NCBI RefSeq assembly: GCF_010548525.1
Contig: NZ_JAAGMG010001065.1
Coordinates: forward strand, 62,001-126,000
Source: Streptomyces sp. SID14478
GTDB taxonomy: Bacteria > Actinomycetota > Actinomycetes > Streptomycetales > Streptomycetaceae
DNA length: 64,000 nucleotides
Reading direction: 5' to 3'
This document shows positions 1 through 64,000 of this stretch, piece by piece; position 1 is the first letter of the stretch; each line of letters starts with the position of its first letter. Under the pieces are notes generated by a model. It was not told the DNA's origin and searched no databases. It saw only the letters and a program-made list of their open reading frames with translations. The position numbers were made by a program, and so were the translations under genes.

Positions 1-564
1 TTCAAGGGACAGGGGTCCTGGGGCAACGGGGCGGCTATGCGGATCGCGCCGCTCGGCGCCTACTACGCCGACGACCCGGAGCAGGCCACGCACCAGGCCG
101 AGATCTCCGCGTACCCCACGCACCAACACCGTGAGGCCGTCGTCGGCGCGATGGCGGTGGCCGCCGCCGCGGCGCTCGTCGCCGATCCCGCCGGGCCGCC
201 GGCGCCGCAGGAGCTGTTGGACGGTGTGATCGCGCTCGTGCCGCGCAGCGCCGTAGGCGCGGGCCTGCGCCGGGCCAGGGACATGCTCGACTACGGCGAC
301 CCGTCCACGGTGGCCGCCGTGCTCGGGTGCGGGCGCCGGACGACCGCCCACGACACCGTGCCGTTCGCCCTGTGGTCCGCCGCGCGCGGACTGGGCGACT
401 TCGAGCGGGCATTTTGGAGCACCGCCCAGGTGGGCGGCGACATGGACACGACCTGCGCGATCGTGGGCGGCGTCGTCGCTTCGGGCCCGGGCGGAGGACC
501 GCCGGCCGCGTGGCTGGAGTGCACCGAGGCGCTTCCCGCGTGGGTTGCGACAGCGTCGGTCTGA
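1..564 (+). CDS. ADP-ribosylglycohydrolase family protein (C-terminal part)
   Basis: The gene begins upstream of the window; 187 C-terminal residues are present. The first visible residues read FKGQGSWGNGAAMR followed by APLG, the conserved glycine-rich block of ADP-ribosylglycohydrolases. Further on, MDTTCAIVGG matches the C-terminal metal-binding D-T-T segment of the family. Known members remove ADP-ribose from proteins or small molecules using two divalent metal ions. The substrate here cannot be told. The frame stays open to a TGA at 562-564. The next gene lies on the other strand, so the two genes converge. Family assignment is fairly sure. Confidence 0.85.
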   Translation, partial: FKGQGSWGNGAAMRIAPLGAYYADDPEQATHQAEISAYPTHQHREAVVGAMAVAAAAALVADPAGPPAPQELLDGVIALVPRSAVGAGLRRARDMLDYGDPSTVAAVLGCGRRTTAHDTVPFALWSAARGLGDFERAFWSTAQVGGDMDTTCAIVGGVVASGPGGGPPAAWLECTEALPAWVATASV

Positions 565-700
565 CGCCGCCCGTCGTCTCGCCGCCCACCCCCTTGCTTC
601 GCCACACTCCGTACAGCAGTCGCCCGGGGCCGGGGGACCTGCGGGAGGCAGGATTCTCCGGACCCGGGCGTCGTGGCGCCGGGGGACAGGCGGGATCGCC

Positions 701-2263
701 CTACAGGACGGGAGCGCCGCCCCCTGTGCCGCCGAGGGCGTCCAGGTCGCTCTTGCGGACCCGAATGACGACGGTGGCGACGACGAGGGCGAGGACGCCC
801 ATGGCGGCGGCCGGGATGAAGGCCGTCGAGATGCCGTGGGAGAGCACTTCGTGACTCCATGGCGCGGGCAGTTGGTGGGACTTGGCGAAGGCGGCCTTCT
901 GCTCCGGTGTGGCTTTGGCCATGAACGACGCGACCTGCTTGGTCGCCTCGTCGCGGCTGGCCGAGCCGAAGACGGTGGTCAGGATGGAGAGCCCGAGCGA
1001 ACCACCCACCTGCTGGGTGGTGTTGAGCAGGGCGGAGGCCGCGCCCGCATCGTGCGGGGCGACGCCGGCGACGGCGGTGACGGTGAGGGTGACGAAGTTG
1101 AGTCCCATGCCGAAGCCGAAGATCAGCATCGGGCCCAGCACTCCGCCGGCGTACGAACTGCCGACGTCGACCATCGATTGCCAGACCAGACCGATGGTGA
1201 CGAAGGCCGCGCCGGATATCAGGAAGGGCTTGGGACCGAGCACGGGCAGCAGGCGCTGTGAGATTCCCGCCCCGAGCGCGATCACGACGGTGACCGGAAG
1301 GAAGGCGAGACCGGCCTTGGTCGGCGAGTAGCTCAGCACGTTCTGCACGAAGAGCACGATGTAGAAGAACATGCCGAACATCGCCGCAGCGAGGCTGATC
1401 ATGATCACGTACGTGCCTGAACGGTTGCGGTTGGTGAACATCCGCAGAGGCGTGATCGGCTCCTTCGCGCGGCTCTCGACGAGCATGAAGGCCGCGAGCA
1501 GCACCACGGCCGCCCCGAACGCGCCGAGCGTGAGCGAGTCCCGCCAGCCGTCGGACGCCGCCCGGATGAATCCGTAGACCAGAGCGACCATGCCGAGTGT
1601 CGAGGTGGCCGCTCCGGTGAGGTCGAAGCGGCCGGGGTGGCGCTCCGATTCGCTGATGTAGCGCGGTGCGAGCGCTGCGATGAGGATGCCGATGGGTACG
1701 TTCACGAAGAGCACCCAGCGCCAGTCGAGCAGGTCGGTCAGGACGCCACCCGCAAGGAGCCCGATGGCGCCTCCGCCCGCGGAGACGGCCGCGAAGATGC
1801 CGAACGCCCTGTTGCGTTCGGGGCCTTCGGGGAACGTCGTGGTGATGAGCGCGAGCGAGGTGGGTGAGGCGATCGCGCCTCCGGCCCCTTGGAGCACTCG
1901 CGCGGCCAGCAACTGCCAGGGTTCCTGGGCGAGTCCGCCGAGCAGGGACGCGAAGGTGAAGAGCAGGATGCCGGTGATGAAGACCCGACGGCGGCCGAGG
2001 ATGTCCCCGGCCCGACCGCCCAGCAGGAGCAGGCCGCCGAAGGTGAGGGTGTAGGCGCTGACCACCCAAGTGAGGTTCGTCGTCGAGAAGTTCAGCGCGG
2101 TCTGGATGTGCGGAAGCGCGATGTTCACGATCGTGGTATCCAGCACGACCATCAGCTGGCAGGCGGCGATGACCATGAGCGCGATGTTCCGGTGCCGCGC
2201 TTTCGCGGCGGCATCGGCTGGTGCGGACGCGGGCGACTGTGTCTCTATCTGATCGTACGTCAC
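701..2263 (-). CDS. DHA2-type MFS multidrug exporter
   Basis: A 520-residue membrane protein, the usual size of 14-helix drug:H+ antiporters of the EmrB/QacA (DHA2) group. The first helix holds the motif LDTTIVNIALP typical of these exporters, followed by GGRAGDILGRRR (motif A) in the loop after helix 2. I place the start at the GTG ending at 2263 because GGGGGGA lies just before it and the protein then opens VTYDQ; a longer frame exists to 2341. Two 18-bp GTGAAC-N6-GTTCAC palindromes sit 25 to 90 bp upstream and recur before the tetR gene at 4619. The pump is therefore probably repressed by that TetR. The exported compound is unknown. Confidence 0.9.
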   Translation of the reverse strand: MTYDQIETQSPASAPADAAAKARHRNIALMVIAACQLMVVLDTTIVNIALPHIQTALNFSTTNLTWVVSAYTLTFGGLLLLGGRAGDILGRRRVFITGILLFTFASLLGGLAQEPWQLLAARVLQGAGGAIASPTSLALITTTFPEGPERNRAFGIFAAVSAGGGAIGLLAGGVLTDLLDWRWVLFVNVPIGILIAALAPRYISESERHPGRFDLTGAATSTLGMVALVYGFIRAASDGWRDSLTLGAFGAAVVLLAAFMLVESRAKEPITPLRMFTNRNRSGTYVIMISLAAAMFGMFFYIVLFVQNVLSYSPTKAGLAFLPVTVVIALGAGISQRLLPVLGPKPFLISGAAFVTIGLVWQSMVDVGSSYAGGVLGPMLIFGFGMGLNFVTLTVTAVAGVAPHDAGAASALLNTTQQVGGSLGLSILTTVFGSASRDEATKQVASFMAKATPEQKAAFAKSHQLPAPWSHEVLSHGISTAFIPAAAMGVLALVVATVVIRVRKSDLDALGGTGGGAPVL

Positions 2264-2287
2264 AAGGGGTCCCCCCAAGGCGAAGTA

Positions 2288-2305
2288 GTGAACGTCAACG
2301 TTCAC
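2288..2305. promoter_or_regulatory. TetR-type operator, copy 1 (upstream of MFS exporter)
   Basis: GTGAACGTCAACGTTCAC is a palindrome broken only at the two central bases. It lies 25 bp before the GTG start of the exporter at 2263. The outer bases TA on both sides extend the symmetry. Same motif as copies at 2334, 4498 and 4546. Confidence 0.7.
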
Positions 2306-2333
2306 TAAGCGAGACCATAGCGAGTCGCCCTTC

Positions 2334-2351
2334 GTGAACACAAGCGTTCAC
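2334..2351. promoter_or_regulatory. TetR-type operator, copy 2 (upstream of MFS exporter)
   Basis: GTGAACACAAGCGTTCAC keeps the GTGAAC and GTTCAC arms with a different centre. It lies 46 bp (start to start) from copy 1, so two dimers could bind upstream of the exporter. Confidence 0.65.
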
Positions 2352-2473
2352 TAAAGGAGTTGACTCCAAGCGGCCTTGGCGGGTTGAGCGACGTGACGCA
2401 GCAGACGTTGTCGGGTCTCGGCGACCTCGGTCCGAGCCCCTGGGACGGGCGACTCCCGGCGAGTGCGGCCCGT

Positions 2474-3697
2474 TCACTGACGTCGCTCGAACGCCCACAC
2501 CACAAGTCCCAGGCAGCTGAACGCGGCACCCAGTGCGCAGACCGCACCCCAACCGGACGCCGCGTAGAGGGTGCTCGCGGAAAGGGCGCCGGTCGCACTG
2601 CCGAGGGAGTAGAAGATCATGTACCCGCCGATCAGTCGGCTGCCGGCGTCCGGGCGGAGCGCGTAGATCAGGGTCTGATTGGTGACATGAACCGCCTGTA
2701 CCGCCAGGTCGAGTAGGACCACCCCCGCGGCCAGGGCCCACAGGGAGCTGCGAGTGAAGGCCAAGGGGAGCCATGAGGCAGTGAGCAGGGACAAGGCGAT
2801 GCCGGTGGTGCGTCGGGACAGTCCGCGGTCGTTCAGGCGACCCGCGGCGGTCGCGGCCAGGGCGCCGGTGACCCCGATCAGTCCGAGCGCCCCGATCGCG
2901 CTGTGGGACAGGAAATACGGGGCCGCGCTGAGCGGCAGCGCGACGCTGCTCCACAAGGTGCTGAAGGCCGCGAAGACAAGCAGGCCGAACAGGGCGCGGC
3001 GCCGCAGCACGCGCTCCGTCGCGAACAGGGTGACGGTCGAGCGCAGGAGCTGTCCGTAGCGCAGGGGCGACGCTGGGGCAGGAGGGCGGCGCGGCAGTAC
3101 CCGGTGCAGGATCAGGGCGAGCAGTGCCGTGAGTGACGCGGAGGCCAGGTAGACGGAGTGCCAGCCCGCGAGGTCGGCCATCAGGCCGGAAGCGGTGCGG
3201 GCGAGCAGGATCCCCAGAAGGACGCCGCTGGTGACCAGTCCGACGACCTTCCCGCGCTCGGCGACTGCCGCCAGAGATGCCGCGTAGGCCACCAATGTCT
3301 GTGTGACGACGGCGAAGAGGCCCGTCGCAGCCATGCCGACGAGCAGGGTTGCCGCCGTGCGGGCAGAGGCCACCACGGCCAGTGCCACCACCAGGAGCAG
3401 CAACTGGCACACGATGAGCCGCCTGCGGTCAACCACGTCGCCCAGCGGCACGAGGAAGAAGAGCCCGACGCCGTAACCGACCTGCGTGAGCGTGACCACG
3501 GCGCCGACCAGTGCCGGGCTCATGGCGAGGTCGTGCCCCATGGTCACCAGGAGTGGCTGCGAGAAGTAGACGTTGGCCACCGAGGCCCCGCAGGCGGCGG
3601 CGAACAGGAGGATGACGCCCCGGGGCAGGACGAACGTGGCACCTTCCTGGTCGCGGGGCCCGGGTCGCTGCGTCACGGCCTCGCAATTGCCGTCCAT
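2474..3697 (-). CDS. MFS transporter (DHA1-like, 12 helices)
   Basis: A 407-residue membrane protein with the hydrophobic pattern of a 12-helix major facilitator. Motif A is visible as PLGDVVDRRRL after the second helix. The start at 3697 is supported by AAAGGAG placed 5 bases before the ATG; the frame is open a further 22 codons upstream without a better site. The opening helix (ASVANVYFSQPLL) resembles sugar-efflux and drug-efflux members of the family. It is divergent from an HxlR regulator, with two near-identical binding-site candidates between them, so control by that regulator is likely. Substrate unknown. Confidence 0.88.
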   Translation of the reverse strand: MDGNCEAVTQRPGPRDQEGATFVLPRGVILLFAAACGASVANVYFSQPLLVTMGHDLAMSPALVGAVVTLTQVGYGVGLFFLVPLGDVVDRRRLIVCQLLLLVVALAVVASARTAATLLVGMAATGLFAVVTQTLVAYAASLAAVAERGKVVGLVTSGVLLGILLARTASGLMADLAGWHSVYLASASLTALLALILHRVLPRRPPAPASPLRYGQLLRSTVTLFATERVLRRRALFGLLVFAAFSTLWSSVALPLSAAPYFLSHSAIGALGLIGVTGALAATAAGRLNDRGLSRRTTGIALSLLTASWLPLAFTRSSLWALAAGVVLLDLAVQAVHVTNQTLIYALRPDAGSRLIGGYMIFYSLGSATGALSASTLYAASGWGAVCALGAAFSCLGLVVWAFERRQ

Positions 3698-3716
3698 TAG
3701 CACTCCTTTATCCACG

Positions 3717-3734
3717 TGGTTGCAAGTTGCTACC
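3717..3734. promoter_or_regulatory. Candidate HxlR operator, copy 1
   Basis: TGGTTGCAAGTTGCTACC, an imperfect palindrome with half-sites of the GTWGCAA type. It lies between the divergent MFS and hxlR-type genes, 20 bp from the MFS start. The opposite strand carries the same sequence with two central changes at 3756-3773. It also overlaps a longer inverted repeat, tccacgtggt (3711-3720) and accacgtgga (3732-3741). Confidence 0.55.
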
Positions 3735-3755
3735 ACGTGGACGCTAACTTCTTTT

Positions 3756-3773
3756 GGTAGCATGTTGCAACCA
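3756..3773. promoter_or_regulatory. Candidate HxlR operator, copy 2
   Basis: Read on the minus strand this is TGGTTGCAACATGCTACC, matching copy 1 at 16 of 18 bases. It lies about 30 bp before the regulator gene, so it could mediate autoregulation. Confidence 0.55.
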
Positions 3774-3804
3774 GTATGCGTAAGAGAAGGTGAGGGGCGC
3801 CGTG

Positions 3805-4263
3805 GTGACCAGGACGCGCTTCGACGACAGTGAATGTCCCGTTGCCCGGTCGGTGGACGCGATCGGGGACTGGTGGTCCCTGCTGATCGTGCGGGACGCC
3901 TTTGACGGGAGCCGGCGCTTCGGAGAGTTCCAGCGCAGCCTCGGCGTCGCGAAGAACATCCTCACCGCGCGCCTGCGGGCGCTGGTCGCCGGCGGCGTCC
4001 TCGAATCCGTCCCGGCCTCGGACGGCAGCGCCTACCGCGAGTACGTCCTCACGGCGAAGGGCAAGGAGCTCTTTCCCGTCATCGTGGCGCTGCGGCAGTG
4101 GGGCGAACGAAACTTCTTCGCCCCGGGAGAACCGCACTCGGAACTGGTCGACGGCGACAACGGCCAGCGCCTCCGTCCGCTGGAGGTGGTGGCCGCCGAC
4201 GGACGGCGACTGCACCCCGACGACACCGCCGTCCATAAGGTCCGCCCCGCGAGCGACAACTGA
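3805..4263 (+). CDS. HxlR-family winged-helix regulator
   Basis: A 152-residue protein of the HxlR family. It shows the family hallmarks: DSECPVARSVDAIGDWWSLLI with the N-terminal cysteine and WSLLI stretch, then RFGEFQRSLGVAKNILTARL as the recognition helix region, then a wing with YVLTAKGKEL. Family members are DNA-binding repressors or activators, some sensing oxidants or quinones through that cysteine. Three GTG codons are possible (3790, 3802, 3805); AAGGTGAGG at 3787-3795 fits the latter two, and residues from 3805 match the usual family start. It faces the MFS gene at 2474 and probably controls it. Confidence 0.88.
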   Translation: MTRTRFDDSECPVARSVDAIGDWWSLLIVRDAFDGSRRFGEFQRSLGVAKNILTARLRALVAGGVLESVPASDGSAYREYVLTAKGKELFPVIVALRQWGERNFFAPGEPHSELVDGDNGQRLRPLEVVAADGRRLHPDDTAVHKVRPASDN

Positions 4264-4497
4264 TCGCCTGTACGCGGCTCTTGACCGGTCGATCGCTTCC
4301 GGTGTGTGTCCGCGTTATCGCCAGAACGGGGACTGCCTGACATGCTCACCGAGGGAGTGGCCGCGTCGTGGGCCCGCCGCGGGCGGGCGGCGATGACGGT
4401 GAGTGCGTCTCGCGCGCCCCAACCGATGCACGGCTCCCGGGTGCTGATCCTGCGTCGACGGAGAGGTTGTCACTATGGACCCCCCACGAGCGGGTCG

Positions 4498-4515
4498 GTG
4501 AATGATCCTGTTCAC
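4498..4515. promoter_or_regulatory. TetR-type operator, copy 3 (upstream of tetR)
   Basis: GTGAATGATCCTGTTCAC, differing from the consensus GTGAAC-N6-GTTCAC at one arm base. It lies about 105 bp before the tetR start. Confidence 0.6.
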
Positions 4516-4545
4516 TGTCGCGTCTGCGGCGGCGACTCCCCTGCG

Positions 4546-4563
4546 GTGAACGTGCCCGTTCAC
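4546..4563. promoter_or_regulatory. TetR-type operator, copy 4 (upstream of tetR)
   Basis: GTGAACGTGCCCGTTCAC, with perfect eight-base arms apart from the centre. It lies 48 bp (start to start) from copy 3, close to the 46-bp spacing of the pair before the exporter gene. Confidence 0.65.
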
Positions 4564-4618
4564 CGACATCGCTGCCGCGCGTCTCGTACCGCTCGCCCTG
4601 CTCAACGGAGAGATGACG

Positions 4619-5245
4619 ATGGTTACTTCGCGCTGGACGGCCTCCTCCGCTCCGTCGGCCGCCGCGATGCGCAGGCGTGGTCCCGTACTGGAACGGGCCA
4701 TCCTGGATGCCGCCCTGGACCAGCTCAGCACGGTCGGCTGGAACGGCCTCACCATGGAAGGCGTCGCCGCGGGCGCGCAGACCGGAAAGGCCGCGGTGTA
4801 CCGGCGCTGGCCCTCCAAGGAGGACCTCGTCGTCGACGCCCTCCAGGCCGGACTGCCGAAGCTGGACTCCATCCCTGACCACGGGAGCGTGCGGGAGGAC
4901 CTGCTGGAGCTGTGCCGGCAGATCCGGGAGGGCATGTACTCACGACCCGGATTTGCTCTGCGGTCTGTCCTTCACGAATGCGACACCTTTACCGCCGAAC
5001 GCTTCCATGCGGTGATCGTCGAAGGTGTCATCGAGCCCAGCGTCCAGGTGATCAAGGAGGTCGTACGCCGTGGGATCGAGCGCGGTGAGGTGCGCCCAGA
5101 CGCCGCGAACTCCTCCGTGTACGACGTCATCCCCGCGATGATGATGTACCGCTCCAAGGTGTGCGGAAGCGAATGGGTGGAGGTGGATCTGGTGGAGATG
5201 ATCGACCAGGTCGTGGTGCCCCTGGTGCGGCGGCACGCGGACTGA
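4619..5245 (+). CDS. TetR/AcrR-family repressor
   Basis: A 208-residue TetR-type regulator. The N-terminal helix-turn-helix is clear around residues 35-70 (LTMEGVAAGAQTGKAAVYRR then WPSKEDLV); the rest is an all-helical ligand-binding domain of ordinary length. I chose the ATG at 4619 because GGAGAG lies 6 bases before it; the ATG at 4613 touches that site. Two GTGAAC-N6-GTTCAC palindromes lie upstream, as in typical autoregulated tetR genes. The same palindrome pair occurs before the MFS exporter at 701-2263, with another transporter and regulator between, so this repressor is inferred to control that pump. Confidence 0.88.
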   Translation: MVTSRWTASSAPSAAAMRRRGPVLERAILDAALDQLSTVGWNGLTMEGVAAGAQTGKAAVYRRWPSKEDLVVDALQAGLPKLDSIPDHGSVREDLLELCRQIREGMYSRPGFALRSVLHECDTFTAERFHAVIVEGVIEPSVQVIKEVVRRGIERGEVRPDAANSSVYDVIPAMMMYRSKVCGSEWVEVDLVEMIDQVVVPLVRRHAD

Positions 5246-5296
5246 GCCCGGCCGGGTGTCGCGGCGGCACGGCGGCGGCGTACGCTGTGTGCCGCC

Positions 5297-5998
5297 ATGC
5301 CGTACGAAGCACCCACTCACACCGTCGAGCGCTCACTGCGCGCCACCACCGGAGCCAAGATCGTCGCCGGTGTCGATGAGGTCGGCCGCGGTGCCTGGGC
5401 CGGCCCGGTCACCGTCTGCGCCGCCGTCACGGGGCTGCGCCGCCCGCCCGAGGGGCTGACCGACTCCAAGCTGATCAGCCCCAAGCGGCGCGAGACGCTC
5501 GCCACGGAGCTGGAGAGCTGGGTCACCGCGCACGCCCTCGGGCACGCCTCGCACGAGGAGATCGACGACCTGGGGATGACCGCGGCGCTGCGTCTCGCTG
5601 CGGTGCGCGCCCTGGAGGGTCTGCCGGTCCAGCCGGACGCGGTCATCCTGGACGGGAAGCACGACTACCTGGGTGCGCCCTGGAAGGTCCGTACGGTGAT
5701 CAAGGGCGACCGTTCCTGCATCGCTGTCGCCGCAGCCTCGGTGATCGCCAAGGTCCGTCGCGACAAAATGATGGCCGAACTGGGCATCGACCATGCAGAC
5801 TTCGGGTTTGCGGCCAACGCCGGATACCCGTCGCCGGTGCATCGCGCCGCGTTGGAGGAGCGGGGGCCCACCCCGCACCACCGGCTTTCGTGGGCGTATC
5901 TTGATGCGTTGCCCCAGTGGCGGCACCTCAAGAAGGCCCGCAGCTGGGCGGACGCAAGTGTTCCGGAAATCGAGGGCCAGCTCGGCTTCGACTTCTGA
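5297..5998 (+). CDS. rnhB: Ribonuclease HII
   Basis: A 233-residue RNase HII, which cuts the RNA strand of RNA/DNA hybrids and removes single ribonucleotides from DNA. The catalytic start motif [14 protein letters not shown] (first Asp-Glu pair) is near residue 26. It is followed by [12 protein letters not shown], the [10 protein letters not shown] helix, the DGKHDYL segment with a conserved Asp, and [18 protein letters not shown] and the HHRLSW segment close the domain. A TACGCT hexamer ten bases before the ATG and the lack of a ribosome site suggest a very short or absent leader. Confidence 0.97.
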
Positions 5999-6053
5999 CC
6001 ACTGCGTTCGCACTGATGTGCCACCCGCTGGCGCGAGCCACACCTGTGTTTGA

Positions 6054-6059
6054 TAGATA
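6054..6059 (+). promoter_or_regulatory. Candidate -10 box for leaderless transcript
   Basis: TAGATA ends 7 bases before the ATG at 6067, where no ribosome-binding site is visible. This spacing would put transcription start at or next to the start codon. Confidence 0.4.
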
Positions 6060-6066
6060 TCACCTC

Positions 6067-6681
6067 ATGCCTCTCATTCCCGAGGAGCCTCAGATTCACG
6101 AGAGCGCCCAGGGTCCCCGCACCGCGCCGACCCCTCGTCCCGTACCCGGCCCGCGTTCCGCGGCGCCGCCGCGACCCGGCCGTCCGGGTCCCGCAAGGCC
6201 CATGCCGCCCGCGCAGCGCACCCCGCGCGAGCCGGCTGCCGCCGCCAAGCAGGGGACCAACGCCCCTGCCGTCCCGTCGACTTCGGCCTCCCGGCCGCAG
6301 ATCCAGCTCCTCCCGGCCTCGGTCGAGGGTGCGCTGGACGCCGCGGAGGAAGCCGTCGACCTGTTGCTCGACTCGGGCCGTGCGCCCGGCGACGTCCTGG
6401 TGATCACCACCGGCGACCCGCACCCGTGGGCCGCGCACGAGCTGTCGTTCGGCGAGGACGCCTATTGGGCACAGCACGACTCCGGCGACGACGTCTTCTA
6501 CGCCGACGCCACCGCCCTGGACCGTGCCGCGTCGAGGCCCGTGGTCGTGGTCGCCGTGAACGGCGGCCCCGACGAGACGGCCGCGACGACGCTGCCGCTC
6601 GCCCTCGGCCGGGCCGGTGCCCTGCTGATCGTGTGCGGCAACACGGAGCGCATCAACTCGCTGCTGGGCGCCGGGGTCTGA
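6067..6681 (+). CDS. Conserved actinobacterial protein, possible helicase-tail-like domain
   Basis: A 204-residue protein of unknown function. Residues 1-80 are rich in proline, alanine and arginine and look disordered. Residues 80-204 form an alpha/beta domain with VEGALDAAEEAVDLLLDSG, VLVITTGDPHPWAAHELSFG, the aromatic stretch EDAYWAQHDSGDDVFYADA, then RPVVVVAVNGG and a final LLIVCGNTERINSLLGAG. The last segments resemble the C-terminal motif region of UvrD/Rep-type helicases, but there is no Walker A and no helicase core, so an enzyme activity cannot be claimed. It sits between rnhB and a recQ-type gene, which makes a nucleic-acid role plausible but unproven. Confidence 0.75.
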   Translation: MPLIPEEPQIHESAQGPRTAPTPRPVPGPRSAAPPRPGRPGPARPMPPAQRTPREPAAAAKQGTNAPAVPSTSASRPQIQLLPASVEGALDAAEEAVDLLLDSGRAPGDVLVITTGDPHPWAAHELSFGEDAYWAQHDSGDDVFYADATALDRAASRPVVVVAVNGGPDETAATTLPLALGRAGALLIVCGNTERINSLLGAGV

Positions 6682-6753
6682 CACGCAGCTCGTCGGCCAC
6701 CCGCACCGCTCGCCGGTGTTCGGGGGCCCGACGGGCCGGTGTGCGGCCTCGGC

Positions 6754-7392
6754 TCAGCGGGCCGCCGCGCGGCGGAGCATCTCCGTCGCGGCGCCACCGG
6801 TCCGCGGCGCCGAATCCTGGTCGCCGCCGAGGACTTCGGCTATCGAGCCGACGCTGGGGCGCCGGCCGCCCCGGCCCTCGCCGAGCACCTGCCAGCCGTC
6901 CCTCGTCATCGTGATGTACGCCCCGCAACGCAGGCCGTGCAAGGTGCACGCGTCGCGCAGCCCCCACATCCAGGCTCCGTCCTCCTCCGTCCAACGCTGG
7001 TCGCCCTCGCGGCAGTACAGCAGGACCGCGGTACGAACCGGAGTGCGGCGCCGCAGGTCGTGCGGGATGACCCGGCGCAGCTGCGAGAGGAGGGCGTTGC
7101 GGAACGTCCAGCCGTCGGTGGCGTTCTCCCGGCGGATGAACGAGGCGCTCGCTCTCAGCCGCTCCTCCGGATCGAGAACAGCCACCACGGCGGTGGAGGG
7201 CAACGGCCGGTGGCGGGTGTGCAGGCCGGTGACGACCTCGCGCGGATTGCGCAGCAGCGGTATGCCGGCTGCCGCCCACTCCGCGGGTTCCAGCAGCCTC
7301 GTCGGTCGGTCGGTGGAATCGGTGGACCTCTCGGTGCGCATCGAGGACGCGGACGTCGATGCGGCCGAGGACGGAGCGAATCCGAAGGTCAC
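6754..7392 (-). CDS. Protein of unknown function next to recQ
   Basis: A 212-residue soluble protein I do not recognise. The start is the GTG at 7392, preceded by GAAGGGAGG six bases away. The first 35 residues are serine- and threonine-rich. The rest is an ordered mixed alpha/beta fold with VVAVLDPEERLRASASFIRR, a tryptophan-rich centre (EEDGAWMWGLRDACTLHGLR), YITMTRDGWQVLGEG and a basic C-terminus. No catalytic motif is evident. It lies downstream of, and in the same orientation as, the RecQ-type helicase gene across a 211-bp gap, so the two might share transcription. Confidence 0.7.
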   Translation of the reverse strand: MTFGFAPSSAASTSASSMRTERSTDSTDRPTRLLEPAEWAAAGIPLLRNPREVVTGLHTRHRPLPSTAVVAVLDPEERLRASASFIRRENATDGWTFRNALLSQLRRVIPHDLRRRTPVRTAVLLYCREGDQRWTEEDGAWMWGLRDACTLHGLRCGAYITMTRDGWQVLGEGRGGRRPSVGSIAEVLGGDQDSAPRTGGAATEMLRRAAAR

Positions 7393-7603
7393 GGTCCTCC
7401 CTTCGGCTATACGCCCACACTGAGCGCGGGGTCGGACGGGGAGCGCACCGCGGCACAGCCCGGACCACGGGAGCCGCGCGGGGAGCGCTGCCAATTCTTC
7501 CCGTCGCACTGGCGCACGGCAACGAGCAATTGTGGTCGCGGGCCAGTATCTGGCGATGCGTCGGCTATATCCCTGCCCAAAGGGTGGGACGCCGACGCGT
7601 GCC

Positions 7604-9766
7604 TCAGCCTTGTACCGCCAGGACCAGCGGCAACACCCCCTGGGCGCCCGCCCGGCGCAGCAGCCGGGCCGCCATCGCCAGCGTCCATCCGGTCTCCGTG
7701 TAGTCGTCGACGAGCAGCACGGGGCCACCCGCCCGCGCGAGTGCCTCGGTCAGCTCCGGCGGCAGCGTCAAGGTCCCGTCGAGGGCACGCAGACGCTGGG
7801 CACTATTGCTGCGGGGCATGTGCGCGGTGTCGCTGTCCGGCGCGTAGGCGATGCTCCCGAGCAGGGGCATGCGGCCGACCTGCGCGATGCCCGCGCCCAG
7901 AGATTCGATGAGTCGAGGGCGGGTGTGGGAGGCCAGGGTGACCACACCGACGGGGCGCGGTGATGCGTCGGAGGCGCCGCTCGCCCAGCCGCCCGGCCCC
8001 TTGGCCCAGTCGGCAAGGACTTCCACGACGGCCCTCGCGACGTCGTCCGGCACCGGCCCGTCCGGGGCCTGGGGGGTGAGCATCGGCCGCAGTCGGTTGC
8101 CCCAGCCGATGTCCGACAGGCGGCCCAGCGCCCGCCCGGCAGCTGCCTGTTCACCCGCCGGAATGCGCCCCTTGAGGTCGATGCCCACGGACGCGAGACC
8201 GGTGGGCCACATCTTCCTGGGCTCCACCTCGACACCGGGGCGCCCCAGTTCGCCGCGGGCCGATCCCAGGGCCTCCTGCGAGACGGCGGAGTCGAACCGG
8301 CCTCCCGCGCAGTTGTCGCACCGCCCGCAGGGGGTCGCCGCCTCGTCGTCCAACTGGTGGCGCAGGAACTCCATACGGCAGCCGCTCGTCGTGACGTAGT
8401 CACGCATCGCCTGCTGCTCGGTCTCCCGCTGCTTGGCCACCCACGCATAGCGCTCGGTGTCATACGTCCAGGGCTGGCCGGTCGCGATCCAGCCGCCCTT
8501 GACGCGGTGCACCGCGCCGTCCACGTCGAGCACCTTGAGCATGGTCTCCAGGCGGGACCGGCGCAGCTCCACCAGAGGTTCGAGGGCGGGCAGGGACAGG
8601 GGCCTGTCGGACTGCGCGAGCACGTCCAGCGTGCGTCGCACCTGCTCCTCGGGAGGGAACGCGAGCGAGGCGAAGTAGCGCCAGATCGCCTCGTCCTCCG
8701 GGCCCGGCAGCAGCAGTACCTCCGCGTGCTCGACACCACGTCCGGCGCGCCCCACCTGCTGGTAGTACGCGATCGGCGACGAGGGCGAGCCGAGGTGCAC
8801 GACGAACCCGAGGTCCGGCTTGTCGAAGCCCATGCCGAGCGCGGACGTGGCCACCAGGGCCTTCACCCGGTTCGCCAGCAGGTCCTCCTCGGCCTGTTGG
8901 CGATCCGCGTTCTCCGTCTTCCCCGTGTACGAGGCCACGGTGTGGCCGCACTGGCGCAGGTACGCCGTGACCTCCTCGGCGGCGGCGACCGTGAGCGTGT
9001 AGATGATCCCCGAGCCAGGGAGGTCCTCCAGGTGGTCGGCCAACCAAGCCAACCGGTGCGCGGCGTCCGGTAGTTGCAGCACGCCGAGGCTCAGGCTCTC
9101 GCGGTCGAGCGGGCCCCGTAGCACCAGGGCGTCCGAGCCGCCGCCGGTGCCGAGCTGGTCGGCGACGTCGGCCGTCACGCGCGCGTTGGCCGTCGCGGTC
9201 GTGGCGAGGACGGGGACGCCCTGCGGCAGATCGGCGAGCATGGTGCGCAGGCGCCGGTAGTCGGGACGGAAATCGTGTCCCCAGTCCGAGATGCAGTGCG
9301 CCTCGTCGACGACGAGCAGACCGGTGGCGGCGGCCAGCTGAGGGAGCACGTTGTCCCTGAAGTCCGGGTTGTTGAGTCGTTCCGGACTGACCAGCAGTAC
9401 GTCGACTTCGCCCGCGGCGACCTCGGCCCGGACGGCGTCCCACTCCTCCGTGTTCGAGGAATTGATGCTGCGGGCGCGGATGCCGGCACGCTCGGCCGCC
9501 TCCACCTGGTTGCGCATCAGCGCGAGGAGCGGGGACACGATCACCGTGGGCCCGCTCCCGCGTTCCCGCAGCAATGCGGTCGCCACGAAGTACACCGCGG
9601 ACTTGCCCCAGCCGGTGCGCTGTACGACAAGGGCGCGTCTGTGGTCGGCGACCAGGGCCTCGATCGCACGCCACTGGTCCTCGCGCAGGCGGGCGGTGCC
9701 GCTCGGGTCGGAGACGAGGCGGGCGAGGACGGCGTCGGCGGCCGAGCGCAGATCTTCGTTGCTCAT
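7604..9766 (-). CDS. RecQ-family helicase with C-terminal phosphoribosyltransferase-like domain
   Basis: A 720-residue superfamily 2 DNA helicase. Walker A is TGWGKS at residues 51-56. Motif II is [20 protein letters not shown] from residue 152, the form specific to RecQ. QVGRAGRG is motif VI. The cysteine set in [13 protein letters not shown] and PCGRCDNC is the RecQ zinc site. No RQC winged helix or HRDC domain is obvious. Instead the C-terminal part ends with [13 protein letters not shown] at residues 683-695, the PRPP-binding signature of type I phosphoribosyltransferases, preceded by a strand-rich segment ([19 protein letters not shown]). The likely role is DNA repair unwinding; the job of the tail is unknown. 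The start is the ATG at 9766. Confidence 0.92.
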
Positions 9767-9899
9767 GCCCCCATGCAACCCGATGGGACTGACATTGCGC
9801 GAACGAGCCCCTCGGCCTGTGGACAACTCGTGTCGTGTCCCTGATCGAGGTTATCCACAGGGCAAAACGGAATCCAGCGAAACGCGGCATGGTCGTCCC

Positions 9900-11267
9900 A
9901 TGACGAATCACAGCGAGCCCGCCGGCATCACCGGCGAGGCGAAGATCACCCTGCGCACGGCCGGTGAACTGGCCGAGGCGCTCCCGTACTTGCTCGGGTT
10001 CCGCCCGGACGACAGCGTCGTGCTCGTCGCCCTGCACCAAGGACGATTCGGCGGGCGGGTGCGGCTCGGCATCCCCGAGCGTCCCGAGGACTGGCTGTCC
10101 GTCGCGCAGCAGATGGCCCGCTGCCTGATCGGCGAGTGCGAGCGCAGGGACGGTCGCCCGGACAGCATCGTCGCGTTCCTCTGCCAGGACGCGGCGGATC
10201 CGGGCACGGCCTCCGCGCAGCGCGTGATGGAGCGACTGCGTCCTCTCGCCCAACTGCTGCGAACGGCGTGCGGCAGCCTGGACGTGCCGGTCACGGAGGC
10301 GCTCTGCCTCTCCGGCGGCAGGTACTGGTCCTACTGCTGCCCGCGTCCGGACTGCTGCCCGCCGGAGGGCAGTGCCATCGTCGCCGGCGGCACGTCGGTG
10401 ATGGCGGCCACGGCGGCCTACGCCGGTATTCGTGTCCGCGCATCGGTGCAGGAAGTGCGGGCGCGGCTCGCCCCACTGGAGACGGCACTCGTCGCGGACC
10501 AGACGCGGGCGCTGGACGCGGCGGCGATGGAGCTCGTGCCGAGAATCTTTGCCGGAGTCCCGCGCGAAGAGGTGGAGGCGGAGACCCTCGACCTGGCGCA
10601 GCGCCTCATGCGCCGTCTCGCGGACGCCCCGTGCGTGGAGGAGGCGCCGGACGCGGACCTCAAGGACGACGAACTGGTGGCGCACGACGAGGCCGCCGCG
10701 CTGATTCTCGGCCTTCAGGACCGGGTGACCCGCGACCGGGCTGCGGAGTGGATGGAGGGCGTGGAGGCCCCCTCCGCACTGCGTCTGTGGAGGGCTCTGG
10801 CTCGCCGCTGCGTCGGCCCCTACGGAGAGCACGCCGCGGCGCCCTTGACACTCGCGGGCTGGGTCGCCTGGTCGCTCGGCGACACGACGGAGGCCGACCA
10901 GGCACTGGAGATGGCCCTCACGGTCGATCCGCGTTACAAGTTCGCCGAACTGCTCAACGCGGCGCGGGCCGAAGGGGTCGATGCGGAGCCGGTGCGTCGC
11001 GCATTGCGCGGAAAGCGGGCGGAGCGCGGGACGATGGAGGCCGCGGATCCCGTGGGAGACGCGGGGCCCGTGGTCGCGGTGACTCCGGGAGGCGCGGTGG
11101 ACCCGGGAGTGTCCCGGGCGGCTCGTGGCCTGGAAGCCGCACTGCGCCGACGGGGCGAGCGTCGTCAGCGAGCGGGGACCCGGCCCGCCCGGGCGGGAGC
11201 CCGTGCACCTCGGCGGCCCACCGGTCACCGTCGCGCGGGCAGGCAGCGCTCCAGGGGCGAGGGGTGA
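9900..11267 (+). CDS. DUF4192 family protein
   Basis: A 455-residue protein with the opening typical of DUF4192: ITLRTAGELAEALPYLLGFR then PDDSVVLVAL. A cysteine-rich segment (YWSYCCPRPDCCPPEG) around residues 145-160 also recurs in the family and might bind metal. Residues 300-365 resemble TPR-like helices (APLTLAGWVAWSLGDTTEAD then ALEMALTVDPRYKFA). The last 90 residues are arginine-, glycine- and alanine-rich and probably disordered. The start ATG has no clear ribosome site. Divergent from the RecQ gene across 133 bp. Function unknown. Confidence 0.85.
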   Translation: MTNHSEPAGITGEAKITLRTAGELAEALPYLLGFRPDDSVVLVALHQGRFGGRVRLGIPERPEDWLSVAQQMARCLIGECERRDGRPDSIVAFLCQDAADPGTASAQRVMERLRPLAQLLRTACGSLDVPVTEALCLSGGRYWSYCCPRPDCCPPEGSAIVAGGTSVMAATAAYAGIRVRASVQEVRARLAPLETALVADQTRALDAAAMELVPRIFAGVPREEVEAETLDLAQRLMRRLADAPCVEEAPDADLKDDELVAHDEAAALILGLQDRVTRDRAAEWMEGVEAPSALRLWRALARRCVGPYGEHAAAPLTLAGWVAWSLGDTTEADQALEMALTVDPRYKFAELLNAARAEGVDAEPVRRALRGKRAERGTMEAADPVGDAGPVVAVTPGGAVDPGVSRAARGLEAALRRRGERRQRAGTRPARAGARAPRRPTGHRRAGRQRSRGEG

Positions 11268-11566
11268 ACAGGGCGGCGACAGCCGTCTGCCGGGTGGAAC
11301 GTCGGCGGTTCGTCGCCCTGTGGCGTTACTTGAGGAGGGGCGGCTCCGTTCACCTGTGTGGCGGTAGCGGCGGCCGGGCCGTGCCGTCCGCTCGTCCACC
11401 GACCCGGCAGGATGCCGGCGCCTCGCGCGACCGTGCGCGAAAGGAGGTGCCCCGTGGGGGAGTTGACCATGTGGGCCACCGCGGGCGACGGCCCAGTGAG
11501 TCGTCCGCTCGGCGGGGGCGCGCCTGCCGCGTCCTGCGCGGTGCGTGCGCCGGGGAGGTGTCGACG

Positions 11567-13672
11567 GTGACGGCGGATGCCGCGCGGCAGCCCCCTGCGT
11601 CGCTCCTCGACGGCGGCCTCGTCCCGATACGGGACACCGGTCCGCAGCCTCCGCCCCGTCGGCCGCACACGACCTCGCCCGCTGCCCCACCGGCAGGCCG
11701 GACCCCGGTGACTCGACGGGCTTCCGAACTTCCGTCCACCCACCGGGCGTTGATCTGCGTGGCTCTGCCCGGTCTCGCGATCTCCTCCGACGAGGAAGGG
11801 CAGCTGACGGCCCGCGGGCTCGAAGGCTTCTACCGTGGAGGGCGCAGGCTTCTGTCGCGCTGCCAGATCCGGGTGGCGGGCCGCGAACCGCTCGCCGTGC
11901 AGGCCCGCATGGTGGCGGCCGACCGTGCGCGTTTCGTGGCGACCGTGCGCGCGGCCCCGGACGCGGGGCCGGATCCGGATGTCGTGGTGGAGCGGATCCG
12001 GCACGCGGACGGAACCGAACGCATCACGCTCCACAGCTCTGCTCCGCGGCCGCTGCGGCTGCCTCTGGAGGTGGCGCTCGCCACGGACCTGGCCGAGCTC
12101 GGAGCGGTGGCCTCCGGGAACGCGGGGCCCGAAGTGCCCGCGACCGTCCACGACGCGGGCATGCGCTGGTCGTCGCCCACCGGCCATGCCGTGGTCACCA
12201 CGACACCCGCACCCATGGACGCCCTGGCCTCCGCAGGCTTGCTCCGCTGGGAGATCGACCTGCCACCCGGAGGCTCGTGCACGGTGGAGCTCAAGGTGCG
12301 GGCGGACGGTGCAGGGTTGGGCAGAGCGGCCGGGCACGGTGCGGTCCGGCCACTCGCCCCGGCCCGGGCACACGGCGACGACCCGCGCGTGGGGCCCCTG
12401 CTGCGGACCTGCATCGACGACCTGCAAGCACTCCTGGTGCGGGATCCAGCGCATCCGCCGGACGTGTATCTGGCCGCGGGCGCACCCTGGCGTTGTGGCC
12501 CCGCCCCTGCCGAGGCGCTCGCGGCCGCACGCATGGCGCTGCCGTTGGGAACCCGCCTCGCGGGGAGCACGTTGCGGGCCCTCGCGCGCACGCAACAGGC
12601 GGAACCGGGAGGGGATTTCGGGCGCCTGCCCGGTCCACTGCGACACATGGGCACGGGCCTGCCCCCGAGCTGCACCGGTATCGAGGCCACCCTGCTGTTC
12701 CCCGTGCTCCTGGCGGAGGCCCGGCGCTGGGGCCTGGCCGAGCAGGAGGTCGTGGAGCTGCTGCCCGCGGCGGAGCGATGCCTGCAGTGGTTGCGCACGG
12801 CCGTGCGCGAAGGGCCGTATCTGCCGGATCCGGGCCCTGGCGGACCGCTGCGGTGTGAGACCCAGGCCCATGCCCACCGGGCAGCGGTCCTCGGCGCCGA
12901 CCTGCTCGACGCGTACGACAGAGCCGGCGGCGCGGAGCTGCGCCAGTGGGCGGAAGAACTGCGCCGACGGTTCCGGCAGGACTTCTGGATCGAGGACCGG
13001 GGAGGCGGCAGACCCGCGGCGGCACGCACCGTCGACGGGCGTCCGGTCCCGTATCTCGGCAGCAGTGCCGCCCACCTCCTGGACACCGGACTGCTCGGAG
13101 CGGGCGTGCACGCGCCGAGTCTCCTCGACAAGGTGCAGACCGAGCAGCTCGCGCGTCTGCTGGGCGGTCCAGGTCTGGACTCGGGCTGGGGACTGCGCAC
13201 GTTGGGCGTGAAGGAGGCGTTGTACAACCCCTTCGGCCACCGCGGGGGAGCGGTCCGCGTCCAGGAGACGGCGGTCGCCGTCGCGGGGCTGGCCGTCGCC
13301 GGGTACGAGAAGGAGGCGGCCTCGCTGCTCGGGGGAGTCCTTGCCGCGGCGGAGGCCTTCGGCTACCGGCTGCCCGAGATGTACGCGGGGGAGCAGCGCG
13401 TCGAGGGAGCAACTCCGCTGCCGCATCCGGCCGCCTGCAGACCCGCCGCCGTCGCCGCGGCCGCGGGCGTGCACCTCCTGGCCACCCTCGCGGGTATCCG
13501 CCCGGACGTTCCGGCGGGCACGGTGACGCTGTCCCCGGTGCGCAGCGCCCCGCTCGGGGAGCTCGGGCTGACCGGCATGCGCGTGGGCGGGCACGCCTTC
13601 TCCGTACGGGTCAGCCGGCTCGGCCTCGCCATGGTGGAGGAGGCCGCGGACACCCTGCAGCTGGGGGTGTGA
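11567..13672 (+). CDS. Glycogen-debranching N-terminal domain protein (amylo-alpha-1,6-glucosidase-like)
   Basis: A 701-residue protein matching the family of bacterial proteins with a debranching-enzyme N-terminal beta domain and an (alpha/alpha)6 barrel. After a 50-residue Pro/Ala-rich lead, residues 60-250 contain the N-terminal domain (GLEGFYRGGRRLLSRCQIRV and GTERITLHSSAPRPLRLPLE). The barrel follows from about residue 280, including YLAAGAPWRCGPAPAEALAA, LPPSCTGIEATLLFPVLLAE and GWGLRTLGVKEALYNPFGHR, which correspond to conserved regions of GH15/GH133-like proteins. Predicted role: alpha-glucan or trehalose-type sugar metabolism. The GTG at 11567 follows GGGGAGG by 8 bases; a GTG at 11558 is less well placed. 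The 299 bases before it hold no gene. Confidence 0.85.
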   Translation: MTADAARQPPASLLDGGLVPIRDTGPQPPPRRPHTTSPAAPPAGRTPVTRRASELPSTHRALICVALPGLAISSDEEGQLTARGLEGFYRGGRRLLSRCQIRVAGREPLAVQARMVAADRARFVATVRAAPDAGPDPDVVVERIRHADGTERITLHSSAPRPLRLPLEVALATDLAELGAVASGNAGPEVPATVHDAGMRWSSPTGHAVVTTTPAPMDALASAGLLRWEIDLPPGGSCTVELKVRADGAGLGRAAGHGAVRPLAPARAHGDDPRVGPLLRTCIDDLQALLVRDPAHPPDVYLAAGAPWRCGPAPAEALAAARMALPLGTRLAGSTLRALARTQQAEPGGDFGRLPGPLRHMGTGLPPSCTGIEATLLFPVLLAEARRWGLAEQEVVELLPAAERCLQWLRTAVREGPYLPDPGPGGPLRCETQAHAHRAAVLGADLLDAYDRAGGAELRQWAEELRRRFRQDFWIEDRGGGRPAAARTVDGRPVPYLGSSAAHLLDTGLLGAGVHAPSLLDKVQTEQLARLLGGPGLDSGWGLRTLGVKEALYNPFGHRGGAVRVQETAVAVAGLAVAGYEKEAASLLGGVLAAAEAFGYRLPEMYAGEQRVEGATPLPHPAACRPAAVAAAAGVHLLATLAGIRPDVPAGTVTLSPVRSAPLGELGLTGMRVGGHAFSVRVSRLGLAMVEEAADTLQLGV

Positions 13673-13746
13673 CCCTTTGGGCGGGGCCGTCCGGACCTCT
13701 GAGCGAACAGCCTCACGAAGTGCGGAAGCAACAAGCGAAGGGAGTG

Positions 13747-13770
13747 TTTATCGTCAGGCAGACGACTATG
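13747..13770. promoter_or_regulatory. Candidate operator and -10 box before NUDIX regulator
   Basis: The segment reads tttatcgtc-aggca-gacgactatg: inward-facing TCGTC/GACGA arms around a five-base centre. A good -10 hexamer TATGAT starts at 13767, six bases before the ATG at 13779. The palindrome therefore sits where a repressor would block the core promoter, and the transcript is probably leaderless. Confidence 0.45.
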
Positions 13771-13778
13771 ATCGTTCC

Positions 13779-14540
13779 ATGTCGCCCTACGACCCGTCGG
13801 CCTTCCCGCCCTTCGCTGTCACCGTCGACCTGGTCGTGCTGACCGTGCGCCGCCACGCCTTGTGTGCGCTGACGGTACGCCGAGGTGAGACGCCGTTTCA
13901 GGGGCGTTGGGCGTTGCCCGGTGGCTTTGTCCGGGAAGACGAGGATCTGACAGCCGCGGCCGCGCGTGAACTCGCCGAGGAGACGGGGCTCTGCGCCCAC
14001 GATCCGGCCGGACCCGCGCAGGACAACGGCGCGCACCTGGAGCAGTTGGGCACCTACGGCGACCCGAAGCGGGATCCTCGGATGCGAGTGGTCAGCGTCG
14101 CCCATCTCGCGCTCGCCCCCGACCTGCCCGCACCGCGCGCGGGCGGCGACGCACACAGCGCGCGCTGGGCCCACGTCGAGGACCTGCTCGGCAGGAGCGG
14201 CTACGGGCGGGAGGGTGAGCCGGCCGCACCGCTCGCCTTCGACCACGCCCAGATCCTGGCGGACGGGGTCGAGCGAGCCCGCTCGAAGATCGAGTACTCG
14301 TCGCTGGCCACGGCGTTCTGCCCGCCGGAGTTCACCGTCGGTGAGCTGCGCCGCGTCTACGAGGCGGTCTGGGGCGTCGCACTGGATCCGCGCAACTTCC
14401 ATCGCAAGGTGACGGGGACCCCCGGCTTTCTGGTGCCGACCGGGGGGACGACGACCCGTCAGGGCGGCCGCCCCGCCCAGCTCTTCCGTGCGGGTGGGGC
14501 CACGCTCCTCAACCCGCCGATGCTGCGACCGGACATCTGA
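13779..14540 (+). CDS. NUDIX-domain protein with C-terminal winged helix (NrtR-like)
   Basis: A 253-residue protein with two parts. Residues 15-150 form a NUDIX domain with the box GGFVREDEDLTAAAAREL followed by AEETGL, so the key G, E-x5-E-x7-R-E-L-x-E-E-x-G-L residues are all kept. Residues 165-235 (KIEYSSLATAFCPPEFTVGE and LRRVYEAVWG) match the DNA-binding tail of NrtR-type regulators. Known relatives sense ADP-ribose or related nucleotides and repress NAD or sugar genes. A small palindrome overlaps its promoter, suggesting autoregulation. What it regulates elsewhere is not visible. Confidence 0.88.
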   Translation: MSPYDPSAFPPFAVTVDLVVLTVRRHALCALTVRRGETPFQGRWALPGGFVREDEDLTAAAARELAEETGLCAHDPAGPAQDNGAHLEQLGTYGDPKRDPRMRVVSVAHLALAPDLPAPRAGGDAHSARWAHVEDLLGRSGYGREGEPAAPLAFDHAQILADGVERARSKIEYSSLATAFCPPEFTVGELRRVYEAVWGVALDPRNFHRKVTGTPGFLVPTGGTTTRQGGRPAQLFRAGGATLLNPPMLRPDI

Positions 14541-14687
14541 TCCCGCCGCCGACGGGGCGCGGCGGCCCCCTGCCCGAAAAGCCGGAAATATCGCGTTATC
14601 TTGCTGCAGTACCCGCGGGGTTCATCGGCCGCCCAGCGGCGGACGGACCCCGGCCGCCGAGCGGTCGCCCATCCTGCGAGAGAAGCG

Positions 14688-16610
14688 ATGATCCAGGCCA
14701 TCGGACTGACCAGCAACGCCCGTAAGGAGAATCCGCCCACGGTCGACGACGTGTCCTTCGAGGCGCACGCGGGCCGTGTCACCGCACTGCTCGGTGCCCG
14801 AGGAGCCGGCAAGACGACCGTGGTGCGGCTCATGCTCGAACTCCAACAGGGCCGTGGCATCACCTACTTCAGAGGCCGCCCCCTGCATCGCATCACGTAC
14901 CCCGCTCGTGAAGTCGGCGTCCTGCTCGGCGATGTGCCCGGACATCCGGCCCGTACGGTCCGCGGACAGCTGCGCATGCTGTGCTCGGCCGCCGGGGTTC
15001 CGGTCCAGCGCGCCGACGAAGTGCTGGAGGTCGTAGGTCTGGTGAGCCTGCGCGACCAACGTCTGGGCACCCTGTCCCGCGGCATGGACCGGCGGCTCGG
15101 CCTGGCCTGCGCCCTGCTCGCAGACCCGCACACGCTGGTCCTCGACGGCCCCGCGAGCGGACTGTCCCACCGCGAGAGCAAGTGGCTGCACGGGATTCTG
15201 CGGGCCCATGCGGGGCTCGGCGGCACCGTCCTGTTCACCACCGACGACCCCAAGGAGGCGGCGCGGACCGCCGACCGGGTCGTCACCCTCGACGAGGGCG
15301 CAGTGGCGGCGGACCAAGACGTCAGCGACTTCGCGCGCACGCGACTGCGTCCCCGGGTCGCCGTCCGCAGCCCCCACGCCGCACGTCTCGGCGTCCTGCT
15401 GACCAAGGAAGCGCGCACCGCCAAGCGCACCGTCGAGGTGGTCCCGGAGGACGGCAGTCGGCTGTCCGTGTACGGCAGCACCTGCGCGGACGTGGGGGAG
15501 ACGGCGTTCCGCCACGGAATCCTGGTCCACCAACTCGCCGACGAGATCGGGGACGCGGGCCCTGCGGTGGCACGTGCGCTCCCTCCGGCCGACAGCCCGA
15601 ACGGGCAGGCCACGGCCGTAGGAGCCGATACCGAGACCGGTGAGCGGCCCTCCGACGCGCGCGACGCCGACTCCCTCAACACAGGGGCCAGGTCGAGCAC
15701 GTTCGTGGCGCTCGTCGACACCACGCCCGTGTCCAAGGCCACCGGTGCTACCGCTGACGACCCGGGCCGCCCCGAGAGTTCGTCGACCAGGGGCGGGTCG
15801 GCCCTGCCCGACCTGCCGCCGCCCATCGCCGTCCGCCACGCGCGCAGCCCGCTGCGTCCTTTGCGCTACGAACTGCGCCGCGCGACCGGCATCGCCACCG
15901 GATACGTCACCGCCGCTCTCGTCCTTGCGCTCTCCGCGCTCCTCTCGGTGGTGCTCGCGCGCGCCGGGCACACCCCGCAACCCCGCCTCCTCGCCGCCTG
16001 GCCACAGGAGCTGCCCCTCCCGCCCGCAGCCCTGGGCGCAGGGTTGCTCGGAGCCTTCGCCTTCGGTGACGAATTCCGCCATCCCGCGCTAGCCGCCGAC
16101 CGGGGCACCGTCCCCCGCCGCCTGGGACTGCTGGCCGCCAAACTGCTGGTCGGATCGGCGACCGCCCTCATCCTGGCCGTCCTCGTCATCGGCTGTGACG
16201 CGGCGCTGCTCCATCTCGTATACGGATCGGAGCTCACTCAAGTTCCCGCGGACTGGCCCTCGTTGAGCGCGAGCTGGCTCGTACTCGTCGTGGCGTGCTC
16301 CTGGGCAGGCGTTCTCGCGTCCGGCGTGTTCCGCTCCACCGCGGCCGGACTCGCGGCTGTGGTGGCCGTTCCCATCGTCATCGTGCCACTCGTACAAAAG
16401 GCCTTGGAGGGTCCGTCTGTGCGAACGGCGGCGGGACTTCCGGTCAGACTGCGAGATCTCGCTCTGGTGCACTGGCCGTTCGGCGCGGAGCGGTTCGTCG
16501 CCGCCGGAGTCCGGATGATCGCCCAACCCGTCGGCGGGGCGCTGATGTTGTCGCTCAGCGCTCTGCTCTGCGCATATCTGCTCATGGTGCTGCGTCCCAG
16601 GGTGCGATGA
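14688..16610 (+). CDS. ABC transporter-like protein with degenerate ATPase and fused membrane domain
   Basis: A 640-residue protein. Residues 1-210 form an ABC ATPase domain: Walker A GARGAGKT at 36-43, signature LSRGM at 129-133 (normally LSGGQ), Walker B LVLDGP with Asp153 but Gly154 in place of the catalytic Glu, and TTDD at 184-187 where the H-loop histidine is expected. Residues 300-390 are a long acidic, Ser/Thr-rich linker. The last 250 residues have about six hydrophobic segments (GYVTAALVLALSALLSVVLA first). Hydrolysis is probably weak or absent. It lies just upstream of whiH in the same direction. Transport substrate unknown; a structural or regulatory role is possible. Confidence 0.88.
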   Translation: MIQAIGLTSNARKENPPTVDDVSFEAHAGRVTALLGARGAGKTTVVRLMLELQQGRGITYFRGRPLHRITYPAREVGVLLGDVPGHPARTVRGQLRMLCSAAGVPVQRADEVLEVVGLVSLRDQRLGTLSRGMDRRLGLACALLADPHTLVLDGPASGLSHRESKWLHGILRAHAGLGGTVLFTTDDPKEAARTADRVVTLDEGAVAADQDVSDFARTRLRPRVAVRSPHAARLGVLLTKEARTAKRTVEVVPEDGSRLSVYGSTCADVGETAFRHGILVHQLADEIGDAGPAVARALPPADSPNGQATAVGADTETGERPSDARDADSLNTGARSSTFVALVDTTPVSKATGATADDPGRPESSSTRGGSALPDLPPPIAVRHARSPLRPLRYELRRATGIATGYVTAALVLALSALLSVVLARAGHTPQPRLLAAWPQELPLPPAALGAGLLGAFAFGDEFRHPALAADRGTVPRRLGLLAAKLLVGSATALILAVLVIGCDAALLHLVYGSELTQVPADWPSLSASWLVLVVACSWAGVLASGVFRSTAAGLAAVVAVPIVIVPLVQKALEGPSVRTAAGLPVRLRDLALVHWPFGAERFVAAGVRMIAQPVGGALMLSLSALLCAYLLMVLRPRVR

Positions 16611-16672
16611 CGACCGTCCGGCGCCTTCCTTTCCCCCGCCGCACACAACTCCCCCTGGAACGCCCATTTCTT

Positions 16673-16680
16673 TCCGATAA
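16673..16680 (+). promoter_or_regulatory. SigWhiG-like -10 element before whiH
   Basis: TCCGATAA matches seven of eight bases of the GCCGATAA -10 element of the flagellar-type sigma factor WhiG, which is known to transcribe whiH in S. coelicolor. The TAAA -35 element at the expected distance is not present (CCTG; GGAA lies nearby), so the assignment is tentative. Confidence 0.35.
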
Positions 16681-16773
16681 GGCGTCAATTGCAGCGAGGG
16701 AGGAGATCACCCTTTCGTGTGCTTTTCACCAAAGACCTCAAGGGAGTTGGAGGCGACGCCGACAACTCATTCC

Positions 16774-17658
16774 GTGAGTACCCTTGCGCACACCATGATG
16801 ACCGCCGCCCGCTCCGCCGACTCAGGCCTCGCAGGACCGGGCGAACTCGACCGCTATCCCTACGGGGAGTCGGCCGCCGACCGTGTCGGCGCCCCCGTAT
16901 GGGACAGCCCGGACCAGGATCTCGGCCGTGTCAGCCGGCGTGCCGCGGGCAGCCGGGGCCGCGGTCTGCACGGCCAACTCGTCCAGCAATTGGGGCAGAT
17001 GATCGTCTCCGGCGACCTGGGCGCCGATCGCCCGCTGGTGCCCGAGGAGATCGGCCAGCGTTTCGAGGTGTCCCGCACCGTCGTCCGTGAGTCCCTCCGT
17101 GTTCTGGAGGCCAAGGGCCTGGTCAGCGCCCGGCCGAACGTGGGCACGCGCGTGCGTCCGGTCAGCGACTGGAACCTCTTGGACCCGGACATCATCGAGT
17201 GGCGTGCCTTTGGACCGCAGCGTGACGATCAGCGCCGGGAGCTCAGCGAGCTGCGGTGGACGATCGAGCCGCTCGCCGCGCGCCTTGCCGCCGGCCATGG
17301 CCGTGAAGACGTGCAGCAGCGCCTTGTCGACATGGTCGAGATCATGGGACACGCGCTCGGGCAGGGGGACTCGATCACGTTCTCCCGCGCCGACGCGGAG
17401 TTCCACTCGCTGCTCATCCAGCTCGCCGGAAACCGCATGTTGGAACACCTGTCCGGCATCGTCTCGGCCGCCCTTCAGGTCTCGGGCGGACCCGTCACCG
17501 GTTGTGACCGCCCCAACGAGACCTCCGTCGGGCACCACGGCCGCATCGCCGACGCGCTCGCCGCGGGCGACCGCTCCGGTGCCGAGGCGGCCATGCGCCA
17601 ACTGCTCATCGTTCACCCCGAGGTCGAGCGCGTGGTGCCGGCTCCCCGCGAGCACTGA
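16774..17658 (+). CDS. whiH: Sporulation regulator WhiH (GntR family)
   Basis: A 294-residue GntR/FadR-type regulator directly upstream of hrdB, the conserved position of whiH. The winged helix covers about residues 55-135 (GLHGQLVQQLGQMIVSGDLG, VPEEIGQRFEVSRTVVRESL and RVLEAKGLVSARPNVGTRV). The C-terminal FCD domain includes DAEFHSLLIQLAGNRMLEHL and a final HHGRIADALAAGD with the metal-binding histidines. WhiH is needed for sporulation septation in aerial hyphae. The start is uncertain: GTG 16774 gives the usual length, but GTG 16717 has a better ribosome site (GGAGGAG). Confidence 0.92.
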   Translation: MSTLAHTMMTAARSADSGLAGPGELDRYPYGESAADRVGAPVWDSPDQDLGRVSRRAAGSRGRGLHGQLVQQLGQMIVSGDLGADRPLVPEEIGQRFEVSRTVVRESLRVLEAKGLVSARPNVGTRVRPVSDWNLLDPDIIEWRAFGPQRDDQRRELSELRWTIEPLAARLAAGHGREDVQQRLVDMVEIMGHALGQGDSITFSRADAEFHSLLIQLAGNRMLEHLSGIVSAALQVSGGPVTGCDRPNETSVGHHGRIADALAAGDRSGAEAAMRQLLIVHPEVERVVPAPREH

Positions 17659-18096
17659 CCGCGCCGAGGCCGTCAGCGAAGCGAGGGAGTACGAACCTGG
17701 TGTCGCCGGAACGGCGCCCCTTCATGTGCCGTGCGCATGTGTAGGCGGGCGCTGTCCGGCGACTCGGACGTGTGGGCGGCCCCTGGGGAGGCTGCCCACA
17801 TGGGTCTTCGTTCGCTCGAACAGCGCCACGACCTGACCGGCTCTGCCCGTATCCGTCAGTTTTTGACCGCTTACGGGGTGTGACTCGGGCCACGCAGATT
17901 GGGCGTAACGCTCTTCGGGGCCACGCGATGACCTAAGAGGTGATAGCCGAGGAAGGAATACAGCAGCCGTTCGTGGCGCTGTGTATCTCCCCGGCCCTGC
18001 CCGCGCCGTCGACCCATCCCCAAGTCGGCGGTCGTCGGCTCCGGTCCACACAGGACGGGGCCGGAAGCCGTTTTCCAACGTTCCGAGAGGTTGTTC
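17659..18096. promoter_or_regulatory. hrdB promoter region with SigR-like element
   Basis: These 438 bases between whiH and hrdB hold no gene. The S. coelicolor hrdB gene is known to have more than one promoter, one of them driven by the thiol-stress sigma factor SigR (consensus GGGAAT-N18-GTT). At 17955-17980 the sequence is GGAAT-N18-GCT, one base off. The hrdB ribosome site GAGAGG is at 18085-18090. Confidence 0.45.
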
Positions 18097-19632
18097 GTGT
18101 CGGCCAGCACATCCCGTACGCTCCCGCCGGAGATCGCCGAGTCCGTCTCTGTCATGGCGCTCATTGAGCGGGGAAAGGCTGATGGCCAGATCGCCGGCGA
18201 TGACGTGCGCCGTGCGTTCGAGGCCGACCAGATTCCGGCCACTCAGTGGAAGAACGTTCTGCGCAGCCTCAACCAGATCCTCGAGGAAGAGGGTGTGACG
18301 CTGATGGTCAGTGCCGCTGAGCCCAAGCGTCCCCGAAAGAGCGTCGCAGCCAAGAGCCCCGTCAAGCGCACCGCCACCAAGACCGTCGCGGCGAAGACGG
18401 TCACCGCCAAGAAGGTCGCTGCCACGGCCGCTCCGGAGCCGGTGGTCACCGAGGACGTCGCTGAAGAGGTCGAGCCGGCCAAGAAGGCCGTCGCGAAGAA
18501 GACGGTTGCGAAGAAGGCCGTCGCGAAGAAGGCCGTCGCCAAGAAGACCGCCGCCAAGAAGACGGGCGGCAAGAAGGACGACGAGCTCCTCGAGGACGAG
18601 GCGTCCGAGGAGACCCCCGCCGCTGCCGCCAAGGAGGGCGAGGAGACCCCCGAGGGTCAGGGCTTCGTCCTGTCCGACGACGACGAGGACGACGCGCCCG
18701 CGCAGCAGGTCGCGGCCGCCGGCGCCACCGCCGACCCCGTCAAGGACTACCTCAAGCAGATCGGTAAGGTCCCGCTGCTCAACGCCGAGCAGGAGGTCGA
18801 GCTCGCCAAGCGCATCGAGGCCGGTCTGTTCGCCGAGGACAAGCTGGCCAACGCCGACAAGCTCGCCCCCAAGCTCAAGCGCGAGCTGGAGATCATCGCC
18901 GAGGACGGCCGCCGCGCCAAGAACCACCTCCTGGAGGCCAACCTCCGTCTGGTGGTCTCCCTGGCCAAGCGCTACACCGGCCGCGGCATGCTCTTCCTGG
19001 ACCTCATCCAGGAGGGCAACCTCGGTCTGATCCGCGCGGTCGAGAAGTTCGACTACACCAAGGGCTACAAGTTCTCCACGTACGCCACCTGGTGGATCCG
19101 TCAGGCGATCACCCGCGCCATGGCCGACCAGGCCCGCACCATCCGTATCCCGGTGCACATGGTCGAGGTCATCAACAAGCTCGCGCGCGTGCAGCGCCAG
19201 ATGCTCCAGGACCTGGGCCGCGAGCCCACTCCGGAGGAGCTGGCGAAGGAACTCGACATGACCCCCGAGAAGGTCATCGAGGTCCAGAAGTACGGTCGCG
19301 AGCCCATCTCCCTGCACACGCCGCTCGGCGAGGACGGCGACAGCGAGTTCGGTGACCTCATCGAGGACTCCGAGGCCGTCGTTCCGGCCGACGCGGTCAG
19401 CTTCACGCTCCTCCAGGAGCAGCTGCACTCGGTCCTCGACACGCTCTCCGAGCGTGAGGCGGGCGTCGTCTCCATGCGCTTCGGCCTCACCGACGGTCAG
19501 CCGAAGACGCTCGACGAAATCGGCAAGGTCTACGGGGTGACGCGTGAGCGCATCCGCCAGATCGAGTCGAAGACGATGTCGAAGCTGCGCCACCCGTCGC
19601 GCTCGCAGGTCCTGCGCGACTACCTCGACTAG
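18097..19632 (+). CDS. hrdB: Principal RNA polymerase sigma factor HrdB
   Basis: A 511-residue sigma-70 protein, the same length as S. coelicolor HrdB. The GTG at 18097 follows GAGAGG by six bases. Residues 1-70 form a region 1.1-like helical domain ([20 protein letters not shown]). Residues 85-160 are lysine/alanine/threonine-rich with repeated AKKAVAKKT units. Region 1.2 starts at [16 protein letters not shown]. Region 2 includes [20 protein letters not shown] and [16 protein letters not shown]. Region 4 ends with [20 protein letters not shown]. It directs housekeeping transcription. A hairpin downstream (19669-19710) probably ends the transcript. Confidence 0.98.
18478..18576 (+). repeat. 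Imperfect tandem repeat coding for AKKAVAKK units in HrdB
   Basis: Tandem, degenerate repeats built on aagaaggccgtcgcc encode residues 128-160 of HrdB. The run gives a strongly basic stretch between the N-terminal domain and the acidic linker before region 1.2. Such repeats can expand or contract by slippage, so the length may vary between strains. Confidence 0.7.
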
Positions 19633-19668
19633 TCACCAAGGCGGCTCCGGCCGCTGTACGGCTCTCTG

Positions 19669-19710
19669 AAGGCCCGGCACGCCCCGTCCGCGGGTGTGAT
19701 GCCGGGCCTT
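19669..19710. terminator. Terminator hairpin after hrdB
   Basis: AAGGCCCGGCA (19669-19679) pairs perfectly with TGCCGGGCCTT (19700-19710) around a 20-base loop, 37 bp after the hrdB stop. Confidence 0.7.
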
Positions 19711-19764
19711 CGGCGTACGTGGCTGTGGGCGGATCCTCGCGGTGCGTGGAGGGCACAGCTGAAT

Positions 19765-19795
19765 CACTCTGGGTGTTCCCTAGCAACCCAGAGTG
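19765..19795. promoter_or_regulatory. Inverted repeat just before the secreted protease gene
   Basis: CACTCTGGGT (19765-19774) and ACCCAGAGTG (19786-19795) are perfect 10-base arms spaced by 11 bases. The right arm runs into the ribosome site GAGGAG of the gene at 19806. It could be an operator (arm centres two helical turns apart) or an RNA hairpin covering the ribosome site. Confidence 0.5.
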
Positions 19796-19805
19796 AGGAG
19801 ACCGA

Positions 19806-20636
19806 ATGCGTCGTCCTTTCGCGAGAGCGCTGACAGCACCGCTGGCCGTGCTGGCCGCGGCGGTCGTGTTGCCCCTGGCCCCGTCGGTGCCCGCATTCGC
19901 CGATGAGGGGGTCATCGGGGGGCAGCAGGTCCAGGTCTCGGGCAGCCCGTGGGTGGTGGCGCTCGCCAGTCGTGACCGGTTCGGGGGTACGCGCGCGGGA
20001 CAGTTCTGCGGTGGTGTGGTCGTCGCACGCTCGACGGTCATCACCGCGGCGCACTGCCTGAGCGAGGACGTGCTCGGGGCGCCGCGCAAAGAGGTGCGGG
20101 ACCTGAAAGTGATTGCGGGCAGGGACGATCTCCAGTCGTCCGAGGGCGTGGAGGTCGCGGTCCGCAGTGCGTGGGTCAACCCGGACTACGACGGGGCCAC
20201 GAACTCCGGCGATGTGGCGGTCCTCACACTGGCCGCACCGCTGCCCGGGGGATACGTGATCCCGATGGCGGATGAGGGCGACCCGGCCTACGAACCGGGG
20301 ACGGGAGCCGACGTCTACGGATGGGGTGACACGACGGGGGCCGGTGACTACGCGCGCGTGCTGCGCGCGGCGCACGTGAAGGTGCTGGCCGACGCCGTGT
20401 GCGAGCGGGCGTACCCGGGCAGTTCGGACGGGAGGTACGTGCCCGCGACGATGCTGTGCGCGGGGGAGCCGCGCGGCGGCAAGGACGCCTGTCAGGGCGA
20501 CAGCGGTGGTCCGCTGGTCGCCAGGGGCAGGCTCATCGGCCTGGTGTCATGGGGGAGCGGCTGTGGACGGGCGGGGAGCCCCGGCGTCTACACCCGGGTG
20601 TCGGACGTGGTCCGGGTGCTGCGGGAGCACGCCTGA
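19806..20636 (+). CDS. Secreted trypsin-like serine protease (S1 family)
   Basis: A 276-residue preprotein. Residues 1-32 are a signal peptide (basic start, hydrophobic core, cleavage near AFA-DE). The mature protein carries the chymotrypsin-fold triad: His83 in TAAHC, Asp136 in NSGDVAVL and Ser233 in CQGDSGGP. Asp227 in KDACQ sits in the S1 pocket position that gives trypsin-like cleavage after Lys or Arg. Four of its cysteines fit two disulfides. GVIGG at residue 35 is a classical activation site, so it is probably made as a zymogen. It follows hrdB in the same direction but is separated by a terminator and has its own ribosome site GAGGAG. Confidence 0.93.
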   Translation: MRRPFARALTAPLAVLAAAVVLPLAPSVPAFADEGVIGGQQVQVSGSPWVVALASRDRFGGTRAGQFCGGVVVARSTVITAAHCLSEDVLGAPRKEVRDLKVIAGRDDLQSSEGVEVAVRSAWVNPDYDGATNSGDVAVLTLAAPLPGGYVIPMADEGDPAYEPGTGADVYGWGDTTGAGDYARVLRAAHVKVLADAVCERAYPGSSDGRYVPATMLCAGEPRGGKDACQGDSGGPLVARGRLIGLVSWGSGCGRAGSPGVYTRVSDVVRVLREHA

Positions 20637-20648
20637 CGGATACGAGGA

Positions 20649-20685
20649 CGGGCGGCCGCCCCTGGGGTGCAGGGTTGGCCGCCCG
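20649..20685. terminator. Terminator hairpin between convergent genes
   Basis: CGGGCGGCC (20649-20657) pairs with GGCCGCCCG (20677-20685), lying between the convergent protease and DUF7455 genes. Confidence 0.6.
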
Positions 20686-20730
20686 ATCACCGGCCTGATG
20701 CCGGAGCTGGCTCGTCGTGGGTGCGAGGCG

Positions 20731-20961
20731 TCAGCGTTCCTCGGTTTCGGCACTTGCCGGGGCAGCGGTGAGCCGCTCCGTCTCGTCCTGTATCTCAGCG
20801 GCGATCTTCTTGAGTTCCGGCTCGAACTTGCGACCGTGGTGGGCGCAGAAGAGCAGTTCACCACCGCTGATCAAGACGACGCGCAGGTATGCCTGGGCGC
20901 CGCAACGGTCACAGCGGTCAGCCGCCGTCAGCGGGCTCGCGGGGGTCAGAACAGTAGTCAC
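20731..20961 (-). CDS. Small zinc-ribbon-like protein (DUF7455)
   Basis: A 76-residue protein with CDRCGAQAYLRVVLISGGE followed by LLFCAHHGRKFEP: a CxxC pair and a CxHH-type pair that could hold one zinc ion. This layout matches the small DUF7455 family found near sigma-factor genes in actinobacteria. GTG start at 20961 with AGAAGAGG upstream. The C-terminal 25 residues are helical and charged. Function unknown; nucleic-acid or protein binding is a guess. Confidence 0.85.
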   Translation of the reverse strand: MTTVLTPASPLTAADRCDRCGAQAYLRVVLISGGELLFCAHHGRKFEPELKKIAAEIQDETERLTAAPASAETEER

Positions 20962-21402
20962 GTCGCCTCTTCTCTAGCTCGACGAGCTGTCGTACCAGGG
21001 TCAACATCCAACCAGGCCGAAAACGTTCCCGCTCGCGGCTTTTCCTCGAAAAATTTCTCCGAGACCGGCTGTCTGTTGCCGGGTGGCGGCGAATGTGCCG
21101 TATTGCGTCTCTTACGTGTCTTACGGGTTCGCGCGTTCTGTCAGGTCGGTCCTCCCGGCCGGCTTGCCGGTTGTTCATGAGGACGTGCCCGGAGCCTAAA
21201 TGGTTCATGCCTGGAAGGGAACGTGATGTGGGCTTCACTCCAACGAGGGATCGAACACTCATGCGACCGTGGACTAGTCTGGGCTGAGGTTGAGGGTGGC
21301 GTGACAACGGCTCTACCAGGCCTCGGTACCCTCTGACGGTCGACCGACGCCGGCTCTTTACCCATAAGGGCCCCATCTGAAATTCAGCGAGGAGCGAACC
21401 GC
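20962..21402. promoter_or_regulatory. Divergent promoter region, DUF7455 gene and parE
   Basis: No gene is visible in 441 bases. AGCTCGACGAGCT at 20976-20988 is a perfect palindrome close to the DUF7455 start. An A+T-rich patch lies near 21045. A possible parE promoter is TCGAAC (21251-21256) with an 18-base spacer and TAGTCT at 21275-21280. GAGGAG precedes the parE start. Confidence 0.4.
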
Positions 21403-23526
21403 GTGACCGCCGAAACGTCCGTGCCGTCCACAGCGCTGCTGACCGGAGCAGACCGGGACGGTTCCAACTACACCGCGCGGCACCTTCTCGTCCTCGAGGG
21501 GCTCGAAGCCGTACGCAAGCGTCCGGGCATGTACATCGGCTCGACCGACAGCCGCGGTCTGATGCACTGCCTCTGGGAGATCATCGACAACTCCGTCGAC
21601 GAAGCTCTCGGCGGCCACTGCGACCACATCGACGTGATCCTGCACGACGACGGCTCCGTCGAGGTACGGGACAACGGCCGCGGCATCCCCGTGGACGTCG
21701 AGCCCAAGACCGGCCTGTCCGGAGTCGAGGTCGTCATGACCAAGCTCCACGCGGGCGGCAAGTTCGGAGGCGGCTCGTACGCGGCCTCCGGCGGTCTGCA
21801 CGGCGTGGGCGCCTCCGTGGTGAACGCGCTGTCGGCCCGCCTCGACGTCGAGGTGGACCGCAGCGGACACACCCATGCCATCAGCTTCCGTCGCGGCGTC
21901 CCCGGAGCGTTCTCCAAGCCCGGCCCGGACGCCCCCTTCGATCCCTCGGCGCGACTGAGCAAGACCAAGAAGGTGCCGAAGAACCGCATCGGCACCCGGA
22001 TCCGCTACTGGGCGGACCGGCAGATCTTCTTGAAGGACGCCAAGCTCTCGCTGGAGAACCTGCACCAGCGTGCCCGCCAGACCGCGTTCCTCGTGCCCGG
22101 CCTGACCATCGTCGTACGCGACGAGCTCGGCCTGGGCGACGGCGGCAGCAAGGGCGAGGAGTCCTTCCGCTTCGACGGCGGCATCAGCGAGTTCTGCGAG
22201 TACCTGGCGCAGGACAAGCCGGTCTGCGACGTCCTGCGCTTCACCGGACAGGGCAGCTTCAAGGAGACGGTCCCCGTGCTCGACGAGCACGGGCAGATGA
22301 CGCCGACCGAGGTCACCCGTGAGCTCGGCGTCGACATCGCGATGCGCTGGGGCACCGGCTACGACACGTCCATCAAGTCGTTCGTGAACATCATCGCCAC
22401 CCCCAAGGGCGGCACCCACGTGAGCGGCTTCGAACGGTCGCTCACGAAGACGATGAACGAGGCGCTGCGCTCCCAGAAGCTGCTGCGCGTCGCCGAGGAC
22501 GACATCGTCAAGGACGACGCTCTGGAGGGCCTCACGGCCGTCGTCACGGTGCGTCTGGCGGAGCCGCAGTTCGAGGGCCAGACCAAGGAGGTCCTGGGCA
22601 CCTCGGCGGCCAACCGGATCGTCGCCAACGTGCTGGCCAAGGAACTCAAGGCGTTCCTGATGTCCACCAAGCGCGACGCCAAGGCGCAGGCCCGTTCCGT
22701 GATGGAGAAGGCCGTGGCCGCGGCCCGTACGCGCATCGCGGCCCGCCAGCACAAGGACGCGCAGCGCCGCAAGACGGCCCTGGAGTCGTCGTCCCTGCCC
22801 GCGAAGCTCGCGGACTGCCGCAGCGACGACGTGGAGCGCAGCGAGCTCTTCATCGTCGAGGGCGACTCGGCGCTCGGCACCGCCAAGCTCGCGCGGAACT
22901 CCGAGTTCCAGGCGCTCCTGCCGATCCGCGGCAAGATCCTCAACGTTCAGAAGTCGTCCGTCTCGGACATGCTGAAGAACGTGGAGTGCGGCGCGATCAT
23001 CCAGGTCATAGGAGCGGGGTCCGGCCGGACCTTCGACATCGACGCGGCGCGCTACGGGAAGATCATCCTGCTCGTGGACGCCGACGTCGACGGCGCGCAC
23101 ATCCGCTGCCTGCTCCTCACGCTGTTCCAGCGCTACATGCGGCCCATGGTCGAGGCCGGCCGCGTCTTCGCCGCGGTGCCGCCACTGCACCGCATCGAGC
23201 TGGTCCAGCCGAAGAAGGGCCAGGACAAGTACATCTACACGTACTCGGACCGCGAGCTGCGCGAGACGCTGCTGGAGCTGCAGCGCAAGGGCACGCGGTA
23301 CAAGGACTCGATCCAGCGCTACAAGGGTCTGGGTGAGATGGACGCGGACCAGCTGGCCGAGACGACGATGGACCCGCGCCACCGCACGCTGCGCCGGATC
23401 AACATCGGCGAGCTGGACGCCGCGGAGCAGGTCTTCGACCTGCTGATGGGAAATGACGTGGCGCCGCGCAAGGAGTTCATCAGCAGCTCCGCGGCGACCC
23501 TCGACCGCTCGCGCATCGACGCGTAG
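21403..23526 (+). CDS. parE: DNA topoisomerase IV subunit B
   Basis: A 707-residue type IIA topoisomerase ATPase subunit. The GHKL ATPase domain begins with LEGLEAVRKRPGMYIGSTD, then ENxxDE as EIIDNSVDEALGG and DNGRGIPVD. The QTK-loop region is present later. The TOPRIM domain has EGDSALGTAKLARN and DADVDGAHIRCLLL, with IQRYKGLGEMDADQLAETTM near the end. In Streptomyces this locus, downstream of hrdB, is parE (once called a second gyrB), which pairs with parC here at 36773-39229 to separate linked daughter chromosomes. GTG start with GAGGAG ahead. A hairpin follows. Confidence 0.95.
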   Translation: MTAETSVPSTALLTGADRDGSNYTARHLLVLEGLEAVRKRPGMYIGSTDSRGLMHCLWEIIDNSVDEALGGHCDHIDVILHDDGSVEVRDNGRGIPVDVEPKTGLSGVEVVMTKLHAGGKFGGGSYAASGGLHGVGASVVNALSARLDVEVDRSGHTHAISFRRGVPGAFSKPGPDAPFDPSARLSKTKKVPKNRIGTRIRYWADRQIFLKDAKLSLENLHQRARQTAFLVPGLTIVVRDELGLGDGGSKGEESFRFDGGISEFCEYLAQDKPVCDVLRFTGQGSFKETVPVLDEHGQMTPTEVTRELGVDIAMRWGTGYDTSIKSFVNIIATPKGGTHVSGFERSLTKTMNEALRSQKLLRVAEDDIVKDDALEGLTAVVTVRLAEPQFEGQTKEVLGTSAANRIVANVLAKELKAFLMSTKRDAKAQARSVMEKAVAAARTRIAARQHKDAQRRKTALESSSLPAKLADCRSDDVERSELFIVEGDSALGTAKLARNSEFQALLPIRGKILNVQKSSVSDMLKNVECGAIIQVIGAGSGRTFDIDAARYGKIILLVDADVDGAHIRCLLLTLFQRYMRPMVEAGRVFAAVPPLHRIELVQPKKGQDKYIYTYSDRELRETLLELQRKGTRYKDSIQRYKGLGEMDADQLAETTMDPRHRTLRRINIGELDAAEQVFDLLMGNDVAPRKEFISSSAATLDRSRIDA

Positions 23527-23529
23527 CAC

Positions 23530-23561
23530 CATGCGGCTCCACCCCTGGGTGGAGCCGCATG
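23530..23561. terminator. Terminator hairpin after parE
   Basis: ATGCGGCTCCACCC and its complement form a nearly loopless perfect stem four bases after the parE stop. Confidence 0.75.
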
Positions 23562-23663
23562 ATCCACCCAGGATCCACCCCGGCTCCGATCCGCTGAGCT
23601 GCTGGTTTCCGTAGCTTCGAAGGCGTTGAACAGTTCGCCCTCGAAAGCCTTACGGAGGCCGTC

Positions 23664-24170
23664 ATGTCCGGGCTGAGCACTGTGATGGTGATCGTCGCAG
23701 TCGTCGCGCTCGTCCTCGTGCGTCAGTTCAGGACACAGCGCCTGTCCTCGGACCGCAGGTGGTGGTTGCTGCCCGCGATCCTCGGCTTCCTCGCGATCAA
23801 GGACGGCGCCCTGCTGGACGCCCACCACGTGGCGGGTTCGGTGGCTCTCGTCGTCGTCGAGCTTCTGGTCAGCGTCGGCATAGGGATCGGCTGGGCGGTC
23901 ACCACCCGCGTCTGGAGCGACGAGCGGGGCGACGTGTGGGTCAAGGGCACGGCCGCGACCGCCGGCACCTGGATCGGGGGCATGGTGGCCCGGGTGGGCG
24001 TCGTCGGCCTGGGGCTGGCGTGGGGTATCCATCTCGGCACGTCGACCCTCATGCTGGGCTTCGCCGTCTCGCTCCTGGTGCGCTCCGGACTGCTGATGCT
24101 CAGGGCCGGGAGCGAGCGCTCGACGTACGTCGGTCCGGCCGTGCAGCCGGTCTGGGAGGACATGAGGTGA
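23664..24170 (+). CDS. DUF1453-like membrane protein
   Basis: A 168-residue integral membrane protein with about four or five hydrophobic helices: VMVIVAVVALVLV at the start, LLPAILGFLAI, ALVVVELLVSVGIGIGWAV, and VARVGVVGLGLAWGIHLG with LMLGFAVSLLVRSGLLML. The pattern fits the DUF1453/CcdC-like group. Its stop overlaps the GTG of the histidine kinase gene by the GTGA tetranucleotide, so the three genes 23664-26022 are one translationally coupled operon. It may be a sensing or target partner of the kinase. Confidence 0.82.
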   Translation: MSGLSTVMVIVAVVALVLVRQFRTQRLSSDRRWWLLPAILGFLAIKDGALLDAHHVAGSVALVVVELLVSVGIGIGWAVTTRVWSDERGDVWVKGTAATAGTWIGGMVARVGVVGLGLAWGIHLGTSTLMLGFAVSLLVRSGLLMLRAGSERSTYVGPAVQPVWEDMR

Positions 24171-25324
24171 CCCGCAGGCACTGGACGCAATGGCCCTCGC
24201 GGGAGGCGCTCTCCCGCGAGGGGCTGACGCGTGCCCGGCGGATGCTCACGCGCTTCGTACGGTTCTGCGTGCTCGCGGTCCTCGTGTGGACCGCCGTCAA
24301 TCAGCGGGGCGTCGACGACTGGGCTCTTCTCCTGCTCCCGGTGCTGCTGATCGCGAGCGTCGCCGCCGCATGGGCCTTCTTCCGCACGACCCTGGACCAC
24401 CGGTTGTGGCCTTCTCTGGGACTGCTCGCCTTTCTGGTCGCCGTCGCGATCTTCACCCAGTGGTCCGGGTTCATCGGTCCGGCGCTCGTGTTGTGGTGCG
24501 GCTGCGCCGTCTCCGCGCTCGAGCGGCTGCCCCTCGCCGCCTCGGTGCCCGCCACCGCGGCGTCCCTCACGGGGTTCGCCCTGGTCAACAACGACGCCTG
24601 GCTGACCACCGCGGTCATCGTCGTGGGGTTGTGCCTGTCCGGGTACGTGCTGAGGCTCGATGCCGAGGCCCGGGGCAATGCCCAAAGGCTGCTGGTGCAG
24701 GAGCGGGCGGCGCGGGCGGCCGAGGCGGAGTCGGCGGCGCTCGCCGAGCGGTCCCGTATCGCCCGCGAGATCCACGACGTCCTCGCGCACAGCCTCTCCG
24801 CGCAGCTCGTGCACCTGGAAGCCGCCCGGCTCCTCATCGAACGGGGCGCCGACCGGGACCAGATCCTGGAGCGGGTCGTCGCGGCGCGCGGCATGGCCCG
24901 CGACGGACTGTCCGAGACGCGGCAGGCCCTGTCCGCGTTGCGTGGCGACATGACTCCGCTGGAGGACTTCCTGCGCGAGCTGGTCGCCTCCTCGGACGGG
25001 GCCTCGCTGTCCGTGGCGGGCGAGCGCGGTCCGCTGGCGGCGGAGGCCTCCCAGGCGGTCCGCAGAGTCGCGCAGGAGGCACTGACGAACGTACGCAAGC
25101 ACGCTCCGGGCGCGAAGACACAGATGCGGCTGGAGTACGGGCCGGTCGAAGTGGCCCTGGAGGTACGGGACTCGGGGGCGTCCCGGCCTCAGGGAGAACT
25201 CACTGTCAGTGGCTCCGGTTACGGTCTGTTGGGGATGAGGGAGCGCGCCGAGTTGCTGGGCGGCACGCTCGAGGCAGGACCGTGCGAGGAGGGGTTCATG
25301 GTCACGTTGAGGGTTCCGCGGTGA
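24167..25324 (+). CDS. Sensor histidine kinase, NarL-partner type
   Basis: A 385-residue membrane kinase. Residues 25-165 hold about five hydrophobic helices with little outside loop, so the sensor is likely intramembrane. The HisKA_3 dimerisation box is SRIAREIHDVLAHSLSAQLV with His203 as the phosphate acceptor. The ATP-binding part shows QEALTNVRKHAPGA (N box) and GSGYGLLGMRERAELLGGTL (G box). Starts on a GTGA overlap with the upstream membrane gene and ends on a GTGA overlap with the response regulator. The signal is unknown. Confidence 0.92.
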   Translation: MTRRHWTQWPSREALSREGLTRARRMLTRFVRFCVLAVLVWTAVNQRGVDDWALLLLPVLLIASVAAAWAFFRTTLDHRLWPSLGLLAFLVAVAIFTQWSGFIGPALVLWCGCAVSALERLPLAASVPATAASLTGFALVNNDAWLTTAVIVVGLCLSGYVLRLDAEARGNAQRLLVQERAARAAEAESAALAERSRIAREIHDVLAHSLSAQLVHLEAARLLIERGADRDQILERVVAARGMARDGLSETRQALSALRGDMTPLEDFLRELVASSDGASLSVAGERGPLAAEASQAVRRVAQEALTNVRKHAPGAKTQMRLEYGPVEVALEVRDSGASRPQGELTVSGSGYGLLGMRERAELLGGTLEAGPCEEGFMVTLRVPR

Positions 25325-26022
25325 GCAGGGCCGAGGCAGGGGCGGTCAGGCCTGCGGCCCGTGTGGTGGTGATCGACGACCAGACGGTGGTGCGCGAGGG
25401 CATCGTGATGCTGCTCGGGCTGTTGCCGGGGATCGAGGTGGTCGGCGCCGGGGGAGACGGCGACGTCGCGGTGGAGCTCGTGGCCGAACTGGCCCCGGAC
25501 GTCGTCCTGATGGACCTGCGCATGCCGCGCTGCGACGGTGTCGAGGCGACCCGGCGCATCCGCGCGGAGTATCCCGGGACCCAGGTCGTCATCCTGACCA
25601 CGTACGCGGACGACGAATCGCTGTTCCCGGCCCTTAGGGCGGGAGCGCGCGGTTATCTGACGAAGGACGCGGGCGGGGACGAGATCGTGCGGGCCGTGGA
25701 GGACGTGCTGTCCGGCGACGCCGGGCTCTCGCCGAAGATCCAACGGCGCCTCCTGGAAAGACTGTCGCAGCCCGAAGCCGTCGCGCCCGGGCCCAAGGAG
25801 CCGCCGGACGGCATCACGACGAGGGAGGCAGAGGTCCTCGTGCTGATCGCCGACGGGCTGACCAACCACGAGATCGCGCGCGAGCTCCAGGTCTCCACGG
25901 CGACGGTGAAGACGCACATCAACAACCTTTTCGCGAAGACCGGGCTCAAGGACCGGGCCCAGGCCGTCCGTTACGCCTACCGTCACGGACTCGCGAAGCC
26001 ACCGGAGTCGTCCATCACCTAA
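25321..26022 (+). CDS. NarL/LuxR-family response regulator
   Basis: A 233-residue regulator. The receiver domain has acidic DD at 19-20, phospho-acceptor Asp65 in VVLMDLRMP, Thr in ILTTYADD and Lys in LTKDAGG. A LuxR-type helix-turn-helix occupies the last 70 residues (ITTREAEVLVLIADGLTNHE, IARELQVSTATVKTHINNLF). Coupled to the kinase gene by a GTGA overlap, so the pair forms a two-component system. Targets cannot be read from the window; the operon's own membrane gene is one candidate. Confidence 0.95.
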   Translation: MSRAEAGAVRPAARVVVIDDQTVVREGIVMLLGLLPGIEVVGAGGDGDVAVELVAELAPDVVLMDLRMPRCDGVEATRRIRAEYPGTQVVILTTYADDESLFPALRAGARGYLTKDAGGDEIVRAVEDVLSGDAGLSPKIQRRLLERLSQPEAVAPGPKEPPDGITTREAEVLVLIADGLTNHEIARELQVSTATVKTHINNLFAKTGLKDRAQAVRYAYRHGLAKPPESSIT

Positions 26023-26116
26023 TGGGGTGAAGGGCTTGCGAGGAGAGTCCGGGATCTTCCCGGTCTGTCCATCCTTGGGCACGCGGCCGCAGTGGGCCGC
26101 GGACAAGGAGAGTTCG

Positions 26117-26704
26117 GTGGACAAGCACGACGGGCGCGAGACGGCGCAGTCTCGGGCAGGTGATCGCGGCGGCTTGGGCGATCCCTGGTACGACGCGCTG
26201 GCCTCTGGGTGGGGCGAGTGGGACGGCACGGGTGCGTCGGCACCCGTTGTGCCCGCCCAGTCCGCGCACCGGGAGCGGAGTACGGCGGGGGTTTATCTGG
26301 AGGTGCAGCGCAGTGCCGCCTTCCAGCAAGTGCGCGGGCGGTACCGGAGGTTCGTCTTCCCCGCGTGCGCGATCTTCTTCGCCTGGTACGTCGCGTACAT
26401 CGTGGCGGCCACCAGCGCGCCCACGTTGATGGCCCGCCCTGTCGCGGGCTCCGTGAACGTGGCGATGGTCGCGGGGCTCGGTCAGTTCGCCAGTACGTTC
26501 CTGCTGACATGGCTGTACGTGCGCCACGCCAGGCTGCACCGGGACCGGGCAGCTCTCGAACTGCGCTGGGACACACAGGAGATGACCCGAGGAATCGACG
26601 CATCCCCTCGCGTGAACGGTTCCGCGCGGGTGAACGGGACGGCGACGGCGCACGGGACGGGTCACCAGGACGGTTCGGCGCTCAGTGAGGGTGGCCAGCG
26701 ATGA
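26117..26704 (+). CDS. DUF485 membrane protein, symporter partner
   Basis: A 195-residue protein. The core (residues 60-150) is the DUF485 fold: YLEVQRSAAFQQVRGRYRRF followed by two hydrophobic helices, VFPACAIFFAWYVAYIVAA and VAMVAGLGQFASTFLLTWLY. The N-terminal 60 and C-terminal 40 residues are polar extensions. GTG start at 26117, six bases after AAGGAG. DUF485 proteins are commonly encoded just before acetate-type symporters, as here, where the stop overlaps the next ATG (ATGA). It is probably an accessory subunit of the symporter. Confidence 0.9.
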   Translation: MDKHDGRETAQSRAGDRGGLGDPWYDALASGWGEWDGTGASAPVVPAQSAHRERSTAGVYLEVQRSAAFQQVRGRYRRFVFPACAIFFAWYVAYIVAATSAPTLMARPVAGSVNVAMVAGLGQFASTFLLTWLYVRHARLHRDRAALELRWDTQEMTRGIDASPRVNGSARVNGTATAHGTGHQDGSALSEGGQR

Positions 26705-28305
26705 CGGGAACCCATCAGACCCTGGCGCTGGTCCTGTTCAGCGTGTTCGTGGCGGTCACGCTCGCCATCACCACCTGGGTGGGCCGCAACCGGCACGGCT
26801 CGGCGGAGGAGTTCTACGCGGGCGGCCGGCTCTTCTCGCCGATGGAGAACGGTTTTGCCATCGCGGGTGACTACATGTCGGCCGCCTCGTTCCTCGGTAT
26901 CTCCGGACTGATCGCGCTCTTCGGGTACGACGGCCTGCTGTACTCGGTCGGCTTCCTGGTGGCCTGGCTCGTCGTGCTCTTCCTGGTCGCCGAACTGGTG
27001 CGCAACTGCGGCCGGTTCACGATGGCCGACGTCGTGGCGGCCAGGATGCGGGAGCGACCGGTCCGCATCGCGGCGGGAACTTCCTCGGTCACCGTGTCCG
27101 TTCTCTATCTGGTGGCGCAGATGGTCGGCGCGGGGAGCCTCGTCGCGCTGCTGCTGGGTGGCGAGAGCGGGGGCGCGCAGGCGTGGACCGTCGTCGGCGT
27201 GGGCGCGCTCATGGTGATCTATGTGTCGTTGGGAGGGATGCGGGCCACCACGTGGATCCAGATCGTCAAGGCCGTCCTGCTCATGGGCGGGACGATCGCC
27301 CTGACGGTGCTCGTCCTGGCCCGCTTCCACGGGGACTTCGACGAGCTGCTGCGCACGGCCGCGACGCGCAGCGGGCACGGCTCCGACTTCCTCGTGCCCG
27401 GCCTGAAGTACGGCGGGAGCTGGACCGCGCGCTTCGACTTCATCAGTCTGGGCCTCGCGCTCGTGCTCGGCACGGCGGGCCTCCCGCACATCCTGTCGCG
27501 CTTCTACACGGTGCCGACCGCGCGGGCCGCCCGCCGATCGGTCGTCTGGTCCATCGGGCTCATCGGCAGCTTCTACCTGATGACGATCGTGCTCGGGTTC
27601 GGCGCGGCGGCCATCGTGGGCTCCGACGCCGTCCGGACCTCAAATGCCGCGGGGAACACGGCAGTTCCGCTGCTCGCCCTCGATCTGGGCGGTGGCGCGG
27701 ACTCCACGGGCGGCACGGTGCTGTTCGCGATCGTCGCCGCGATCGCCTTCGCCACGATCCTCGCCGTCGTCGCCGGGATCACCCTCGCCTCCTCGGCCTC
27801 CGTGGCGCACGACCTGTACGCGTCGCTGCGCAGGCACGCCGGGAAGCACGGAGGAAAGCAGCACAGCGAGGTCGCGGTGGCACGGGTGGCCGCCGCCGGG
27901 ATCGGTGTGCTCGCGATCGCGCTCGGGCTGCTCGCCCGCGATCTGAACGTCGCGTTCCTCGTCGGCCTGGCCTTCGCCGTCGCCGCGTCCGCCAATCTCC
28001 CCGTGCTGCTCTACTCGCTGTTCTGGCGGAACTTCACCACGCGCGGAGCGGTGTGGTCGGTGTACGGCGGACTGGTGCCGGCACTGGCGCTCGTCGTGCT
28101 GTCACCGGTGGTCTCCGGGAGCCCCACGTCCCTGTTCCCGGGCGTCGACTTCCAGTTCTTCCCGCTGGAGAACCCGGGGCTCATCTCCATCCCGCTCGGC
28201 TTCCTGGCCGGCTGGCTGGGCACGCTGACCAGTGCCGAGCCGCCGGACGAGGCCAAGCACGCGGAGACGGAGGTGCGCTCCCTCACCGGCGCGGGAGCCG
28301 TGTGA
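26701..28305 (+). CDS. Solute:cation symporter, ActP-like (SSS family)
   Basis: A 534-residue sodium/solute symporter with about 13 helices. The family markers are EEFYAGGRLFSPMENGFAIA, GDYMSAASFLGISGLIALFG, and GLPHILSRFYTVPTARAARR, all close to the acetate permease ActP. Known relatives import acetate, pyruvate or similar monocarboxylates with Na+ or H+. Coupled by ATGA to the DUF485 gene. A CitAB-type two-component system sits just downstream on the opposite strand and two citrate synthases lie 3.4 to 6 kb further on, consistent with carboxylate use, although regulation by that system is only inferred. Confidence 0.92.
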   Translation: MTGTHQTLALVLFSVFVAVTLAITTWVGRNRHGSAEEFYAGGRLFSPMENGFAIAGDYMSAASFLGISGLIALFGYDGLLYSVGFLVAWLVVLFLVAELVRNCGRFTMADVVAARMRERPVRIAAGTSSVTVSVLYLVAQMVGAGSLVALLLGGESGGAQAWTVVGVGALMVIYVSLGGMRATTWIQIVKAVLLMGGTIALTVLVLARFHGDFDELLRTAATRSGHGSDFLVPGLKYGGSWTARFDFISLGLALVLGTAGLPHILSRFYTVPTARAARRSVVWSIGLIGSFYLMTIVLGFGAAAIVGSDAVRTSNAAGNTAVPLLALDLGGGADSTGGTVLFAIVAAIAFATILAVVAGITLASSASVAHDLYASLRRHAGKHGGKQHSEVAVARVAAAGIGVLAIALGLLARDLNVAFLVGLAFAVAASANLPVLLYSLFWRNFTTRGAVWSVYGGLVPALALVVLSPVVSGSPTSLFPGVDFQFFPLENPGLISIPLGFLAGWLGTLTSAEPPDEAKHAETEVRSLTGAGAV

Positions 28306-28319
28306 CACGCAGCCGACCG

Positions 28320-28345
28320 GGCCCGGCGGCTCCGGCTGCCGGGCC
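28320..28345. terminator. Terminator hairpin between symporter and response regulator genes
   Basis: GGCCCGGC plus GGC pairs (one wobble) with GCT plus GCCGGGCC around a TCCG loop, in the 46-bp gap of two convergent genes. It could serve both. Confidence 0.6.
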
Positions 28346-28351
28346 GATCGC

Positions 28352-29029
28352 TCAGCGGCTGGCGGCCCACACGTAGCGGTGTTCGGGCCGCCCGGTGTCG
28401 CCGTACTTGAGGCTCAGCCGCACCCGCCCCGTGCGCTCCAGCAGCTTCAGATAGCGCTGCGCGGTCTGGCGGCTGAGCCGGGTCCGGTCGGCCAGCTCCT
28501 GCGCGGAGAGCGGCCCCTCGGCGTCCATCAGGGCCCGGCGGACGAGTTCGGCCGTGGTCGGGGAGTGCCCCTTCGGGAGCTCGGGCGTCGGGGTGGCCGA
28601 CAGCGCGCCGAAGATCCGGTCGACCTCCGCCTGTTCGGCCTCGCCCCCGCCGTCCAGGGTGCGGCGCAGTACCGCGTAGGCCTCCAACTTGCCGCGCAGA
28701 CCCGCGAACGAGAACGGCTTGACCAAGTACTGCAGTGCCCCGTGCCGCATCGCGGACTGCACGGTGGCCACGTCGCGGGCCGCGGTCACCATGATCACGT
28801 CGATCTGGTGGCCGCGCTCGCGCACCGTGCGCGCGACATCGAGACCCGTCTCGTCCGGGAGGTAGTGGTCGAGCAGGATCAGGTCGATCGCGAGATCCTC
28901 GACCCGCTGCAGTGCCTCGGCAGCGCTGTGCGCCTTGGCGGCCACCCGGAATCCGGCCATCTTCGCCACGTAGGCGGCGTTCACGTCGGCGACGCGGACG
29001 TCGTCGTCGACGACCAGGACCTCGATCAT
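28352..29029 (-). CDS. CitB/DpiA-type response regulator
   Basis: A 225-residue regulator. The receiver domain contains VVDDD at residues 6-10, Asp54 in LILLDHYLPD and the TAARD and KPFSF segments. The C-terminal half (RTRLSRQTAQRYLKLLERTG and VRLSLKYGDTGRPEHRYVW) is the winged helix seen in CitB and DcuR proteins. Relatives control uptake and metabolism of citrate or C4-dicarboxylates. It overlaps the kinase gene by ATGA at 29026-29029, kinase first. Confidence 0.92.
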   Translation of the reverse strand: MIEVLVVDDDVRVADVNAAYVAKMAGFRVAAKAHSAAEALQRVEDLAIDLILLDHYLPDETGLDVARTVRERGHQIDVIMVTAARDVATVQSAMRHGALQYLVKPFSFAGLRGKLEAYAVLRRTLDGGGEAEQAEVDRIFGALSATPTPELPKGHSPTTAELVRRALMDAEGPLSAQELADRTRLSRQTAQRYLKLLERTGRVRLSLKYGDTGRPEHRYVWAASR

Positions 29030-30669
29030 CGGACCTCCTGGGCGGGGCTCGGCACGGTGTCGGTGAAGGCTTCCGGAAGGACGACGACGAAGTCGGCTCC
29101 CCCGGTGGGCGACGCCTTCACTTCGGCCGTGCCGCCCTGGCGTTCGGCGAGCCGTCGCACCAGCGCGAGCCCGATCCCGCGCTTGCCGTGTGCCGGCGGC
29201 TCCTTGGTCGACCAGCCTTCCACGAAGACGCTCTCACGATGGTCCGCCGGGACCCCCGGGCCCGTATCGCGTACCCGAAGGACCGCGGCACGGCCCTCCG
29301 CTCGCAAGGACACCTCTACGCGCGCGTGCCGCCCCGAACCGGCGGCGGCGTCCAGGGCGTTGTCCACGAGGTTGCCGACGATCGTGACCAGCCCACGCGG
29401 ATCGACGAGCCGGTCCGGCAGCTCGGTGTCGCGGGAGATCTCCAGCGCGACCCCGCGTTCCGCGGCGACCGTCGCCTTGCCCACCAGGAGCGCCGCGAGC
29501 AGCGGATCCTGGATCTTCTCGGTGATCTGCTCCGCGGTGACCCGGTGCGCGCCCGCGACCTCGCCGACGAACTCCGCCGCCTCTTCGTACATCTCCAGCT
29601 CCAGCAGCCCCAGCAAGGTGTGCATGCGGTTGGCGTGCTCGTGGTCCTGGGCGCGCAGCGCGTCGATGAGGCCGCGGGTGGAGTCGAGTTCGCGGCCCAG
29701 CTGCTCCAGCTCGGTGCGGTCGCGCAGGGTCGCCACGGCGCCCCCGTCGTCGGTGGGCATCCGGTTGGTGACGAGGACGCGATGGCCGCGCACCGTCAGC
29801 AGGTCGGTCCCGGTCACCCGGCCGGCGAGCACGTCCGTCGTCCGGCCGGGGCCCAGCGCGCCGTCCAAGGTCTGCCCGATCGCCGCGGCGTCCACGGCGA
29901 GCAGGCGCTGCGCCTCGTCGTTCAGCAGCCGTATCCGACCGGTCCTGTCGAGCGCGACGACGCCCTCACGGATGCCGTGCAGCATCGCCTCGCGCTCGGC
30001 CAGCAGAGCGGAGATGTCCGAGAACGCCAGGTCACGCGTCTGCCGCTGCACCCGGCGCGAGATCAGATACGCGGCGAGCGCGCCGACCGCCAACGCGCCG
30101 CCCGCGTAGGCGAACAGGCCGGGGATCGCGTGGACGAGGCGCGCGCGGACGCTGTCGTACTCGATGCCGACCGACACCGCGCCCACGATGGCCCCGTCAG
30201 CGTCCTTCAGGGGCACTTTGCCGCGCGCGGAGCGGCCGAGGGTGCCGTCGTCGATCTCCATCACCTTGCGGCCCGCCAGCGCCCGGCGGGGGTCCGTCGA
30301 GACGACCTTCCCGATCTGGCCGCGATCGGTGTGCGACCAGCGCACCCCGTCCTTGTTCATGATCACGACGTACTCGGCGCCGCTGGCCCGCCGGATCCGC
30401 TCGGCCGCGGCCTGCACGGGGCCCCGCGTGGTCGGCCGCGAGGACCGCAGGTCGGCGGCGATCTGCGGCTGCGCGGCCGTGGTCTGCGCGATGGCCAGGG
30501 CGCGCCGCATGGCCTGGTCGTCCAGTTGGTCGCTCAGCGGCGCGAGGAACAAGCCGGTCGCGAGCACGGCCACCCCGGCGGCGATCGCCACCTGCATCAG
30601 CAGGACCTGCGCGAACACGCGCCTCGGCAGACCGAGACGCAGACGGCGGGTGGGGACGGACGTGCTCAT
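29026..30669 (-). CDS. CitA/DcuS-type sensor histidine kinase
   Basis: A 547-residue sensor kinase. Helix 1 is at residues 22-45. A periplasmic-type PAS sensor at about 46-180 shows ASGAEYVVIMNKDGVRWSHT and GAIVGAVSVGIEY, typical of citrate or dicarboxylate sensors. Helix 2 covers 184-204. A cytoplasmic PAS follows (HGIREGVVALDRTGRIRLLN). The phosphorylated histidine lies in QDHEHANRMH at 341-350. The ATPase domain has GNLVDNALDAAAG, DTGPGVP and GIGLALVRRLAE. It forms a two-component system with the coupled regulator. The actual ligand is unknown. Confidence 0.93.
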   Translation of the reverse strand: MSTSVPTRRLRLGLPRRVFAQVLLMQVAIAAGVAVLATGLFLAPLSDQLDDQAMRRALAIAQTTAAQPQIAADLRSSRPTTRGPVQAAAERIRRASGAEYVVIMNKDGVRWSHTDRGQIGKVVSTDPRRALAGRKVMEIDDGTLGRSARGKVPLKDADGAIVGAVSVGIEYDSVRARLVHAIPGLFAYAGGALAVGALAAYLISRRVQRQTRDLAFSDISALLAEREAMLHGIREGVVALDRTGRIRLLNDEAQRLLAVDAAAIGQTLDGALGPGRTTDVLAGRVTGTDLLTVRGHRVLVTNRMPTDDGGAVATLRDRTELEQLGRELDSTRGLIDALRAQDHEHANRMHTLLGLLELEMYEEAAEFVGEVAGAHRVTAEQITEKIQDPLLAALLVGKATVAAERGVALEISRDTELPDRLVDPRGLVTIVGNLVDNALDAAAGSGRHARVEVSLRAEGRAAVLRVRDTGPGVPADHRESVFVEGWSTKEPPAHGKRGIGLALVRRLAERQGGTAEVKASPTGGADFVVVLPEAFTDTVPSPAQEVR

Positions 30670-30747
30670 GAGGACGAACGGTACGGGGCCTTCCGGTCCC
30701 GTTCGAAGCCCTTGTGGCGCGGATCTCGTACGTCCTCGCAGGCGTCG

Positions 30748-31674
30748 TCAGCCGAGCGCCGCGGGAACCTCACGCACAGCCACGACGTCCATACGCGCCG
30801 GTGACCCGAGGGCGCCGCCGCAGCTCTCCGGGCGAGGCGGGAGGGAGGCGCCCTGGGCGACCGTCACGCGCCAATGGCGTCCGTCGGTGTGGGCGACGCT
30901 GACCTCCCAGTGCGGCACGTCACCTGCCACGGCCTGTGTCCTGACGACCGTCAAGGCGGCGGCACCGTCCACGTGGGCAGTGCGGCGCACCGCCAACTCC
31001 GCGGCCTGGCCCGGACGTTCCCAGGCGGAGCTGCCGCGGCAGCCGTCGGTCACGATGCGTTCCAGGCGCACCGCCTCCAGGATCTCCTTCACGTCCGCCG
31101 CCGTGGCCCTCGCGTAGGCGTACCCGTACGGCAGCACCAGGAGGGTGGGGGAGAAGCGGTGGCCGCCGAGATGTGTGACCTCCCAGACGCCCTCGACTCC
31201 GGAGCGGGCGAGTTCGGAGGCCAACGGCCGCCCTAGTAGCGCGCAGCAGCGGTCCCGCTTGCCATTGGTGCAGACGAGCGCGAGCGGTGCACCTGTATGC
31301 GGCTCACCGAAGCCTCCGTGATGGCCTGCTCCCAAGGCGGCGAAGTCGAGCCCCAGCAGTTCTTCGGGCCTCTGGGTGGTGGTGCTGCGCAGCCAGGCGT
31401 TCCCCGGAGTCGTGTGGGCCACGTACACCTGCTGCCGAGCCGGAGCGTGGCAGTCGGCATGCCGCCCGGGGCGGCGCACGAGGGCGACGCGCACTCCGGT
31501 GCCCTCGGCGGCCGCCTCCAGGGCGCGGCCCACGTCGGGATCGAGATGGCTGGAGGTCAGGGCCTTCGCTCCCCAGGGCCCCGGCTGCTCGATCAGCAGC
31601 CAGGTGCGGGCGGTGGCCGCGGTCCCGGCGGGAGATTCGGCAAGATCCAGCGAGGCGGTCGCGCACGTACTCAC
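30748..31674 (-). CDS. Sucrase/ferredoxin-like family protein
   Basis: A 308-residue protein with the signatures of the sucrase/ferredoxin-like family: ARTWLLIEQPGPWGAKAL at the start, CTNGKRDRCCALLGRPLA in the middle and THLGGHRFSPTLLVLPYG after it. The double-cysteine motif and paired Gly-His segment belong to a thioredoxin-like ferredoxin fold that may carry a [2Fe-2S] cluster. The biochemical role is unknown despite the family name. It lies upstream of, and in the same direction as, the CitAB-like pair, with 78 bp between. Confidence 0.88.
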   Translation of the reverse strand: MSTCATASLDLAESPAGTAATARTWLLIEQPGPWGAKALTSSHLDPDVGRALEAAAEGTGVRVALVRRPGRHADCHAPARQQVYVAHTTPGNAWLRSTTTQRPEELLGLDFAALGAGHHGGFGEPHTGAPLALVCTNGKRDRCCALLGRPLASELARSGVEGVWEVTHLGGHRFSPTLLVLPYGYAYARATAADVKEILEAVRLERIVTDGCRGSSAWERPGQAAELAVRRTAHVDGAAALTVVRTQAVAGDVPHWEVSVAHTDGRHWRVTVAQGASLPPRPESCGGALGSPARMDVVAVREVPAALG

Positions 31675-31701
31675 GCAGGGGAGCCTAACCCGCCTGCAGG
31701 G

Positions 31702-32970
31702 TCACTCCTCCCCGGGCGTCGACGGGAGGGGCTGCGGTGGACGCGGGCCTACGTAGTGGCCTGTCGGGCGCATACGTAGGGGGCGCTCCCCGTACTCCTC
31801 CAGGGCGTGGGCGATCCAGCCGGCTGTCCGCGCCACCGCGAAGATCGTCTCGCCCGCTTCGGCGGCCATGCCGTACGAGGCGGTGAACGCGGCGAGGGCG
31901 AGGTCCACGTTGGCGTGCAGGTCCGTGTGACGGGCGGTTGTCGCCACGACGTCGCGGGCCGCGGCCAGCGCGGGCTGTGCGGCGGGCAGCTCCTCCAGTG
32001 CGGCGAACAGGGCCGTCGCGCGCGGATCCTCACCCTTGTAGAGGCGATGGCCGAGCCCGGGGACGCGGCGCCCCGCGCGGAGTTCGTCGGCCACCACATG
32101 GCCCGCGCTGCCCCGGTCGAGGACGTCGAGGAGCATGCGGTGGGCCAGGCCGCTCGCCGCGCCGTGCAGGGGGCCTTCCAGGACGCCCAGACCCGCGGAG
32201 ACCGCCGCGTAGGCGTGCGCCCTGGCCGACGCGGCGACGCGGACGGCGAGGGTGGACGCGGCCAGGTCGTGGTCGACCAGGAGGCCGAGTGCCAGGTCCA
32301 GGGCGCGCAGGGACGCCTCGTCGGGCTCCTTGTAGGACAGGCGGCCCCACAGGCGCCGGGCGATGGGCTCGCCGTCCCTGTAGGTGCTCCGCCGGAGCGG
32401 GAGCGCGGCCGCGAGCGTCGGGATGAGGGAGCGCGCGGCGCCGAGGACGGAGTCCTCGGACAGGTCGTACCGCAACGGATCGACTGTCGCGGCCGCCACG
32501 GCAGCGACCCGCAACTGGTCCACGGGGCTGCTGTGTTCGGGCAGGGCGCACACCGCCTGACGGGCCGCGGCGAGGGATTCCGCGGGGGCGGTGAACCCGG
32601 CACCGGAGCGCAGGGAGCCCGTCCAGAGCCACTCGGCGACCTCCTCGTACGAGTGGTCGGCGGCCAGCTGCGCCGCGTCGACCCCCCGGAAGAAGTACCG
32701 GTCCTGCTCGATGAGGGTGAGCCGGGTGCGCACCGACAGTTCGTCAGGGCCCGAACTCGACGTGCCCTCCCGCCTGTTGCGTCGGGCGAGGGCCTCGACC
32801 TCGGCGGCGTCGAAGGTGCTCCCGCGCCTGCCCTGGCCGCGCCGGCTGGAGAGCTGTCCGCGGCTCACGTACGCGTACACGGTCTCCGGCTTCACGCCGA
32901 GCAGCTCGGCGGTCTCCCTGGTGCTGAGTCGACGGGCCTGCTGTGCCGCTGCCGGTTCTTGATCCCTCAT
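31702..32970 (-). CDS. Citrate synthase with N-terminal DNA-binding domain
   Basis: A 422-residue citrate synthase family protein. Residues 10-65 form a MerR/excisionase-type helix-turn-helix (LSTRETAELLGVKPETVYAY then VSRGQLSSRRG). The enzyme domain follows. The catalytic residues are kept: His in GPLHGAAS, His in GLGHRLYKGEDPR, and Asp in HANVDLAL. Citrate synthases join acetyl-CoA and oxaloacetate. The extra domain suggests it binds DNA, perhaps its own promoter, where short palindromes lie (33013-33048). ATG at 32970 is the likely start; another at 33000 would add ten residues. Divergent from a second citrate synthase gene. Confidence 0.9.
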   Translation of the reverse strand: MRDQEPAAAQQARRLSTRETAELLGVKPETVYAYVSRGQLSSRRGQGRRGSTFDAAEVEALARRNRREGTSSSGPDELSVRTRLTLIEQDRYFFRGVDAAQLAADHSYEEVAEWLWTGSLRSGAGFTAPAESLAAARQAVCALPEHSSPVDQLRVAAVAAATVDPLRYDLSEDSVLGAARSLIPTLAAALPLRRSTYRDGEPIARRLWGRLSYKEPDEASLRALDLALGLLVDHDLAASTLAVRVAASARAHAYAAVSAGLGVLEGPLHGAASGLAHRMLLDVLDRGSAGHVVADELRAGRRVPGLGHRLYKGEDPRATALFAALEELPAAQPALAAARDVVATTARHTDLHANVDLALAAFTASYGMAAEAGETIFAVARTAGWIAHALEEYGERPLRMRPTGHYVGPRPPQPLPSTPGEE

Positions 32971-33081
32971 GCGCGTCACCGTATCCGCATCGTGAAGCAT
33001 TGATCGTGACGTATTGATGCAATCAATATTGACAGAGATTGAGTCAATCATGGACAGTCGAATCAAGTCCAGGGAGGAAAC
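32971..33081. promoter_or_regulatory. Divergent citrate synthase promoter with palindromes
   Basis: This A+T-rich 111-bp gap contains the palindrome ATTGATGCAATCAAT (33013-33027) and ATTGAGTCAAT (33038-33048), both of form ATTGA-N-TCAAT, with CAATATTG between. They are plausible operators for the DNA-binding domain of the neighbouring citrate synthase. GGGAGGAAAC before 33082 is the ribosome site of the plus-strand gene. Confidence 0.55.
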
Positions 33082-34251
33082 ATGCCGATCAACGGGACAA
33101 CTGCCACCCCCGTCCTCGACGTACCGCGAGGGCTCGCCGGCGTCGTCGTCACCGACACCGCACTCGGTGACGTCAGGGGGCGCGAGGGCTTCTACCACTA
33201 CCGCCAGTACTCGGCCGTCGAGCTCGCGCAGACCCGCGGTTTCGAGGACGTGTGGCACCTGATGATCCACGGTGAACTGCCTGATGCGGGGCGGTCGGAG
33301 GCGTTCGCCCGCGAGACGGCGGCGCTGCGCGTGCTGCCCGACGAGGTGCGGGCCGCGCTGCCCGCCGTCGCCCGCGCCGGATCCCGTTCCGGGCCGCTCG
33401 CCGGGCTGCGTACGGCGCTCTCGCTGTTCGGCGCCTCGCGCGGTTTCCGCCCCGTCTACGACATCGACGCCGACCGCCGTCGCGCGGACACGCTCGCCGC
33501 GGCGGCAGTGGTCCCCACGATGCTCACCGCGCTCCACCGGCTCGGCGAAGGGCTGGACCCGGTAGAGCCGCGCACGGATCTTTCGTATGCGGCCAATTAC
33601 CTCTACATGCTGACGGGTGCGGTGCCGGAGCCCGCGCATGCGCGAGCGATCGAGAAGTACCTCATCTCAACCATTGATCATGGCTTCAACGCGTCCACGT
33701 TCACCGGTCGCGTCATCGCCTCGACGGGCGCGGACGTCGCCGCCTGCCTGGTCGGTGCGGTCGGCGCCCTGTCAGGGCCGTTGCACGGCGGTGCGCCCAG
33801 CCGGGCGCTCGACACCCTGGACGCGATCGGCACCCCTGACCGCATCGACGCGTGGATCCGTGAACGGGTCCTGGCCGGGGACCGGATCATGGGTTTCGGG
33901 CACCCCGTGTACCGCACGGAGGACCCGCGCTCGCGCATGCTGCGCGGTATCGCGGAACAGTTCGGCGGGCCGCTGGTGGAGTTCGCCGTCGAGGTCGAGC
34001 GTCATGTGGAGGCGATCCTGGCGGAGCTCAAGCCGGGGCGTGAACTCCACACGAACGTGGAGTTCTACGCGGGCGTGGTCATGGAGCTGTGCGGCCTGCC
34101 GCGCACGATGTTCACGCCGACGTTCGCCGCCGCGCGGGTGATCGGCTGGAGCGCCAACATCCTTGAACAGGCACAGGATTCGAAGATCATTCGGCCGGCG
34201 GCCAGGTACGTCGGGGCCGAGCCGCCGGTAGCGGTGCCGTTGCCGCAGTGA
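33082..34251 (+). CDS. Citrate synthase
   Basis: A 389-residue citrate or methylcitrate synthase that catalyses entry of acetyl-CoA (or propionyl-CoA) into the citrate-type reaction. The start is supported by GGGAGGAAAC. The catalytic histidines are in LSGPLHGGAPSR and GFGHPVYRTEDPR. At the third catalytic site the sequence is HTNVEFYAG, so Glu stands where classical enzymes have Asp (NVDFYSG); this variant is, as far as I recall, common in the actinobacterial group. RxxGWSANILEQ near the end closes the active site. A terminator hairpin follows. The paired, divergent gene with a DNA-binding domain may regulate it. Confidence 0.93.
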   Translation: MPINGTTATPVLDVPRGLAGVVVTDTALGDVRGREGFYHYRQYSAVELAQTRGFEDVWHLMIHGELPDAGRSEAFARETAALRVLPDEVRAALPAVARAGSRSGPLAGLRTALSLFGASRGFRPVYDIDADRRRADTLAAAAVVPTMLTALHRLGEGLDPVEPRTDLSYAANYLYMLTGAVPEPAHARAIEKYLISTIDHGFNASTFTGRVIASTGADVAACLVGAVGALSGPLHGGAPSRALDTLDAIGTPDRIDAWIRERVLAGDRIMGFGHPVYRTEDPRSRMLRGIAEQFGGPLVEFAVEVERHVEAILAELKPGRELHTNVEFYAGVVMELCGLPRTMFTPTFAAARVIGWSANILEQAQDSKIIRPAARYVGAEPPVAVPLPQ

Positions 34252-34256
34252 CGCGT

Positions 34257-34285
34257 GAGACCCGGCGCACGATGCGCCGGGTCTC
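34257..34285. terminator. Terminator hairpin after citrate synthase
   Basis: GAGACCCGGCGCA and TGCGCCGGGTCTC form a perfect 13-bp stem with a three-base loop between convergent genes. Confidence 0.8.
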
Positions 34286-34302
34286 CGTCCGTCGGCCCGC
34301 GC

Positions 34303-34539
34303 TCACAGGTCCGGGATGTCCGCCTTGGCACGTACGAGGGTGTCCCGCGTGATGACGACGATCCGCTCGTAGTCGGCCCGCGCCGCATCGGACGGAAGTT
34401 CCGTGTCGAGCGTCTCGGTGGCATCCGTGCCGATGACGGCGAAGCTGCCGTCGGCGAGCTCGAAGATGTCGGGGCAGGTCTGGCCGGAGGCGCTTCCGCG
34501 TTCGCGGGGAGACGCACCGATGCGGCGCACGATTTTCAA
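34303..34539 (-). CDS. Small conserved protein of unknown function
   Basis: A 78-residue soluble protein if read from the TTG at 34539, giving LKIVRRIGASPRERGSASG and then TCPDIFELADGSFAVIGTDA. AAGGA lies 11 bases before this codon; a GTG at 34560 would add seven residues but has no ribosome site. The middle repeats short beta-strands typical of a small barrel or hairpin. I do not recognise a function. It lies downstream of the DUF6082 gene in the same direction. Confidence 0.7.
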   Translation of the reverse strand: MKIVRRIGASPRERGSASGQTCPDIFELADGSFAVIGTDATETLDTELPSDAARADYERIVVITRDTLVRAKADIPDL

Positions 34540-34634
34540 AGGGATCCCGGTCCTTGGCACATGGGTGGGGAAGGAGCGGGGCAAGAGTAGCCGTTCGGGA
34601 CGCCTGGTGTGGCCGCAGGATACGCCAACTGGGT

Positions 34635-35135
34635 TCATTCGCAAGGAGGTTCGCCGACGACCCACCACTCGTCGGTGTCCGCTCCCTCTTGGTCCTGCAG
34701 GAGCTGTTCCACCATGCGGCCGAGCTCGGCCTCGTCCGATCCGTCGTCCAGGCTGGCGCGATGGTGCCTGGTGGCGGTCAGGTAGTCGCGGACGATCCGG
34801 TTCTGGCAGATCACCCGAAGGTGGCCGTAGAGCTCGCGACGGCTCAGGGCGCCGATGCGGTGGAAGTACAGGGCGTTGGTGTAGAGCGCGTTGGCGAACA
34901 GGAACTGCCGCTGCCGTTCCGGCGGCACCGATTCCTCGTACGTGTCGAGGACCGCTGCCAGGGCCGGATCGTCCATGGCCTTGCAGAGCAGGTCGAAGTG
35001 GAGCCGGTGCTGTTCGGTGAGGGCGGCGTGCCTGCGCCAGCGCGTCACCAGTCCGGCCAGCGATTCCGCGGCGGTGGAGGCACCGGTCGCCACCGCGGCG
35101 GCCAGTGCTCGCGTCCCGTAACTCTTTGTGGCCAT
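34635..35135 (-). CDS. DUF6082 family protein
   Basis: A 166-residue helical protein. It matches DUF6082 in TEQHRLHFDLLCKAMDDPAL, ERQRQFLFANALYTNALYFH and ELYGHLRVICQNRIVRDYLT, a family common in Streptomyces, often as several paralogues. The first 30 residues are alanine-rich and could be a membrane anchor. The ATG at 35135 is preceded by GGGGGTTG. The C-terminus is acidic and tryptophan-containing (DTDEWWVVGEPP). Function unknown. Confidence 0.85.
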   Translation of the reverse strand: MATKSYGTRALAAAVATGASTAAESLAGLVTRWRRHAALTEQHRLHFDLLCKAMDDPALAAVLDTYEESVPPERQRQFLFANALYTNALYFHRIGALSRRELYGHLRVICQNRIVRDYLTATRHHRASLDDGSDEAELGRMVEQLLQDQEGADTDEWWVVGEPPCE

Positions 35136-35463
35136 GTCAACCCCCGATACAGGCGACCGTCCGCCGGTCGTGGGGTGCGGGTCGACGGGCAAGGGACCGG
35201 CGAAGCGGTGGGCGGCGCGCTTGCCGTCTCCCAGGATGCCGAGCGGCTCTGATCGGCTGGGAGGCGGAGAGGAGGCGCGCGGAAGCATGCTCGGGTCGCG
35301 CGAACCGGCGCCATGTCCAACGTCTGCCCCGGGAGTGGAGCTAACAATCGTTTACTACGCGGCCTTTCTACGCGCGCCTATTGTGGGGCGGCATTCATTC
35401 TTCGTACGAGAGCCGGTCCGGATCGGCGCGCGCGCCCGCGTGATCCGGTGTGAGAGAGGTCGT
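35136..35463. other. Divergent intergenic region, DUF6082 and CobW genes
   Basis: No gene is seen in 328 bases. An A+T-richer patch at about 35340-35385 stands out in otherwise GC-rich sequence and is a likely promoter zone. I see no convincing Zur-type palindrome, which might have been expected before a CobW-family gene. Confidence 0.4.
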
Positions 35464-36600
35464 GTGTTGAGCAAGGCGAGCCCGCAGCAGATCCCCGTCG
35501 TCGTCCTCGCGGGCTTCCTCGGTTCGGGGAAGACCACGCTGCTGAATCACCTGCTGCACCGCAGCGGCGGCACGCGGATCGGTGCCATCGTCAACGACTT
35601 CGGCGCGATCGAGATCGACGCGATGGCCGTGGCGGGGCAGCTGGGCGACTCGACGGTCGCGCTCGGCAACGGATGTCTGTGCTGTGCCGTGGACGCCAGT
35701 GAACTTGATGTGTACCTGGACAAGTTGACTCGTCCCGTCAATGACAGTCATGTCATGGACGTCATCGTCATCGAGGCGAGCGGCATCGCGGAGCCGCAGG
35801 AGCTGGTGCGCATGGTGCTGGCCAGCGAGAATCCCCGGATCGTGTACGGGGGACTGATCGAGGTCGTCGACGCGGCCGAGTTCGACGCCACCCGGGAGAA
35901 GCATCCCGAGGTGGAACGGCATCTCGGGATCGCGGACCTCGTCGTGGTGAACAAGGGCGACCGGGTGGCGGAAGCCGAGCGGGAGCGCGTCCTGGGCGCC
36001 GTGCGTGCCCTCGCCGGACGCGCCGCAGTGGTCTCCGCGTCGTACGGCCGCATCGACCCGGAGCTGCTCTTCGACTGCCGTCCCACGACGGAGCGGATCG
36101 GACAGCTGTCGTTCGACGACCTGCACCGGCACGACGGGAGCGGTGCACACGACGCGCACCTGCACTCCGCCTACGAAAGCGTGGCGTTCACGTCCGAGGT
36201 TCCCCTTGAGCCGCGCCGGCTGATGGCCTTCCTCGACAGCCGGCGCGAGGGGCTCTACCGCATCAAGGGGTACGTCGACTTCGGTGCGGGCGACACGGCC
36301 AACCGGTACGCCGTGCACGCCGTCGGGCGGTTCCTGCGGTTCTATCCCGAGCCGTGGCCGGCCGGACCACGCCTGACGCAGGTGGTCCTCATCGGTTCGG
36401 GCATCGAAGCGGAGGCGCTCGCCAAGGAGCTCACCGCGTGCAAGAACGACGCCCCACACACCGTGGACGAGCACAGCATGTGGGGCGTTCTCCGCTACGT
36501 ACAGGACAAGTCCCCCGTAGAGGGCGAGCCTCTCGCACAGGACGAGCCTCTCGCGCAGGACGAGGACGAAGCGGGTGGCTACGAAGCGGCGGGCAGCTAG
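35464..36600 (+). CDS. CobW/COG0523-family GTPase (metallochaperone)
   Basis: A 378-residue G3E GTPase. Walker A is GFLGSGKTTLLNH near residue 16. GCLCC (CxCC metal-binding motif) occurs in LGNGCLCCAVDASELD. The Walker B-like segment is DVIVIEASGIAEP and the guanine-specificity motif NKGD is present in VVNKGDRV. The C-terminal CobW_C domain has EPRRLMAFLDSRREGLYRIK and GYVDF. Relatives deliver zinc or cobalt to enzymes. The start is GTG 35464 (or TTG 35467) after GAGAGG. The last residues include a PLAQDE duplication. Its TAG stop falls on the CTAG that flanks a MITE-like element. Confidence 0.9.
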   Translation: MLSKASPQQIPVVVLAGFLGSGKTTLLNHLLHRSGGTRIGAIVNDFGAIEIDAMAVAGQLGDSTVALGNGCLCCAVDASELDVYLDKLTRPVNDSHVMDVIVIEASGIAEPQELVRMVLASENPRIVYGGLIEVVDAAEFDATREKHPEVERHLGIADLVVVNKGDRVAEAERERVLGAVRALAGRAAVVSASYGRIDPELLFDCRPTTERIGQLSFDDLHRHDGSGAHDAHLHSAYESVAFTSEVPLEPRRLMAFLDSRREGLYRIKGYVDFGAGDTANRYAVHAVGRFLRFYPEPWPAGPRLTQVVLIGSGIEAEALAKELTACKNDAPHTVDEHSMWGVLRYVQDKSPVEGEPLAQDEPLAQDEDEAGGYEAAGS

Positions 36601-36620
36601 GGCGTGTTGTGAAAGTCCCG
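36597..36620 (+). repeat. Left terminal inverted repeat with CTAG flank
   Basis: CTAG followed by GGCGTGTTGTGAAAGTCCCG. The whole 24 bases are the exact reverse complement of 36753-36776. Confidence 0.9.
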
Positions 36621-36772
36621 CCTGCCCCGCGACGCCCGGCACGCACGCTCGCGGCGTTGCCGAAGCGCCCGCATAGCTCCGCTATGAGGACGCTCCGGCG
36701 CCTTGCGATCGCACGCACCGGACGCCGCGGGGCCCGCCCTTCGGGCGAACGACGGGACTTTCACAACACGCC
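36601..36772. mobile_element. MITE-like element, 172 bp, CTAG target duplication
   Basis: The element has perfect 20-bp terminal inverted repeats (GGCGTGTTGTGAAAGTCCCG and its complement) and is flanked on both sides by CTAG, the type of target duplication made by IS5-type transposases. It has no coding capacity. Most of the interior is also palindromic: ccccgcg to gctcgc on the left matches the right side at 21 of 28 bases, and catagc-tcc-gctatg forms the centre. It can thus fold into one long hairpin and may also act as a two-way terminator for the convergent CobW and parC genes. The family relationship to an IS is inferred, not shown. Confidence 0.75.
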
Positions 36773-36776
36773 CTAG
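36753..36776 (-). repeat. Right terminal inverted repeat with CTAG flank
   Basis: Exact reverse complement of 36597-36620. Its outer CTA (36773-36775) is the stop codon of parC on the minus strand. Confidence 0.9.
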
Positions 36777-39229
36777 GCCGGCCCCGCCACCACCGCCACC
36801 GTCTTCGCCAGCGAGAGGCCGGAGCCGTCGCGGCGCGGGTCCATCTCGGGGAGCTCGGCCGGCGTGCCGTTCTTCTGCGCCGCGAGCGCGGGCACCGGGC
36901 CCGCCCAGGCCAGGCTCAGACAGTCCTCGCCCTTCAGGAAGCGCTGGCAGCGCACGCCGCCGGTCGCGCGGCCCTTGCGCGGGTACTGGTCGAACGGCGT
37001 CAGCTTCGCCGTCGTCTGCACCGAGTCGTCGAGCGTGCCGCGCGAACCCGCCACCGTGAAGACCACGGCGTCGGCCGCCGGGTCGACAGCGGTGAACGAG
37101 ATGACCTTCGCGCCCGTCGCCAGCTTGATGCCGGCCATGCCGCCCGCGGGGCGGCCCTGCGGGCGCACCATGGCGGCCTGGTAACGCAGCAGTTGGGCGT
37201 CGTCCGTGATGAAGACCAGGTCCTCCTCGCCGGTCCGCAGCTCCATCGCCCCCACGATCCGGTCGCCGTCCTTGAGCGTGATGACCTCCAGCTCCTCCTT
37301 GTGGGAGGGGTAGTCGGGCACCACGCGCTTGACGATGCCCTGCTCCGTACCGAGGGCGATGCCTGGTGACGACTCGTCCAGGGTGGTGAGGCAGATGACG
37401 CTCTCGTCCGCCTCCAAGGACGACAGGAACTCGGAGATCGGGGCGCCGCCGGAGAGGTTCGGCGCGGACGCCGTGTCCGGGAGCTGCGGCAGGTCGACCA
37501 CGTTCAGCCGAAGCAGCCGGCCTTCGGAGGTGACGGCGCCGATCTCGCCGCGTGCCGTCGCCGGCACCGCGGAGATGATCACGTCGTGCTTGACGCGCTT
37601 GGCGTCCTCGTCCCCGGCGGGAAGCTCACCGTTGGCCGTACGGGCCAGCAGGCCGGTCGAGGAGAGCAGCACCCGGCACGGGTCGTCGGCGACCTGCAGC
37701 GGAACCGCGGACACCGGAGCGCCCGCCGACTCCAGGAGCACCGTGCGCCGATCGGTGCCGAACTTCTTGGCCACCGCGGCCAGTTCGGTGGAGACCAGCT
37801 TGCGCAGCTCCGTGTCGGAGTCGAGGATGCCGGTCAGCTCGTCGATCTCGCCGTTGAGCTTGTCGCGCTCCGACTCCAGCTCGATGCGGTCGAACTTCGT
37901 GAGGCGGCGCAGCGGCGTGTCCAGGATGTACTGCGTCTGGATCTCGCTCAGCGAGAAGCGCTCGATGAGGCGCTCCTTGGCCTGCGCGCTGTTCTCGCTG
38001 GAGCGGATGAGGCGGATGACCTCGTCGATGTCCAGCAGGGCGACGAGCAGACCCTCCACCAGGTGGAGGCGGTCCTGCTTCTTGCTGCGGCGGAACTCGC
38101 TGCGACGACGTACCACGTTGAACCGGTGGTCCAGGTAGACCTCGAGGAGCTCCTTGAGGCCGAGGGTGAGCGGCTGGCCGTCCACGAGCGCCACATTGTT
38201 GATGCCGAAGGACTCCTCCATCGGCGTCAGCTTGTAGAGCTGCTCCAGGACGGCCTCGGGCACGAAGCCGTTCTTGATCTCGATGACCAGGCGCAGGCCG
38301 TGCTCGCGGTCCGTGAGGTCCTTCACGTCCGCGATGCCCTGGAGCTTCTTGGAGCCGACGAGCTCCTTGATCTTCGTGATGACCTTCTCGGGGCCGACCG
38401 CGAAGGGCAGCTCGGTGACGACGAGGCCCTTGCGGCGTGCCGTCACGGTGTCCACGGCGACCGTCGCACGGATCTTGAACGTGCCGCGGCCCGTCTCGTA
38501 CGCGTCCTTGATGCCGGACAGACCGACGATCCGGCCGCCCGTGGGCAGGTCGGGGCCGGGGACGAACTTCATGAGCGTCTCGAGGTCGGCGCCCGGGTGC
38601 TTGATCAAGTGCCGCGCGGCGGCGATCACTTCACCGAGGTTGTGCGGCGCCATGTTGGTCGCCATGCCGACGGCGATGCCGGACGCGCCGTTCACCAGGA
38701 GGTTCGGGTACGCCGCGGGCAGGACGAGGGGCTCCTGCTCCTGCCCGTCGTAGTTCGGCTCGAAGTCGACCGTGTTCTCTTCGATGGACTCGGTCATCAG
38801 GCTGGCCGCCGGGTCCATGCGGCACTCGGTGTACCTCATGGCGGCCGGGCGGTCGTCATTGCCCAGCGAGCCGAAGTTCCCGTGCCCGTCGACCAGGGGG
38901 ACGCGCATCGAGAACGGTTGGGCCAGGCGTACGAGGGCGTCGTAGATGGACGCGTCGCCATGGGGGTGCAACTTACCCATGACCTCGCCGACGACGCGGG
39001 CACACTTCACGTAGCCGCGGTCGGGGCGCAGGCCCATCTCGTTCATCTGGTAGACGATGCGACGGTGTACGGGCTTCATCCCGTCGCGGGCGTCGGGCAG
39101 GGCGCGGGAGTAGATGACCGAGTACGCGTACTCCAGGTAGGAGCCCTGCATTTCGTCGACCACGTCGATGTCGAGGATCTTCTCCTCGAAGTCGTCGGGC
39201 GGCGGGGTCTTCGTGCTGCGGCGGGCCAT
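36773..39229 (-). CDS. parC: DNA topoisomerase IV subunit A
   Basis: An 818-residue type IIA topoisomerase breakage-reunion subunit. YSVIYSRALPDARDGMKPVH and RIVYQMNEMGL open the winged-helix region. VMGKLHPHGDASIYDALVR is the quinolone-resistance region. The catalytic tyrosine is Tyr133 in AMRYTECRM. The C-terminal 300 residues form the DNA-wrapping beta-pinwheel (blade motifs such as GRLLRLNVVDLP and QGRPAGGMAGIKL). The lack of a clear GyrA-box, and the pairing with parE 13 kb away, support ParC rather than GyrA. The stop codon is supplied by the edge of the MITE-like element. Confidence 0.94.
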   Translation of the reverse strand: MARRSTKTPPPDDFEEKILDIDVVDEMQGSYLEYAYSVIYSRALPDARDGMKPVHRRIVYQMNEMGLRPDRGYVKCARVVGEVMGKLHPHGDASIYDALVRLAQPFSMRVPLVDGHGNFGSLGNDDRPAAMRYTECRMDPAASLMTESIEENTVDFEPNYDGQEQEPLVLPAAYPNLLVNGASGIAVGMATNMAPHNLGEVIAAARHLIKHPGADLETLMKFVPGPDLPTGGRIVGLSGIKDAYETGRGTFKIRATVAVDTVTARRKGLVVTELPFAVGPEKVITKIKELVGSKKLQGIADVKDLTDREHGLRLVIEIKNGFVPEAVLEQLYKLTPMEESFGINNVALVDGQPLTLGLKELLEVYLDHRFNVVRRRSEFRRSKKQDRLHLVEGLLVALLDIDEVIRLIRSSENSAQAKERLIERFSLSEIQTQYILDTPLRRLTKFDRIELESERDKLNGEIDELTGILDSDTELRKLVSTELAAVAKKFGTDRRTVLLESAGAPVSAVPLQVADDPCRVLLSSTGLLARTANGELPAGDEDAKRVKHDVIISAVPATARGEIGAVTSEGRLLRLNVVDLPQLPDTASAPNLSGGAPISEFLSSLEADESVICLTTLDESSPGIALGTEQGIVKRVVPDYPSHKEELEVITLKDGDRIVGAMELRTGEEDLVFITDDAQLLRYQAAMVRPQGRPAGGMAGIKLATGAKVISFTAVDPAADAVVFTVAGSRGTLDDSVQTTAKLTPFDQYPRKGRATGGVRCQRFLKGEDCLSLAWAGPVPALAAQKNGTPAELPEMDPRRDGSGLSLAKTVAVVAGPA

Positions 39230-39522
39230 CGCTGCTGCGGCTCCTTCACCAACAAGAACGGGTACATGAACGGGATCTGTCGCGGACCATTGTGGACCTC
39301 CCCACTGACAACACCGATCGCGACCCGTCCGTACCGGGTGGTTCGGGGCCCGTGAGGGGCCGTCCTGCTCGCTTACGGCGTAGCACGGGCGGGAACTTCG
39401 CCAGGCGTCGGCGCGCTTGCATACAGTGGCAGGACTGGCAGCAGTTCTCTGTTCTCAGTGTCCTGTGAGTACATCAGTGTTCATCAGTGTTGTTCGCGTT
39501 CTCCGCGATCGAAGGGACGTAC

Positions 39523-40878
39523 ATGCCCATGGGTCACACGGCCACCGCCGAGGCCGGCTCCGGCGGTCTGACAGCGACCGAGCACCGGCTGGCCAACGGC
39601 CTGCGCGTGGTGCTCTCCGAGGATCACCTCACCCCTGTCGCGGCGGTCTGCCTCTGGTACGACGTCGGCTCGCGCCACGAGGTCAAGGGCCGTACGGGCC
39701 TGGCTCACCTTTTCGAGCACCTGATGTTCCAGGGATCGAAGCAGGTGCATGGCAATGGTCACTTCGAGTTCGTGCAGGGCGCGGGCGGCTCGCTCAACGG
39801 CACGACGAGCTTCGAGCGGACGAACTACTTCGAGACCATGCCCGCCCACCAGCTGGAGCTCGCGCTGTGGCTGGAGGCCGACCGCATGGGCTCGCTGCTC
39901 ACGGCCCTCGACGAGGAGTCGATGGAGAACCAGCGGGACGTCGTGAAGAACGAGCGCCGTCAGCGCTACGACAACGTCCCCTACGGCACCGCGTTCGAAA
40001 AGCTGACCGCCCTCATGTACCCGGAGGGCCACCCGTACCACCACACGCCCATCGGCTCCATGGCCGACCTGGACGCGGCCACCCTTGAGGACGCGCGGAA
40101 CTTCTTCCGCACCTACTACGCGCCCAACAACGCGGTGCTCTCCGTAGTGGGCGACATCGATCCCGAGCAGACGCTCGCCTGGATCGAGAAGTACTTCGGC
40201 TCCATCCCCGGTCACGACGGCAAGCCCGCCCCGCGCGACGGCTCGCTGCCCGAGGTGATCGGCGGGCAGCTGCGCGAGGTCGTCGAGGAAGAGGTGCCGG
40301 CGCGCGCCCTGATGGCGGCCTACCGGCTCCCCGAGGACGGCACGCGCGCGTCCGACGCCGCCGACGTGGCCCTGACGGTGCTCGGCGGCGGCGAGTCGTC
40401 CCGCCTCTACAACCGTCTCGTACGCCGGGACCGCACCGCCGTGGCCGCCGGGTTCGGTCTGCTGCGCCTGGCCGGGGCCCCCTCCCTCGGCTGGCTCGAC
40501 GTGAAGACCTCCGGGGACGTCGAGGTGCCCGTCATCGAGGCGGCCGTCGACGAGGAGCTCGCCCGGTTCGCCGCACAGGGCCCGAGCGAGGAGGAAATGG
40601 AGCGCGCCCAGGCACAGTTGGAGCGCGAGTGGCTGGACCGGCTCGGCACCGTCGCGGGCCGCGCCGACGAACTGTGCCGCTACGCCGTGCTGTTCGGCGA
40701 CCCGCAGCTCGCCCTCACCGCGGTGCAGCGCGTCCTGTCGGTGACCGCCGACGAGGTCCAGGAGGTCGCCAAGGCCCGCCTGCGCCCCGACAACCGGGCG
40801 GTGCTCGTGTACGAGCCCACGGCCCCCGCCGAGACCGAAGACGAGAGCGACGACAGCGACGAGGAGGCGGGCCGGTGA
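39523..40878 (+). CDS. M16 family zinc metallopeptidase (catalytic member)
   Basis: A 451-residue insulinase-type peptidase. The inverted zinc motif HxxEH is His62-Leu-Phe-Glu65-His66 in LAHLFEHLMF, and the distal glutamate lies in ESMENQRDVVKNERRQRYD. SRLYNRLVRRDRTAVAAGFG belongs to the second half-domain. The final 25 residues are acidic (ETEDESDDSDEEAG). Start at 39523, five bases after GAAGGGA. The GTG of the next gene overlaps its stop, so the two proteins are made together and probably form a catalytic plus non-catalytic pair, as known for M16B enzymes. Substrates unknown. Confidence 0.93.
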   Translation: MPMGHTATAEAGSGGLTATEHRLANGLRVVLSEDHLTPVAAVCLWYDVGSRHEVKGRTGLAHLFEHLMFQGSKQVHGNGHFEFVQGAGGSLNGTTSFERTNYFETMPAHQLELALWLEADRMGSLLTALDEESMENQRDVVKNERRQRYDNVPYGTAFEKLTALMYPEGHPYHHTPIGSMADLDAATLEDARNFFRTYYAPNNAVLSVVGDIDPEQTLAWIEKYFGSIPGHDGKPAPRDGSLPEVIGGQLREVVEEEVPARALMAAYRLPEDGTRASDAADVALTVLGGGESSRLYNRLVRRDRTAVAAGFGLLRLAGAPSLGWLDVKTSGDVEVPVIEAAVDEELARFAAQGPSEEEMERAQAQLEREWLDRLGTVAGRADELCRYAVLFGDPQLALTAVQRVLSVTADEVQEVAKARLRPDNRAVLVYEPTAPAETEDESDDSDEEAGR

Positions 40879-42263
40879 CCGAGCAGCTCGCAGTCATGGA
40901 CTTCCACCCCCGGCCGCAGGCGGGTGCGGCCAAGCCGTGGGCGTTCCCCGCCCCGCAGCGCGGCACGCTCGCCAACGGCCTGACCGTGCTGCGCTGCGAC
41001 CGGCCCGGCCAGCAGGTCGTCGCCGTCGAGGTGAACCTGGAGGCGCCGCTGGACGCCGAGCCGGCCGGGCTCGACGGCGTCGCCACGATCATGGCGCGTG
41101 CCTTCAACGAGGGCACCGACAAGCACTCCGCCGAGGAGTTCGCGGCCGAACTGGAGCGTTGCGGCGCCACGTTGGACGCGCACGCCGACCACCCCGGTGT
41201 CCGCGTCTCCCTCGAAGTGCCGGTCTCCCGCCTTCCCAAGGCGCTGGCGCTGCTGGGCGACGCCCTGCGAGCCCCCGCCTTCGCGGACGGCGAGATCGAG
41301 CGGCTCGTCCGCAACCGCCTCGACGAGATCCCGCACGAGAGCGCCAACCCGGCCCGCCGCGCCGCCAAGGAGCTGTCCAGGCAGCTCTTCCCGGCCGGCG
41401 CGCGCATGTCGCGTCCGCGTCAGGGCACCGAGGAGACCGTCGCCGCCATCGACGCGGCGGCCGTACGCGCCTTCTACGAGAAGCACGTACGTCCCGCGAC
41501 CGGCACCGTCGTCGTGGTGGGCGATCTTTCCTCCACCGACCTCGACGCCCTCCTCGAGGACACGCTCGGCGCCTGGACCGGCAACACGGCCGAGCCGCAC
41601 CCGGTCTCGCCCATCACCGCCGACGACACCGGCCGCGTCGTCATCGTGGACCGTCCCGGCGCGGTGCAGACGCAGCTGCTGATCGGTCGCACCGGACCCG
41701 ACAAGCACGACCGGGTGTGGGCCGCGCAGATCCTCGGCACGTACTGCCTCGGCGGCACCCTCACCTCCCGTCTGGACCGCGTCCTGCGCGAGGAGAAGGG
41801 CTACACCTACGGTGTGCGGTCCTTCGCCCAGGTGCTGCGGTCCGCTCCCGACGGGACGGGCGCCGCGATGCTCGCCATCAGCGGCTCCGTGGACACCCCG
41901 AACACTGGCCCCGCGCTCGACGACCTCTGGAAGGTCCTGCGCACCCTCGCCGAGGAGGGCCTCACGGACGCCGAACGGGACACCGCGGTACAGAACTTGG
42001 TGGGGGTGGCCCCGCTCAAGTTCGAGACCGCCGCGGCCGTCGCGAGCACCCTGGCCGACCAGGTCGAGCAGCAGCTGCCGGACGACTTCCAGGCCCAGCT
42101 GTACCGCCGGCTCGCCGAGACGGGCACCGTGGAGGCCACTGCGGCCGTCGTGAGCGCCTTCCCGGCGGACCGCCTGGTGACGATCCTCGTGGGGGACGCC
42201 GCGCAGATCGAGGAGCCCGTCAGGGCCCTCGGCATCGGCGAGGTGACCGTGGTCACCGGCTGA
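40875..42263 (+). CDS. M16 family peptidase-like protein (non-catalytic partner)
   Basis: A 462-residue M16 fold protein. Where the active enzyme has HxxEH, this one reads LDGVATIMARAFNEGT, so the zinc ligands are missing. The R/Y-type substrate-positioning motif is kept as LREEKGYTYGVRSF, which is the mark of the partner subunit in M16B heterodimers. Translationally coupled to the catalytic gene by a GTGA overlap. A strong hairpin ends the operon at 42286-42320. Confidence 0.92.
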   Translation: MTEQLAVMDFHPRPQAGAAKPWAFPAPQRGTLANGLTVLRCDRPGQQVVAVEVNLEAPLDAEPAGLDGVATIMARAFNEGTDKHSAEEFAAELERCGATLDAHADHPGVRVSLEVPVSRLPKALALLGDALRAPAFADGEIERLVRNRLDEIPHESANPARRAAKELSRQLFPAGARMSRPRQGTEETVAAIDAAAVRAFYEKHVRPATGTVVVVGDLSSTDLDALLEDTLGAWTGNTAEPHPVSPITADDTGRVVIVDRPGAVQTQLLIGRTGPDKHDRVWAAQILGTYCLGGTLTSRLDRVLREEKGYTYGVRSFAQVLRSAPDGTGAAMLAISGSVDTPNTGPALDDLWKVLRTLAEEGLTDAERDTAVQNLVGVAPLKFETAAAVASTLADQVEQQLPDDFQAQLYRRLAETGTVEATAAVVSAFPADRLVTILVGDAAQIEEPVRALGIGEVTVVTG

Positions 42264-42285
42264 CCCGCAGCCCCGCACGCCCGGC

Positions 42286-42320
42286 GAAGCCCCGGTGGTC
42301 CCGCCGACCACCGGGGCTTC
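42286..42320. terminator. Terminator hairpin after the M16 pair
   Basis: GAAGCCCCGGTGGTC and GACCACCGGGGCTTC form a perfect 15-bp stem around CCGCC. Confidence 0.85.
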
Positions 42321-42530
42321 GTGGTGCCACTCCCGACCACTCCCGGCCACTCGTGTCCGTTCACGCGTGCCCATGGATCACGTATGTCCGAAATGCGGCA
42401 GAGGTTGCCTGTCTGCTCTGTGGCATGCACTACAAAAGCCGGGATCCGTTTGTTGATTAAAAGATGTCCCGCTTAGCGTCGGTCCGGCTGTCCGCCAGAC
42501 ACGCGTCGCGCCCGCGACACCGGACAGTCA

Positions 42531-42690
42531 TCGCCGAGTCCCCCACGGCGCGAGCCAGGGGAGCCGGGGACCCACCGCAGTCCCTGGGGTGAATCGGACG
42601 CTCTTCTCCGTAGAGGAGGGCGGCCGTAGGAGACCTTCCTGCTCCGAACCCGTCAGCTAACCCGGTAGGCGAGAGGGAAGGAAAGGACCA
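42531..42690 (+). ncRNA. c-di-AMP riboswitch (ydaO/yuaA type)
   Basis: The leader before the M23 peptidase gene has the conserved blocks of this class in order: tcgccgagtcccccacggcg, gagccaggggagccggggac, ccctggggtgaatcggacgc, then taggagaccttcctgctccg and aacccgtcagctaacccggt followed by aggcgagagggaaggaaagg. Known members bind cyclic di-AMP, generally turn expression off, and in actinobacteria often control cell-wall hydrolases. The ribosome site GGAAGGAAAGG falls at the 3' end, so control could be at the ribosome site or by termination. Exact ends are approximate. Confidence 0.85.
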
Positions 42691-42698
42691 GCCACTTC

Positions 42699-43487
42699 AT
42701 GGCGTTCACCCGTGCCACCGGGAAGCACCGTCGCCCGAGCCGCATCACGCGTACCACCGCGCAGGTCGCAGGCGTCGCCGCGCTGACCACCACCGGTGTC
42801 ATCGGCGGCCTCGCCGCCCCCGCTCTCGCCGCCGACAGCGCGGCCGTCGACCAGAACGGCCTGACCCAGGCCATCTCCATCGGTGACTCCCTGGCCGACC
42901 AGATCGACGCCCAGGCCTCCGCGCAGCAGAAGGCCGCCGACGAGGCCGCCGCGAAGAAGAAGGCGGAGGCCGAGGCCAAGAAGAAGGCCGAGGAGGCCAA
43001 GCGCGAGGCCGAGGCGAAGGCCAAGAAGGAGCGCGAGGCCAAGGAGCGCGCCGCCCGTGAGGCCGAGCGCAAGCGCCTCAACTCCTTCGTGGCGCCCGTC
43101 TCCCACTCCTACGTGTCCACCGGCTACAAGAGCGGCGGCTCGCTGTGGTCCTCCGGCAGCCACACCGGCATCGACTTCCACGCGGCGAGCGGTACCGCCG
43201 TGCACGCGGTCGGCTCCGGCACCGTCGTCGAGGCCGGCTGGGGCGGCGCGTACGGCAACAACGTCGTGATCAAGATGAACGACGGCACGTACACCCAGTA
43301 CGGTCACCTGTCGTCCATCGGTGTCTCCGTCGGCCAGTCGGTCACCCCCGGCCAGCAGATAGCCCTCTCCGGTGCCACCGGCAACGTCACGGGCCCGCAC
43401 CTCCACTTCGAGGCCCGCACGAGCCCCGACTACGGTTCGGACATCGACCCCATCGCGTACCTGCGCTCGCACGGCGTGAACGTCTGA
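42699..43487 (+). CDS. Secreted M23 peptidoglycan endopeptidase
   Basis: A 262-residue exported protein. The signal peptide ends near residue 44 (LAAPALA-AD). Residues 70-127 form a Lys/Glu/Ala-rich coiled coil. The C-terminal 130 residues are a LytM/M23 domain with zinc ligands in SHTGIDFHA and GPHLHFE. Such enzymes cut peptide cross-links in peptidoglycan. The gene sits behind a c-di-AMP riboswitch, tying wall hydrolysis to that signal. A terminator follows at 43517-43549. Confidence 0.93.
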   Translation: MAFTRATGKHRRPSRITRTTAQVAGVAALTTTGVIGGLAAPALAADSAAVDQNGLTQAISIGDSLADQIDAQASAQQKAADEAAAKKKAEAEAKKKAEEAKREAEAKAKKEREAKERAAREAERKRLNSFVAPVSHSYVSTGYKSGGSLWSSGSHTGIDFHAASGTAVHAVGSGTVVEAGWGGAYGNNVVIKMNDGTYTQYGHLSSIGVSVGQSVTPGQQIALSGATGNVTGPHLHFEARTSPDYGSDIDPIAYLRSHGVNV

Positions 43488-43516
43488 CGCGTCCCGCCTG
43501 CCCGCAGCGGCATCCC

Positions 43517-43549
43517 CGAAAGCCCCGGCTCATCGAGTCGGGGCTTTCG
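43517..43549. terminator. Terminator hairpin after M23 gene
   Basis: CGAAAGCCCCG and CGGGGCTTTCG form a perfect 11-bp stem with an 11-base loop. Confidence 0.8.
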
Positions 43550-43719
43550 TGCGTGCACACCGTTCCTGTCCAAAAAATATCCCTGGATTCCCGGCTGCCG
43601 TCGGAAATTCAAGAAGGGTGGAATAGAGTCACTGGGCAAGCGCGCGGGACGAGCGTCATTCGCGCCTGCACGAGCGTCAATCGACCGCGTTTCGCGGGGA
43701 TTAAGGCGGAGGTCGGGTC

Positions 43720-44406
43720 ATGCGCATTCCCGCGCACTCGGTATGCACGGCGATCCGCGACGACATCGTCGCGGGTGTCTACGAGCGCGGCAGCAGACTC
43801 ACCGAGGAACTGCTCGCGCGTCGCTACGGCGTCTCGCGCGTGCCGGTCCGGGAGGCGCTGCGCACCCTGGAGGCCGAGGGCTTCGTCGTCACGCGCAGGC
43901 ACGCGGGCGCGTGCGTGGCCGAACCCACCGAACAGGAGGCGGCCGATCTCCTGGAGATCCGCATGCTGCTGGAGCCGCTGGGCGCGGCGCGCGCGGCGCA
44001 GCGTCGCACCGAGGCCCACCTCAAGGTCCTGCGAGGCCTGGTCAGGCTGGGCCAGGAGCGCTCCAGGCGCGGCCAGAACGAGGACCTGCGCTCCCTGGGC
44101 GGCTGGTTCCACGAGACGCTCGCACAGGCCTCCGGGAGCCCGGGTCTGACCGCCCTGCTCACCCAGCTCCGGCACAAGATCGCCTGGATGTACGCGGTGG
44201 AGACCCCGGCTCAGCCGGCCGAGTCCTGGGCCGAGCACGGCGCCATCGTCGACGCGGTGGCCCGCGGCGACGCCGAGCGCGCCCGTTCCCTGACCGCCCT
44301 GCACACGGAGCGCGCGGCGACGGCGCACCGGCTGCGCGTGCCCCGGGCGGGCGACCGTGTGAGGACTTCGCAACGTCCCGTAAACATGGCGGGCGGCCAT
44401 GCTTAA
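43720..44406 (+). CDS. GntR-family regulator (FadR/FCD subgroup)
   Basis: A 228-residue regulator. The winged helix covers residues 5-70 (VCTAIRDDIVAGVYERGSRL, ELLARRYGVSRVPVREALRT). The C-terminal all-helical FCD-type domain contains LGGWFHETLAQASGSPGLTA and WAEHGAIVDAVARGDAERA with histidines placed for metal and ligand binding. GGAGGTCGGG lies before the ATG. It is convergent with the HPr gene. Ligand and targets are not visible. Confidence 0.9.
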   Translation: MRIPAHSVCTAIRDDIVAGVYERGSRLTEELLARRYGVSRVPVREALRTLEAEGFVVTRRHAGACVAEPTEQEAADLLEIRMLLEPLGAARAAQRRTEAHLKVLRGLVRLGQERSRRGQNEDLRSLGGWFHETLAQASGSPGLTALLTQLRHKIAWMYAVETPAQPAESWAEHGAIVDAVARGDAERARSLTALHTERAATAHRLRVPRAGDRVRTSQRPVNMAGGHA

Positions 44407-44476
44407 CAATTGCGCCGTATACAAAGAGAAGTGAATTCGGGGGCGTGAATTCTTGCTGCCTAAAATGGCGTCCACA

Positions 44477-44520
44477 TAACAGTGGCGGTGCTCTTCAACT
44501 GAAGAGCACCGCCACTGTTA
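44477..44520. terminator. Bidirectional terminator, GntR and HPr genes
   Basis: A perfect 21-bp inverted repeat (44477-44497 with 44500-44520) around a two-base loop, between convergent genes. Its arms contain CAGTGGCGGTGCTCTTC. Confidence 0.85.
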
Positions 44521-44535
44521 ATGGAAAAGCGCGGA

Positions 44536-44817
44536 CTACACGGTCTCGGGAAGCTCCTCGAGCCCCTCGGCGACCAGCTTGGCCAGACGGTCGAGCGCGG
44601 CGTCCGCGCCTTCGGCGTCGGAGGCCAGGACGATCTCCTCGCCGCCCTGGGCGCCCAAGCCCAGCACCGCGAGCATGGAGGCGGCGTTGACGGGGTTGCC
44701 GTCGGCCTTGGCGATCGTCACGGGGACGCCGGCCGCCGTGGCCGCGCGGACGAAGATGGAGGCGGGGCGGGCGTGGAGACCCTCGGCCCAGCCGACGTTG
44801 ACGCGGCGCTCAGCCAT
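44536..44817 (-). CDS. ptsH: Phosphocarrier protein HPr
   Basis: A 93-residue HPr of the phosphoenolpyruvate:sugar phosphotransferase system. His15 in GLHARPAS is the phosphorylation site, taking phosphate from enzyme I and passing it to sugar-specific EIIA proteins. The region around Ser47 (NPVNAASMLAVLGLGA) resembles the regulatory Ser46 site of low-GC bacteria but lacks its usual context. Starts at the ATG at 44817, preceded by GAAGGG. No other pts genes are in the window. Confidence 0.95.
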   Translation of the reverse strand: MAERRVNVGWAEGLHARPASIFVRAATAAGVPVTIAKADGNPVNAASMLAVLGLGAQGGEEIVLASDAEGADAALDRLAKLVAEGLEELPETV

Positions 44818-44981
44818 GTGATGCTGCCCTTCAGGTGACTCACGGTTGTCTAGACCATTCTCCCACACCGGGGCACGTGCTCGACGCGGACCCGGGTCCC
44901 GTGAGCTGCGCCCTTCGGCGTTCCTTAGCCTGCCTCGCACCCGCGTGCGCCGCGACCCGTACGACTGTCGGTGCCCGGCCC

Positions 44982-44987
44982 TACTCT
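44982..44987 (+). promoter_or_regulatory. Candidate -10 box, leaderless GNAT/acyl-CoA synthetase gene
   Basis: TACTCT ends six bases before the ATG at 44994, which lacks a ribosome site. Confidence 0.35.
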
Positions 44988-44993
44988 TGCGGC

Positions 44994-47822
44994 ATGGAGA
45001 CCCCGTCGGACCGGCACGCCTACCCCGCGCACTGGGAGGCCGACGTGGTGCTGCGCGACGGCGGCACCGCGCGGATCAGGCCCATCACCACCGAGGACGC
45101 CGAGCGTCTGACCAGCTTCTACGAGCAGGTCTCGGACGAGTCGAAGTACTACCGCTTCTTCGCGCCCTACCCCCGTCTGTCCGACAAGGACGTCCACCGC
45201 TTCACCCATCACGACTACGTCGACCGGGTCGGGCTCGCGGCCACCATCGGCGGTGAGTTCATCGCGACCGTGCGCTACGACCGGATCGACGGCCAGGGCA
45301 GGCCGGCCTCGGCGCCCGCCGACGAGGCCGAGGTCGCCTTCCTGGTGCAGGACGCCCATCAGGGGCGAGGCGTGGCGTCCGCCCTCCTGGAGCACATCGG
45401 CGCGGTCGCCCGCGAGCGCGGCATCCGCCGGTTCGCCGCCGAGGTGCTGCCCGCCAACACCAAGATGATCAAGGTGTTCACGGACGCCGGGTACACACAG
45501 AAGCGCAGCTTCGAGGACGGCGTGGTCCGTCTGGAGTTCGACCTGGAGCCCACCGAGGCGTCCCTCGCGGTGCAGCGCGCCCGCGAGCAGCGCGCCGAGG
45601 CCCGCTCCGTGCAGCGCCTCCTCGCGCCCGGTTCCGTCGCCGTGATCGGTGTCGGCCGTGCGCCCGGCGGAGTGGGGCGCAGCGTCCTCGACAACCTCAG
45701 GGACGCGGGGTTCACGGGCCGCCTGTACGCCGTGAACAAGGAGTTCCCCGAGGACCTGACCGAGATCGACGGCGTCCCCGCGCACCGCTCCGTACGCGAC
45801 ATCGACCCGGCCGACCCCGTCGACCTGGCCGTCGTCGCCGTACCCGCACCGCTCGTCCCCGAAGCCGTCGCCGAATGCGGTGCACGCGGCGTACAAGGAC
45901 TCGTCGTGGTCTCCGCCGGTTACGCCGAGAGTGGGGCCGAGGGCCGCGAGCGCCAGCGGGAACTCGTACGGCAGGCCCGCACCTACGGGATGCGCATCAT
46001 CGGACCGAACGCCTTCGGAGTCGTCAACACCTCCCCCGACGTGCGGCTCAACGCCTCCCTCGCCCCGCAGATGCCACGGCCCGGCCGCATCGGACTGTTC
46101 GCCCAGTCCGGTGCCATCGGCATCGCCCTCCTGTCCCGCCTGCACCGCAGGGGCGGCGGCGTCACCGGCGTCACCGGGGTGTCGACCTTCGTCTCCGCAG
46201 GAAACCGCGCCGACGTCTCCGGCAACGACGTCCTTCAGTACTGGTACGACGACCCGGACACCGACGTCGCCCTGATGTACCTGGAGTCCATCGGCAACCC
46301 GCGCAAGTTCACCCGCCTCGCCCGCCGCACCGCCGAGGCCAAGCCCCTCGTCGTCGTACAAGGCGCCCGGCACAGCGGCATCGCCCCCACAGGGCACGCC
46401 GTACGCGCCACGCGTCTGCCGTACGCCACGGTCTCCGCCCTGCTGCGACAGGCCGGCGTCATACGGGTCGACACCATCACCGAACTCGTCGACACCGGGC
46501 TCCTGCTGGCCCGCCAGCCGCTGCCCGCCGGGCCCCGCGTCGCCATCCTCGGGAACTCGGAGTCGCTCGGCCTGCTCACCTACGACGTGTGCCTCTCCGA
46601 AGGACTGCGGCCCAAGACGCCCCGCGACCTGACGACGGCCGCCTCCGCGACGGACTTCCGTGCCGCCCTCGAAGAGGCGCTGGCCGACGACAAGACGGAC
46701 TCCGTCGTCGTCACCGCCATGCCGGCCGTGGGGGAGGACTCCGCCCAGGACGCGGAGCTGGCTGCCGCCCTCAGCGCGGCCGCGGCGACCGCGCCCGCGA
46801 AGCCGGTGCTCGTCGTCCACGTGGAACTCGGCGGACTCGCCGAGGCACTCTCCGCCGCGGCCAGCACCGGCCCCAACGCGCCGGGCGCCCCCGGCGTCCA
46901 GACCCCTCGGCCGACCCCCGCCACGGCGGGGACGTCCGACGACACCCCGCGCCTCATCCCGGCCTACCCCGCCGCCGAGCGCGCCGTGCACGCCCTCTCC
47001 GAAGTCGTGAAGTACGCCCAGTGGCGGCGCGACGCGGCCGAGCCGGGCAGGGTGCCCGAGTACGACGGCATCGACGAGTCGGCGGCCGCCGACCTCATCA
47101 CCGAACTGCTCGCCAAGGAGGACGACCCGCGCGGGGTCGAGCTCGCCCCGGACGACGCGCGCGCACTGCTCGCCCGCTACGGCGTCGCCGTACGGCAGAC
47201 GCTGCCCGCCCCCGATCCGGACCGCGCCGTCGAGGCGGCGCGCACCCTCGGCTACCCCGTGGCCCTCAAGACGACCGCCCCGCACCTGCGTCACCGTGCC
47301 GACCTCGGCGGCGTACGCCTGGACCTCGCCGACGAGACGGACCTGCGCCGCGCCTACGAAGAGCTCACCGAGCACCTCGGCAAGCCCGCCGAGCTGCGCC
47401 CCGTGGTGCAGTCGATGGCACCGCGCGGCGTCGACACCGTCGTGCGGGCCGTCATCGACCCCGCGGCCGGAGCGGTGCTGTCCTTCGGCCTGGCCGGCGC
47501 CGCCTCCGAGCTGCTCGGCGACACCGCGCACCGCCTGATCCCGGTCACCGAGCAGGACGCCCGGGGCATCGTCCGCTCGATCAAGACGGCGCCGATCCTG
47601 TTCGGCTGGCGCGGCGCCGCGCCCGTCGACACCCCTGCGCTCGAAGAGCTGCTGCAGCGCGTGTCCCGCCTCGTCGACGACCATCCCGAGGTGGTCGGCG
47701 TCGCCCTCGAACCGGTCGTCGTCGCCCAGCAGGGGCTGACCGTGCTCGGCGCCTCCGTCCGGCTCGCGCCGCCCCCCGCCCGCGACGACCTCGGCCCGCG
47801 CACCCTGCCCGCCGCGTACTGA
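44994..47822 (+). CDS. GNAT acetyltransferase fused to NDP-forming acyl-CoA synthetase (Pat-like)
   Basis: A 942-residue fusion. Residues 20-190 are a GNAT acetyltransferase with the acetyl-CoA loop in AFLVQDAHQGRGVASALLEH. From about 205 an ADP-forming acyl-CoA synthetase follows: CoA-binding domain (APGSVAVIGVGRAPGGVGRS), succinyl-CoA ligase-like domains, the region of the phospho-histidine (GIAPTGHAVRATRLP, His present), and a C-terminal ATP-grasp domain (GVAVRQTLPAP to GVALEPVVVAQQG). Related Pat enzymes acetylate acetyl-CoA synthetase and other proteins. In the E. coli enzyme the GNAT domain is C-terminal, so the order is reversed here. No ribosome site is seen. Confidence 0.92.
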   Translation: METPSDRHAYPAHWEADVVLRDGGTARIRPITTEDAERLTSFYEQVSDESKYYRFFAPYPRLSDKDVHRFTHHDYVDRVGLAATIGGEFIATVRYDRIDGQGRPASAPADEAEVAFLVQDAHQGRGVASALLEHIGAVARERGIRRFAAEVLPANTKMIKVFTDAGYTQKRSFEDGVVRLEFDLEPTEASLAVQRAREQRAEARSVQRLLAPGSVAVIGVGRAPGGVGRSVLDNLRDAGFTGRLYAVNKEFPEDLTEIDGVPAHRSVRDIDPADPVDLAVVAVPAPLVPEAVAECGARGVQGLVVVSAGYAESGAEGRERQRELVRQARTYGMRIIGPNAFGVVNTSPDVRLNASLAPQMPRPGRIGLFAQSGAIGIALLSRLHRRGGGVTGVTGVSTFVSAGNRADVSGNDVLQYWYDDPDTDVALMYLESIGNPRKFTRLARRTAEAKPLVVVQGARHSGIAPTGHAVRATRLPYATVSALLRQAGVIRVDTITELVDTGLLLARQPLPAGPRVAILGNSESLGLLTYDVCLSEGLRPKTPRDLTTAASATDFRAALEEALADDKTDSVVVTAMPAVGEDSAQDAELAAALSAAAATAPAKPVLVVHVELGGLAEALSAAASTGPNAPGAPGVQTPRPTPATAGTSDDTPRLIPAYPAAERAVHALSEVVKYAQWRRDAAEPGRVPEYDGIDESAAADLITELLAKEDDPRGVELAPDDARALLARYGVAVRQTLPAPDPDRAVEAARTLGYPVALKTTAPHLRHRADLGGVRLDLADETDLRRAYEELTEHLGKPAELRPVVQSMAPRGVDTVVRAVIDPAAGAVLSFGLAGAASELLGDTAHRLIPVTEQDARGIVRSIKTAPILFGWRGAAPVDTPALEELLQRVSRLVDDHPEVVGVALEPVVVAQQGLTVLGASVRLAPPPARDDLGPRTLPAAY

Positions 47823-47892
47823 CCGGCACACCCCGCGAAAGGCCCTCACCGAGGGTTGTCCACAGGGGCAACGGCAGCCTCTTCCCGGGCCT

Positions 47893-47898
47893 TAGGAT
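47893..47898 (+). promoter_or_regulatory. Candidate -10 box, leaderless DUF5998 gene
   Basis: TAGGAT ends seven bases before the ATG at 47906, which has no ribosome-binding site. Confidence 0.45.
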
Positions 47899-47905
47899 GG
47901 ACCCC

Positions 47906-48496
47906 ATGGCCAAGACCAGTACGACGACCCAAGGGCTGCGAGCGGCGATCGAGCGCAGCGGCTACTACCCGGCCCTCGTGGCCGAGGCGGTGGAGGCCGC
48001 GGTCGGCGGCGAACCCATGTCGTCGTTCCTCGTGCACCAGGAGACCACGTTCGACGCGAACGAGGTCCGCCGTCACGTCACCGTCCTGGTCCTGACCGAC
48101 ACCCGCTTCATCGTCAGTCACACCGACGAGCAGGCGGCGGACACCACCTCCCCGACGCCGTACGCGACGACGTCCACGGAGTCCGTGAAGCTCGACCGGA
48201 TCTCCTCCGTCGTGCTCAGCCGTGTCGTCGCCAATCCGGAGAAGTACGTTCCGGGCACGCTGCCGCGCGAGGTCGTCCTCACCATCGGCTGGGGCGCCGT
48301 CGCCCGCATCGACCTGGAGCCCGCCGCCTGCGGCGACCCCAACTGCGAGGCGGACCACGGCTACACGGGCAGCTCGACCGCCGACGACCTCAGCCTGCGC
48401 GTCAGCGAGGCGGGCGACGGGCCGGAGACCGTGCGGCAGGCCCTCGCCTTCGCCCAGTCCCTCTCCGAGGCCACCGCGGACGCGGGACGCCGATGA
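47906..48496 (+). CDS. DUF5998 family protein
   Basis: A 196-residue soluble protein matching DUF5998, with TTQGLRAAIERSGYYPALVA, SSFLVHQETTFDANEVRRHV and TVLVLTDTRFIVSHTDEQ. A short cysteine pair (CGDPNCEADHGYTG) near residue 150 might bind metal. It looks like a PH-like beta domain with a C-terminal helix. Its stop overlaps the ATG of the following phosphodiesterase gene by ATGA, so the two proteins are made together and probably act in one process, not known. Confidence 0.87.
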   Translation: MAKTSTTTQGLRAAIERSGYYPALVAEAVEAAVGGEPMSSFLVHQETTFDANEVRRHVTVLVLTDTRFIVSHTDEQAADTTSPTPYATTSTESVKLDRISSVVLSRVVANPEKYVPGTLPREVVLTIGWGAVARIDLEPAACGDPNCEADHGYTGSSTADDLSLRVSEAGDGPETVRQALAFAQSLSEATADAGRR

Positions 48497-49680
48497 CGCA
48501 GGCCGCCTGGGACGACGTAGAGCCGCTCCCCGTTCACTCCGCTCCCGTCCCGGCGTACGGCACCGGCTCCCTCGCCGACCTGCTGCCCACCCTCGGCTTC
48601 CACCTCGGCGTCCCCGGCTGCGCGGGGACGATCCCGGAGCTGCAGCCGGTCGACCGCGCCTGCGTCTTCCTGATCGACGGCCTCGGCTGGGAGCAGCTGA
48701 AGGCGCACCCGGACGAGGCCCCGTTCCTCAGCTCGCTCATAGCCTCCTCGCGGGGCGGCACCGGACGCCCGATCACCGCGGGCTTCCCCGCCACCACCGC
48801 GACCTCCCTCGCCTCGGTCGGCACGGGTCTGCCGCCCGGCGCGCACGGCCTGCCCGGTTACACCGTGCGCAACCCGGCCACCGGCGCGCTGATGAACCAG
48901 CTCCGCTGGCACCCGTGGACGAGCCCGCGCCCCTGGCAGCCGTACCCGACGATCTTCCAGCGCGCCCACGAGGCCGGGGTCCGCACCGCCCAGGTGTCCG
49001 CCCCCGCCTTCGAGTCGACACCGCTCACCAAGATCGCTCTCAGTGGCGGCACGTTCCACGGCCGTCTCTCCGGCGAGGACCGCATGGACCTGGCCGCCGA
49101 GCAACTGGCAGCGGGGGACCGGTCGTTGGTCTACACGTACTACAGCGAGGTCGACGGCAAGGGGCACCGCTTCGGCGTCGACTCCGACGCCTGGCGCGGC
49201 CAGCTCATGTACGTCGACCGCCTCGCCCAGCGCCTCGCCGAGCAACTCCCGCCGCGCAGCGCCCTGTACGTGACCGCCGACCACGGCATGCTCGACATCC
49301 CCTTCGACGAGCAGTCCCGCATCGACTTCGACGAGGACTGGGAACTGGGCGCGGGCGTCGCCCTGTTGGGCGGCGAGGGCCGCGCACGGCACGTGTACGC
49401 GGTCCCCGGCGCCCAGAGCGACGTCCTGGCCGTCTGGCGCGAGGTCCTCGGCGAGCAGTTCTGGATCGCGAGCCGCGACGAGGCGATCGCCGCGGGCTGG
49501 TTCGGTCCTGCGGTCGACCCACGGGTGTACGACCGGCTCGGCGACGTCATCGCCGCGGCCCGCGACGACGTGGTCATCATCGCCTCGCGCACCGAGCCGA
49601 AGGAGTCCCTGATGGTCGGCAACCACGGCTCCATGACTCCGGTGGAACAGCTCGTACCGCTTCTGGAAGTACGGTCCTGA
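48493..49680 (+). CDS. Alkaline phosphatase-superfamily phosphodiesterase (NPP-like)
   Basis: A 395-residue enzyme of the nucleotide pyrophosphatase/phosphodiesterase type. The two-metal site is seen in FLIDGLGW (Asp), FPATTATSLASVGTG (nucleophilic Thr), EVDGKGHRFG (Asp and His), TADHGM (Asp-His) and GNHGSMTP (His). These are the six usual ligands. Relatives split phosphodiester or pyrophosphate bonds of nucleotides or lipids. No signal peptide is visible, so it is probably cytoplasmic. Coupled to the DUF5998 gene. Confidence 0.9.
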   Translation: MTQAAWDDVEPLPVHSAPVPAYGTGSLADLLPTLGFHLGVPGCAGTIPELQPVDRACVFLIDGLGWEQLKAHPDEAPFLSSLIASSRGGTGRPITAGFPATTATSLASVGTGLPPGAHGLPGYTVRNPATGALMNQLRWHPWTSPRPWQPYPTIFQRAHEAGVRTAQVSAPAFESTPLTKIALSGGTFHGRLSGEDRMDLAAEQLAAGDRSLVYTYYSEVDGKGHRFGVDSDAWRGQLMYVDRLAQRLAEQLPPRSALYVTADHGMLDIPFDEQSRIDFDEDWELGAGVALLGGEGRARHVYAVPGAQSDVLAVWREVLGEQFWIASRDEAIAAGWFGPAVDPRVYDRLGDVIAAARDDVVIIASRTEPKESLMVGNHGSMTPVEQLVPLLEVRS

Positions 49681-49754
49681 GGCCTGCGAAGCCGGCCCTG
49701 TGTTCCCCCTGCCCCTCCGCACTCCTGCCCCTTCCGAAAGGTTCCGCTGTCCTG

Positions 49755-50405
49755 ATGTCCGAACTTGCCTTCTTCTCCGGGACCATGGACTGCGGAAAGT
49801 CGACTCTGGCGCTTCAGATCGTCCACAACCGGTCGGCTCGCGGCCTGCAGAGCGTGATCTTCACGAGGGACGACCGGGCCGGTGAGGGCAAGCTGTCGTC
49901 CCGTCTGGGGCTGGTCACCGAGGCGGTGGAGGCGGCGCCGGACCTCGACCTCTACGGCTACGTGGTGGACCTCATCACGCGTGGCGGCAAGGTCGACTAC
50001 GTCATCGTCGACGAGGCGCAGTTCCTGCGGCCCGAGCAGATCGACCAGCTGGCGCGGGTCGTGGACGACCTGGACCTCGACGTCTTCGCCTTCGGCATCA
50101 CCACGGACTTCCGCACCAAGCTCTTCCCCGGTTCGCAGCGGCTGATCGAGCTGGCGGACCGGGTGGAGACGCTGCAGGTCGAGGCGATGTGCTGGTGCGG
50201 GGCGCGGGCCACGCACAACGCCCGCACCGTGGGCGCCGAGATGATCGTCGAGGGCGAGCAGGTCGTCGTCGGAGACGTGGGCACGGACGTCGAGATCGTC
50301 GGCTACGAGGTGCTGTGCCGTCGACACCACCGCAAGCGGATGACCAGCGCGTCCGCGCGCGCGGCGGCCCTGTCGCCCGACGTCCTGCCGGTGACCACGG
50401 CCTGA
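49755..50405 (+). CDS. tdk: Thymidine kinase
   Basis: A 216-residue type II thymidine kinase, which phosphorylates thymidine for salvage into dTMP. The P-loop is SGTMDCGKSTLAL near residue 8, with DEAQFLRPEQ as the Walker B/lasso part. Residues 130-175 (FGITTDFRTKLFPGSQRLIE) match the substrate site. The zinc lobe has CWCGARATHN and a later C-RRHH pair. The C-terminal 25 residues are an extra tail. A hairpin at 50461-50487 follows. Confidence 0.95.
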   Translation: MSELAFFSGTMDCGKSTLALQIVHNRSARGLQSVIFTRDDRAGEGKLSSRLGLVTEAVEAAPDLDLYGYVVDLITRGGKVDYVIVDEAQFLRPEQIDQLARVVDDLDLDVFAFGITTDFRTKLFPGSQRLIELADRVETLQVEAMCWCGARATHNARTVGAEMIVEGEQVVVGDVGTDVEIVGYEVLCRRHHRKRMTSASARAAALSPDVLPVTTA

Positions 50406-50460
50406 CGCGCTGATCGGCCACTCGATGCGCACGCCGCGCTGTCCCGGCGGCGCACGACGA

Positions 50461-50487
50461 GGCCCCCGGCGCGGAACGCCAGGGGCC
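50461..50487. terminator. Terminator hairpin after tdk
   Basis: GGCCCCCGGCG pairs with CGCCAGGGGCC (one bulge) around GCGGAA, between convergent genes. Confidence 0.6.
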
Positions 50488-50537
50488 CGAAGTCGGCGGT
50501 GAGGAAAGCGAAGAGGCTATTTCTACAGGAAAGGTGT

Positions 50538-50562
50538 GAGAAGGAAGCCTCCTCATGGCCTC
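50538..50562 (+). repeat. Direct repeat, copy 1
   Basis: A 25-base segment beginning GAGAAGGAAGCC and ending CATGGCCTC. It recurs 79 bp later with three changes. Confidence 0.6.
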
Positions 50563-50616
50563 ACCGGGCCGAGCCGAGGAGAGCGCGAGAGCTGATGTCG
50601 AACCCCCGAGAGGGTG

Positions 50617-50641
50617 GAGAAGGAAGCCCTCGCATGGCCTC
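50617..50641 (+). repeat. Direct repeat, copy 2
   Basis: 22 of 25 bases match copy 1. Both lie in the non-coding gap after tdk. Confidence 0.6.
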
Positions 50642-50661
50642 GATGCGCCGGACGCTACCAG

Positions 50662-52836
50662 TCACTCCGGGATCACGTCGCGCAGATTTTCCGGCGTGAG
50701 GATCCGTGACGCCGGGTGCAGCCCTTCCGGCGACTGCAGCCCGATGTACGTGACCGGACCCTCCGGCACGCAGGTGCCGTCCCAGACGGTGACCTGCGCA
50801 CGGCCCATCAGGCCGAGCAGCCAGCGCACGGTCAGCTGCTCCCGCTCGACGACGTCGCGCAGCAGCGCCTCCACCGTCACGCGGGTCTCCTCGACGCGGT
50901 TGGCGTGCGGGAAGCCCTTGAGATACAGGTGCAGCCAGCGCGCCCGCCACCGACCGTCCGCACCGCGCTGGAACACCAGCGGCAGCGCCACCCGGCCGGG
51001 GCCGCGCAGATCGGACTTCATCCGCACGGTCCGCGGCTCGAACGGCCGCCCCCGCTGCTCGCCTTCCCGCAGCATGAACCCGAAGAACGACTCCTCGACC
51101 TCCACGAAGCCCTCCCCGGAGTACAGCAGTACCTGCGGCACGACGAAGCTGCCGCGCACCGCCCCGAGCCGCAGCTCGATGAACTCCGAGGCGCCTTCCG
51201 GTGCTTCGGTGATGTCCCCGGAGTGCCGGCCCTCCACATCGGTCAGCTGTGTGTACGAGAGCCAGGTGACCTGTTCGTAGTCGTCGTCCAGGACCACCGC
51301 GGACAAGTCGTAGTCCGTGGTGAGGCTCTTCTGCTTCCAGTACACGAAGAACCGCAGCAGCTCACCGTCGACCGGCGACACCGAACCGCGCGGCAGCACC
51401 CCGAGCCCGGAGGAGACCGCCTTGCCGCTGAGCGGCAGCGCGACGTCGAGCACATCCGGGTCGACGAGCACCGGCCCGTCCTGCGGCAGGCGGCGCGTGA
51501 TCTCCGCGTCCAGCAGCGCGACCAGCCGCTCCTTGACGGCGGTCGGCAGCGCGGGCCGGACGTCCTCGGTGACCCAGGCGCGCCCCAGCCGGTTGATGAA
51601 CACCCGGCCTGCACCCGCCCGTTCGAGGCGGCCGCCCCGGTTCAGGAGGTGCTGGCGGACCGAGAGCAGCACCCGCCCGGCCGCCTGCGGCGCACATTCC
51701 TCGACGGCGGCGAGCACGGCCGTGAGCTCTTCGTCCGTACGGGCCGTGCGCACCAGCCGGTCCAGGGACCTCAGCAGCACACCCGGTGCTGACGTCAGCA
51801 GCTCGGCCGCGCCGGCCACGTCGCCGCGGCCGAGCAGTTCCTCGGTGCGGCTCGCGAAGGAGCGCACCCGCTGCTCACCGCGCGCCACCGCGAACACCTG
51901 GGCGGCGTACGGCCACTGCGGGTACTCGTGCGGGTGCAGCCGCTCACCGAGCCGCTTCCACGCCTCCCGGTGGGCTCCCGCGTCGGCGAGCTTCGCGGGC
52001 GCCGCGGCGACCACGCCGTCCAGACCCGCGAGCAGCGCCCGGCGCGTGGGCCGCGACAGCTTCACGAACCGGGTGGGCTCCAGCAGGGACACGTCCCCGT
52101 CGGCCAGTGCGCAGGCCAGGCGCAGCACATCGGTGACGGTGTCGAGGAGCAGCCCCGAACCCGCCCGCAGGCGCGCCTTGTTGATCACGGCGCGGTTCTC
52201 CCGGACCGGTATCTCCTCGGGCTGCGGGCCGTCCACGCAAGTCGCGGCGAGCGCGTCGAGATCCCGGAGGTGGTCCTCGCCGAGCGGAGTGCGGCTGCCC
52301 GCGAGGTGCAGGTACAGCGCGCCGACCTCGTCCCGCGCGTCCCGGCCGAGGTGCAGCACGGTCAGCCGGTCGCCGGCCGCCGCGATCAACTCCTCGTGGT
52401 GGCCGAGCATGTCGGCGTACGTGTGCGGGTAGCGCCCGTACGACGGCAGCGTGAGGAGATCGACCACGCCGGTGCTCAGCTGCCGGAGCGTGCCCGCGCG
52501 GGACGCGTCGTCGGCGAGCGCCTCGCGGATGCACCGCACCCAGAAGTCCAGCGTGTCCGGAACGTTCGCCGGGAAGTCGATGAAGTACGCGTTGTGCCGC
52601 ACATGGTCACCGACCAGCTCGCGCACCGCGGCCAGGGTCCGCACGGCGACATCGGTCACCGCACCCTCGGACAGCCCTGCCAGCCGAGCGAGGAGCGGCG
52701 CCGACAGCTTGAACCCCACGGACATCAGCGCGGCATCGAACTGCCGCGCGGCGACGGCACCTTCACCGGCCGGCCCTTCGGGGGCGGGGAGACGGTGGGT
52801 GTGCCGGACGACCAGGTGATCGAGAGGGTGGGCCAT
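50662..52836 (-). CDS. Large TerD-like-domain protein of unknown function
   Basis: A 724-residue soluble protein. Residues 1-450 are mostly helical without known motifs (for example RHNAYFIDFPANVPDTLDFW and YGRYPHTYADMLGHHEELIA). Residues 490-640 resemble the TerD fold: DYDLSAVVLDDDYEQVTWLS, then RHSGDITEAPEGASEFIELR and LGAVRG. TerD domains bind calcium and occur in stress and tellurite-resistance clusters. No RING-type cysteine cluster is evident. It resembles the family that PGAP calls MXAN_6230/SCO0854-like, though I cannot confirm this. It stands alone on the minus strand. Confidence 0.78.
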   Translation of the reverse strand: MAHPLDHLVVRHTHRLPAPEGPAGEGAVAARQFDAALMSVGFKLSAPLLARLAGLSEGAVTDVAVRTLAAVRELVGDHVRHNAYFIDFPANVPDTLDFWVRCIREALADDASRAGTLRQLSTGVVDLLTLPSYGRYPHTYADMLGHHEELIAAAGDRLTVLHLGRDARDEVGALYLHLAGSRTPLGEDHLRDLDALAATCVDGPQPEEIPVRENRAVINKARLRAGSGLLLDTVTDVLRLACALADGDVSLLEPTRFVKLSRPTRRALLAGLDGVVAAAPAKLADAGAHREAWKRLGERLHPHEYPQWPYAAQVFAVARGEQRVRSFASRTEELLGRGDVAGAAELLTSAPGVLLRSLDRLVRTARTDEELTAVLAAVEECAPQAAGRVLLSVRQHLLNRGGRLERAGAGRVFINRLGRAWVTEDVRPALPTAVKERLVALLDAEITRRLPQDGPVLVDPDVLDVALPLSGKAVSSGLGVLPRGSVSPVDGELLRFFVYWKQKSLTTDYDLSAVVLDDDYEQVTWLSYTQLTDVEGRHSGDITEAPEGASEFIELRLGAVRGSFVVPQVLLYSGEGFVEVEESFFGFMLREGEQRGRPFEPRTVRMKSDLRGPGRVALPLVFQRGADGRWRARWLHLYLKGFPHANRVEETRVTVEALLRDVVEREQLTVRWLLGLMGRAQVTVWDGTCVPEGPVTYIGLQSPEGLHPASRILTPENLRDVIPE

Positions 52837-52968
52837 GCGGGAAGGGTGACAGAGCGGTACGACCGTACGCACGTGGGTTTTCCGTGCGCGCCCGCGGGCG
52901 CTCGCCCGTCCCGGCCCGTCACTTCACCTGTCCCGGACCGCCCTTGGGGCCGGGCCCCGGGCAGCCGG

Positions 52969-53760
52969 TCAGCCCTGGTCCGTCGCGGGGTCCGGCGACG
53001 ACACCACCGCGAACTGCGCGCCTTCCGGGTCCGCCACCGTCGCCACCCGGCCGTGCGCACCGTCCCGCGCGGGCTTGACGACATGGCCGCCCAGATCCGC
53101 GACCCGCTCGACGGCCTCGTCCACGTCCGCGACCTCGAAGTACGTCATCCAGTGCGGGCCGCGGTCGCGGGGCAGCGCGTGCCCGACACCGAGTACGGAG
53201 GCCACCGGGCGGCCCTCCAGGTGCAGCGTCAGGGAGTCGAAGTCCGCAGAGACCACGGCCTCCTCGGTGTATCCGAACACCGCCTGGTAGAACTTCGCGA
53301 CGCTCACCGTCTCCCGCGTCACCAGCTCGTTCCACGACACCGCGCCCGGTACGCCGGTCAGCGCCATGCCCAGGTGCCCCGCCGCCTGCCAGATGCCGAA
53401 CACCGCGCCCGTCGGGTCGGAGGCCACGGCCATCCGGCCCGCCTCACCCGCGTCCAGCGGACCGACGCCCACCGTGCCGCCGCAGTGCCGCACCGACTCG
53501 GCCGTCGTGTCCACGTCGTCCGAGGCCAGATAGGGCGTCCAGGCGATCGGCAGCTGGCGGTCGGGCGGCAGGAGGCCGATGCCGGCCACCTCCTTGCCGT
53601 CCAGGAGCGCCCGCACGTACGGGCCGAGCTGCTGAGGTCCCGGCCGGAACTCCCAGCCGAACAGTGCCCCGTAGAACTCCTGGGTCGCGGCCATGCCGTG
53701 CACCATCAGGCTCACCCAGCAAGGTGTGCCCGGTACGCGCGGGGCTGCTGCCTCGGTCAT
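52969..53760 (-). CDS. VOC family protein (two glyoxalase-fold domains)
   Basis: A 263-residue protein with two tandem vicinal-oxygen-chelate modules. The first begins PCWVSLMVHGMAATQEFYGA and continues LFGWEF; the second begins VSWNELVTRETVSVAKFYQA and continues VFGYTEE. Each has the usual closing DPTGAVFGIWQ / DPEGAQFAVVS segment. The family includes glyoxalase I, dioxygenases and resistance proteins. The metal-ligand residues are not clear enough to assign an activity. The ATG at 53760 follows GAGGAGAGAG. Divergent from the sulfurtransferase gene. Confidence 0.9.
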   Translation of the reverse strand: MTEAAAPRVPGTPCWVSLMVHGMAATQEFYGALFGWEFRPGPQQLGPYVRALLDGKEVAGIGLLPPDRQLPIAWTPYLASDDVDTTAESVRHCGGTVGVGPLDAGEAGRMAVASDPTGAVFGIWQAAGHLGMALTGVPGAVSWNELVTRETVSVAKFYQAVFGYTEEAVVSADFDSLTLHLEGRPVASVLGVGHALPRDRGPHWMTYFEVADVDEAVERVADLGGHVVKPARDGAHGRVATVADPEGAQFAVVSSPDPATDQG

Positions 53761-54036
53761 CGTCACTCTCTCCTCGGAAACGGAACCCTCGGGGCCCTCA
53801 TGCGGGATCCCGCGTGTCGCATCACGCCCGTGCTGATGTTGGCACTCCGTGCCGCGCGGCGCTCCCTGACCGCGCCGAAACCGCCGGACTCCTGGCAGAG
53901 GATGCCCGAATCGGTGTTTCGCTGACATTGCGTCGCCATGATCCGGCCGTGTCCTGCCGATTGACGCTCGGTAGTCGATCGAGCACGCTATCCGAACGCG
54001 GGCGCCCGGGCCAGACCATGAGCAAGGATGGCCCTC

Positions 54037-54894
54037 ATGAATGCCATCATCACCGCATCCGAACTTGCGAGCGAGTTGGCGGGGGAGAACCCGCCGGTAC
54101 TGCTCGACATCCGCTGGCAGCTGAGCGTCGCGAAGGCGGCGGGAGAGCCCGCTTTCGACGGCCGTGCCGAGTACGCCAAGGGCCACCTGCCCGGTGCGGT
54201 ATTTATCGACCTCGATGCGGAACTTGCAGGTCACGCGGGCGCGAAGGAGGGGCGGCACCCGCTGCCCGACCTGGCGGTGCTCGGCGCCGCGCTGCGCGCG
54301 GCGGGCGTCTCGGCGGACCGTGATGTGGTCGTGTACGACGGTGGACAGGGCTGGGCCGCGGCCCGTGCGTGGTGGCTGCTGCGCTGGACGGGTCACCCGT
54401 CCGTGCGCGTCCTCGACGGCGGCCTCGCCACCTGGGAGGGCCCCCTGGAGACCGAGATCCCGTCGCCGGAGCCCGGGACCTTCACCCCTGCACCGGGTGC
54501 CACCGGACTCCTCGACGCGGACGGCGCGGCCGCGCTGGCCCGCTCCGGTCTCCTCCTGGACGCCCGTGCCGCCGAGCGCTACCGCGGCGACGTGGAGCCC
54601 ATCGACCGCGTCGGAGGCCACATCCCGGGCGCCGTCTCGGCGCCGACCACGCAGAACGTCGCGGCCGACGGCCGCTTCCTTCCGGCCGCGGAACTCGCCG
54701 ACCGCTTCACGACCCTCGGCGCGACCGGCGCCGCGGGCCAGGTCGGCGTCTACTGCGGCTCGGGCGTCTCCGGCGCCCACGAGGTCCTGGCGCTCGCGGT
54801 GGCGGGCATCGACGCCCAGTTGTACGTCGGCTCGTGGTCACAGTGGTCCGCGGACGAGTCCCGCCCGGTGGCGACGGGCCCCGACCCGCAGTAG
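54037..54894 (+). CDS. Sulfurtransferase (two rhodanese domains)
   Basis: A 285-residue protein with two rhodanese modules. The first (residues 8-138) is structural. The second contains the active-site loop with Cys240 in VYCGSGVSG, a CGSGVS-type loop as in 3-mercaptopyruvate sulfurtransferases. RGDVEPIDRVGGHIPGAVSA matches the conserved substrate segment. It transfers sulfur from mercaptopyruvate or thiosulfate to thiol or cyanide acceptors. ATG 54037 is chosen because AAGG is nine bases before it. A 20-bp-stem hairpin at 54905-54950 ends it. Confidence 0.92.
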   Translation: MNAIITASELASELAGENPPVLLDIRWQLSVAKAAGEPAFDGRAEYAKGHLPGAVFIDLDAELAGHAGAKEGRHPLPDLAVLGAALRAAGVSADRDVVVYDGGQGWAAARAWWLLRWTGHPSVRVLDGGLATWEGPLETEIPSPEPGTFTPAPGATGLLDADGAAALARSGLLLDARAAERYRGDVEPIDRVGGHIPGAVSAPTTQNVAADGRFLPAAELADRFTTLGATGAAGQVGVYCGSGVSGAHEVLALAVAGIDAQLYVGSWSQWSADESRPVATGPDPQ

Positions 54895-54904
54895 CCGTTC
54901 GGGA

Positions 54905-54950
54905 GTACGCAGGGGCCCGCACCGAATCGCCGGTGCGGGCCCCTGCGTAC
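54905..54950. terminator. Bidirectional terminator, sulfurtransferase and sepH
   Basis: GTACGCAGGGGCCCGCACCG (54905-54924) pairs perfectly with 54931-54950 around six bases, between convergent genes. Confidence 0.85.
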
Positions 54951-54959
54951 GAGCGGTGC

Positions 54960-56045
54960 CTAGTCCTGCTTCTTGCGGCGCGTACCGAAGACGATCTCGT
55001 CCCAGCTCGGCACCGCGGCCCGCCGCCCGGGGCGGACCCCGTCGGCCTCGGCCTGGCGGTCGGTGGTGCCGGTCAGGCGGTCCCGGTGGCCCGCCACGGC
55101 CCGCGGCATCAGGACGTCCGCGTACGCGGACCCGGCTCCGGCCGACGCGGCGGGCGCCGCCGGTTCCTCGACCTCGGTGGCCGTGGGTGCTTCCGGCTCC
55201 TCCTGCGGCGGCTCGGGAGCCGTCGTCGGGCGGTCGGGCACCACGATGTCGCCGCGATAGCTGGGCACGGCCTCCAGGAGGCTGGTCAGCGAGTCGCGCT
55301 CCGAGGAGGAGGCGATCGCCGGCAGGTTCTCCTCGGGTGCGGGCGGCGCGATCTCCGGCGGAGGCGGCGTCGGACGCTCCAGCTGCCGGTCCAGGGCGCG
55401 GTCCAGCGGCCGGTCCCTGGGCAGGCGGGCGATGCGCGGCACGAACGGGAACGTGGGCTCGGGCGCGCCGATGTCGTCGGACTCGCCGATCAGCGAGCGC
55501 GCCTCGTCGTCCACGGCCTGGACGAGCCTGCGGGGCGGGTCGTAGGTCCAGCTCGCCGAGTGCGGTTCGCCCGCGACCCGGTAGACGAGCAGGACTTCCC
55601 AGGTGCCGTCGTCCCGGCGCCAGGAGTCCCATTGGACGGTTTCCTTGTCGGCGCCGCGCAGCAGGAGTCGCTCCTGCACCGCCTCGCCGAGCTGGGGGCC
55701 GGTGTTCTCGCCCGGACGACGCACGGGGGTCTTCCTGGCCCGCTCGGCCATGAAGGCCCGCTCCGCGAGCACGGGGCCCTCGAAGCGGCGTACACGATCG
55801 ACCGGGATGCCCGCGAGCTGGGCGACCTCCTCGGCGGAGGCACCTGCCCGTATGCGCGCCTGAATGTCGCGCGGGCGGAGGTGGCTCTCCACCTCGATCT
55901 CGATCTGGCCGAGGCGCGGACGGTCGCCGCGCACGGCGGCCCGGAGGCGCTCATCGATCGGAAGCGTGTACTCCGTGCTGTCCGCAGCCTTCAGCACCAG
56001 CCGTGTGCCGTCGTTAGAGACGGCCACGACACGCAGTTCGGGCAT
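54960..56045 (-). CDS. sepH: Cell division protein SepH
   Basis: A 361-residue protein. Residues 1-165 are the DUF3071 domain: PELRVVAVSNDGTRLVLKAA, then the helix-turn-helix stretch HLRPRDIQARIRAGASAEEV, AQLAGIPVDRVRRFEGPVLA, and TVQWDSWRRDDGTWEVLLVY. Residues 180-330 are a Pro/Glu-rich disordered linker. The conserved tail reads RRAAVPSWDEIVFGTRRKK. SepH binds FtsZ and helps it assemble; in Streptomyces it is needed for efficient division. The position between a sulfurtransferase and the following membrane gene agrees with the usual locus. Confidence 0.94.
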   Translation of the reverse strand: MPELRVVAVSNDGTRLVLKAADSTEYTLPIDERLRAAVRGDRPRLGQIEIEVESHLRPRDIQARIRAGASAEEVAQLAGIPVDRVRRFEGPVLAERAFMAERARKTPVRRPGENTGPQLGEAVQERLLLRGADKETVQWDSWRRDDGTWEVLLVYRVAGEPHSASWTYDPPRRLVQAVDDEARSLIGESDDIGAPEPTFPFVPRIARLPRDRPLDRALDRQLERPTPPPPEIAPPAPEENLPAIASSSERDSLTSLLEAVPSYRGDIVVPDRPTTAPEPPQEEPEAPTATEVEEPAAPAASAGAGSAYADVLMPRAVAGHRDRLTGTTDRQAEADGVRPGRRAAVPSWDEIVFGTRRKKQD

Positions 56046-56567
56046 GGGGACCTCCCGGGTGGTGCCTGCCGACGTCACGTGCGTCGCTGCTTCCGCTAGT
56101 CGAGTGTGGCCTGCCCGGGTGCAGCCTGCCACAACCTTGCCGAGTTGCCCGGCGTGTCGGGCATCGACCCGAGAGCGCCGTTATGGCACGGTTACCTGTT
56201 CGCAACGCTAAGTGACCGAAGTCGTCACCCTGTGCAACGAGCCCCCTCCCGGCGGTCCTGGAAGGCCCCGGACACCCTGGCGGGAGACCGGACCCAGGGC
56301 TCGCAACAGTACTCCATTCGGGCCACTCTCGTGGATCGGCACGCCGCCGAACTTCTCACGGGGGACGGGAGTTGGGCCCGATGCGGCATCGGTGGGTGCC
56401 CGTTTCGCGATGGATGTGCGTGGCGTGATTCACGGAATCTGCGGAACCGGAACCATGCACTTCGGCCATACGTCCCTTTCTCATGTGACAACAGGAAGTT
56501 CACGTAGTCTCGGGTGCTTCACTGTGTAACAGGCCGAGATGTCGAGAAAGGCAGGCAAGGGCAGGAG
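56046..56567. other. 522-bp divergent intergenic region
   Basis: I see no supported gene. Several short open frames exist on both strands but lack ribosome sites and have amino-acid compositions typical of shadow frames. The region should hold the sepH promoter at its left end and that of the membrane-protein gene at its right, where TAGTCT (56505-56510) is a possible -10 box. The length is unusual for this gene-dense window. Confidence 0.45.
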
Positions 56568-57800
56568 ATGGGCGAGAAGCCGGAGAACTCCAAGGACGAG
56601 CGGAACGGGCCCAAGGAGAAGAAGCGGCTGGATCTGAGCGTGCCCCAGGTGGCGGGCAGTGCGGTCGCCGCCGTGGTCGCCGCGAAGCTCGCCTCCAGTT
56701 TCGGTGTCTACGGGACGATCCTGGGCGCCGGCGTGGTCAGCGCCCTCGCCACCAGCGGCGGCACGCTCTTCCAGCACTTCTTCAGGCGCACCGGCGAGCA
56801 GATACGCGACGTCGCCGTGCAGACCAAGCCCAAGGGCCGCCAGGTGCCGGTCGCCGTGGACGGCCGCCCCGTACCGCGCACCTTCCGCTCGGACGCCTCC
56901 ATGGACGCCACGAGCGCCATGGTGACCGGGGTCCGGCCGCCCGCCGCGCGGCCCGCGACGGGCGCACTGCCGACGACCACGACCTGGGGGGCGCCCGCGG
57001 CGTCCGCGGGAGCGGCCGAGGAGGACATGACGCAGCTGCTCGACACCGGCGCCGTGGCCGACCTGCTGCCCGACGAGTCCGAGAAGACCCAACTCCTGGG
57101 CACCGCCGATCCGGACCGGACCCGACTCCTCGCTACGGGCGATCCGGGCAGGACGCAACTCCTCAAGTCCGCCGACGTCGACGAGGCCACGCGCCTGCTG
57201 CGGCCCGCGACGGACCTGCCGCACCAGGCGCTCCCTGACGGCCCGGACGCCCCGCTTCCGGACGACGAAGAATTCACCGAGGCGACCGTGCACCGGTCCC
57301 GTGTCAAGAGCTGGAAGCGGCCGTTGGTCGCCGCGGCCGTCGTCTTCGGCGTGACGATGGGCGGCATCACGACGTACGAGCTGGTCGCCGGGGAGAGCTT
57401 CAGCGGGGACGGCGGCACGACCTTGGGGGACACGTTCACCGGACACAGGTCCTCCGGCAACAGCGACCCGAAGCCCAGCACCTCGCAGCAGCCCTCGGAT
57501 GGCGCCAGCACCGGTTCCGGCAACGGTGAGCAGTCCGACGGCGACGGCTCCGGCACGGACGGGAACACGACGCCGAGCCCGACGCCGAGCAAGAGCGGCG
57601 GCTCGGGCACCGGCACCGACAAGGGCTCCGACCCGGACAAGGGCACCGGCTCCGGCTCGGATTCCGGCTCCGGCTCCGACCCGGACGACGGCAGCACGAC
57701 GCCGACTCCGACGCCCACGCCGACCCCGTCGCAGAGCGCGGGCTCGAACCCGGGCACCGGGTCGGGCGCCGACTCCGGACAGCAGGCTCCGGCCGAGTAG
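56568..57800 (+). CDS. Membrane protein with [KR]T[QR]LL-type repeats and low-complexity exterior
   Basis: A 410-residue protein. Residues 25-70 are a hydrophobic, glycine/alanine-rich segment (SAVAAVVAAKLASSFGVYGT). The cytoplasmic part carries a series of short repeats at 154-211: MTQLL, KTQLL, RTRLL, RTQLL and ATRLL. A transmembrane helix follows at about 250-271 (RPLVAAAVVFGVTMGGITTY). The remaining 140 residues are outside and made almost only of Ser, Gly, Asp, Thr and Pro. The repeats could be phospho-threonine sites for a Ser/Thr kinase and FHA-type readers; this is inference. Function unknown. It lies opposite sepH. Confidence 0.82.
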   Translation: MGEKPENSKDERNGPKEKKRLDLSVPQVAGSAVAAVVAAKLASSFGVYGTILGAGVVSALATSGGTLFQHFFRRTGEQIRDVAVQTKPKGRQVPVAVDGRPVPRTFRSDASMDATSAMVTGVRPPAARPATGALPTTTTWGAPAASAGAAEEDMTQLLDTGAVADLLPDESEKTQLLGTADPDRTRLLATGDPGRTQLLKSADVDEATRLLRPATDLPHQALPDGPDAPLPDDEEFTEATVHRSRVKSWKRPLVAAAVVFGVTMGGITTYELVAGESFSGDGGTTLGDTFTGHRSSGNSDPKPSTSQQPSDGASTGSGNGEQSDGDGSGTDGNTTPSPTPSKSGGSGTGTDKGSDPDKGTGSGSDSGSGSDPDDGSTTPTPTPTPTPSQSAGSNPGTGSGADSGQQAPAE

Positions 57801-57807
57801 GACGGGC

Positions 57808-59136
57808 TCAGTCGCCGAGGACCCGGCGCAGGTACGCGTTGCCGAAGAGGCGGTCCGGGTCCAGGCGGTCACGCAGCTTGGTGAACTCGCCGAAGCGCGG
57901 GTAGGCCTGAGCGAAGTACGCGGCGTCGCGCGTGTGCACCTTGCCCCAGTGCGGGCGGCCCTCATGGGCGGTGAAGATCTGCTCGGCGGCCGTGAAGTAC
58001 CGCTGGTACGGCGTGCCCTTGTACATGTGGACCGCGACGTAGGCGCTGTCGCGACCGGACGCGGTGGACAGCGTGATGTCGTCGGCGGGGGCGGTGCGGA
58101 CCTCGACCGGGAAGCTGACGCGCAGGTTCGACCGGTCCACCATGGACTTCAGCTCGCGCAGCGTCTCCACGAGGGCCGCGCGCGGAACGGCGTACTCCAT
58201 CTCCACGAAGCGCACGCGGCGCGGAGATGTGAAGACCTTGTAGGGGATGTCGGTGTACGTCCGGGCCGACAGCGCCTTGCTGGAGATCTTCGCGATGGCC
58301 GGGATGGTGGCGGGCACGGCGCGGCCGATCGTGTTGACCACCTGGAACAGGCCGTTGGAGAGCACTTCGTCCTCGACGAAGCCGCTGACCCGCGACACCG
58401 GGGCCTCGGGGCCCGTGCTGCGGTTGTTGCGCTTGGTGTTGCAGTTGCCGGTGTGCGGGAACCAGTAGAACTCGAAGTGCTCGTTCTCCGCGTACAGCGC
58501 GTCGAAGTCGGCCGTCACCTTCTCGAAGCTCATCGGCTCCTCGCGGGCGGTGAGCAGGAAGATCGGCTCCACGGCGAAGGTGAGGGCCGTGACGATGCCG
58601 AGCGCGCCCAGACCGATGCGGGCGGCCGCGAAGACCTCGGGGTTCTCCTTCTCGGAGCAGGTGAGCAGTTCACCGCTCGCCGTCACCAGCTCAAGCCCCT
58701 TGATCTGCGCGGCGATGGAGGCCGACTCGCGGCCCGTGCCGTGCGTGCCGGTGCTGACGGCGCCCGAGACGGTCTGCTCCATGATGTCGCCCATGTTCGT
58801 GAGCGACAGGCCCTCGCGAGCCAATGCCAGGTTGAGCCGCTTGAGCGGGGTGCCGGCCTCGACCGTGACGGTGCCGTTCTCCCGGTCGATGTCGCGGATC
58901 CCGGTCAACAGTTGAGGGCGTATCAACACGCCGTCGGTCGCGGCGGCCGCCGTGAAGGAGTGGCCCGTGCCGACGGCCTTCACCTTCAGACCGTCCTGTG
59001 CGGCCCTGCGCACGGCCGCGGTGAGTTCCTCCACCGACGCGGGCGTCACCTCGCGCACGGGACGGGAGGTGACGTTCCCCGCCCAGTTACGCCACGCTTC
59101 GCTGCTCTTCTTGCTGCCCGTCTGCGCCGTGCTCAT
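57808..59136 (-). CDS. FAD-linked D-arabinono-1,4-lactone oxidase family protein
   Basis: A 442-residue flavoprotein of the vanillyl-alcohol oxidase superfamily. The FAD domain shows AVGTGHSFTAAAATDGVLI, VEAGTPLKRLNLALAREGLS and VSGAVSTGTHGTGRESASIA. The substrate domain ends with HEGRPHWGKVHTRDA, the HWGKxH motif of aldonolactone oxidases. Known members oxidise arabinono- or gulono-lactones; the physiological substrate here is uncertain. The ATG follows GGGGAGGAAC, and the coding start lies inside the last 50 bp of the upstream MFS gene, so translation of the two is likely linked. Confidence 0.92.
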   Translation of the reverse strand: MSTAQTGSKKSSEAWRNWAGNVTSRPVREVTPASVEELTAAVRRAAQDGLKVKAVGTGHSFTAAAATDGVLIRPQLLTGIRDIDRENGTVTVEAGTPLKRLNLALAREGLSLTNMGDIMEQTVSGAVSTGTHGTGRESASIAAQIKGLELVTASGELLTCSEKENPEVFAAARIGLGALGIVTALTFAVEPIFLLTAREEPMSFEKVTADFDALYAENEHFEFYWFPHTGNCNTKRNNRSTGPEAPVSRVSGFVEDEVLSNGLFQVVNTIGRAVPATIPAIAKISSKALSARTYTDIPYKVFTSPRRVRFVEMEYAVPRAALVETLRELKSMVDRSNLRVSFPVEVRTAPADDITLSTASGRDSAYVAVHMYKGTPYQRYFTAAEQIFTAHEGRPHWGKVHTRDAAYFAQAYPRFGEFTKLRDRLDPDRLFGNAYLRRVLGD

Positions 59137-60340
59137 CGGTAGTTCCTCCCCGCTGCGGAACCGGCTGCTTCAGCCGGCGGTAGCCCAGCAACCCGACCAG
59201 GACCGCGACGGCGCCGGCTACACCCGGCACCCCGTACCCGGCCTTCGCGCCGGCGGCGTCGATCACCCAGCCGGACACGGAGGAACCGAGCGCGACACCG
59301 GCCGTCAGACCCGTGCTCACCCAGGTCATGCCCTCGGTCAGTTTCGCGCGTGGTACGTGCTGCTCGACGAGGGCCATCGTCGTGATCATCGTCGGTGCGA
59401 TGGACAGGCCCGCAACGAAGAGCGCCACGGCCAGAAACGGCAGGTTCCCGACCAGTTGGAGGGGGATCATACTCACGCCCATCGTGACGAGACCCACCAG
59501 CCACCGGCGCGCGGGCGCCCCCTTGAAGTGCAGCAGGCCGAACACGGCGCCCGCGACGCAGGACCCGGCCGCGTAAACGGCGAGCACCACACTGGCCACC
59601 GACTTGTGGCCCTGCTCCTCCGCGAAGGCCACCGTCACCACGTCGACCGCTCCGAAGATCGCGCCCGTCGCCACGAAGGTCGCCACCAGAACCTGCAACC
59701 CACGCGCGCGGAGCGCCGATCCGCCGCCGTGCTGCGCCCGGGGGTGCGGCGGCGGTTCGGTCGCGCGCTGGCCGGTCAGCCAGAAGACGCCCACCGCGAG
59801 GAAACAGCCCGCAAGAAGGGGCCCCGCCTCCGGGAACCAGGCCGTGGACAGGCCGATCGAGATGATCGGCCCGAAGATGAAGCACACCTCGTCGATCACG
59901 GACTCGAAGGAGTACGCCGTGTGCAGCCGGCGCGGGGTGTCCCGGTACAGGACCGCCCACCGCGAGCGGATCATCGAGCCGACGCTCGGCACGCAGCCGA
60001 TGAACGCGGCGCACAGGAACAGCGTCCAGTCGGCGGCCTCGTACTTCGCGCACAGCAGCATCCCGGAGACGGCCACGAGCGAGACGAGGGTGGCCGGGCG
60101 CAGCACGCGGCGCTGCCCGTACTGGTCGACCAGGCGGGAGATCTGCGGCCCGATCGCCGCGGCGGACAGGGCCACCGTCGCCGACAGGGCGCCCGCGAGC
60201 CCGTACCGCCCGGTCAGCTGCGAGACCATCGTGACGATCCCGATGCCCATCATCGACAGGGGCATCCGGCCCAGGAATCCGGCGAAGGAGAAGCTCTTGG
60301 TGCCGGGCAGGGCGAACAGGGCGCGGTAGGGGCTGGGCAA
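59087..60340 (-). CDS. MFS transporter
   Basis: A 417-residue 12-helix transporter. SFSFAGFLGRMPLSMMGIGI opens helix 1 and SRLVDQYGQRRVLRP is motif A. A TTG start at 60340 is chosen because CCGGAG is eight bases away and the first residues (PSPYRALFALPG) fit the family. The C-terminal 25 residues are polar (GGTTDEHGADGQQEEQ). It overlaps the lactone oxidase gene by 50 bp on the same strand. It may export a product or import a substrate of that oxidase; no direct evidence. Divergent from ferrochelatase. Confidence 0.9.
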   Translation of the reverse strand: MPSPYRALFALPGTKSFSFAGFLGRMPLSMMGIGIVTMVSQLTGRYGLAGALSATVALSAAAIGPQISRLVDQYGQRRVLRPATLVSLVAVSGMLLCAKYEAADWTLFLCAAFIGCVPSVGSMIRSRWAVLYRDTPRRLHTAYSFESVIDEVCFIFGPIISIGLSTAWFPEAGPLLAGCFLAVGVFWLTGQRATEPPPHPRAQHGGGSALRARGLQVLVATFVATGAIFGAVDVVTVAFAEEQGHKSVASVVLAVYAAGSCVAGAVFGLLHFKGAPARRWLVGLVTMGVSMIPLQLVGNLPFLAVALFVAGLSIAPTMITTMALVEQHVPRAKLTEGMTWVSTGLTAGVALGSSVSGWVIDAAGAKAGYGVPGVAGAVAVLVGLLGYRRLKQPVPQRGGTTDEHGADGQQEEQRSVA

Positions 60341-60437
60341 CTCGACGACTCCGGTAAGGAACGAACAGGGCCGATACAGCTTACGCGTGTCAGGCTCCGG
60401 GTGGCATGGCGGTTTTCCGCCTGTCAGTGGCGGGTGG

Positions 60438-60443
60438 CAGGAT
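60438..60443 (+). promoter_or_regulatory. Candidate -10 box, leaderless ferrochelatase gene
   Basis: CAGGAT ends seven bases before the ATG at 60451, where no ribosome-binding site can be seen. Confidence 0.35.
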
Positions 60444-60450
60444 CGAAGAC

Positions 60451-61590
60451 ATGCCAGAAGCGCACGCTGCCAGCCCCGACGCCCGCCCCTACGACGCCTT
60501 GCTGCTGCTCTCGTTCGGCGGCCCCGAGGGCCCCGACGACGTCGTCCCGTTCCTGGAGAACGTGACGCGGGGACGAGGCATCCCCAAGGAGCGGCTCAAG
60601 GAAGTGGGGCAGCACTACTTCCTGTTCGGCGGGGTCAGCCCCATCAACGACCAGAACAGGGCGCTGCTCGACGCCCTGCGCAAGGACTTCGCCGACCACG
60701 GCCTGGACCTGCCGGTCTACTGGGGCAACAGGAACTGGGCGCCGTACCTCACGGACACGCTGCGCGAGATGGCCACCGACGGCCATCGCCGCATCCTCGT
60801 CCTGGCCACCAGCGCGTACGCGTCCTACTCGGGCTGCCGCCAGTACCGGGAGAACCTCGCGGAGTCGCTGGCCGCCCTGGAGGCCGAGGGCCTGGAGCTG
60901 CCGAGGATCGACAAGCTGCGGCACTACTTCAACCACCCGGGCTTCGTGCGCCCCATGGTCGACGGTGTCCTGGAGTCCCTCGCCGACCTGCCCGAGGACG
61001 TACGGGACGGCGCCCACCTCGCCTTCACCACACACTCCATCCCGGACGCCGCGGCCGACACCTCCGGACCCCACGAGGACCACGGCGACGGCGGCGCGTA
61101 CGTGAAGCAGCACCTGGACGTCGCGCGGCTGATCGCGGACGCCGTACGCGAGGAGACCGGAGTCGAGCACCCCTGGCAGCTCGTCTACCAGTCGCGCTCC
61201 GGCGCCCCGCAGATCCCCTGGCTGGAGCCCGACATCTGCGACCACCTGGAGGAGCGGCACGCCGCGGGGGTGCCGGCCGTCGTCATGGCGCCCATCGGCT
61301 TCGTCTCGGACCACATGGAGGTCCTGTACGACCTCGACACCGAGGCCGAGGCCAAGGCGAAGGAGATCGGGCTCGCGGTGCGTCGCTCCGCCACCGTGGG
61401 CGCGGACCCGCGCTTCGCCGCCGCCGTGCGGGAGCTGGTCCTGGAGCGGGCCGCGAGCGAGAGCGGAAGGAACATCACGCCGTGCGCCCTGGGCGCGCTC
61501 GGCGCGAGCCACGACCTGTGCCCGGTGGGCTGCTGCCCGGCCCGCGCCCCCAAGCCCGCCGCCGCGGGCGCCGACAGCCCGTACGCGTAA
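60451..61590 (+). CDS. hemH: Ferrochelatase (coproporphyrin type)
   Basis: A 379-residue ferrochelatase, inserting iron into coproporphyrin III in the actinobacterial haem route. [20 protein letters not shown] and [12 protein letters not shown] open the protein; [31 protein letters not shown] (catalytic His) and [20 protein letters not shown] (catalytic Glu) follow. The cysteines in SGCRQY and in [20 protein letters not shown] near the C-terminus are positioned to hold a [2Fe-2S] cluster as in other actinobacterial enzymes. Often named hemH or cpfC. Ten bases separate it from the inositol monophosphatase gene. Confidence 0.95.
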
Positions 61591-61600
61591 GGATGCCCAC

Positions 61601-62416
61601 GTGACCGATCCCCAGGCCCACAGGGCCCTCACGGCAGAGCTCCTCGGCGTCGCCCTGGAAGCGGCGGCCCGCGCCGGCGTCTTCCTGCGCGACGGCCGCC
61701 CCGCCGACCTCGGCGTCGCCGCCACCAAGACCAGCGCCGTCGACGTCGTCACCGAGATGGACATCGCCTCCGAGAAGCTCATCACGGACTTCCTGGCCGA
61801 CCGCCGCCCCGACGACGGCGTGCTCGGGGAGGAAGGCGCCGCGACCGAGGGCTCCAGCGGCGTCGAGTGGGTGATCGACCCCATCGACGGAACCGTCAAC
61901 TACCTCTACGGGCGCCCCGATTGGTCCGTCTCCATCGCGGCCCGCAAGGACGGCGAGACGCTCGTCGGCGTCGTCGCGGCCCCGATGCGCGGCGAGACCT
62001 ACCGCGCCGTCCTGGGGGAGGGCGCCTACGTGAACGACCGGCCGGCCCACGCGCGCGTGGCACCACCGTTCGCGCAGGCGCTGGTCGGCACCGGCTTCGG
62101 CTACCTGGAATCGCGCCGGGTCCACCAGGCCGACGTCGTACGGGAGTTGGTGCCCAAGGTGCGCGACATCCGGCGCGGCGGCTCGGCCGCGATCGACCTG
62201 TGCGACGTGGCGCTGGGCCGCATGGACGCGTACTACGAACGCGGCCTGAACCCCTGGGACTACGCGGCCGGCGACCTCATCGCGCGTGAGGCGGGGGCCC
62301 TGACCGGAGGCCGCCCCGGTGAGCCGGTGTCGCCCGAGCTGACCATCGCCGCGCCGCCCGGCCTCTTCGAGCCGCTGCAGAACTGGCTGGAAGAGCTGGG
62401 CGCCTGGCACGACTGA
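61601..62416 (+). CDS. Inositol monophosphatase family protein
   Basis: A 271-residue Mg2+-dependent phosphatase. The metal sites are TKTSAVDVVTEMD, GEEGAATE, DPIDGTVNYLYG and NPWDYAAGDLIA, all intact. Family members hydrolyse myo-inositol phosphates, histidinol phosphate, fructose-1,6-bisphosphate or PAP; the substrate is not clear here. GTG start at 61601, with AAGGA upstream, follows ferrochelatase by 10 bp, so the two are probably co-transcribed. A long hairpin ends it. Confidence 0.92.
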   Translation: MTDPQAHRALTAELLGVALEAAARAGVFLRDGRPADLGVAATKTSAVDVVTEMDIASEKLITDFLADRRPDDGVLGEEGAATEGSSGVEWVIDPIDGTVNYLYGRPDWSVSIAARKDGETLVGVVAAPMRGETYRAVLGEGAYVNDRPAHARVAPPFAQALVGTGFGYLESRRVHQADVVRELVPKVRDIRRGGSAAIDLCDVALGRMDAYYERGLNPWDYAAGDLIAREAGALTGGRPGEPVSPELTIAAPPGLFEPLQNWLEELGAWHD

Positions 62417-62423
62417 GCCCGCG

Positions 62424-62483
62424 CACACGAGAGGGCCCCGGCGCCCGCCTGGATCGAACCAGGCGCCGGGGCCCTCTCGTGTG
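62424..62483. terminator. Long bidirectional terminator hairpin
   Basis: A perfect 22-bp stem (62424-62445 with 62462-62483, arm sequence CACACGAGAGGGCCCCGGCG plus CC) with an inner CCTGG/CCAGG stem, between convergent genes. Confidence 0.85.
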
Positions 62484-62487
62484 CTGC

Positions 62488-62661
62488 TCAGACGCTAGAG
62501 GCGTGAACTTCCACGCCGTGCTCGGCGGCGAGGCGGTGGAGGTCGTCCAGTTCGCCCTGCTCGACCTCTGCAAGGAAGTCGTCGCCGGTCTCTCGCGCCC
62601 GCGTCAGGTCGGACTCGGCCGCCTTTATGCGCTGCAGTAGCCCTGCGGTGAATGCGTCCAT
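62488..62661 (-). CDS. Small conserved protein of unknown function
   Basis: A 57-residue, acidic helical protein beginning MDAFTAGLLQRIKAAESDLT and continuing RARETGDDFLAEVEQGELDD. It looks like a two-helix hairpin with charged faces, and ends VEVHASSV. The ATG is preceded by GAGGGGG. Its size and the sharp terminator next to it support a real gene. No function can be assigned. Confidence 0.75.
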   Translation of the reverse strand: MDAFTAGLLQRIKAAESDLTRARETGDDFLAEVEQGELDDLHRLAAEHGVEVHASSV

Positions 62662-62997
62662 GGTTGCGCCCCCTCGTCCTGGGTCGTGGGTCGGTGGCAC
62701 GGGGGTGTGCCCTGTGGAAGGGGTGATCACGTCGTGAGCCGCCCTGCGGCAAGCAGCTTGTGGCACGCCGCATACAAAGCGTGATCGCGGGTGTACAGCC
62801 GTCCTCCCCCTGCTCCCTTCCGCGGAAACCTCAACCCCCGCAGAAAATCAGGCATTCCCGTGACGTCCCGCCGTCCCCCTCGCCGTCTTACAGCCGGTTT
62901 ATGGCCGAAAGGGGCAGGATGGAGGCTCACACCCCATGAACGGACCTGCCCGCGCGCCCGAACCTGCCCGCGGGTGGCCAGAGGAAGGACCAGCGAC
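62662..62997. other. Intergenic region before cutR
   Basis: 336 bases without a well-supported gene. A 42-codon minus-strand frame (62727-62855) is possible but doubtful. The right end holds the cutR ribosome site GAGGAAGG (62981-62988) and presumably its promoter. Confidence 0.4.
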
Positions 62998-63651
62998 GTG
63001 CGCGTACTCGTCGTCGAGGACGAGCAGCTGCTCGCCGATGCGGTGGCCACCGGACTGCGCCGGGAGGCCATGGCCGTCGACGTCGTGTACGACGGTGCGG
63101 CGGCCCTGGAGCGCATCGGCGTCAACGACTACGACGTGGTCGTTCTCGACCGCGACCTCCCGCTCGTGCACGGCGACGACGTCGCCCGCAAGATCGTCGA
63201 GCTGGGCATGCCCACCCGCATCCTCATGCTGACCGCCTCCGGCGACGTCAGCGACCGCGTGGAGGGGCTGGAGCTGGGCGCGGACGACTACCTCCCCAAG
63301 CCGTTCGCCTTCAGCGAGCTGACCGCCCGCGTCCGCGCCCTCGGACGCCGTACGAGCGTGCCCCTGCCGCCCGTCCTGGAGCGGGCGGGGCTCAAGCTCG
63401 ACCCGAACCGCCGCGAGGTGTTCCGCGACGGCAAGGAGATCCAGCTCGCGCCCAAGGAGTTCGCGGTCCTGGAGGTGCTGCTGCGCAGCGAAGGCGCCGT
63501 CGTCTCCGCCGAGCAGCTCCTGGAGAAGGCCTGGGACGAGAACACGGACCCGTTCACGAACGTCGTGCGCGTCACCGTCATGACCCTGCGCCGCAAGCTC
63601 GGCGAGCCGGCCGTCATCGTCACGGTGCCGGGCTCCGGCTACCGGATCTGA
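62998..63651 (+). CDS. cutR: Response regulator CutR
   Basis: A 217-residue OmpR-type regulator, the same length as S. lividans CutR. The receiver domain has EDE at 7-9, Asp51 in VVVLDRDLP and KPFAF. The C-terminal winged helix shows LAPKEFAVLEVLLRSEGAVV and VVRVTVMTLRRKLGEPAVIV. GTG start after GAGGAAGG. With the sensor kinase CutS just downstream it forms a two-component system known to influence secretion-stress and antibiotic production in Streptomyces. Confidence 0.95.
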   Translation: MRVLVVEDEQLLADAVATGLRREAMAVDVVYDGAAALERIGVNDYDVVVLDRDLPLVHGDDVARKIVELGMPTRILMLTASGDVSDRVEGLELGADDYLPKPFAFSELTARVRALGRRTSVPLPPVLERAGLKLDPNRREVFRDGKEIQLAPKEFAVLEVLLRSEGAVVSAEQLLEKAWDENTDPFTNVVRVTVMTLRRKLGEPAVIVTVPGSGYRI

Positions 63652-63657
63652 TCCTCC

Positions 63658-64000
63658 ATGGCCTCCGCACCAGCGCCCCCCACGGCGCCACCGAAGCCGA
63701 CCTGGAAGCCGGGCGCGAGGGTCGAACCGCCCTTCCCCTGGCTGCGCCCCACCATCCGCATAAGGCTCACGCTGCTCTACGGCGGCATGTTCCTCATCGC
63801 GGGCATCCTGCTGCTGTCGATCATCTATCTGCTCGCGGCGCAGGCCCTGAACGTGGGCAGCGAGCTGCCGTTCAAGATCGTGAGCGGCCGGGTCACGAGC
63901 AGCATCTGCAACAACATCCCGGACGGCCAGATCCCGGCCAGCGAGTTGAACAGCGCCCTGAGCGACTGCGTCAACCAGCAGCGCCAGCACGCCCTGGACG
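63658..64000 (+). CDS. cutS: Sensor histidine kinase CutS (N-terminal part)
   Basis: The gene runs off the window; 114 codons are present. A proline-rich cytoplasmic lead is followed by IRIRLTLLYGGMFLIAGILL, a first membrane helix at residues 35-61. The extracellular part has two cysteines, Cys84 in SSICNNIP and Cys104 in ALSDCVNQ. Published work on S. coelicolor CutS reports two conserved cysteines in the sensor domain, matching this. The ATG lies six bases after the cutR stop; no ribosome site is obvious, suggesting coupling. Confidence 0.9.
   Translation, partial: MASAPAPPTAPPKPTWKPGARVEPPFPWLRPTIRIRLTLLYGGMFLIAGILLLSIIYLLAAQALNVGSELPFKIVSGRVTSSICNNIPDGQIPASELNSALSDCVNQQRQHALD

Follow-up and report, generated by a model that had tools for sequence, protein, structure and literature searches.

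Two features of bacterial repressor–pump loci frame the comparison made here. In TetR/tetA, a repressor and an efflux pump are divergently encoded and two palindromic operators in the shared region control both promoters, and Streptomyces regulators lying <200 bp from a divergent neighbour were reported to repress that neighbour (PMC3511530). The ancestral form of the locus described below resembles TetR/tetA in having a divergent repressor and pump with two palindromic operators in the shared region, and it resembles ActR/ActA and other Streptomyces TetR-family regulators in its MFS export target and intergenic operators (PMC3511530). It differs from TetR/tetA, as presented there, in that its sites span 18 bp and not 15 bp, its repressor belongs to the TetR_C_11 subfamily, its pump is a DHA2 exporter and the shared region is broken up in our window (PMC3511530). 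The window is the whole stretch of 64,000 nucleotides that was analysed, from contig NZ_JAAGMG010001065.1 of the soil bacterium Streptomyces sp. SID14478. This kind of system is well known; the point of interest is a probable exporter swap whose traces can be seen in place. In xenologous gene displacement in situ, a distant homologue takes over the position of a gene. The present case departs from that pattern in two ways: the incoming exporter appears to bring operators of the repressor already in residence, and remnants of the former exporter gene are still there.

Two candidate operator pairs lie beside tetR and a distant exporter

The window encodes a DHA2/EmrB-type MFS exporter (exporter B, a likely xenologous replacement placed in clade B of the exporter tree; 701–2263, minus strand; Pfam MFS_1, 5e-54), which scores 245.1 bits against NCBIfam TIGR00711 (EmrB, cutoff 230.2). 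The TetR-family repressor gene lies at 4613–5245 (plus strand), and its product has a TetR_N helix-turn-helix domain (PF00440, E = 1.7e-12, 47.4 bits against a cutoff of 24) followed by TetR_C_11 (3.1e-21); a search of solved structures returned 11 TetR-like sequences, the best being 2fq4_A (E = 7.3e-14). We take SCO5811 to be the S. coelicolor counterpart of this TetR. The literature searched contained no binding study of the protein, SCO5811 appearing in one table only, and a search on the motif together with Streptomyces TetR regulators and efflux brought up nothing related. The gene at 5297–5998 (plus strand), presumably rnhB (RNase HII), is a conserved flank found beside tetR in 30 of 30 loci and serves as the anchor of the locus. 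Exporter B and tetR are separated by 2350 bp, which places the window outside the class of divergent neighbours <200 bp apart.

An earlier note on this DNA had reported four copies of one operator, GTGAAC-N6-GTTCAC. Three of these 18-bp palindromes are exact (2288–2305, 2334–2351 and 4546–4563), while the fourth (4498–4515, GTGAATGATCCTGTTCAC) is a near-copy with one mismatch, its half-site reading GTGAAT. The rest of that description stands, as the start-to-start distances within the pairs are 46 and 48 bp and the gene calls put one pair before the DHA2 exporter and the other before tetR. On the exporter side, the site at 2288–2305 lies near the start of exporter B and is predicted to overlap the first transcribed bases, and the site at 2334–2351 holds the predicted exporter –35 box TTGTGT (2338–2343, minus strand), with the predicted –10 box TATGGT at 2314–2319 (minus strand) in the arrangement TTG-N18-TAnnnT beside the pair. 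On the tetR side, 4498–4515 and 4546–4563 are the exporter-proximal and tetR-proximal members of an old pair of the type that accompanies A exporters in relatives.

Allowing ≤2 mismatches, the window has 7 matches where 1.75 are expected (sd 1.40; 100 shuffles, maximum 5, none reaching 7), and the 3 matches beyond the four sites have 2 mismatches each. Across the genome (9,066,559 bases in 1499 contigs) GTGAAY-N6-GTTCAC matches perfectly at the four sites only, so the earlier worry that the motif might be frequent genome-wide falls away; 13 further scattered places match with one mismatch, and a reversed control pattern gave 6+5 matches in the genome scan vs 14+15 for the real pattern. The 9.07-Mb genome contains no further perfect site that would indicate a wider regulon. 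Chance palindromes are ruled out by the window shuffles, the genome scan and the reversed controls in the genus together with the class-level counts given below.

Relatives show a probable ancestral layout, with a single pair in a short gap

Counting the genome of the window itself, 182 of 295 genus genomes encode the TetR (E ≤ 1e-30). In 27 of 29 relatives' loci with DNA, tetR and a DHA2 exporter gene diverge from a short gap that contains a single site pair, the exceptions being L020 (G059) and L044 (G097). Among 80 named exporter loci, a set that overlaps with the 29, 74 hold both exporter and tetR, and 70 of these have the same ancestral layout with gaps of 120–221 bp and one operator pair apiece; the four that depart from it are L182, L186, L187 and L188. 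The six named loci without TetR are the B-type L183, L184 and L185, and L191, L217 and L226, which are on shorter stretches. These 70 loci, which we call A-layout, mostly fit the 200-bp rule of PMC3511530. The window has a 2.35 kb gap and still an intact pair at the exporter, and here the rule would mislead.

Of 392 genus genomes, 178 have an exact pair, never more than one each (reversed control, 0 of 392). At class level the pair is present in 12 of 246 genomes, all 12 among the 22 that belong to the window's genus. When the 295 genomes of the TetR search are taken to be G000–G294, pair and TetR occur together in 134, the pair alone in 1 (G242), TetR alone in 48 and neither in 112. We viewed DNA for 25 of the 48 TetR-bearing genomes (out of 182) that have no exact pair, and 23 of them have a mismatched pair; the other two, G146 and G205, have a single site only. 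The fetched piece of G146 holds tetR and one site and no exporter, while G205 has one intact site and an exporter, labelled B before its tree placement was seen, that sits on a long branch with the A-type G123, leaving its assignment ambiguous. The 46 relative loci used in these comparisons are a non-random choice (6 by interest, 20 for having no exact pair, 20 ordinary). G242, the only one of 135 exact-pair genomes with no TetR match at E ≤ 1e-30, is a draft of about 1350 contigs, and a contig break may account for the absent TetR.

From this conservation, the palindrome pairs look like operators of the TetR/exporter unit, as had been proposed: the pair is conserved between the divergent genes, and all exact-pair genomes save one have the TetR. 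That another regulator binds the palindromes we consider highly improbable; the joint presence of pair and TetR (134 to 1), their joint absence in 112 genomes and the restriction of perfect sites to the neighbourhood of this tetR, with none elsewhere in the genome, speak against it.

An alignment of 76 distinct pairs with 48-bp spacing shows conserved half-sites, which lengthen to AGTGAACG-N4-CGTTCACT; for the half-sites this conservation is partly by construction because sites were chosen at ≤1 mismatch. The boxes outside them were not so chosen, and the same 76 pairs have conserved TTGCGT-N18-TACCGT towards the exporter and TNGCGT-N18-TAGTGA towards tetR. The two –10 boxes overlap and each –35 falls inside one operator. 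We read these boxes as two putative overlapping divergent promoters, and the ancestral pair would then act in both directions as a single control region, each of its operators enclosing a –35 box, so that one repressor would block both genes. Within the TetR, residues 27–75 (the DNA-binding domain) have a mean conservation of 96% vs 78% for residues 87–200, and the helix TGKAAVYRRW is 97–100% conserved per position, over 120 rows that, like the 112 non-B loci used below, contain some genomes twice because G-numbered and named loci overlap (L182 = G059; probably G081 = L210 and G084 = L221) and only G059 was removed before the counts.

In the control scheme that we propose, paired 18-bp palindromes would place a DHA2 multidrug-type exporter under a TetR-family repressor. 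In the ancestral state, with one pair and two overlapping divergent promoters in a short shared intergenic region, the repressor would shut both the exporter and tetR, and a substrate of the exporter would relieve repression.

The exporter of the window belongs to a different clade

The exporter of the window falls into a clade B of nine (window, L182 (G059), L183–L188 and G061; SH-aLRT 100), which in a later tree is supported at 100/98 for the six of these members used there. B loci have a pair 46 bp apart wherever both sites are recognisable, the second site of L183 being gone, and a B′ group (G097, G247 and G163) with similar sites 45–46 bp apart forms a separate exporter clade. A TTG-type –35, N18 and TAnnnT lie beside the pair in 11 of the 12 B/B′ loci, the window included and L184 being the miss, under a search expression that fixed the N18 spacing.

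The TetRs tell a different history. The window's TetR groups with those of L188, L182 and L187 and then with G103 and L244, and the TetRs of L186, G061, G097, G163 and G247 fall elsewhere in the TetR tree. Those of L186 and G061 share a supported group (96/95) with TetRs of A-type hosts, and B is therefore found in at least two TetR backgrounds. An exporter tree constrained to unite the window with its neighbours in the TetR tree is worse by 144 lnL (p-AU 1.5e-8), and a TetR tree constrained to unite six B hosts is worse by 87 lnL (p-AU 3.3e-5), for groups that were picked after quick trees had been viewed.

Could exporter B instead be a fast-evolving A allele, its pair a local duplication, with no transfer involved? 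The shared locus, the shared operators, the about 80% identity of the exporter B protein to A exporters and the weak support for the junction of clade B with the A exporters (90/63; A itself 84/63) would all fit. However, the B exporters of the window, L186 and G061 group together while their TetRs do not, the AU tests reject the corresponding constraints, and L186 contains both A pieces and an intact B. We regard the allelic explanation as quite unlikely. The earlier note's account of an older TetR/exporter pair is not supported either, since the present exporter appears to be a replacement from another clade, the TetR tree conflicts with it and a stub of the original exporter persists. A replacement in place is the reading that we prefer: in the window's lineage, exporter A would have been disrupted and its chromosomal position taken by the distantly related exporter B, which would have arrived with an operator pair of its own, spaced 46 bp and driving only the exporter.

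Beside exporter B, L183 and L185 have no TetR within 6 kb and L184 holds <1 kb on that side; B exporters may live without TetR in L183 and L185. Both of these loci have a tRNA 3′-end-like sequence (GGTTCGAGTCCC) on the tetR side of the exporter, about 200–240 bp from its start, possibly an integrative-element junction that splits the locus. L078 (G097) has a 1.5-kb gap between exporter B′ and tetR with a 319-aa open frame at 4311–5270, perhaps part of a longer regulator gene.

A stub of exporter A remains beside the tetR-side pair

At 4417–4490 (minus strand) lies the stub of a lost exporter A, about 19–21 codons long with a start codon at 4471–4473 and a ribosome-binding site at 4477–4485. 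Positions 4444–4490 match the start region of A-type exporters, ribosome-binding stretch and start codon included, in a comparison covering seven A-type rows. At the DNA level, 4440–4497 matches 104 of the 112 non-B loci, and in 97 the projected position coincides exactly with the operator there; 20 shuffled stubs gave 7 locus matches in total. The stub protein has 56 matches, weak ones, all of them to A-type exporters; a separate comparison gave E values of 0.11–0.14. The same stub is present in L182, L186 and L187; searched for by DNA match, it was not found in L183, L185, L188, G061, G247, G163, G097 or G205, and L184 gave only a 14-base match, elsewhere. By these matches, the tetR-side pair is the putative control region of the lost original exporter A.

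On the far side of exporter B, L183, L185 and L186 have fragments that are closer to A than to B exporters. L186 has codons 1–41 of A on the tetR side and about 47–203 on the other side with an intact B between them, an arrangement that, as aligned, suggests that A was interrupted around codon 41–47. Some alignments of the far-side A fragment in L186 and L183 begin at residue 7–8, not 41–47, and overlap the stub, which makes it uncertain that A was split cleanly. L186 (Streptomyces sp. Ag109_O5-1) also has one exact A-type site beside tetR and is the best living intermediate that we have seen.

What has become of the tetR-side pair is less clear-cut. The window's copy of this pair has changes at 7 of 13 positions in the promoter core but at 1 of 24 in the half-sites (Fisher p 0.0011, for one sequence and with both classes defined by us). 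Of ten extended operator positions conserved in relatives, five have changed by alignment count, and the pair is eroded in L182, L187 and L188. A promoter-like element, TCGCCA-N17-CATGCT (4318–4346, plus strand), which is a motif-only match, is proposed as the present tetR promoter; its –35-like part is weak in the window and in G097. A counterpart lies upstream of tetR in 9 of the 9 B/B′ loci that have tetR, the constancy of its spacing being partly by construction because the search expression fixed it. As the old promoter boxes have decayed, tetR is probably transcribed from this upstream element. The old pair beside tetR would then be a relic, or else still serve in autoregulation or as a roadblock. 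That it is nothing but a relic, without any function today, has, in our estimate, a little under an even chance: the loss of the promoter boxes, the changes in the core and in half of the extended operator positions and the erosion of the same pair in three relatives speak for it, and the near-intact half-sites speak against it, within the limits of that one-sequence test. The old pair, downstream of the proposed new tetR promoter, may still bind TetR or may have ceased to do so.

An HxlR/MFS2 module is inserted between the pairs

The segment separating the two pairs carries a second transporter gene, MFS2 (2474–3697, minus strand; Pfam MFS_1, 1.1e-37), and an HxlR-family regulator gene (3802–4263, plus strand; Pfam HxlR PF01638, 7.4e-20), which adjoin each other in 8 copies at other loci. 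Homology breakpoints against insert-free loci place the inserted segment at approximately 2370–4317: the insert-free loci match up to 2367–2369 and resume at 4446–4448 (L182 and L187), 4379 (L186) and 4527 (L188). With the 8 fetched other-locus copies, the module shares homology only over 2488/2489 to 4239–4255. Between HxlR and MFS2, an inverted site pair (TGGTTGCAAGTTGCTACCA / TTGGTAGCATGTTGCAACC, 3717–3772), with similar sites by eye in L174–L181, is probably the module's own control region, in agreement with the earlier statement that the HxlR/MFS unit has different sites. A literature search on divergent HxlR/MFS genes in Streptomyces gave no match.

Of the 295 genus genomes, 46 encode HxlR relatives, a count that includes the genome of the window. 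The 8-kb stretches around the 8 HxlR/MFS2 copies contain none of the window's exporter, TetR and flanking genes, and in the 14 other genomes with both listed, HxlR and TetR are on different contigs (drafts) or >600 kb apart. Conversely, the 80 named exporter loci, 6 of which do not reach or hold tetR, have no HxlR or MFS2 above 50% identity, and a left-junction probe is complete in the window's own genome only (0 of 119 other relatives). Together the breakpoints, the other-locus copies and the absence from the exporter loci bear out the suggestion that the HxlR/MFS unit is lodged as an insert.

The comparison with strains that have no middle pair of genes, which had been proposed at the outset, is provided by L182 (G059) and L187, both of which show the B pair and an eroded A pair with its stub. 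Since these two loci carry both pairs with no insert, the pairs are not one set that was split or copied by the insert. This bears directly on the simplest alternative, that HxlR/MFS2 inserted into the gap of the original TetR/exporter pair, whose operators were duplicated or always double. The module is indeed inserted and both pairs flank it, but the 70 A-layout loci have one pair each, L182 and L187 already have the B pair and the A stub, and the exporter and TetR trees conflict; such an insertion with operator duplication is largely refuted, and we reject it as very unlikely.

By the exporter swap that we favour, a self-contained HxlR/MFS2 module would have inserted between the pairs after the swap. 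Either the module was the latest arrival or the near relatives have lost it, and late arrival is the simpler of the two.

Implications

Taken together, the alignments and trees make it likely that exporter A was swapped for a foreign exporter B with its own operator pair, that the old pair and the stub were retained, and that HxlR/MFS2 was later wedged in. The sites, gene order, conservation, co-occurrence, stub, tree conflict and insert boundaries in this account are computed. We infer TetR binding, repression, the promoter positions and the ligand, as well as the direction, order and number of the events. The control circuit itself looks like an ordinary TetR–exporter switch, and the visible pump swap looks to be the interesting part.

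More tentatively, exporters with built-in operators might be interchangeable cassettes that repeatedly enter the chromosomal slot next to a conserved repressor (for B, two TetR backgrounds at least and perhaps three; for B′, two), tetR gaining a new promoter and keeping the old pair as a remote autoregulatory site; with the operator retained, foreign exporters would come directly under the repressor already present.

The analysis provides a clean candidate operator for a TetR found in 182 of the 295 sampled genus genomes, and the window illustrates that gene distance alone can hide a regulatory link. With its intermediates in living relatives, the locus shows how a pump–repressor switch can exchange its pump and keep its sensor. 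If the substrate range of the incoming exporter differs, the ligand of the repressor and the cargo of the pump may be mismatched.
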